A stretch of DNA of 24,466 bases from a virus. This document shows positions 1 through 24,466 of the stretch, one piece after another (position 1 is the first letter of the stretch; every line of letters starts with the position of its first letter). The position numbers were made by a program, and so were the translations under genes. The stretch is taken from IMG/VR virus record IMGVR_UViG_3300028829_001201, positions 1 to 24,466 of that record; one strand, given 5' to 3'. Below the pieces are notes generated by a model, which was given only the letters and a program-made list of their open reading frames with translations, was not told where the DNA came from and did no database searches.

Positions 1-135
1 GGTATAACAGACCTAGTCACAGCACTAGTTTGGGATATAGACTTAAAAGTCTCTGAAACAATCTATACATCATTTGTAGTAGTCACACTAGGTGCATTTG
101 GAATATCTGAAGCAGGAAAAGCATTCGGTAAATAA
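1..135 (+). CDS. C-terminal end of a small membrane protein (5' truncated)
   Basis: The reading frame is open from the left edge and ends with TAA at 133-135, giving the last 44 residues. A hydrophobic stretch (IYTSFVVVTLGAFGI) could cross the membrane and is followed by a short Gly/Lys tail. It lies 11 bases before the next gene on the same strand. Small phage membrane proteins with such tails include holins, but too little is visible to claim that. Confidence 0.55.
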   Translation, partial: GITDLVTALVWDIDLKVSETIYTSFVVVTLGAFGISEAGKAFGK

Positions 136-146
136 AGGAAAATTAA

Positions 147-1220
147 ATGGCAGACGAACTAGATAAAAGAGTTAGTGAACTAGACAAACAACTTACCAAG
201 GCTGCAAAAACCTTAGAAGATAATGTTAAACTCGAAGGAGAAAGAAACAGAGCAATTGCATCTTCTACTAGCGAACAGAAAGAATCATTTAAAAATTTAA
301 TTAATGATTTAAAAGAGGTTAGACCTGAAACTGCTAAAATCGTTGCAGATTTTAAAAGTGCTGGTGATGATACGCTCAAAGGTGCTCTCTTAAATAAGAA
401 AATGTCCGTTGCCATTGAAGCAGCAACCATTGCTACAACAGAAGGAATGGATGCTTTAACTGAAGAACAGTCAAAGGCACTAAGTCAAATTTTTGGAGAT
501 ACTACAGAAAAACTATCTGAAGTTCTAGGACCTATTGCAAAACTTACTGAAGATATAGCAGCAGCAGAAGAAGAAATTGCAAGGACAAAAGATTCTATAT
601 TTGAATTTGAATCTGCCATTGCAAGTACCGAAAAAGATATCGCAGACCTTGTACTCAGAGAAGCAGAGTATAAGAAATCAATTATTGCCCAAGAAAAACT
701 TATGGCAGAACTTGATGCGAAGATGGCCGAAGAAGTGCATGATAATAATAAAAGAACTCACGCATTGCAAATAGCGGCAATCCAAGATAAAGTTAATGAT
801 GCTATCACAGCAAATCAATTAGAAAAAGCAAATATAGATTCTATGTCTGCAAACAGACAAGAGTTATTAGAAACTCAACAATCTCAGTTAAGTATTGAAA
901 AAAATATACTAAACAATAACGAAATCACTCTACAAGAAAATTCAGATAAACAAGAATCTCTAATGAAACAAGAGACTGCTATCCGTGACGAAATGGCTGC
1001 AAATATGGAACAGGCAAAGAATGACCAGTTATCAGGTCTTACTGACTTCTCTGACGGATTAAAAGGTCTTACAGGTTTCGACCTTATAGGTCAATTAGAT
1101 GATGCCGTTAAGATGTTCAACAATGCACAAAAGGTTATGAGTGGAGTTGCACAAGGTTTCTCTAAAGGTGTTGAGTATATGAAAGGTATCAGTATAGAAG
1201 GTATGACTGAGAGACCATGA
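147..1220 (+). CDS. Coiled-coil structural-type protein
   Basis: A 357-residue protein whose ATG follows an AAGGA ribosome site about 7 bases upstream. Residues 1-300 are almost entirely charged heptad-like helix rich in Glu, Lys, Ala, Gln and Asn, with no signal peptide or Cys. The last 60 residues become Gly/Phe-rich (GLTDFSDGLKGLTGFD). It ends in an ATGA overlap with the following hydrophobic protein, so the two are translationally coupled and probably act together. Long coiled coils paired with a membrane-active segment recall tail tape-measure or tail-fibre/inner virion proteins. No catalytic motif is visible and the assignment to the virion is an inference. Confidence 0.75.
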   Translation: MADELDKRVSELDKQLTKAAKTLEDNVKLEGERNRAIASSTSEQKESFKNLINDLKEVRPETAKIVADFKSAGDDTLKGALLNKKMSVAIEAATIATTEGMDALTEEQSKALSQIFGDTTEKLSEVLGPIAKLTEDIAAAEEEIARTKDSIFEFESAIASTEKDIADLVLREAEYKKSIIAQEKLMAELDAKMAEEVHDNNKRTHALQIAAIQDKVNDAITANQLEKANIDSMSANRQELLETQQSQLSIEKNILNNNEITLQENSDKQESLMKQETAIRDEMAANMEQAKNDQLSGLTDFSDGLKGLTGFDLIGQLDDAVKMFNNAQKVMSGVAQGFSKGVEYMKGISIEGMTERP

Positions 1221-2185
1221 GTACATTCTTTACATCAATGATAACATTCTTAACACCTATTATGATTGCAGCGGGTGGATTACTCATGGCAGCGGCACCT
1301 TGGATTCTATTAGGTCTTGCAGTAGTAGGAATAATCCTAGCAGGTATGAAACTATATGAAGAGTCTGAAGGATTTAAAGCAGCGATTGATACAGTTATAG
1401 GGTATTTCATAGACATCAAAGACTCAATCTTTAGAATCTTTGGTGGATTCTTTGACTTCTGGAAAGGTCTATTTACAGGAGACTTCGACTTAATGTTCTC
1501 TGGTCTTAAAGATGTATTTGGTGGAATATGGGATTTAATCAAGGCACCATTCAAAGCAATCGGTGACTTCTTTAAGAATGTATTCGGTATTGATATCATG
1601 GCAAAACTAAAACAAATGGCAAAAGCAATATTGCCAGGTGTAGTTTACAGAGCATTATTCGATGATGATGTACCTGAAATGAATGAGAAAATGAAAGAGA
1701 AAGGATTAGATGCTGCTGAAGAGTCTGGTCTATATGAGAAGAAGGGAATTGGCAGAGCATCAGTTGTTAATCCTGATATGATTATCACTGCACCTAATAA
1801 TCAGTTGAACGCAATTCTTGCTGATGATGATATTGGTGATGAAACCAAAGAGTTAATTGTACAAGAACTAGAAGCAAGAAAATCAATTATTGCAAGTTAT
1901 AATGAAGCAAAAACTGCCTTAGATTCTGGTCAAACTAATATAGCAGATGGTTCTGATGCAGAGACAATTATGGAATGGGCAGAAGAAGACATGGCAAAGA
2001 GACGAGGTTCTCAAATAGAACAAGCAACACAAGATGCACAACCAAATATAAATGCAGCGGCCGAGGCAGTTGCTTCAGTTGTTCAACAGAATAATAATAA
2101 CTCTTCTACTAATGTTTTAGTTCGTAAGGATACTGCTAGAGACGAGAATGATAGATACTATGACGATATCATGGCAGGAGTTTAA
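1217..2185 (+). CDS. Hydrophobic tape-measure-like protein
   Basis: A 322-residue protein starting inside the stop of the coiled-coil gene (ATGA). Residues 8-45 form one long or two short membrane segments. Residues about 55-125 carry aromatic/Gly repeats (FGGFFDFWKGLFTGDF, FGGIWDLIKAPFKAIGDFF), the style of repeat seen in many siphovirus and myovirus tape-measure proteins. The C-terminus is Asn/Gln-rich linker followed by a charged tail (RYYDDIMAGV), also common in tape measures. T4 itself uses gp29, with which no similarity is evident. Its 3' end overlaps by 4 bases the 3' end of the convergent minus-strand block, so this is a transcription convergence point. Confidence 0.7.
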   Translation: MSTFFTSMITFLTPIMIAAGGLLMAAAPWILLGLAVVGIILAGMKLYEESEGFKAAIDTVIGYFIDIKDSIFRIFGGFFDFWKGLFTGDFDLMFSGLKDVFGGIWDLIKAPFKAIGDFFKNVFGIDIMAKLKQMAKAILPGVVYRALFDDDVPEMNEKMKEKGLDAAEESGLYEKKGIGRASVVNPDMIITAPNNQLNAILADDDIGDETKELIVQELEARKSIIASYNEAKTALDSGQTNIADGSDAETIMEWAEEDMAKRRGSQIEQATQDAQPNINAAAEAVASVVQQNNNNSSTNVLVRKDTARDENDRYYDDIMAGV

Positions 2186-2388
2186 TCCAACTTATCGTAA
2201 TGTTTCTCTTTACGAGGAATGATTTTTGTTTTGTCTTTATGCATCTGAGTAGATGCGTGTGAAGGTGTTTCTTTTCGAACCTTTATTTCTGGTTTCTTTT
2301 TACCAAATACAAGTTCCCAACCGTCAGCATAGGCATCTTCGTTAGAGTTCCTTCTCTTAGAACCTTTTCCCCCATGCCACTGATTCAT
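2182..2388 (-). CDS. Small basic conserved phage protein
   Basis: A 68-residue, Lys/Arg/His-rich protein. Its start ([16 protein letters not shown]) resembles a short family of unknown function common in T4-like phages (HGGKGS followed by Arg-rich and a DxW/GK segment). The ATG overlaps the last base of the bS21 stop, so it is probably co-translated with bS21. The strong positive charge is compatible with nucleic-acid or ribosome binding, but that is only an inference. Confidence 0.65.
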   Translation of the reverse strand: MNQWHGGKGSKRRNSNEDAYADGWELVFGKKKPEIKVRKETPSHASTQMHKDKTKIIPRKEKHYDKLD

Positions 2389-2621
2389 TATCTTGGTCTA
2401 TAACCTTTTTGTGAAGCCCTTTTTGCATCAAGTTTCTTTCGTCTTTTGATGTCTTGATTTCTTTGATTCTTTGTATCGTTAGGTTTCTCATGATATTGTC
2501 TATCACGAACCTCTTGAACTATACCTGCCCTCTCACATTGTTTCTTAAATCTCCTAAGCATTCTATCGAAAGGTTCTTCTTGTCGATTCTTAGGGTTGAT
2601 TTTCGGTCTCACTTCTGGCAT
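2388..2621 (-). CDS. rpsU: Ribosomal protein bS21 (phage-encoded)
   Basis: A 77-residue protein matching bacterial S21 in length and pattern. The core is at residues 16-47: [19 protein letters not shown], then a V-rich helix, then the RxxxYxxKP turn, followed by a basic C-terminal tail. bS21 sits on the platform of the 30S subunit near the 3' end of 16S rRNA and helps initiation. A virus copy could replace or supplement the host protein and bias initiation toward phage messages. Phage bS21 homologues are known from marine viruses. The ATG follows AGGAG 6 bases upstream. It is preceded by a GC-rich, structured untranslated leader and sits downstream of gp32 on the same strand. Confidence 0.92.
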
Positions 2622-2811
2622 AATTCTCCTGTTTTAAAAAAATGTATAGTTGCCCCACGCTTTACAGCATCCCGCTCTATACCGATTATTCCGCTATTCG
2701 CCAATAATCTTTCCCTTACTTGGTGCCCCCATTTTTGTCCACGGTCCAAGTCTGCCCTTGTTCTTGCATCACTTATACATAATAAAAACACAAGGGCACC
2801 CAACTCAAAGA
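2622..2811 (-). ncRNA. Candidate structured leader RNA of the bS21 gene
   Basis: This 190-base spacer between the gp32 stop and the bS21 ribosome site is visibly richer in G+C (about 45-48 % by hand count over 2641-2800) than its neighbours. On the minus strand it can fold. A 9-bp stem pairs 2790-2798 with 2753-2761. An outer 6-bp stem pairs 2677-2682 with 2644-2649 and encloses a 5-bp hairpin at 2657-2670 capped by a GUAA (GNRA-type) loop. The segment at 2794-2803 could instead pair with 2720-2728, a mutually exclusive alternative. The hairpins lie just upstream of the AGGAG of bS21, a place suited to translational autoregulation. No known Rfam class was recognised. A TTG-start ORF also crosses the region but is weak. 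Confidence 0.5.
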
Positions 2812-3711
2812 TTAACTGTCTTCAGCTAATCTTTTGAAGTAATCCATCGCGTCGTCACCTTCACTTGATTGTGTGGAAGTCGATTCTGCTGATGCGATTA
2901 CAGGTTCAGTTGCAACACTTTCAGTATTAACATTTGACCATGGCACTTCTTCCTGGTCTTCTGCAATACTTTCTGCCGTGCTACCTGATACTGCACCTGA
3001 TAGGCCTAAGACTCTATCAAGTTTCTCTTTGAGTTCGTCATAAGACTTGAACTCATCTGGAGAGATTACTTCACTTAAAGAATGAACTAAACTAAATGTA
3101 GAGTTAATCATTGCTTCGTCACCTAATGGTGAAGTTGCATCGAACTCTGATTTGTCATAGTTCCAGTAACCATCAACTTTTCTGATTTTGATTTTAAAGT
3201 TTGCACCTTCTGTCATATCAAATGGGTTGATTGCACTTTCATCTTCAAATGCTGGAGAGATTGCCTCTTTGAGTTGTTCAAAGATTTTCTTTCCAAATCT
3301 GTATTTGAAAACTTTGCCTTCATTGTCTGGATTTTTAGGGTCTGAAACAACATAAACATTTGAGACATAGTGAAGTCTACGCTTCTGCTTTCTCGCCTGT
3401 TCTTTATTTGCTTCGATACCTGAATTCCACAATGTAGTATTGTATTCAGACACAGGGTCTTTTTTATTAAGAGTCGTTAAAGACTTCTCAATATACCACC
3501 CACCAGGTCCTTGAAAACCATGGTCCCAATATGAAACCCACGGCATTTCTTCGCCTTCTGGAGTTGGTAAAAAACGAACTACTGCATAACCGTTACCTGA
3601 TTTATCAAGTTCTGGTTTCCACATAGTATCGTCATTGTAGGATTTTTTCTCACCTTGAGCTGGTGATGCGGTTTCCATGGCCGCTCTGAGCTTATCTAAT
3701 GATGCTGACAT
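2812..3711 (-). CDS. 32: gp32-like single-stranded DNA-binding protein
   Basis: A 299-residue homologue of T4 gp32, the cooperative ssDNA-binding protein of replication, recombination and repair. It has an N-terminal basic/LAST-like segment, then the GNGYAVVRFLP strand, the DHGF motif at 63-66, the EGKVFKYRFGKK segment at 131-142 (near-identical to T4), SFSNYD-like WNYDKS, and an acidic C-terminal tail for partner binding ending EDS. His64 of the T4 zinc site is kept. The three Cys ligands are gone: position 77 is Ser, and CPVC is replaced by DPVS at 85-88. The whole protein has no Cys. The ATG follows an AGGAG site. T4 gp32 represses its own translation by binding its leader, so the 132-base upstream spacer may matter here too. 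Confidence 0.95.
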   Translation of the reverse strand: MSASLDKLRAAMETASPAQGEKKSYNDDTMWKPELDKSGNGYAVVRFLPTPEGEEMPWVSYWDHGFQGPGGWYIEKSLTTLNKKDPVSEYNTTLWNSGIEANKEQARKQKRRLHYVSNVYVVSDPKNPDNEGKVFKYRFGKKIFEQLKEAISPAFEDESAINPFDMTEGANFKIKIRKVDGYWNYDKSEFDATSPLGDEAMINSTFSLVHSLSEVISPDEFKSYDELKEKLDRVLGLSGAVSGSTAESIAEDQEEVPWSNVNTESVATEPVIASAESTSTQSSEGDDAMDYFKRLAEDS

Positions 3712-3843
3712 TGTATTCTCCTATTGTATTCGTATAACATTGTATTTGCATTTTATCAATCAGTACAAACCTATGCACTGCTGTCAACCAGGTTTTCTGT
3801 AAAACTTATAAAGTCCTGGGTATATTTATACCCAAAATTGGTA
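3712..3843 (-). promoter_or_regulatory. gp32 upstream region with late-type box
   Basis: This spacer lies between the gp59 stop and the gp32 start. On the minus strand it contains TATAAATA (3830 down to 3823), the consensus -10 of T4-type late promoters. The box is embedded in a perfect 16-base palindrome (GGGTATAAATATACCC). Further downstream is TTGACA (3787 down to 3782), the sigma70 -35 consensus, although no good -10 follows at 16-18 bases. The palindrome has no T-run after it, so an intrinsic terminator is unlikely. Promoter function is inferred. Confidence 0.5.
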
Positions 3844-4434
3844 CTACTCACACAAATCTATTAATAATGATTTGTATTTCACTCGGTTGAATTCCACGAA
3901 TGATTTGTATTTGTTTATTTTGACATGAATTCCAGGATATATTATTCTCTCTGATATTAATCTATCCCAATCTTTAGTAAATCCTATAATCTCATCCATA
4001 ATACAGAGTGTCTCTAAAGATACTTTCTTTGCCATAAATTCTTTCAAAAGAATAGGGTGTTGTCCGTTCTTAACTTCTAACACCTTCTGAATATTCTTTT
4101 TACGAAGTAAATCGTTTACTTCGGTTTCGAACAGATAAGATAACTTTTGATTATTCTTTTTCCATTCTTTGTAAACTTTAACACACTCATCACTCAATAA
4201 GTCTCCTGCCCACAAATCCTTTTTAGAAAGGTTTGCAATATAGAAATCTTGTAGTTCGTGTTTATATGTTCTAAACAGTTTACCGAAATGATACTTATCC
4301 TTTCGTTTGAGAAAGGACTTTATATCTGCTTTGACTTTGCCATTATACTTAACAAAGTCATAGTCGTTAGAATAGAAGTGTAATTTTATACCAAGGTATA
4401 AAGTGTATGCATCATATCCTTCACGACTCGTCAT
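3844..4434 (-). CDS. 59: gp59-like loader of replicative helicase
   Basis: A 196-residue, basic, all-helical-type protein. It resembles T4 gp59 (217 aa) in its N-terminal pattern (YxLYLxIKxHF then DxVKYNGKV), its KRRDKY-like KRKDKYHFGKL segment and its position between gp33 and gp32. gp59 binds forked DNA and gp32 and loads the gp41 helicase. The ATG at 4434 overlaps the last base of the stop of the upstream LSm-like gene (TAATG). Similarity is modest but order and motif agree. Confidence 0.88.
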   Translation of the reverse strand: MTSREGYDAYTLYLGIKLHFYSNDYDFVKYNGKVKADIKSFLKRKDKYHFGKLFRTYKHELQDFYIANLSKKDLWAGDLLSDECVKVYKEWKKNNQKLSYLFETEVNDLLRKKNIQKVLEVKNGQHPILLKEFMAKKVSLETLCIMDEIIGFTKDWDRLISERIIYPGIHVKINKYKSFVEFNRVKYKSLLIDLCE

Positions 4435-4742
4435 TAAGTAATGATTTTCTTTTCAGGTGGTGTTTGAATTACTGATTCTTCTTTACCAGTGTTTGCAACA
4501 GCAGTTTGATGTGCCTCTGCAACCATTTCATTACACTCTGATACGAATACATAAGTTTGTACAACCATAGATTCAGGATTTTCTTTTCCTGTCACTGCGA
4601 CTCCTTTAGCAAACCCCATACCACCTTCTGGATTCTTAACAATCATTTTCGGATTTTTAAGAGTTAATGGTTCAGTCTTTGCAAGTTCCCCTACATACTC
4701 TCCTGTAAAAGTCACAACTGTGACTACATCTCCTTTCTTCAT
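4434..4742 (-). CDS. Conserved T4-like phage protein, possible LSm-like barrel
   Basis: A 102-residue protein with a beta-rich N-terminal half: KGDVVTVVTFTGEYVGEL, then LTLKNPKMIV, then a Gly-rich MGFAKGVAVTG, then VQTYVFVSE. This layout (short strands, a conserved NPEGGMGF loop) is frequent in a family next to gp33/gp59 in marine T4-like phages and resembles an Sm/LSm barrel. The fold is an inference. The start follows GGAGAT, and the stop overlaps the gp59 start, so it is part of the same operon. Confidence 0.75.
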   Translation of the reverse strand: MKKGDVVTVVTFTGEYVGELAKTEPLTLKNPKMIVKNPEGGMGFAKGVAVTGKENPESMVVQTYVFVSECNEMVAEAHQTAVANTGKEESVIQTPPEKKIIT

Positions 4743-4753
4743 AATATCTCCTA

Positions 4754-4996
4754 TTATTTTTTAGTGTCAAAGAAACCTGATAAGGTTGCTTGACTATTAG
4801 TTCCACGATTTACCATGTTTAAACCTGTTGCCTCTGCTTCTAACTTCTCCTTTAAGGGTGGAGATAAAAGTCTTTTAGCACTTTCAGGTTCTAACATGTT
4901 TTGTTCACATACTTTAAGTATAGCAGACATTACATCTGACTTGCCATAACGACATAGTTTCTCTACTTTTTCTGTAAATTCTTTTTTACTAATCAT
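4754..4996 (-). CDS. 33: gp33-like late transcription co-activator
   Basis: An 80-residue protein beginning at the ATG at 4996 (MISKKEF), preceded by GGAG. A longer upstream reading (to 5026) is unlikely because the previous ORF ends exactly here. T4 gp33 bridges RNA polymerase and the sliding clamp to activate late promoters. The central helix pattern (EKVEKLCRYGKSDVMSAILKVCEQN) and C-terminal clamp-binding tail agree with that role. The tail here is QATLSGFF, resembling a PCNA/clamp-interaction motif. It is followed by the LSm-like gene and gp59, as expected for a T4-type 33-59-32 block. Confidence 0.85.
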   Translation of the reverse strand: MISKKEFTEKVEKLCRYGKSDVMSAILKVCEQNMLEPESAKRLLSPPLKEKLEAEATGLNMVNRGTNSQATLSGFFDTKK

Positions 4997-5292
4997 TAGT
5001 CTCCGAACTCCAAGTTGTCTCTCCAATCTCTAACGATACTATAGTATGCATAGTAAGTTGGACTAGTGTCGTGAACACCAAGACCACCTTCTGCATAAGG
5101 TGTTGTTAGGTAATCTATGAGGTGGTCTGCAGTGTCTAACAGTTCTTCTGTTATGTCTTCGTCACTGTCAATTCCAAGATACTCTAATAGTGTATCATAT
5201 GCACTATCGTATGCTTGAGACTCAACCCACTCATCACCTTTAGAGATTATCTTATTCCAATTGAAATCTCCTTCTAAATTAAATTCTTTAAT
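4996..5292 (-). CDS. Acidic ORF lacking a canonical start codon
   Basis: A clean open frame of 98 codons from 5292, ending in TAATG overlapped with gp33. It encodes an acidic, Tyr/Trp-rich protein (DSAYDTLLEYLGIDSDEDITEE ... TPYAEGGLGV ... YYSIVRDWRDNLEFGD) that looks truly coding. There is no ATG, GTG or TTG anywhere in frame. The only plausible start is ATT at 5292, with GAAGGA about 8 bases upstream. The frame is -1 relative to the end of the preceding nuclease, which it overlaps by 19 bases. It may use AUU, be produced by frameshifting from the nuclease, or reflect a sequence indel. Function unknown. Confidence 0.6.
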   Translation of the reverse strand: MKEFNLEGDFNWNKIISKGDEWVESQAYDSAYDTLLEYLGIDSDEDITEELLDTADHLIDYLTTPYAEGGLGVHDTSPTYYAYYSIVRDWRDNLEFGD

Positions 5293-5885
5293 GCATTAAG
5301 TCCTTCTACTGCAACTAGAGCAACACATTCTTGCACTGCTTGTCCTGTTAATTCTTCTACCATAAGTGCATAAGCAGTCATTTGAATAAACCAAGGTTTT
5401 GCCATATACTCTTCTTTATACTTACCACTTGTTTTGAAATCTATAATACATAATTGTTCATCAAAGATACCGACACAATCAACACGACCTGCCATTTCAA
5501 GATTTGGTGAGAACAAAGGTGCCTCTAAAGCAAGAGGTATGATTTCATCTAATACAGGTTGCATTGCATTGAACATGCCTCGTTGTAAATCATTCTCTAT
5601 AATAATATCTTTCTCAGCACGAAGATAGTCTTCTACTAATTGGTGGAAGTTTGTTCCTCGTTTTGTTGCTGATGCTGTAATCTTGTTTGCAGTCTCTTCA
5701 CCAACTCGTTTTCTCCAGAGTTTGATGTGTTCTCTATTTAAAAGACCTGTGACTGTTGTGACTGAAGGATACTTTGCTTCCATACCCTCGAACTGATACA
5801 TTCTTTTACCGTCTTCGTTGACGGTCTTTGCTTGTAGATTTTCTAAATCTGTTATTTCTATAAAATTTTGCATTTGTTTATACAT
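5274..5885 (-). CDS. PD-(D/E)XK (Cas4/RecB-like) nuclease
   Basis: A 203-residue protein starting at the ATG at 5885, with AGGTG 6 bases upstream. The frame is open further upstream, but only inside the neighbouring gene. Visible features are a YPSVTTVTGLL segment, an LWRKRVGEE helix, a RGTNFHQLVEDYL helix (Glu 85), RVDCVGIFD (Asp136) and IIDFKTSG (Asp149, Lys151), the PD-(D/E)XK active-site layout of phage exonucleases near RecB/Cas4. Likely role: DNA end processing in phage recombination or host DNA degradation. The C-terminus stops soon after LVAVEG, slightly shorter than relatives I remember, and the following ORF is in the -1 frame. Confidence 0.85.
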   Translation of the reverse strand: MYKQMQNFIEITDLENLQAKTVNEDGKRMYQFEGMEAKYPSVTTVTGLLNREHIKLWRKRVGEETANKITASATKRGTNFHQLVEDYLRAEKDIIIENDLQRGMFNAMQPVLDEIIPLALEAPLFSPNLEMAGRVDCVGIFDEQLCIIDFKTSGKYKEEYMAKPWFIQMTAYALMVEELTGQAVQECVALVAVEGLNALKNLI

Positions 5886-5892
5886 TATACAC

Positions 5893-6225
5893 CTATTTCT
5901 TTGTTTTGGATAGTCTGTTTTTGGTTTGAATGTCAACATGTTTATTGACTATCTCTCTGGTCTTAATGTCCTTTGCAGTTTGAACACCAGAAATTTTATC
6001 TGCCATGGGAGAAAGTTTATGACCAGATGCAATCTTATTCAGAACATCTTTAAATCCTTGGTCTGTCTTAACTCTATCTCCATGCCCACCGACAATATTT
6101 GGTGTTCCTAAGATTACTTGTTTGAGGTGTGGATTGTCTTCTTTGAATTGGTCTAACTTAGTATAAGACATGTTATGTTCTTCAATCTCACCAGTCTCAT
6201 TATTTAAAAAATCATATAAGGGCAT
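5893..6225 (-). CDS. Conserved phage protein (MPxYDF family)
   Basis: A 110-residue protein beginning at MPLYDFLNNETGEI (ATG at 6225, just after the stop of the previous gene). It has the common phage layout of a beta hairpin (DFLNNETGEIEE), a short helix (LDQFKEDNPHLKQV), a Gly-rich NIVGGHGDRVKTDQGFKDVL segment and a basic tail. Similar proteins are annotated as FmdB/zinc-ribbon-like regulatory proteins, but no Cys pairs are present, so no zinc site exists here. Function unknown. Confidence 0.7.
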   Translation of the reverse strand: MPLYDFLNNETGEIEEHNMSYTKLDQFKEDNPHLKQVILGTPNIVGGHGDRVKTDQGFKDVLNKIASGHKLSPMADKISGVQTAKDIKTREIVNKHVDIQTKNRLSKTKK

Positions 6226-6227
6226 AA

Positions 6228-6764
6228 TTAACTCATCATAAATTGTGGAATATCTCGTTGAGTCCACTTTGCGAAATCTTTTTTGTATTCGCGGTAGTAT
6301 TTATGATATGCCTCAATAGAGTTTCCTGGAACTTTGACATCTTCCGGCATACATTGAGGTGGTTCTGACCAAGTACCCAATGTAATATTATCAGGTAAAC
6401 AATTAAGAATGTTTCTGAGTTTAGTATCAGTTAGGTGTTCTCTCTCATATCTGTATGTGTATTCGTCACACAATGCAGTAAACATATCGAATGCATATTG
6501 ATATTGAATTGCATTCTCACGCACCCACCTGGTAGAGGGATGATTGATATGTGATGCCTTGTATAAGATATCTTCTCTATCGTAATCTAATCTCCACCTT
6601 TGAATTCTACGACCACTAGATGCATCAGTGTATTGTTCACCGTCTAACATTCTATGTGCGGTGGATAACATTTGTGCATACTCGATAATCATCTTAACTA
6701 CATGTTTATCACAATGTAGTTTTGCACTGACTTCGGGTTCTTCGTGTAGATAAAATAAGTTCAT
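6228..6764 (-). CDS. Conserved phage protein (CDKHVVKM family)
   Basis: A 178-residue protein. The N-terminal block (MNLFYLHEEPEVSAKLHCDKH, then VVKMIIEYAQMLSTAHR) and later NHPSTRWVRE, FTALCDEYTYRYE, KLRNIL and the C-terminal YYREYKKDFAKWTQRDIP match a widespread phage family of unknown activity. Some databases label it a pyrimidine-dimer glycosylase, which I cannot confirm. Conserved His, Cys, Asp and Arg residues suggest an enzyme. Its start overlaps the stop of the next gene upstream by ATGA, so the two are coupled. Confidence 0.75.
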   Translation of the reverse strand: MNLFYLHEEPEVSAKLHCDKHVVKMIIEYAQMLSTAHRMLDGEQYTDASSGRRIQRWRLDYDREDILYKASHINHPSTRWVRENAIQYQYAFDMFTALCDEYTYRYEREHLTDTKLRNILNCLPDNITLGTWSEPPQCMPEDVKVPGNSIEAYHKYYREYKKDFAKWTQRDIPQFMMS

Positions 6765-7048
6765 AGTTCCTTAATTTCTTGTAGAATAGATTCTACATTA
6801 TTCCATGCAAGGTGTCCAACAACATCTTGTGTTATAGGAGTATGATAAGTTATTTCACCTGATTTGTCAACCGTAAAATCTAAGACTGCAAGTTCCCATA
6901 ATCCATTCTTACCACCATAACTGAAATCGTGTTTTACTACTGAAGCACCATAATCATTATTGAACTTATAACGATGTTGAACACCATTATTAATATAGTC
7001 CGTGTTTAAGAGAAACTCTCTATGTTGTTCAATTGGTTTATCATACAT
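6761..7048 (-). CDS. Hypothetical phage protein
   Basis: A 95-residue protein, soluble and Tyr/Asn-rich (YKFNNDYGASVVKHDFSYGG, ending in a helix NNVESILQEIKEL). The alternation of short strands suggests a small alpha/beta fold. No motif was recognised. The ATG overlaps the last base of the membrane-protein stop upstream, and its own stop overlaps the next start by ATGA. Confidence 0.65.
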   Translation of the reverse strand: MYDKPIEQHREFLLNTDYINNGVQHRYKFNNDYGASVVKHDFSYGGKNGLWELAVLDFTVDKSGEITYHTPITQDVVGHLAWNNVESILQEIKEL

Positions 7049-7410
7049 TATACTAACTCCTTAATAATACTAACTAATACATTACCGTATTGTGCAAACC
7101 ACCCTTGTTCTTCTGTTAGTGCAATACCATATTGGTCTGCAATCAGTATTGCAGTATCGGTACCTAAGAATAGATTTCCTGCAAGTGTAAAACCTGCAAC
7201 ACTAATCAATAGAATCATGTGGTCATTTGTTTTAAAACTATGAATCATATATCCTAAACAACCAATCATTATCGTTGATAGACTATAAATCTCCATGTGA
7301 AAGTTCCCACTCATTGCAAGTGTAAGACCCGCAAATACAAATACTGTGGAGACTATTTTAAGTCCAGTCAACATTGCATTTGTTATTTTAGTTTTAGTTC
7401 TCTTAGTCAT
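7048..7410 (-). CDS. Hypothetical membrane protein
   Basis: A 120-residue protein with a basic N-terminus (MTKRTKTKI) and three hydrophobic segments at about 16-34, 43-59 and 66-80, then an amphipathic C-terminal part. The ATG follows GGAG. Orientation is probably N-in by the positive-inside rule. No family was recognised. It sits among other microproteins upstream of the conserved CDKHVVKM gene. Confidence 0.65.
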   Translation of the reverse strand: MTKRTKTKITNAMLTGLKIVSTVFVFAGLTLAMSGNFHMEIYSLSTIMIGCLGYMIHSFKTNDHMILLISVAGFTLAGNLFLGTDTAILIADQYGIALTEEQGWFAQYGNVLVSIIKELV

Positions 7411-7413
7411 AAT

Positions 7414-7569
7414 TTACTCCTTTATGTCTCTCAACCAATCTCTATAATGGACTGGATTTTCTGTTACCTTTAAATATTCTTGGTACTCTTCTTTGTTTTC
7501 TTTCGACTTGGTCATAGCAGTGACCCAACCATCTGAATTATCTTGCCATCGTTTACTGTTTTCTGTCAT
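7414..7569 (-). CDS. Small conserved phage protein
   Basis: A 51-residue hydrophilic protein beginning MTENSKRWQDNSDGWVTAM and ending VHYRDWLRDIKE. A longer reading from a TTG at 7614 is rejected because that stretch belongs to the adjacent 29-residue membrane gene in another frame. The ATG is coupled by ATGA to the stop of that gene. Family unknown. Confidence 0.6.
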   Translation of the reverse strand: MTENSKRWQDNSDGWVTAMTKSKENKEEYQEYLKVTENPVHYRDWLRDIKE

Positions 7570-7655
7570 AAACCTAATATGAAAGCCAAAGGGATAAAAA
7601 TATATAATCCCCAAATTAATTTTTCTACTCTATCGAATTGTTCTTTTGTCGGCAT
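7566..7655 (-). CDS. 29-residue membrane microprotein
   Basis: An ATG at 7655 is preceded by a perfect AAGGAG at the right distance. The product MPTKEQFDRVEKLIWGLYIF, then IPLAFILGL, is a short helix plus one membrane segment. It ends with an ATGA overlap with the next gene. It starts inside the 3' end of the 55-residue gene in another frame. It is too short for most gene finders. Confidence 0.6.
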   Translation of the reverse strand: MPTKEQFDRVEKLIWGLYIFIPLAFILGL

Positions 7656-7797
7656 GTTTTTCTCCTTCGTTATCATCATATGGACAACCATTGTGTCCTA
7701 TCATTGATTTGTTTTTTTGTTCTTCTCTCCATCTTAGGAAGTCTATTGCAACCTCTCTTGATGTATGTGTAAGTGTTGATATCTTTTGTCTTTTCAT
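7630..7797 (-). CDS. 55-residue hypothetical protein
   Basis: An ATG at 7797 forms an ATGA overlap with the stop of the cell-wall hydrolase gene, indicating coupling. The product MKRQKISTLTHTSREVAIDF is followed by LRWREEQKNK and NGCPYDDNEGE. It is hydrophilic and no motif was recognised. The 3' end contains the ribosome site of the next microprotein. Confidence 0.55.
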   Translation of the reverse strand: MKRQKISTLTHTSREVAIDFLRWREEQKNKSMIGHNGCPYDDNEGEKHADKRTIR

Positions 7798-8306
7798 TTG
7801 TAAAATATGTGATGTGTTATTTGAACTGTTTCATTCAATGTTTCTGCCCAATAAGGTTCGACCATAATTGAATGATAGTGTGTTGCACCCTCTGTAATAT
7901 CTGGATACTTACCCATAATTACATCTTGTGCAATGATATACGATTCAAAGAATGTATCAGTGTCTAAAGGTTCGTCTGATTTGCCATCGCAGAACCAACT
8001 GAACTGACACTTGTTTCTAATCGGAATCATATTGCCTTTCCAGTTCTCTTTATACTTTGCATCGTATACGACACCACAAATATCTTTTGGATATGCAGAA
8101 TGTTCCATACGATTGAATACAACTTGTGCAACTGCAACTTTACCTGCAAGTGGTTGATTACCTGCCTCGAAGTAAATGTTTTTTGCGAGACAAACTGCCT
8201 CACCGTTTTCGTCTGACGCATGAACAAGACTCGGTAATAACATGATAAACATCAGTAATGCACCGAATCCCATGCCAACTAAAAATGCTCTATAAGATTC
8301 ACTCAT
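7794..8306 (-). CDS. SleB/CwlJ-type cell-wall hydrolase (Hydrolase_2)
   Basis: A 170-residue protein starting at MSESYRAF (8306) with GGAG 8 bases upstream. Residues 8-28 form a hydrophobic signal or signal-anchor segment ending LVHAS, a possible cleavage site. The mature part has the Hydrolase_2 pattern: AKNIYFEAGNQPLAGKVAVA with catalytic-type Glu47, then VVFNRM, YPKDICGVVYD, CQFSWFCDGK and GATHYHS. These enzymes cut peptidoglycan, so this is probably the endolysin or a virion-associated lysin exported through the membrane. It is flanked by microproteins with membrane segments, which would fit a lysis cassette. Confidence 0.88.
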   Translation of the reverse strand: MSESYRAFLVGMGFGALLMFIMLLPSLVHASDENGEAVCLAKNIYFEAGNQPLAGKVAVAQVVFNRMEHSAYPKDICGVVYDAKYKENWKGNMIPIRNKCQFSWFCDGKSDEPLDTDTFFESYIIAQDVIMGKYPDITEGATHYHSIMVEPYWAETLNETVQITHHIFYK

Positions 8307-8409
8307 CGTCTTTCTCCCATGGAAAAGGTTTGTTGATATGCAACCCCACAAAAACCATACTAAACATAATAATCATTAGTAAGGTGCCTCCTAAAAATCC
8401 TATTTCCAT
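8299..8409 (-). CDS. 36-residue single-span membrane microprotein
   Basis: An ATG at 8409 lies just after the previous stop (TAATATG). The product MEIGFLGGTLLMIIMFSMVF, then VGLHINKPFPWEKDDE, has one membrane segment at 4-23 and an acidic end. Its 3' end holds the ribosome site of the hydrolase gene and overlaps that gene by 8 bases. Position suggests a holin or spanin-like helper of lysis, but no family match was seen. Confidence 0.6.
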   Translation of the reverse strand: MEIGFLGGTLLMIIMFSMVFVGLHINKPFPWEKDDE

Positions 8410-8410
8410 A

Positions 8411-8617
8411 TTAACACCCACTCGTCATATGTGCATATGCATCAGGACAATCTTTGACCCCACACATACATGCATCTTCAAACATGTCACCTTGAAAAGG
8501 ATTCATATCTTGTGCATTGGTTGTTCCGTAAGTTGCTAGATTGATAACATCATCTGCTGATAATTTACCATCCGTTTGTTGTGCAATTAATTTTGCACTT
8601 TCGTAATTAAGCGACAT
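8411..8617 (-). CDS. 68-residue Cys-rich C-terminal protein
   Basis: The start is the ATG at 8617 after GGAGAAAGAT. The N-terminal helix (YESAKLIAQQTDGKLSADDV) is followed by a C-terminal CMCGVKDCPDAYAHMTSGC cluster. Four Cys with a His could bind a metal, an inference. Its 5' end overlaps the 3' end of the preceding gene by 11 bases. Confidence 0.6.
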   Translation of the reverse strand: MSLNYESAKLIAQQTDGKLSADDVINLATYGTTNAQDMNPFQGDMFEDACMCGVKDCPDAYAHMTSGC

Positions 8618-8996
8618 ATCTTTCTCCGTTGTGGTTCTCACCGTTTCTATTGAAATTATCAAGTATCATGTCAACAACATCTGTTGCCCATATTGATTTA
8701 CCACCAACATGCCATTGATACTCTTCAGTAGGAATTCTACCGTCTTTCCAATTATAAATTGTGACTGTCTCATAGTTCCAGTCGTCATAGTCAATCTCAT
8801 CAACAGTATTTGCATCATACCATTTAGTATCTAAGTACCACTCACAATTGACCTTATCATATGGGTCTGCACTTGTGAATGTTGGTGGACCTAAAACTTG
8901 ACACAACCTGTCATAGGTTGTTGTCTTATATCCTTGCAATGAAGTCCCACCTGATGTCATATCAGGAGAACATACTTCGTAATCTTTTATTATCAT
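8607..8996 (-). CDS. Conserved phage protein (YDRLCQVLG / WHVGG family)
   Basis: A 129-residue protein starting MIIKDYEVCSPD (8996) with GGAG 8 bases upstream. The layout TTTYDRLCQVLGPPT, NCEWYLDTKW, ETVTIYNWKDGR, then YQWHVGGKS, matches a frequently seen phage family of unknown function that resembles a small structural or DNA-associated domain. It is the first gene after the promoter at 9026-9055, with a leader of about 20 bases. Confidence 0.7.
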   Translation of the reverse strand: MIIKDYEVCSPDMTSGGTSLQGYKTTTYDRLCQVLGPPTFTSADPYDKVNCEWYLDTKWYDANTVDEIDYDDWNYETVTIYNWKDGRIPTEEYQWHVGGKSIWATDVVDMILDNFNRNGENHNGERYVA

Positions 8997-9002
8997 ATTA
9001 AG

Positions 9003-9055
9003 TCTCCTTTTTTCACTATAGGTATATGGTATCAAAAAGTGATACGCATTGTCAA
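9003..9055 (-). promoter_or_regulatory. Repeated promoter P1 with operator-like inverted repeat
   Basis: On the minus strand, TTGACA (9055-9050) is followed by 18 bases and TACCAT (9031-9026). The spacer holds an inverted repeat, GTATCA-5-TGATAC, overlapping the conserved CACTTTTT. The 53 bases to the ribosome site are a near-perfect copy (one difference by eye) of 9637-9689. This is a sigma70-type promoter by inference from the boxes. Confidence 0.7.
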
Positions 9056-9058
9056 GCC

Positions 9059-9253
9059 CTATCGTGGATAAATTGTAAATGTTGTTGCATACTCTTTGAT
9101 GCAATGTAAAGATGCTCTCTTATAAACACCTGGAATTGATTTGCCTCTGTACCTAATCCTCGAAGGATTATTCTTTAGAAAGTCTAAAACGAATTTGTGG
9201 TTCCTGACTGCCATAGGAAGATTGGCATATTTGATATCGTATAAGTTATCCAT
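9059..9253 (-). CDS. 64-residue hypothetical protein
   Basis: A basic protein beginning MDNLYDIKYANLPMAVRN (9253), preceded by GGAGGG 11 bases upstream. It contains RIRYRGKSIPGVYKR and ends TIYPR. No motif was recognised. It lies directly after the stop of the preceding gene in the operon from promoter P2. Confidence 0.6.
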   Translation of the reverse strand: MDNLYDIKYANLPMAVRNHKFVLDFLKNNPSRIRYRGKSIPGVYKRASLHCIKEYATTFTIYPR

Positions 9254-9254
9254 C

Positions 9255-9632
9255 TTAAACAAACCCTCCGTCTCTTGGTGTTCCTGCAATTGCACCTGAA
9301 CAATAACCAGGTCCGTACATGAATCTATCACCCATTTTAAGAACAGGATAACCCTCTATTAGATTACCTCTTGCTTTATTAAGAGCAGGTGAATTCCACC
9401 CAGCAGAGAGAAGAACATCTCCCTCTTTGAAATTTGGATTTGCTTTGTTGATGAAACCCCATACAGAAGCACCACCACCATTTGAATTATCATAAGATAT
9501 TATTTTAATATACTTACGACCCGCTTTAGCATCATAATAAGCACCATCTTCGGCACAATGAGGCCACCTTTTGTTTTTAACTTCAGTCAATTCTGCACAA
9601 AGTTGGTTTACATATTCATTTAAGTCTTTCAT
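9255..9632 (-). CDS. 125-residue hypothetical phage protein
   Basis: The start is MKDLNEYVNQLCAEL at 9632, with AGGAG 7 bases upstream. An earlier ATG at 9650 has no ribosome site. The centre (AEDGAYYDAKAGRKYIKII then GGASVWGFINK) and the Gly-rich C-terminus (GDRFMYGPGYCSGAIAGTPRDGG) resemble short phage proteins of the type with beta-rich folds. No function was recognised. Confidence 0.65.
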   Translation of the reverse strand: MKDLNEYVNQLCAELTEVKNKRWPHCAEDGAYYDAKAGRKYIKIISYDNSNGGGASVWGFINKANPNFKEGDVLLSAGWNSPALNKARGNLIEGYPVLKMGDRFMYGPGYCSGAIAGTPRDGGFV

Positions 9633-9636
9633 ATTA

Positions 9637-9689
9637 TCTCCTTTTTTCATTATAGGTATATGGTATCAAAAAGTGATACGCATTGTCAA
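9637..9689 (-). promoter_or_regulatory. Repeated promoter P2
   Basis: Second copy of the 53-base promoter/leader: TTGACA at 9689-9684, 18-base spacer, TACCAT at 9665-9660, same GTATCA/TGATAC inverted repeat and same T-run before AGGAG. It drives the 125- and 64-residue genes. Confidence 0.7.
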
Positions 9690-9692
9690 CGC

Positions 9693-9773
9693 CTAGAATA
9701 AAATAATTACAATCAATACTGCAATTATAAGAACTGTGAATGCAGGTCGTATTTCTTCGAATGGGTCTTTCAT
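9693..9773 (-). CDS. 26-residue membrane microprotein
   Basis: An ATG at 9773 overlaps the preceding stop by ATGA. The product MKDPFEEIRP, then AFTVLIIAVLIVIILF, is one membrane helix with a short acidic/basic head. Coupling supports translation, function unknown. Confidence 0.55.
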   Translation of the reverse strand: MKDPFEEIRPAFTVLIIAVLIVIILF

Positions 9774-9949
9774 AGGGGTATACTTCTGATATGGTCTTCT
9801 ACAACCGATTTAACTTTCTTTTCAGTATACCAAAGACCACTAAACATTGATTCTGTTCCGTCTTCCCATTGAACATAGTATCTCTTATAACCGAATGGTC
9901 TATCAGAAAAGATTTTAATGTCTCCGTATGATTCTACTAATACTCTCAT
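9770..9949 (-). CDS. 59-residue hypothetical protein
   Basis: An ATG at 9949 overlaps the stop of the 76-residue gene by ATGA. The protein starts MRVLVESYGDIKIFSDRPFG and contains YVQWEDGTES and a C-terminal helix. Beta-rich small fold likely. It precedes a coupled 26-residue membrane peptide. Confidence 0.6.
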   Translation of the reverse strand: MRVLVESYGDIKIFSDRPFGYKRYYVQWEDGTESMFSGLWYTEKKVKSVVEDHIRSIPL

Positions 9950-10176
9950 GCAAGTACCCCCTCATTTAAATCTAAGAACTCTAAGATTATTTCTCGTTCT
10001 GGTTTCTTTAAGTCTTTTACACTCTGTATACCGTATGTAGTTCCTATAGTTGTAAGTCGATTGCCTGCAACAACACAAGTATTCCACTTTGCATCATCTT
10101 TAGCAAACACCTTATTCTCTTCTGCCTGTGTTATCATTTCTCGACCTAGTTTGACTAACTTCATTGTTTCGTCCAT
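9946..10176 (-). CDS. 76-residue hypothetical protein
   Basis: A helical protein (MKLVKLGREMITQAEENKVF) with an ATG at 10176 preceded by AGGAG. The middle carries CVVAGNRLTTIGTTYGI. It is the first gene of a three-gene coupled unit from promoter P3. Confidence 0.6.
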   Translation of the reverse strand: MDETMKLVKLGREMITQAEENKVFAKDDAKWNTCVVAGNRLTTIGTTYGIQSVKDLKKPEREIILEFLDLNEGVLA

Positions 10177-10207
10177 GTTAAACTCCTGTGTTTAATTAAC
10201 AGTGTCT

Positions 10208-10237
10208 AGTATACTAAAAAGTGGAGGGTAATGTAAA
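10208..10237 (-). promoter_or_regulatory. Promoter P3
   Basis: TTTACA (10237-10232), 18-base spacer ending CACTTTTTAG, TATACT (10213-10208). Same layout as P1, P2 and P4 but without the inverted repeat. The expected start lies about 25 bases before the ATG at 10176. Confidence 0.7.
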
Positions 10238-10243
10238 GCGGTT

Positions 10244-10492
10244 TTATAAACTCTTTTGAATTTCGTCTAATTCTTTAAGTTTCTTATTGATAATCTCCAC
10301 TCTGTTAGGCCAGTAGATATAATCCTTATCTGAATCCTTTGCAAGATTCTCCAACAGTGGTCTTACAAAGTTATCAAGTTTATTAATTACATCCGTTGCA
10401 GTTGTAGTCTTCTCAATTATCTTTGTATCAATGGCCGCAAGTTCATCTGCATCCAAAGCGGTAAAACCGAAATCGTTATATTCTGTAGTCAT
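10244..10492 (-). CDS. Conserved T4-like phage protein
   Basis: An 82-residue acidic protein beginning MTTEYNDFGFTALDADEL. The C-terminal half (LDNFVRPLLENLAKDSDKDYIYWPNR) is a pattern I recognise from many T4-like marine phages, function unknown. No clear ribosome site precedes the ATG. A TATAAATA sequence lies 6 bases upstream, so initiation context is unusual. Confidence 0.65.
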   Translation of the reverse strand: MTTEYNDFGFTALDADELAAIDTKIIEKTTTATDVINKLDNFVRPLLENLAKDSDKDYIYWPNRVEIINKKLKELDEIQKSL

Positions 10493-10496
10493 AGTA

Positions 10497-11156
10497 TTAT
10501 TTATAGTATCCTATGTTTTCAAAGTCGTTAGGGTAAGATTTATGTATGTATTCTTTTGTGTGTTCTCCAAAAATTAATTTAGCTAATTTATCTGCATCAC
10601 TAACTTCGAGAAGTTGCATTTTATGTTTGTGATTCACTTGGTCTGTTGCCCACTCTTTGGTGTTAAGATGATTAGACATGTCTACCTTAAACCCCTCAAT
10701 ATCAATTGTAGTACCAGTGACATCTTCTAGTTTAATTTGTTTAAGATTCTCCAGTCTCTTTCCTTTCCAACTCATATATTTCCATTGAGGACAAAACAAT
10801 GTAGAACCTGAGAATTGGTGTGGAGTCTTTTCGAAAAATCTTTCTGGTCTTTTACCATATAACATGATTATAGGTATAAAGGATAACTGTGATTTAAATC
10901 TTTCATAAGGGTGTCGAGTTATACAGTAGATAGGCAAATGTTTCCAACGACCCCAAAACTTAGGTATCATATTAAAAATTTCTGCTGGTGTATAATGGTC
11001 ACATTCTGGAATTAAGTTTATTACTCTAAGTTCTTTATGTTTTCTTAATTCGGTCATCAATGTAGTTCCACCACATTTCATAGGGTGTGCAATGAAACAA
11101 ATAAACTGTTCAGAACCCTCTTCGTGTGATTTATTTAAATCGATAACACCATACAT
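10497..11156 (-). CDS. Sulfotransferase-like protein
   Basis: A 219-residue protein from the ATG at 11156 (a GTG at 11183 is also possible). FIAHPMKCGGTTLMTELRKH at 21-40 is a PAPS 5'-phosphosulfate-binding loop with Lys27. CITRHPYERFKSQ at 78-90 is the 3'-phosphate-binding segment with Arg81 and Ser89. Such enzymes transfer sulfate from PAPS to sugars, lipids or peptides. It is the last gene of the radical SAM cassette, starting a few bases after the stop of the 2OG oxygenase. The acceptor cannot be predicted. Confidence 0.8.
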   Translation of the reverse strand: MYGVIDLNKSHEEGSEQFICFIAHPMKCGGTTLMTELRKHKELRVINLIPECDHYTPAEIFNMIPKFWGRWKHLPIYCITRHPYERFKSQLSFIPIIMLYGKRPERFFEKTPHQFSGSTLFCPQWKYMSWKGKRLENLKQIKLEDVTGTTIDIEGFKVDMSNHLNTKEWATDQVNHKHKMQLLEVSDADKLAKLIFGEHTKEYIHKSYPNDFENIGYYK

Positions 11157-11160
11157 AATA

Positions 11161-12087
11161 TTACTTAGTAAAGATGAACTCACTTAATTTGGATAAAGTT
11201 TCACCATATTGACCATGTGTATTCTGTCCTAAGAGGTTGCAAAACTCTATTTGTTTTAACTCTATGTTATCAGAGTTAAGAATAGTATCAACTCTATTTG
11301 TCATAGAACAAAATTCATACACTAGTGATTCAGATTTCTCTCCAATTTGTTTTTTAATTTCTTCTCTCGTGATTTTTTCTGCATCAAAATTATAATACTC
11401 TGTTCCATAGATTGAATGAAACCAACATGCCTTTATAACATCTTCACTGAACTTATGCTCTTGAGCAATCTTTCCAGTGGTGAGTAAGTGTTCGAAAAAA
11501 GTTCCTCCACTGTGTTCTGCATTCTTTGTTTGTTGATAGAGATAATCTAAACATGGTGTGGTGTAATTTAGGTCAAAGTATTTAAACACTAACACTCTTC
11601 TGATATTACCGAATGTTTTACTTAGAGGTCTTGCGGCATGTAATAAACTAGAATTAAATATGAATACTCTTCCCTCTTTTGGTAATACTGATTTTATAAT
11701 TTCACCATTCTCAAATATAACAGTCTCACCACCCCAATTGATATCCCATTCTTCATTCAAATATATGATTGCTGTCTTTTGAGGAATATTTGAATTTTTA
11801 GAATCTACATGTGCCGCTGCATCATTACCAAAACAATAACCATTAATGTATGCTCGTTGGATGCCCCAACCATCCATGTCTAATTCTTGGTGTATTTTTT
11901 CTAAAATTGGTGACCACATTTCAACAGACCTCATATCAAAATAAGTATCAAATCCGGCATCACATATGTTGTGATTCCAATGTAAGAATTCTTTTGTGTT
12001 GACATTCGAAGGCCAACCATAGTGAAAGGGTAGAGATTGTTGTGACACTCCTCTGACCAAGTCATTTGAAACCTGTTTAACAATCAT
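11161..12087 (-). CDS. 2OG-Fe(II) oxygenase fused to a DUF6817-like domain
   Basis: A 308-residue protein. Residues about 75-170 form the double-stranded beta-helix of a prolyl-4-hydroxylase-type oxygenase: HVD (His93, Asp95), IIYLNEEWDINWGGET, then His150 of LLHAARP and Arg163/164 as 2-oxoglutarate contact. Residues about 180-290 resemble DUF6817, an HD-like domain: AEHSGGTFFEHLL (His192, His200), ACWFHSIYGTE (His224) and GEKSESLVYEFCSM. The fusion suggests hydroxylation coupled to a hydrolase-like or metal-binding step. TAATG overlap with the SDR gene shows co-translation. Substrate unknown. Confidence 0.82.
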   Translation of the reverse strand: MIVKQVSNDLVRGVSQQSLPFHYGWPSNVNTKEFLHWNHNICDAGFDTYFDMRSVEMWSPILEKIHQELDMDGWGIQRAYINGYCFGNDAAAHVDSKNSNIPQKTAIIYLNEEWDINWGGETVIFENGEIIKSVLPKEGRVFIFNSSLLHAARPLSKTFGNIRRVLVFKYFDLNYTTPCLDYLYQQTKNAEHSGGTFFEHLLTTGKIAQEHKFSEDVIKACWFHSIYGTEYYNFDAEKITREEIKKQIGEKSESLVYEFCSMTNRVDTILNSDNIELKQIEFCNLLGQNTHGQYGETLSKLSEFIFTK

Positions 12088-12665
12088 TAACTGAATCTCT
12101 TCATATCTCTTAGAGTTTCTTTATCACTTTGTATGTTCTGATAATTAGCATGTGCCTGAAGTGTAATCTCTGGAATCTCGTAATCTGGATAAGTTGTTAT
12201 AAGTTTATGAATTAGACCTGCAACATCTTGGTGTTTAACACTCGGAAGATTCTCATCATCCAGAAGACCTAAGTTAAGTGTGGTCATTTTGTATCTCTTC
12301 TTAGAGTTGTACTGATAATTGTTTGCAAGGTGATTGAGTTGTGCTTTCTCACTTGCATATACATAACCTTTTGATATGTTCGGTTGACTTGCACGACTAG
12401 AGATATTAATAATAGTTTTAGTCTTCTCACCTTCCCATGCCTCGTGAGCAATAGATAGAATCTTAGATTGGTCTTGGTGTGCAAGATTGATTAGAACATC
12501 ACACGGTTTGTATCCTCTGAACACCCAACAATCTGCCCCATTCATTGTAATATCTTCACAACGAATTGGTGATACCTCTATTGTATTACCTTGATAAGGT
12601 GTTGCTTCTAGTGTGTCTTTAATTGTCTTTGCAAGACCACTAGTTCCTGTTATTGCTACTCTCAT
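12087..12665 (-). CDS. Short-chain dehydrogenase/reductase-like protein
   Basis: A 192-residue protein with an NAD(P)-binding glycine motif GTSGLA (7-12), ISS (88-90) and YASEK (Tyr103, Lys107), the SDR catalytic set. It is shorter than most SDRs (about 250), so the C-terminal substrate domain is reduced. Its start overlaps the radical SAM gene by 26 bases, and its stop overlaps the oxygenase start, so it is tightly embedded in the cassette. Probable role: redox tailoring of a sugar or other small metabolite, an inference. Confidence 0.78.
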   Translation of the reverse strand: MRVAITGTSGLAKTIKDTLEATPYQGNTIEVSPIRCEDITMNGADCWVFRGYKPCDVLINLAHQDQSKILSIAHEAWEGEKTKTIINISSRASQPNISKGYVYASEKAQLNHLANNYQYNSKKRYKMTTLNLGLLDDENLPSVKHQDVAGLIHKLITTYPDYEIPEITLQAHANYQNIQSDKETLRDMKRFS

Positions 12666-13575
12666 AATATTCCTTAACTATATCAAATGACGGTTGGCCA
12701 AATAGTGAACCGTCTACACTACATTTATTACAAGGAGACATACTTCTATCTCCCTTCATTAATCTCTTACGAATCTTTGTCATAGGTTTAGAGAACCACA
12801 CATCATGTAAAGATTGTTGCAAAAGATTTCCTACAACATGTTCTCTTCCCCAATCGTTAGAACAAAACAATACATCTCCGTTCCAGTCTACAAACATTTT
12901 ATAGAATGGATAATGACAAGGTTTACCTTTTAGATTCTCTATAGTATCATCTTCAACACCAACCCAATCGACAACACCACTACGGTTGTTTAATATGAGT
13001 CCGTGTTTCTCAAAGTCTCCCCAATGCATTCTAAACTTATACTTGTCAACAGGTATCTCTGCCCACAATAACATTTCTTCAAACTTATCCATCTGTTCTA
13101 TACCGTCATACAGATTAATATAGATTAAATCTAAACCTGAATCATGTATAAGATTTACGAGATACTTATGGTCAAGTTTATCTCCGTTAGTATTACACTC
13201 TAATGTTGCATAAGGTAATTCTGTTCTGAATATCTTTACTATCTCTACGAAGTCTGGATTAAGGAGATTCTCTCCGAATCCACTGAATGATATCTTGCCT
13301 TGAAAGTTATTATCTCCTAATTCTTCTGCAATAGTTAATGCACCCTTAGGTGTAAGATGTAGATTTCTATTAGGGAATATTTTAGGGTCATGTCGAGGAC
13401 AAAACACACATGTTCTATTACAAAGTTCTGTCGTGTTAATCTCTACAGTAAGAATAGAATCTAAAGGTTCACTTGTCTTAACTTTATCCCAATGTTTCTT
13501 TTCTTGTTCTCTTCTATGTTCCAAGAAATCATATTGGTCTACTGCCTGAATTGGAATGTTTCTATTAACCGACAT
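12640..13575 (-). CDS. Radical SAM protein with SPASM domain
   Basis: A 311-residue enzyme. The radical SAM cluster motif CNRTCVFC (Cys52, 56, 59) binds the 4Fe-4S cluster and S-adenosylmethionine. GFGENLLNP (99-107) fits the SAM-binding region. A C-terminal SPASM segment carries Cys220, 238, 282 and 285 (KPCHYPF, VLFCSNDWG, SPCNKC) for extra Fe-S clusters. SPASM enzymes modify peptides, sugars or cofactors. It begins the cassette of SDR, oxygenase-DUF6817 and sulfotransferase. Its ATG overlaps the end of the upstream gene. No precursor peptide is evident beside it. Confidence 0.9.
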   Translation of the reverse strand: MSVNRNIPIQAVDQYDFLEHRREQEKKHWDKVKTSEPLDSILTVEINTTELCNRTCVFCPRHDPKIFPNRNLHLTPKGALTIAEELGDNNFQGKISFSGFGENLLNPDFVEIVKIFRTELPYATLECNTNGDKLDHKYLVNLIHDSGLDLIYINLYDGIEQMDKFEEMLLWAEIPVDKYKFRMHWGDFEKHGLILNNRSGVVDWVGVEDDTIENLKGKPCHYPFYKMFVDWNGDVLFCSNDWGREHVVGNLLQQSLHDVWFSKPMTKIRKRLMKGDRSMSPCNKCSVDGSLFGQPSFDIVKEYYESSNNRN

Positions 13576-14014
13576 GAACTTCTATGTACCTTTCAGTATC
13601 TAGTCCTGATTCTTTAACAAATTGAAACTCAACAACATCTTCGTCTTCTAAATTACACCAATCTTGTGGTAATAAAATAAATTGTGGGTCGTCTTCTTGA
13701 TTGATGAGACAAGACCTAGGGTCTCCGTTCTCTTTGTAATTGTAGAGTTGTACTTCTAATGCCTCTAATGTCTCACCTATTCGTGGACAAGGATAAGAGA
13801 ATGAACTAATATAAAAGTTCTCTTTCTTTTTACTATCTAACTTCTTAAAGAGATATGCGGATTGTCTGAATTGTAAACCAAGAAAAACTGTTTGGTCTTC
13901 TGGTAGATTGAACCTGAGCAGATTCTCTCCAAAGGGTCTCTCTGAATAGATTCTGCTTACTTGGTCTTTATTAAATTGTGAAACGGTATACTTTCTTTTA
14001 GAAGTATCCACCAT
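13565..14014 (-). CDS. Hypothetical phage protein
   Basis: A 149-residue protein taken from MVDTSKRKYTVSQFNKD (14014). In-frame ATGs shortly upstream (14020-14026) also occur, and a longer reading through the coiled-coil gene is a shadow. It shows beta-rich segments (ENLLRFNLPEDQTVFLGLQF, SFSYPCPRIGETLEALEVQL) and ends in VEFQF ... RYIEVHVG. No family was recognised. It overlaps the end of the acidic coiled-coil gene by 17 bases and the radical SAM start by 11, so it may be part of the same transcript. Confidence 0.65.
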   Translation of the reverse strand: MVDTSKRKYTVSQFNKDQVSRIYSERPFGENLLRFNLPEDQTVFLGLQFRQSAYLFKKLDSKKKENFYISSFSYPCPRIGETLEALEVQLYNYKENGDPRSCLINQEDDPQFILLPQDWCNLEDEDVVEFQFVKESGLDTERYIEVHVG

Positions 14015-15428
14015 CTCTGACATCATCATTACCATCTTTTTTCTCCTCGTCACTTCGAGTCTCTTCTGTTTCGGATGCACTGATGAAATCACCGTCTTCT
14101 TGCAACGATGCAATAAACGCTTCTGTTTGTTCTTCGAACTGGTCAACCATTTCTTCTTTTGAACCACTCAATTCGAAACCTAACTTGTCACCTTCTGCTT
14201 GAACTTCTGCCTTAGAAATGTTTTCTAATTCTGACCTTGAAGGAATTGTAATCTCTTCATACTCTTCTTCTGCTTCATCTTCTATGATGTTGACCTTTGC
14301 ATTAACTGATGCAATAAGTTCCTCTTCAGTATCAAAGGTTGGAATAGTTTTCTTCTCTTCTTCTACTGGTGCAACAATGTTTTCAGGTTCACTTACTTGT
14401 GCCTGAATGTTTGGTGCATTACCACCTGAGATAACAGGTTTAGATGTGACTTGTCCTGTAGAAGGAACTGTTTCTGAATCCTCTAAACTTTCAAGTGTGT
14501 CTTCAAACTTTTCGTTGACATCTTCTAATGCTTCTTCTGGTGAAACACCATTATAAAAGTCTGCTGAATCTTCGAAGTTTTCATCTTCATCAAAGTCGTC
14601 TGCAAAACCTACTTCGACATCAACATCAGGTTCTCCCATGAGTTCATCGTTTGATGGATGTGGTTCATCAGCGAGTAATTCATCTGCTTCTGCAACTTCG
14701 TTAACTCTTTCTACTTCGTCATAGAATGAATCTAATGTATCACCTTGTGGTGTGAATTCTGTATCTGCATTTGGAGTTATGATAACCGACTCTTCTTCAA
14801 AGTCTTTGAATGCTTTCTTAGCTTCTGCAACTTGTTCTTTTACTTCACCAACAAATGGTTCTTCATCAGGTCTTGCCTGTCTTACCATGTCCCATGCTTT
14901 AGACTTTGGTCTATCAGAGGCATTCATTTCGGCAGATGCTCTTGACTCGTCTAGTAAATCTTGTATTGGTTTAGATGTGACATTGTTCTGAACATTTGAT
15001 AATGCTTCGAGTTGTGCCTGAAGAATTTTGTTTTGTTCTGCAACAATTTTTAATTCTTGTTGTGCAAGTTTCTTTAACTTTCTTTCTTCAGTGACTAAGT
15101 TATCCTTTTCTACAAGAGTTTGTGCAAGTAAGTCCTTCTGTTTTTGAAGTTCTTCTTGTTCTAGTTCTTGTATTCGTTTGGTTGCAACTTGTACTTGGGT
15201 ATTGTAATCTATAATACCTGCATTGACCTGTTCTCTGATTTGAACAAGTGCATCTAGTTCATCTAGTTTAAAGTTACCTGCTGATAACCCTTTCTGCATG
15301 ATTTGATTAACCTGTTCTGCATTCGCAGGTTTTAATCCTACAGTAAAGGTGTTAAGTCTTTGGGTGATTCGTTCTAACTCTGAAAGTTCCACTGCTTCAC
15401 TTTGAAATGTTGATTGTTCGTCTGCCAT
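13998..15428 (-). CDS. Acidic coiled-coil protein
   Basis: A 476-residue, very acidic protein. Residues about 75-155 form a coiled coil (IQELEQEELQKQKDLLAQ and following). Residues 200-440 are low-complexity Asp/Glu/Ser-rich and likely disordered. The C-terminus is DDVRDGGYF. No enzyme motif is present. Phage proteins of this style are often virion or scaffold/chaperone components, an inference. It has the largest reading frame on this strand and starts after a 109-base leader. Confidence 0.72.
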   Translation of the reverse strand: MADEQSTFQSEAVELSELERITQRLNTFTVGLKPANAEQVNQIMQKGLSAGNFKLDELDALVQIREQVNAGIIDYNTQVQVATKRIQELEQEELQKQKDLLAQTLVEKDNLVTEERKLKKLAQQELKIVAEQNKILQAQLEALSNVQNNVTSKPIQDLLDESRASAEMNASDRPKSKAWDMVRQARPDEEPFVGEVKEQVAEAKKAFKDFEEESVIITPNADTEFTPQGDTLDSFYDEVERVNEVAEADELLADEPHPSNDELMGEPDVDVEVGFADDFDEDENFEDSADFYNGVSPEEALEDVNEKFEDTLESLEDSETVPSTGQVTSKPVISGGNAPNIQAQVSEPENIVAPVEEEKKTIPTFDTEEELIASVNAKVNIIEDEAEEEYEEITIPSRSELENISKAEVQAEGDKLGFELSGSKEEMVDQFEEQTEAFIASLQEDGDFISASETEETRSDEEKKDGNDDVRDGGYF

Positions 15429-15537
15429 AATATATCCTAAAAATCCATGGAGTGGTACTCGACTAGAAGTTTATACATCGAAGTTAAACTAAACTCCCTT
15501 TCTTTTATGTATAGTCTCTGACCACATTAATATTTAT
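15429..15537 (-). promoter_or_regulatory. Leader region upstream of the coiled-coil gene
   Basis: This spacer of 109 bases follows the DUF6433-like gene. On the minus strand it has an AAATAAATA stretch near the upstream end, a weak likeness to the late box, and a GGGAG. A 13-codon ORF (MYKLLVEYHSMDF, 15478 to 15437) could be a leader peptide, but coding evidence is thin. Confidence 0.3.
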
Positions 15538-16056
15538 TTAAACTTGTATCTCAGGAAACGCTTCTGATGCCATTTCCTTTGTTATGTTAGGGAATGGATT
15601 CTTCTTATCCTTAACCAAGTCAATTAGTTCTGCTTCTTTATGATGCATACCTTCTAACAGTTCAATCCACATTGTCTCTCTACGAGCCTGTGGTACCTGT
15701 TCAGTCACAAAGTATTGAAACTTTTTAAACTCAAACTTTAATCCTGTTTCAGATAGTTGTGAATCAGGTGCATCATTCTTTTTGTAAGGAGTTTCTCCTT
15801 CAGGTAATGTTGAATGAATGTTCTTATCGAACAACCATCTTAACACTTTACTTACTGCACCGTTTCTATCGTTAAAGATTTTTAATCCATTAACTGCAGT
15901 AGGCACATCTGTTTCTGCAACGATGTTTGCCTGACATAGTATTTCAAATACATCAGCACCGTTAGGTAGATTGATTCTTTCTGTGACCAATTCCATCTTT
16001 GGTTTGTTAGGAGCACCCTTAGGTCTTCCTCTTCCTCTTTTCTTTTCTGTTGTCAT
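15538..16056 (-). CDS. DUF6433-like phage protein with AT-hook-like N-terminus
   Basis: A 172-residue protein. Residues 6-14 read KRGRGRPKG, an AT-hook-type DNA minor-groove motif. The rest, VSKVLRWLFDKNIHSTLPEG, then TPYKKNDAPDS and the C-terminal ELLEGMHHKEAELI, DLVKDKKNPFPNITKEMASEAFPEI, matches a family (DUF6433) that I recognise from T4-like cyanophages. It may bind AT-rich DNA. It lies directly downstream of RNase H, 3 bases apart, with AGGA upstream of the ATG. Confidence 0.75.
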   Translation of the reverse strand: MTTEKKRGRGRPKGAPNKPKMELVTERINLPNGADVFEILCQANIVAETDVPTAVNGLKIFNDRNGAVSKVLRWLFDKNIHSTLPEGETPYKKNDAPDSQLSETGLKFEFKKFQYFVTEQVPQARRETMWIELLEGMHHKEAELIDLVKDKKNPFPNITKEMASEAFPEIQV

Positions 16057-16059
16057 AAT

Positions 16060-16914
16060 TTAGGTCCTCACCATATTATATTGTGTAAAATCACCAATGT
16101 TGTCCATCAATTCATTTAATCTATGCTCTCTAAGATAATCAAATACTTTGCCACTCGGTGGTGTAGACTCACCAAAAATGTTAAGAATACTTTCTACAAC
16201 ATCATCTGGTATAAATTCTAAGTCAATCAAAGTTTGGTTTCTTAAATAGTTCCGATAGTATTTATCGTCCTTTTCAATACTAATCCTGAGGTACTTATCT
16301 ACTACAGGTTTTCTTAAAGGGGTTTGTCTGATACCTTCGTCTAAACAATTGTCTGCTGATAGTATATTTGGTATACCGTCTGACTTATCTCCTCTGAGAA
16401 TATGTTCTTTTAGAAATGTATCTGCATCATCTGGTTCAACGAACTTGTTTAGATTAGGAGACCATTGTTTTACATAGTCATACTTCTGCAACTGTTGGAA
16501 GTCCTTATCACCTGAGACGATTAGGACTGGTTCCTTTGAATGTTTAGTTAACACTGCAATGATATCATCTGCCTCACATCTTTCGACATACAGGTAGTGG
16601 TAGGGAAAGTTATCTCTTATCTCGTCTTTAACTTTCTGTAGTGTATCGAAGATAAGTTTCCAATCCATATCAGATGCTTCTCTTGTCTTCTTACGGTTTG
16701 CTTTGTATTGTGGAAAGAATTCTCGTCTCCAAGGATTACTTGCATCAGTACATAGAACTATTTGTCCATAGTCCTGTGAATATCGTTTACTGTAATTTCT
16801 TACAGAGTTTAGAATCATGTGTCTTAACATATCTTCGTTAATCTCACCATCATTCATTTTGAGTTGTGCCATCAGACCTGCTATTATGGTCTGAGTAAAA
16901 TCTATTAGTATCAT
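16060..16914 (-). CDS. rnh: T4-type RNase H (FEN-1 family 5' nuclease)
   Basis: A 284-residue homologue of T4 RNase H (305 aa), the 5'-3' exonuclease that removes RNA primers on the lagging strand. Acidic residues for two metal sites are visible: Asp5 (LIDF), EADD at 114-117, SGDKDF at 134-139 and GDKSDGIPN at 175-183 (helix-hairpin-helix region). In T4 rnh is near gp33/gp59/gp32. Here it is 11 kb away, so the order has been rearranged. It precedes the DUF6433-like gene in the same operon. Confidence 0.92.
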   Translation of the reverse strand: MILIDFTQTIIAGLMAQLKMNDGEINEDMLRHMILNSVRNYSKRYSQDYGQIVLCTDASNPWRREFFPQYKANRKKTREASDMDWKLIFDTLQKVKDEIRDNFPYHYLYVERCEADDIIAVLTKHSKEPVLIVSGDKDFQQLQKYDYVKQWSPNLNKFVEPDDADTFLKEHILRGDKSDGIPNILSADNCLDEGIRQTPLRKPVVDKYLRISIEKDDKYYRNYLRNQTLIDLEFIPDDVVESILNIFGESTPPSGKVFDYLREHRLNELMDNIGDFTQYNMVRT

Positions 16915-16927
16915 TTAATCACTTTTA

Positions 16928-17503
16928 TTAATAATGTATTCTTAGTAATTCTATTGTTTCCTTCTTTCTCTTTAGAACGAGGTATCTCGTCCATAAACCT
17001 TTAGCAATAATATTACCACCTGATACCAGTCTATCAAGTAAAGTCAAATCTGTCAAGGTCTTTTCTATACATTCGTCTGCATCTATTATCTTACTACCAT
17101 TCACTCTAAGACCACCATAAGATTTGAACATGGTAAGTTTCTTTGTGGATGTGTTGTATCCAAACAACATCGATGCACGAATGATTTCTTCTGGATTTAT
17201 GGATTTATATTTCTTCCACTCTGAAAGATAAGGAAGTTTCTTTACTAACTGTGCTGGGGTTTTAGGCTTTCTAGGTTTACGAACTGGTTGATACTCTGCA
17301 ATATACTTTTCAATATCAGTTTCAAACTCTTGGAGTTTCTTTACAATCTTTGTCTTCTGACCTTTAGTGAGAAAGTTATATGCCTCATCTAATTGTTCAC
17401 AACCTTCTTTGTTTAGAATTTCGTATTGCATCTCCTCTGTAAACCCTTTCATGTATGCAACAACTTTACCAGAGTAATCTAATTGTACAAGATACTTATA
17501 CAT
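16928..17503 (-). CDS. Conserved phage protein of unknown function
   Basis: About 191 residues from the ATG at 17503 (an upstream ATG at 17530 adds nine). Neither has a good ribosome site, so translation may be coupled to RimK. Layout: helical N-terminal half, a basic linker (QPVRKPRKPKTPAQLVKKLPYL), then INPEEIIRASMLFGYNTSTKKLTMF and a C-terminal TLTDLTLLDRL. Similar proteins with a basic PRKPK linker occur in many large phages. Structural role suspected, unproven. Confidence 0.7.
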   Translation of the reverse strand: MYKYLVQLDYSGKVVAYMKGFTEEMQYEILNKEGCEQLDEAYNFLTKGQKTKIVKKLQEFETDIEKYIAEYQPVRKPRKPKTPAQLVKKLPYLSEWKKYKSINPEEIIRASMLFGYNTSTKKLTMFKSYGGLRVNGSKIIDADECIEKTLTDLTLLDRLVSGGNIIAKGLWTRYLVLKRKKETIELLRIHY

Positions 17504-18945
17504 AGAAAAAGGAATGGACTTATTATCCATAAGAGTATCGATTTGTGCTTCGACTTCAAACCGTTTGCGTGTTCATCGTTTCTATTTGTTAACATAAATT
17601 TACGAGCAGGATTTATCATTAAATTTGCTCTCTTCATAAAGTCTCTGTTAGCAAGGAATGGTATTTGATTCCTTTTATCTAACGAAACTTCTACTTCGTA
17701 AATTGTATTTAGAAAATTTATTTCCAATAGAACGACTGGCCTTTTTTCGGCAGGTTTTAATAACTCTACATATCGATGTAAAGGTTCTTTGTATTTAACT
17801 CCTTCTGTAGTCCATGAGACTACTTTATTTTTTACAGTCAAGTCATCCGCGTGCAAGGCACATGTCGTTGTATTATTACCAGTATCCATCTTAACAGTTA
17901 GTTCCTGTCCTTCAACTTCTAATGTTTCTAATACACCACATTCTGTTGCACTTCGTTTCCATGAATCTCTATCAAGCAGATTATCTAAAACAATTTTATT
18001 AATATCACCATCAATTACTTTGTTGATACCCTCGGTACCAGGTGAATGGTTAACTTCGATAATGAATGGTGCATCTTTATCTCTGTTCTTTGCTGGCATA
18101 AAGTCTACACCAACCCATTGTCCGTTCACCGCTTTGGCTGCCTGTAAGACTGCCTCTTGTTCCACTTCAGTGAGCTCAATCACTTCAGGTTCAGAACCTT
18201 GTGAAACATTACTTCTAAAGTCGTCAAGTATCTTAGGTCGTTTCATCGCACCTATGATTTCTTTATTCACAACAATACATCTAACATCGTAATCAACTTC
18301 AATGTATTCTTGTAATAGTATATCTGCATAAGGGTCAATCTTATAAACCAACTGAACGGTTGATTGTAATGACCTCTCTGTTTCAATCAATAGAACACCA
18401 ACACCTTTACTTCCTTGTAGTGTCTTTAACACCATAGGGAACTTAGACTTCAATGCCTCATGAGCAGTCTCTATTGATTCTTTATCTGCATTCGGTATCA
18501 GTACGGTCTTAGGTTGATTCATACCAATCTCTTGCAGTCTAAGATAACATCTAAACTTATCTGCACATACTTCAATTGTTTCTCTGAAGTTGCAAACAGG
18601 AATACCGTATCTTTCTAATTGAGATACTAAATCCAGATATGAATCTTTTTTACCAACTGCACCACGAATGAGAACAACTGTATCTTCATCGATTTCAAAT
18701 CCAAATCCATCATCTTCTTTGTGTATAGTTAATTGACCAGACTTCTCATCACGCATGATGAATGCACCATTGACACGACAATCATATACTTCGTGTCCTA
18801 GTTTTTGTGCAAGTTTAACTAACTTTGCACTCGTCGCTTTAGGGTTTGACTTCTTCGGTTTTTCTGCGAGTACAACCAGACGATAAGGATTCTTGGCATC
18901 CTTATTCTCTGTTATTGTTTGCAACTCATTAAAACTTTTAATCAT
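17479..18945 (-). CDS. RimK-like ATP-grasp ligase fused to RimB-like retropepsin
   Basis: A 488-residue two-domain protein. Residues about 20-330 form a RimK-type ATP-grasp ligase: VLKTLQGSKGVGVLL (172-186), DVRCIVV, DDFRSNVSQG (241-250) and the metal-binding FIIEVNHSPGTEG (294-306). Residues about 340-455 match the RimB-type retropepsin-like family (PF05618): MDTGNNTTTCALHADD with catalytic DTG at 354-356, RPVVLLEI and NRDFM ... INPARKFML. In Pseudomonas, RimK adds glutamates to ribosomal protein bS6 and RimB removes them. The hydrophobic last 20 residues overlap the next gene. ATGA couples it to the PD-(D/E)XK gene. The substrate here is inferred. Confidence 0.9.
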   Translation of the reverse strand: MIKSFNELQTITENKDAKNPYRLVVLAEKPKKSNPKATSAKLVKLAQKLGHEVYDCRVNGAFIMRDEKSGQLTIHKEDDGFGFEIDEDTVVLIRGAVGKKDSYLDLVSQLERYGIPVCNFRETIEVCADKFRCYLRLQEIGMNQPKTVLIPNADKESIETAHEALKSKFPMVLKTLQGSKGVGVLLIETERSLQSTVQLVYKIDPYADILLQEYIEVDYDVRCIVVNKEIIGAMKRPKILDDFRSNVSQGSEPEVIELTEVEQEAVLQAAKAVNGQWVGVDFMPAKNRDKDAPFIIEVNHSPGTEGINKVIDGDINKIVLDNLLDRDSWKRSATECGVLETLEVEGQELTVKMDTGNNTTTCALHADDLTVKNKVVSWTTEGVKYKEPLHRYVELLKPAEKRPVVLLEINFLNTIYEVEVSLDKRNQIPFLANRDFMKRANLMINPARKFMLTNRNDEHANGLKSKHKSILLWIISPFLFLCISILYN

Positions 18946-19277
18946 TTTTTGTTATGCATCTCCACAAAGTATTCTGCATCTATTACAGCAAGTGGTTTCT
19001 TGCCGTTCTTTTTAATTACTACAAGAGGTTCATAACTTTTGCAATTAGACTCTGCTTGTTCCATTGCTGACCAGATATTAACTTTCTCCTGATTCTTACA
19101 TTCTACACTATAAGGGAAGATTTGTCTAGTCTGTTTTCCCATGATGATATCTTCACCACTCGAACCCATAGGTCTTGATTCTAAATCTTCTTCATCTGCA
19201 CCTAGATGTTCGACTAACATCTTTGCGACCCATTGTTGTAATCTTCTACCCTTTGCTTTCGCTGACGAGGTCTTCAT
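18942..19277 (-). CDS. Small PD-(D/E)XK endonuclease
   Basis: A 111-residue protein with SSAKAKGRRLQQWVAKML, then SRPMGSSGEDI (Asp43) and FPYSVECKNQEK (Glu59, Lys61), a PD-(D/E)XK nuclease fold common in phages (structure-specific or Holliday-junction resolvase-like). C-terminal VVIKKNGKKPLAVIDAEYF closes the core. Its start lies inside the end of the IscA-like gene (32-base overlap). Its function may be in processing branched DNA during packaging. Confidence 0.82.
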   Translation of the reverse strand: MKTSSAKAKGRRLQQWVAKMLVEHLGADEEDLESRPMGSSGEDIIMGKQTRQIFPYSVECKNQEKVNIWSAMEQAESNCKSYEPLVVIKKNGKKPLAVIDAEYFVEMHNKK

Positions 19278-19584
19278 AAAACTGTATACTCACTCCACAT
19301 CCACAAGAAGATTCTTCCTTTGGATTTATTATTTTAAAAAATTCATTAAGTCCCTCTTTCACCCAATCTAATGTTGACCCACTCAAATAGGGTACGGACA
19401 ATTCATCTACCACGACTGTAAACTTTCCATAATTCTGGAGTTTATCAGACATATTAATATAATTAGTTGTGTCTTCGAGAAAATATTCGTAACCTGCACA
19501 CCCACCACCTTTAACTCCGAGTCGGATAAAACCGACTTTCTTTTCGATAAGTTTTTGTATTGCTGTGTCTGTAACCTCTATCAT
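19246..19584 (-). CDS. IscA/HesB-type A-type Fe-S carrier
   Basis: A 112-residue protein with the three diagnostic cysteines: GGGCAGYEY (Cys29) and CGCG (Cys94, Cys96). Layout IEVTDTAIQKLIEK ... RLGVKGGGCAGYEYFLED ... VVVDELSVPYLSGSTLDW ... CGCGVSIQF is standard for A-type carriers that accept and hand over Fe-S clusters. AGGTGG lies 4 bases before the ATG. Phage copies occur in marine viruses. It may support the radical SAM/SPASM enzyme of the same strand or maintain host Fe-S proteins under iron limitation. Confidence 0.92.
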   Translation of the reverse strand: MIEVTDTAIQKLIEKKVGFIRLGVKGGGCAGYEYFLEDTTNYINMSDKLQNYGKFTVVVDELSVPYLSGSTLDWVKEGLNEFFKIINPKEESSCGCGVSIQFYEDLVSESKG

Positions 19585-19596
19585 ACCACCTATTTA

Positions 19597-20214
19597 TTAT
19601 TCCGAGGCCTGTTCCTTAAATAACTTTACATCTTTAGGTTTAATCATTGAATAAGGTATGTGGATATCTTGGTCTGCAGGTACATACAGATAATTAATCT
19701 GACTCTTCTGACATGTTGCGATTGCATCTTCGATTGTCTCGACCAATGCCTCACCACCTAGATTGAATGATGTATTAAATATCATTGGAACTCCTGTGAT
19801 ATTATAGAATGATTCTATAAGTTCATAGTAGTTTTTGTTCTGTTCTCTTGTGACTGTTTGTATTCTACAAGTACCGTCTGCATGAACTAAACTAGGAATA
19901 TCTTTGTATGCTTTTTCTTTTGCTTGTATCGCAAAGGACATCCAAGGTGATTCTTTTAATTGTTTCATGTCGAAGTAATCGTTTGCATGTTCTAACATAA
20001 CTGAACCTGCAAATGGTCTATAGTCTTCTCTTTGTTTAACTGAATTCACAATTATCTTTGCCATAGGATTTCTAGGGTCAAATAATATACTACGATTACC
20101 TAATGCACGAGGACCCCATTCGGATTTTCCTTGAAAGATTGCAACGATTTGCTCTCTGTCAACCAGTAAGTCAATGACTGTATCTAAGTCTCTTATAATT
20201 TTAGTCTTTATCAT
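19597..20214 (-). CDS. Carbamoyltransferase, C-terminal part (separate ORF)
   Basis: A 205-residue protein matching the C-terminal domain of NodU/CmcH-type carbamoyltransferases: FQGKSEWGPRALGNRS (27-42), REDYRPFAGSVM and FNTSFNLGGEALVET. This domain transfers carbamoyl from carbamoyl-adenylate to a hydroxyl acceptor. Its ATG follows AGGAG 6 bases upstream, inside the end of the N-terminal part, and the two ORFs overlap by 14 bases in a different frame. The ribosome site argues for a genuinely two-polypeptide enzyme rather than an error. Confidence 0.88.
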   Translation of the reverse strand: MIKTKIIRDLDTVIDLLVDREQIVAIFQGKSEWGPRALGNRSILFDPRNPMAKIIVNSVKQREDYRPFAGSVMLEHANDYFDMKQLKESPWMSFAIQAKEKAYKDIPSLVHADGTCRIQTVTREQNKNYYELIESFYNITGVPMIFNTSFNLGGEALVETIEDAIATCQKSQINYLYVPADQDIHIPYSMIKPKDVKLFKEQASE

Positions 20215-21376
20215 TTTGTTCTCCTGGAGGATTTGCTAACAGGTCTCGTTCAAACCAAAGGGCTGCACCTGCAGCCGTACCACCGTCATGTGGCATAGGG
20301 TCTACAAAGAACTGGTGTTCTGGAAAGGCATCGAGATACTTATAGTTGTTCGTGCAATTGAGAGAGTATCCACCACTTAGAACAATGTTCTTACAATCTG
20401 GATTCGCATCGACTGCCATCTGAATTGTTTTAATTGATTCTTCTAGTGTTCTCTCTTCTAGTTCTTGTGCTGTTGTGAAGTTATTAAATATACCTGTTTC
20501 ACTGATTGATTTGGCGTATGATGCCATACCCATAACTTTACCTGCACCTGTACCGATTTCGTCACAACCTAATGCAACTGACATCTGACTGAAGTTCATA
20601 CCACTTGAAGGTGCTGATGTGAATTCTAAGTCTACACCATCTTTGTTTATAAGAAGAGGTTCAAAACAATGAAATGCATCGAACGCCATGTTAGGGAACT
20701 GCCAACCTATTTCGGACACCAAACGGTGATTAGATAATTTTTGGTACTGGAGTTCTGGTTCCACACCAGGTTTGCATAAGTAAACTGAATCAGTCTCTTG
20801 ATATGCAGGATACTCATCGTGATACCTCATGGCACCACCACCATCCCAAACGATTGCGATTGCATCTTCGTTGTCTTTGTAGTAAGGACTTAAATGATAC
20901 CCACACTCTGCATGATAGAAGTGATGTTCAGGTTCACAATGATATGCAGTCACATTCCAATGATAGTCTGATATCATATCTGCAATCTCAAAGTCTCTTT
21001 CAGGTCCTACTTCTGACAAGTCGATGTGTTCACCGTATGTCTGCATAAGTTCTTCTGTTCTTTCTCTTGTGAGTTGTTGTGAACTTACATCTTTTGCAAA
21101 CTGTTCTGCAAAAAGTCTATCTTCGATTAACTTAGGTGAGTCAATATTCCAAATGATATTCTTTCTATCAAAGGTTGCAAAGATTAAATGGTCTGGTTCC
21201 TTTATTTGTTCTTGGTCGATACACTGAAGACCTTTATCGTGTTGTGGGTCCAGTTTATCGGGGTCCCAAAATTTATGTCTACGAAATCTTGCCTCGTCAT
21301 GGCAATACTTTAGTTCTCCGTTTTCAACTTCTGCTACTGATGTGTCGTGTGAAATATTTATTCCAATGATTCTCAT
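20201..21376 (-). CDS. Carbamoyltransferase, N-terminal part (separate ORF)
   Basis: A 391-residue protein matching the N-terminal (Kae1-like) domain of NodU/CmcH carbamoyltransferases: IIGINISHDTSVAEVENG at the start, the metal-binding EHHFYHAECGYHLSP, VWDGGGAMR, GAGKVMGMASYAK and SGGYSLNCTNN. It makes carbamoyl-adenylate from carbamoyl phosphate and ATP. The protein ends just where the C-terminal ORF begins. Possible targets are sugar, lipid or natural-product hydroxyls. It is preceded by a 57-residue membrane protein. Confidence 0.9.
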   Translation of the reverse strand: MRIIGINISHDTSVAEVENGELKYCHDEARFRRHKFWDPDKLDPQHDKGLQCIDQEQIKEPDHLIFATFDRKNIIWNIDSPKLIEDRLFAEQFAKDVSSQQLTRERTEELMQTYGEHIDLSEVGPERDFEIADMISDYHWNVTAYHCEPEHHFYHAECGYHLSPYYKDNEDAIAIVWDGGGAMRYHDEYPAYQETDSVYLCKPGVEPELQYQKLSNHRLVSEIGWQFPNMAFDAFHCFEPLLINKDGVDLEFTSAPSSGMNFSQMSVALGCDEIGTGAGKVMGMASYAKSISETGIFNNFTTAQELEERTLEESIKTIQMAVDANPDCKNIVLSGGYSLNCTNNYKYLDAFPEHQFFVDPMPHDGGTAAGAALWFERDLLANPPGEQNDKD

Positions 21377-21398
21377 AATATAATCCTGTGTGTTTTAT

Positions 21399-21572
21399 TT
21401 ATTTATGGTTATTATAATTCTTTTCTATCTGGTCTAATGTCACCAAGTTATCATCTAAAAAGAGTTCAACAGTTCTTTGACTGCCTGATTTTTCTCCTGC
21501 CATGAAACCCCAAAAATAGGAACCACCTGCACATAAAGTAATAAAAATAAAATGTATGATATATAAATCCAT
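21399..21572 (-). CDS. 57-residue membrane-anchored microprotein
   Basis: An ATG at 21572 lies 4 bases after the oxygenase stop. The product has a hydrophobic N-terminal segment (YIIHFIFITLCAGGSYFWGF) followed by a hydrophilic tail that contains RTVELFLDDNLVTLDQIEK. One membrane span, family unknown. It fills the gap before the carbamoyltransferase. Confidence 0.6.
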   Translation of the reverse strand: MDLYIIHFIFITLCAGGSYFWGFMAGEKSGSQRTVELFLDDNLVTLDQIEKNYNNHK

Positions 21573-21576
21573 ATAA

Positions 21577-22080
21577 CTATTTAGACATGTTCTCTATGTA
21601 GTTAATATTCAAACACACTCGTCTATAGGCATCATCATCTGTATTTGAAGTAGAGGCATGAGGTGTATGACCATTAAATATGACCAGTCGATTGGCAACT
21701 GACCTTACTTTCTCATCTTTAAACAATGTATCACCATCGTTATCATTTAAATAAAGTATTGCAGTTGTGTAATCATTCTTTGTCGCAGGTAAATCGGTAT
21801 GAAACTCATGTTCGACTCTGTTCTCTGTTCTAGGTACACAATTTAATTTCATTCTTAATAGTGAAAAGACATTAAGTTGTTCGAGTATAGGTTCAAAGTG
21901 TTCAAACATACGAGACTTGACCTGATTTCGTGCATACAACATGTGTGTATACTGTGACGAAGGTGAGTCATGGTAGTTGTTAATACCCTCATGGTAATAC
22001 CAAGGGAAGTCCACATCAAAGACATCTTTGACTAGGTCATTAAAATATCGTTTGTCTAAGAAATCATCTACGATTTGCAT
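21577..22080 (-). CDS. 2OG-Fe(II) oxygenase
   Basis: A 167-residue protein starting MQIVDDFLDKRYF (22080). It carries the HxD motif HTD (His94, Asp96), ILYLNDNDGDTLF, GHTPHAST (His141 as distal metal ligand) and RRVCLNINY (Arg153 as 2-oxoglutarate contact), the prolyl-hydroxylase-like layout. Substrate unknown. Marine phages often carry such enzymes. It lies next to the carbamoyltransferase genes, which may mean a shared target. It overlaps the previous membrane gene by 17 bases. Confidence 0.88.
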   Translation of the reverse strand: MQIVDDFLDKRYFNDLVKDVFDVDFPWYYHEGINNYHDSPSSQYTHMLYARNQVKSRMFEHFEPILEQLNVFSLLRMKLNCVPRTENRVEHEFHTDLPATKNDYTTAILYLNDNDGDTLFKDEKVRSVANRLVIFNGHTPHASTSNTDDDAYRRVCLNINYIENMSK

Positions 22081-22255
22081 ACACACTCTTAATCTTATCA
22101 ACACACCAGTATACACTGTCTACGATACCTTCCCATACAGTCGTGCGATACGACCATACCCATACTACGATTCCGACCCATACTAACAACGAACCCATAT
22201 ATTTAATTGTCCATACAAACACATTAAAGGGCATAAAGAATAAAAATTCTAACAT
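22064..22255 (-). CDS. 63-residue membrane protein
   Basis: Two hydrophobic segments (FLFFMPFNVFVW and GSLLVWVGIVVWVW) and a basic C-terminus. The ATG at 22255 overlaps the preceding stop (TAATG) and follows GAGGT. Family unknown. Confidence 0.65.
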   Translation of the reverse strand: MLEFLFFMPFNVFVWTIKYMGSLLVWVGIVVWVWSYRTTVWEGIVDSVYWCVDKIKSVYANRR

Positions 22256-22542
22256 TATATTACCTCAAACAAATTACGAAGTAGAAGTGCTACTCCTACT
22301 CCATTTAATAACACAAGGGCTCTATCTTTCCATAGTAGACCTACGACTAACCAACCTGCTACACCTACTGTAGACAATATCAAATCATATAACTGATACT
22401 CTGGTATACCTCGCATAGACATAGATATCATAATGAATACTGATGCACCCCATTTAATATACCAAGACAACTCATACTTAGGTGTTGCTGACTTGAATAT
22501 TCGTTTACTATTCTCTAACTCTTTCTTATCATACTTATCCAA
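22255..22542 (-). CDS. 95-residue membrane protein
   Basis: Starts at TTG (22542), with GGAGGG 4 bases upstream, and reads MDKYDKKELE. The body has about three membrane segments (WYIKWGASVFIMISMSMRG, LILSTVGVAGWLVVGLLW, ALVLLNGVGVALLL). No function was recognised. Its stop overlaps the next start by TAATG. Confidence 0.65.
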   Translation of the reverse strand: MDKYDKKELENSKRIFKSATPKYELSWYIKWGASVFIMISMSMRGIPEYQLYDLILSTVGVAGWLVVGLLWKDRALVLLNGVGVALLLRNLFEVI

Positions 22543-22657
22543 GATACCCTCCGTCTAACAACACAGCCATTATAACAACGGCACTCAAAACATACAAGGT
22601 GTATTTAATAAGAAACCATATACATTTACCTACGAGAATGAATATATTATCTAACAC
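22535..22657 (-). CDS. 40-residue membrane microprotein
   Basis: A GTG at 22657 has AGGTGG 4 bases upstream, inside the end of the preceding gene. The product has a membrane segment (WFLIKYTLYVLSAVVIMAVLL) and ends DGGYLG. Its end holds the ribosome site of the next gene. Too short for usual gene callers. Confidence 0.55.
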   Translation of the reverse strand: MLDNIFILVGKCIWFLIKYTLYVLSAVVIMAVLLDGGYLG

Positions 22658-22865
22658 TGAACCACCTGCGTATAGAATATACACGAACATACGCTACGAA
22701 TGTCATTAATGCAGTAATTAAAGTACCTATGTAAAAGGTATTCGTCATACCCCATAGGTCAATGCATACAAACAATAGAAATAGATTCAGAGGATAGTTA
22801 ACAAGGAGACCAGTACCTACAGTGGTAGCAGTCTCTTTATGTATTGAACGACTCTGGATACTCAT
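22647..22865 (-). CDS. 72-residue membrane protein
   Basis: Two hydrophobic segments at about 20-38 and 44-60 and an Arg-rich C-terminus (YVRVYSIRRWFSVR). The pattern resembles a family of small phage membrane proteins (DUF7220-like), which is tentative. The ATG follows GAGGT. Confidence 0.6.
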   Translation of the reverse strand: MSIQSRSIHKETATTVGTGLLVNYPLNLFLLFVCIDLWGMTNTFYIGTLITALMTFVAYVRVYSIRRWFSVR

Positions 22866-22884
22866 AATTTACCTCAAAAAATTT

Positions 22885-23124
22885 TTATGCTCTTGCAAAT
22901 GTAAGTATGTTATCACCAGTCCAGTCTTCTTCGTCTGGTTCTGGTTCATCATCCTCATACACTTTAGAGAAACATAACACACCTTCAATTGATGATATAG
23001 AGAACAGTGTGTCTTCCTCTATGTCATGGAGTTCCATAAATTGGTCTCCGTCTAAGTCACCGTCAAAGATAATCTCATCATCAACGACTTGAAACGAGTA
23101 ATCCACATAGGTTATACGATTCAT
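22885..23124 (-). CDS. 79-residue acidic hypothetical protein
   Basis: Very acidic (EDDEPEPDEEDW) beta-rich protein starting MNRITYVDYSFQVVDDEI, with AAGGAAG upstream. No family recognised. A 121-base stretch without recognised features separates it from the next gene upstream. Confidence 0.6.
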   Translation of the reverse strand: MNRITYVDYSFQVVDDEIIFDGDLDGDQFMELHDIEEDTLFSISSIEGVLCFSKVYEDDEPEPDEEDWTGDNILTFARA

Positions 23125-23245
23125 TTTTACTTCCTTCTCTGTTGGTTACCGGAAAAAAATTTCTTTAGAGACGCTTAGATGGTGTCTTTACTCTCTACCA
23201 CCACGATATACGGTCCCTAAATCACTGTTTGCTCAGATTCCTACT

Positions 23246-23431
23246 CTAAGACTTCTCAGGAGACTCCCTCCTTAACTCTATGACATGACCCTTTGTCTCG
23301 TATTGTCTTGCAAGAACCAATCCCTCCTGTAGAGGCACAGGTTTCTCTGTACGACAAGTCAATGGTTCTGTTCTATCCTTAGGCATACTGTATAAACTTA
23401 CAGTAGACCACTTGTACTTATAACCATCCAT
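23246..23431 (-). CDS. 61-residue hypothetical protein
   Basis: Starts MDGYKYKWSTVSLYSMPKDR at 23431, with GAGGA 11 bases upstream. An earlier ATG-type reading to 23482 runs into the hairpin and is less likely. It is a basic beta-type fragment with no match. It follows the tRNA and hairpin on the same strand. Confidence 0.55.
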   Translation of the reverse strand: MDGYKYKWSTVSLYSMPKDRTEPLTCRTEKPVPLQEGLVLARQYETKGHVIELRRESPEKS

Positions 23432-23462
23432 TATAACATATTCCTCATGCTTTGGCAAGCGT

Positions 23463-23495
23463 GTCGGAGATGCACTAACCATAAGGCTCTCCGAC
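23463..23495 (-). repeat. 8-bp inverted repeat next to the tRNA
   Basis: TCTCCGAC/GTCGGAGA arms at 23488-23495 and 23463-23470 around a 17-base loop. The stem lies 9 bases downstream of the tRNA. Its loop resembles a tRNA D-arm (TATGGTTAGTGC), but no full cloverleaf forms and there is no T-run for an intrinsic terminator. It may be a processing signal or a tRNA remnant. Confidence 0.5.
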
Positions 23496-23503
23496 TATAT
23501 AAC

Positions 23504-23576
23504 TGGAGCGGAGACATAGATTTGAACTATGAACTCAACAATGGTATTGTCGCGTGTTGCATTACACCATCTCCGC
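23504..23576 (-). tRNA. tRNA, probably Gly (anticodon ACC)
   Basis: A 73-base cloverleaf on the minus strand. The acceptor stem GCGGAGA/TCTCCGC is perfect and followed by T and an encoded CCA, as usual for tRNA-Gly. The D-stem is GTGT/ACAC. The anticodon stem is CGACA/TGTTG with loop ATACCAT, giving anticodon ACC (23545-23543). The T-stem is CATAG/CTATG with loop TTCAAAT. The D-loop has only six bases and one G instead of the usual GG. An A34 anticodon for Gly is unusual in bacteria, so function or modification is uncertain. Confidence 0.75.
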
Positions 23577-23693
23577 TGATAGGTGGGTATCTCTCTCATG
23601 TACCCTTGACATTCTCAGTATATCTCTCTAGTGACTTAACCTCTCTGCAATCCACGAACATATTCACTAGTCAATTTCGTTTCTTATACATTC

Positions 23694-23722
23694 ATTATAC
23701 ACTCATAGAGCATATAATACAA
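23694..23722 (-). promoter_or_regulatory. Promoter upstream of the tRNA
   Basis: TTGTAT (23722-23717), 17 bases, TATAAT (23699-23694), a good sigma70 layout reading toward the tRNA and the 61-residue gene. The 118 bases between promoter and tRNA contain a 7-bp inverted repeat (CTAGTGA/TCACTAG, 23628-23634 and 23664-23670) and a small GGGTA/TACCC hairpin. Confidence 0.6.
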
Positions 23723-23730
23723 GGGGTTTT

Positions 23731-23943
23731 TTAATGAAATTTAGATTTATTGCCGTTAATGACTTGAAAATCTAACTGTATCTGGTCGATAATCTCTATA
23801 CCAGTGCGTGCTTTGACACTCTCACACAGTTGAAACCATTGATGATTACCACCTGCATGAAACAATTGCATCTCAGACGCATTCAACTCTATCTCCACTG
23901 GAGTATTAGTTGCAATATGAGTACCTATTAAACCATTAACCAT
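23731..23943 (-). CDS. 70-residue hypothetical protein
   Basis: ATG at 23943 with AAGGTGG upstream. Protein MVNGLIGTHIATNTPVEIEL followed by NASEMQLFHAGGNHQWFQL and IIDQIQLDFQVIN. Small mixed fold without recognisable motif. It overlaps the end of the previous microprotein. Confidence 0.6.
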   Translation of the reverse strand: MVNGLIGTHIATNTPVEIELNASEMQLFHAGGNHQWFQLCESVKARTGIEIIDQIQLDFQVINGNKSKFH

Positions 23944-24061
23944 TATATACCACCTTTACGTTATTAATATTATTCTTTTGAACTGCTTGATGAAAAGCTT
24001 TACGAGCTTCTTTCTCATTATCATACATATACACTATAGAACCAATCGTTAAAATATACAT
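23936..24061 (-). CDS. 41-residue hypothetical protein
   Basis: ATG at 24061 overlaps the stop of the next gene upstream (TAATG), which is typical coupling here. Product MYILTIGSIVYMYDNEKEAR, then KAFHQAVQKN. A short strand-helix-strand layout is suggested. No family recognised. Confidence 0.55.
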   Translation of the reverse strand: MYILTIGSIVYMYDNEKEARKAFHQAVQKNNINNVKVVYNG

Positions 24062-24270
24062 TATGCTGTGTTGTTTGCTGTGTATCTGACATCATTAGAT
24101 GATGCAACACCACCTCTGTACCATCTACCGCCTGCAGCAAATGCTGTGACCACATTGAGTAGTTCAGCTTTTCTAGGTTTTCTACTCTTCGTAGTGGTAA
24201 CCTTACCGCCTTTGGCCATATAGGCTTCAATTTGTTTTGCCATTAGAGCTCTATGTTCTGATTTTGTCAT
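24061..24270 (-). CDS. 69-residue basic phage protein
   Basis: Basic protein (MTKSEHRALMAKQIEAYMAK then GGKVTTTKSRKPRK) whose GGKVT and KPRK segments recur in short phage proteins of unknown function. ATG with AAAGGTGA about 8 bases upstream. It is coupled to the neighbours by TAATG at both ends. Confidence 0.6.
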   Translation of the reverse strand: MTKSEHRALMAKQIEAYMAKGGKVTTTKSRKPRKAELLNVVTAFAAGGRWYRGGVASSNDVRYTANNTA

Positions 24271-24368
24271 TATGAAATCACCTTTATTAGTATAGGGAGT
24301 AAGAACAATGATATCCCTTGAAGGAAGTCTTTGTCTAATAATCCGTTTTTCTTTATTGCTTTTATCAT
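24270..24368 (-). CDS. 32-residue membrane microprotein
   Basis: ATG at 24368. Product MIKAIKKNGLLDKDFLQGIS, then LFLLPILIKVIS, has a basic head and one short hydrophobic helix. The start lies about 7 bases after the -10 box of P4, so the transcript may have almost no leader and no ribosome site. Its stop is coupled to the next gene. Confidence 0.5.
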   Translation of the reverse strand: MIKAIKKNGLLDKDFLQGISLFLLPILIKVIS

Positions 24369-24374
24369 GGTATT

Positions 24375-24404
24375 AGTATATCAAAAAGTGAACAGCATTG
24401 TCAA
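24375..24404 (-). promoter_or_regulatory. Promoter P4
   Basis: TTGACA (24404-24399), 18 bases ending CACTTTTTGA, TATACT (24380-24375). It shares boxes, spacer length and spacer motif with P1-P3 and has the best -10 match along with P3. Confidence 0.72.
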
Positions 24405-24435
24405 CGCATGGGAGACCTATCAACCACAGGGGCTG

Positions 24436-24457
24436 GAGAGCATCGACTCATGCTCTC
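24436..24457 (-). repeat. 8-bp inverted repeat
   Basis: GAGAGCAT/ATGCTCTC arms (24436-24443 and 24450-24457) around a six-base loop, lying at the right edge upstream of P4. No T-run follows on either strand, so it is not a clear terminator. Confidence 0.45.
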
Positions 24458-24466
24458 TGAGACACC

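Follow-up and report, generated by a model that had tools for sequence, protein, structure and literature searches.

The closest described systems are the class III ATP-dependent O-carbamoyltransferases of the TobZ/NodU/CmcH type, in which a Kae1-like part (PF02543) precedes a YrdC-like part (PF16861). TobZ, GdmN, NovN and VtdB share both folds, the mapped metal-ligand and adenylation positions and the order of the parts with the locus described here. However, the solved class III enzymes are single chains of about 576-702 residues, whereas this locus is made of two chains encoded by two genes. The same two folds are found as separate proteins in tRNA t6A synthesis, where the adenylate former (TsaC/YrdC) and the Kae1-like transferase (TsaD/Kae1) are distinct, with the adenylate presumably being shuttled (PMC6594144). 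According to the same paper, HypF is one long chain in which YrdC is followed by Kae1, with additional acylphosphatase and Zn-finger domains. A class III enzyme has also been described in phage, namely a 5-hydroxymethylcytosine (5hmC) carbamoyltransferase consisting of a single 63-kDa chain and associated with a thymidylate synthase homologue (eLife 2021 e70021). A comparison of T4-like genomes from 2010 gave 1524-1803 bp for cyanophage carbamoyltransferase genes, i.e., single-chain lengths (PMC3037559). No paper discussing a split carbamoyltransferase was found in searches of open-licence PMC papers, and the word “carbamoyl” is absent from the main text of the S-SCSM1 paper (PMC9602691).

The window analyzed here is the whole stretch of 24,466 nt corresponding to positions 1-24,466 of the virus record IMGVR_UViG_3300028829_001201 (IMG/VR). 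Judging from sequence comparisons and structural models, it is likely that the locus encodes a class III O-carbamoyltransferase as two chains, produced from two translationally coupled genes and inherited in a large clade of marine T4-like phages. Its features are the following:

20201-21376, minus strand: N gene, Kae1-like (acceptor, metal-binding) subunit of the putative class III carbamoyltransferase; 391 aa, ATG start (PF02543, AlphaFold2 fold)
19597-20214, minus strand: C gene, YrdC-like (carbamoyl-AMP-forming) subunit of the putative enzyme; 205 aa, ATG start (PF16861, AlphaFold2 fold)
20201-20214, minus strand: 14-nt overlap of the N and C genes, with the C-gene ATG inside the N-gene end (ORF map; same overlap in contigs L003-L005)
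20221-20225, minus strand: AGGAG ribosome-binding site of the C gene, inside the N gene, with a 6-nt spacer to the ATG at 20214

The two ORFs lie in different frames. On the coding strand, the AGGAG (20225-20221) is followed by six bases, the ATG and then the stop of the N gene. The earlier note had described two halves on separate ORFs overlapping by 14 bases, with a properly spaced AGGAG site inside the end of the first one, and the ORF map agrees on both points.

In Pfam, the N ORF matched PF02543 (Carbam_trans_N) with 51.1 bits (cut-off 24) and the C ORF matched PF16861 (Carbam_trans_C) with 197.5 bits (cut-off 27). No further Pfam domain was found in the two ORFs, and the N(Kae1)-C(YrdC) order on two ORFs likewise departs from the HypF architecture. 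In PHROGs, both ORFs matched phrog_1601. The C protein also matched phrog_20469 (181 positions) along nearly its whole length, so that stand-alone C domains seem to be already on database record. The PF02543 match of the N ORF is weak and a single-sequence phmmer search of N against solved structures gave no match at E 0.01, the link to the class being made by profile and fold. Indeed, in profile searches with N and C, class III chains were the sole matches at E 0.01.

AlphaFold2 models of N and C, built as single chains from 57-sequence alignments, reached a mean pLDDT of 92.9 and 91.9, respectively. The N model superposed on TobZ 1-355 (3vf2) with a Z of 24.1 over 265 residues (rmsd 2.5), in a tie with the top row of its fold list, a GdmN chain (Z 24.2). 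Most class III rows were at about 24, whereas Kae1/TsaD and HypF rows were at 16-19, and four further GdmN rows reached only about 18, level with the Kae1 rows. The C model superposed on TobZ 383-563 (3ves) with a Z of 22.4 over 178 residues (rmsd 2.6), the top row being GdmN (Z 23.1). Class III rows lay at 21-23 in this list, against a maximum of 15.3 for HypF and TsaC/Sua5 rows (9-15 for TsaC/Sua5). Class III rows thus top both lists, and TsaC/TsaD are not the closest match by sequence and fold. Because the two folds match TobZ 1-355 and 383-563, the break falls in the interdomain linker (TobZ 356-382), in place of which the window has two unlinked tails. Among the 57 aligned pairs, the N tail beyond G370 comprises 9-55 residues, and the C lead before the E of the E-x-GPRAL motif comprises 31 residues in most rows.

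Positions H10, H151, H155, D178 and D364 of N correspond in the profile alignment to TobZ H14, H114, H118, D137 and D338 (TobZ chain numbers run six ahead), and K60 and S149 of C correspond by offset to TobZ K443 and S530. TobZ H114, H118, D137 and D338 are presumably the metal ligands of that enzyme, and structure titles name a TobZ H14N variant as well as variants at K443 and S530. All these window residues are invariant in 57/57 aligned pairs. The alignments comprise 57 of the 58 representatives (all but L102, which has a short N), selected from 78 pairs at <90% N identity after removal of open-ended rows and of L096. The metal of GdmN is coordinated by two His and two Asp, which are called highly conserved in the class (PMC9633730). 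By its positions, its alignment with TobZ and its fold, N is a Kae1-like domain whose metal ligands are two His and two Asp, and by PF16861, K60, S149 and its fold, C is a YrdC-like domain of the carbamoyl-AMP-forming type. Together, the pair carries the whole TobZ-type enzyme except the linker, and both ORFs are intact, conserved and co-located. The usual state of the class, both domains on one polypeptide, is not needed for homology and is absent here. Since the halves lie in separate ORFs in the window and in all of the best 80 of 120 relatives of the N ORF, the locus was filed as a two-chain variant of class III.

From these comparisons and models, we infer that N and C would act jointly as a two-subunit carbamoyltransferase. 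The YrdC-like C would make carbamoyl-AMP from carbamoyl phosphate and ATP and pass it to the metal-binding, Kae1-like N, which would then move the carbamoyl group onto the hydroxyl of an acceptor. By analogy, the work would be divided as it is between TsaC/YrdC and TsaD/Kae1 in t6A synthesis, while the gene overlap and the internal ribosome site may couple the synthesis of the two subunits.

IMG/VR was scanned with the N ORF and the best 80 of 120 relatives were taken (37-88% identity). In 80/80 of these loci, the N and C matches lay in different ORFs, the single-ORF arrangement being absent. Three of them (L003, L004 and L005), contigs of three other metagenomes with 88% N identity, show the same 14-nt overlap as the window, and L003 and L005 are identical over the N-C pair. 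The split is an inherited trait of related marine phages, in line with the earlier note, which had favored evolved splitting over a sequencing error. The scan with the C ORF returned 48 loci, of which 35 had the matches in different ORFs, 12 in one ORF and one had C only (L095, whose C ORF starts 110 bases from the contig end). The 35 loci comprised 31 N-C splits, one C-N pair (L126) and the contigs L118, L119 and L124. These three phage contigs carry two or three tandem single-chain carbamoyltransferase genes. Because of the one-ORF and tandem single-chain loci in the C scan, the less close phage relatives can be regarded as often single-chain.

In 78 distinct pairs, the N stop and the C start overlapped by 4 nt (19 pairs), 23 nt (15), 14 nt (14), 8 nt (10) or 17 nt (7), and the remaining pairs had other overlaps (1, 11 and 20 nt among them) or gaps of up to 111 nt. 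An SD-like motif preceded the C start in 68/78 pairs, as compared with 147/2246 ATGs inside the same N genes, and is therefore more frequent than expected by chance. It was found in 63/66 pairs of the window's group and in 5/12 pairs of a more distant split group. As seven of the ten pairs lacking it fall in this group of 12, only the window's own group retains the ribosome site well. For both genes, dN was lower than dS in those close pairs whose synonymous divergence was sufficient. This is illustrated by the comparison of the window with L006 (dN/dS values of 0.21/1.45 for N and 0.11/0.89 for C) and with L003 (0.075/0.29 for N and 0.060/0.17 for C). The closest pairs (L003/L004 and L068/L069) are too alike to be informative, and one N pair was left out because of an ambiguous base.

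In a C-domain tree of 137 rows, made by a quick method with SH-aLRT support only, the 59 phage N-C split rows formed one side of a branch with a support of 96. The bacterial single-chain rows of L176-L214, two partial bacterial rows and the non-representative phage N-C rows were left out of this tree. The C-N rows did not form one group (four changes), and the fewest changes among the fused, N-C and C-N states were six. Close cultured relatives were looked for and none was found: the best-ranked SSB match was 54% over 98% of the query, and one further record had a 60-80% match over some stretch. In the phage collection, the best C-domain identity to the window was 61%. Methylophilales phage Melnitz has no annotated carbamoyltransferase between 40 and 70 kb.

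Separate genes for the two halves also occur elsewhere in the family, since a C gene followed by an N gene is found in Synechococcus phages Sf-FP1 (13-nt overlap) and S-RIM44, in S-SCSM1, in marine virus AG-345-D19 and in contig L126. In Sf-FP1 and S-RIM44, the pair follows a gene annotated as thymidylate synthase (ThyX in S-RIM44) and precedes phoH, while S-SCSM1 (L218) has tandem C-N-C-N half-genes at 1178-4760, again after a gene annotated as thymidylate synthase. The pairs of Sf-FP1, S-RIM44 and S-SCSM1 thus resemble the window in having the same two domains on two separate genes, and differ from it in the reversed gene order, a C identity of 56-61% and the adjoining thymidylate synthase-annotated gene. 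All eight proteins of these three phages retain the tested positions, except S-RIM44 N, which as annotated starts past the H10 position. In the N protein of AG-345-D19, the H10 position is occupied, by eye, by N instead of H. Single-gene isolates comprise P-SSM2, S-CAM8, S-MS29, S-SSM5, S-CAM1, S-SSM7, XacN1 and Mosig, as well as S-CAM9 and S-T4, which were judged by length. Among the best 80 of at least 584 bacterial and archaeal relatives, 79 loci had both domains in one ORF, as expected from the earlier note's statement that the enzyme is normally one chain. The exception, the bacterial locus L209 (2668-4555), carries the two domains on separate but overlapping ORFs; this could be an assembly frameshift.

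Several readings of the two ORFs were weighed. L209 is perhaps a case of an ordinary single ORF broken by a sequencing or assembly indel or by gene decay, but for the window such an origin has practically no probability: the same junction recurs in contigs of three other metagenomes, all 80 returned relatives (best 80 of 120) are split with differing junctions, the catalytic positions are invariant and dN is below dS in both halves. Sequencing error and pseudogene formation were thus excluded by independent contigs and conservation. The ORFs could also be halves of one product if a programmed ribosomal frameshift in the overlap additionally yielded a fused single-chain enzyme, as the overlap of the ORFs in most pairs (62/66 in the window's group) would allow. 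However, relative to N, the C gene is in frame +1 in 48 of the 78 pairs, in frame +2 in 27 and in frame 0, with intervening stops, in three, and because of this mixture no one frameshift direction fits. Moreover, the C gene keeps its own start with an SD-like site and some related phages have the reversed gene order. Such a frameshift is very improbable and was rejected on the mixed frame offsets. The two proteins might no longer form one enzyme, one half having taken a separate role, e.g., as a free YrdC-like protein that forms the adenylate for another acceptor protein. The two C and two N genes alternating in S-SCSM1 would permit sharing, and standalone YrdC/TsaC proteins exist according to structure titles. 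Nevertheless, both N and C are present in 80/80 returned loci (best 80 of 120), no more than 111 nt separate them in the 78 distinct pairs, the sole locus with C only (L095) has its C ORF close to a contig end, and the catalytic positions of both halves are invariant, so that this reading appears unlikely. Somewhat less doubtful, though still rather unlikely, is a modular two-subunit system of marine phages, in which a separate, possibly exchangeable YrdC-like chain could serve more than one acceptor-specific Kae1-like chain, N-C, C-N and C-N-C-N being versions of it. The two-gene state is thus real and evolved, and the locus is very probably a two-chain variant of a known enzyme class.

The neighbors of the split pairs are largely DNA-metabolism genes. 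They were counted over 78 loci, many of which end too early to show neighbors. The following genes flank the pair in the window:

19246-19584, minus strand: A-type Fe-S protein, downstream (PF01521; cluster in 51/78 loci)
18942-19277, minus strand: RusA-like nuclease, downstream (phrog_244, label from PHROGs; cluster in 63/78 loci)
17479-18945, minus strand: RimK-like ATP-grasp ligase (PF08443; cluster in 36/78 loci)
21577-22116, minus strand: oxygenase-like gene of the 2OG-Fe(II) type, located upstream of N (PF13640 at 22.8 bits against a cut-off of 27; own cluster in 5/78 loci)

An exonuclease cluster (phrog_107) is present in 59/78 loci. Any relation of the RimK-like ligase to the carbamoyltransferase is putative; the C-terminal part of this protein weakly matches, below cut-off, the PF05618 zinc-protease family. 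The window genes at 21577-22116 and 11161-12087 are labeled “DNA endonuclease V” in PHROGs (phrog_274), whereas their Pfam match is to 2OG-Fe(II) oxygenases, below cut-off for the first, and the label looks wrong for both. The region 10497-13575 contains a weak sulfotransferase match, a 2OG oxygenase fused to a DUF6817/HD-like part and a radical SAM/SPASM protein, a run of genes that may be a small biosynthetic cluster.

The nature of the acceptor was considered in the light of this neighborhood. One paper (PMC9146016) ascribes to the carbamoyltransferase of S-SZBM1 the first step of pyrimidine synthesis; for the window locus, the TobZ-type domains argue against such a role. The phage setting, the DNA-metabolism neighborhood and the thymidylate synthase-annotated gene preceding the C-N cyanophage pair in 3/3 annotated records (ThyX in S-RIM44) would suit an enzyme that carbamoylates 5hmC in phage DNA, like that of eLife 2021 e70021. 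In that study (PMC8670742), the positions of TobZ W408, G421 and R423 scored highest for a difference in conservation between contigs with and without the modification. By eye, these positions are I, C and T in the 5hmC enzyme. The window also has I at the first of them, where its group has I, M or L (57 aligned pairs), but the other two are G39 and R41 in 57/57 pairs, so that the group shares the first residue of the 5hmC enzyme and not the other two. In addition, the 5hmC enzyme has a very long branch in the tree, and its placement is uncertain. No protein of PF00303 (thymidylate synthase/dCMP hydroxymethylase family) was found in 40 related contigs, eight of them >100 kb and all possibly fragments, and no ThyX (PF02511) in 35 related contigs, also possibly fragments. 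TET/JBP (PF12851) matched in 8/35 contigs, once above cut-off. 5hmC-type DNA modification was not supported by these searches, and 5hmC is a most unlikely acceptor. A tentative alternative, somewhat better placed although far from probable, is that a target hydroxylated by a neighboring 2OG-Fe(II) oxygenase is then carbamoylated by the two-chain enzyme at the hydroxyl thus introduced. The oxygenase-like gene just upstream of N is a possible source of this hydroxyl acceptor. PF13640/PF13759 matches lay within 2.5 kb of the C gene in 11/25 non-redundant contigs, hand-picked from 35, against a random-position mean of 4.6, and 2OG-Fe(II) matches did so in 19/35 contigs overall, against a random mean of 7.8, in a test that counts weak matches and ignores shared ancestry. 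Annotated 2OG oxygenases are also the neighbors of the single-chain carbamoyltransferases in S-CAM8, S-MS29, S-SSM5 and S-SSM7. However, such oxygenases are numerous in these phages anyway, 4/25 contigs have no match, and the nearest relatives of the window (G001 and G002) have their sole match about 8 kb away. Since the loci share ancestry, the counts are not independent and the enrichment near split pairs is suggestive only.

Should N and C prove to form one enzyme, the locus would represent a natural two-protein form of a class for which every solved structure found in this analysis is a single chain. It would then be possible to study and swap donor activation and the choice of acceptor separately, and the pair would show the passage of carbamoyl-AMP between proteins. 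It would also correct the current annotation of such genes, as the separate halves of S-RIM44, Sf-FP1 and S-SCSM1 are annotated in GenBank as two or more “Nol-like carbamoyltransferase” genes, i.e., as copies of one enzyme. Besides, the question of what marine phages carbamoylate gains a defined two-gene target.
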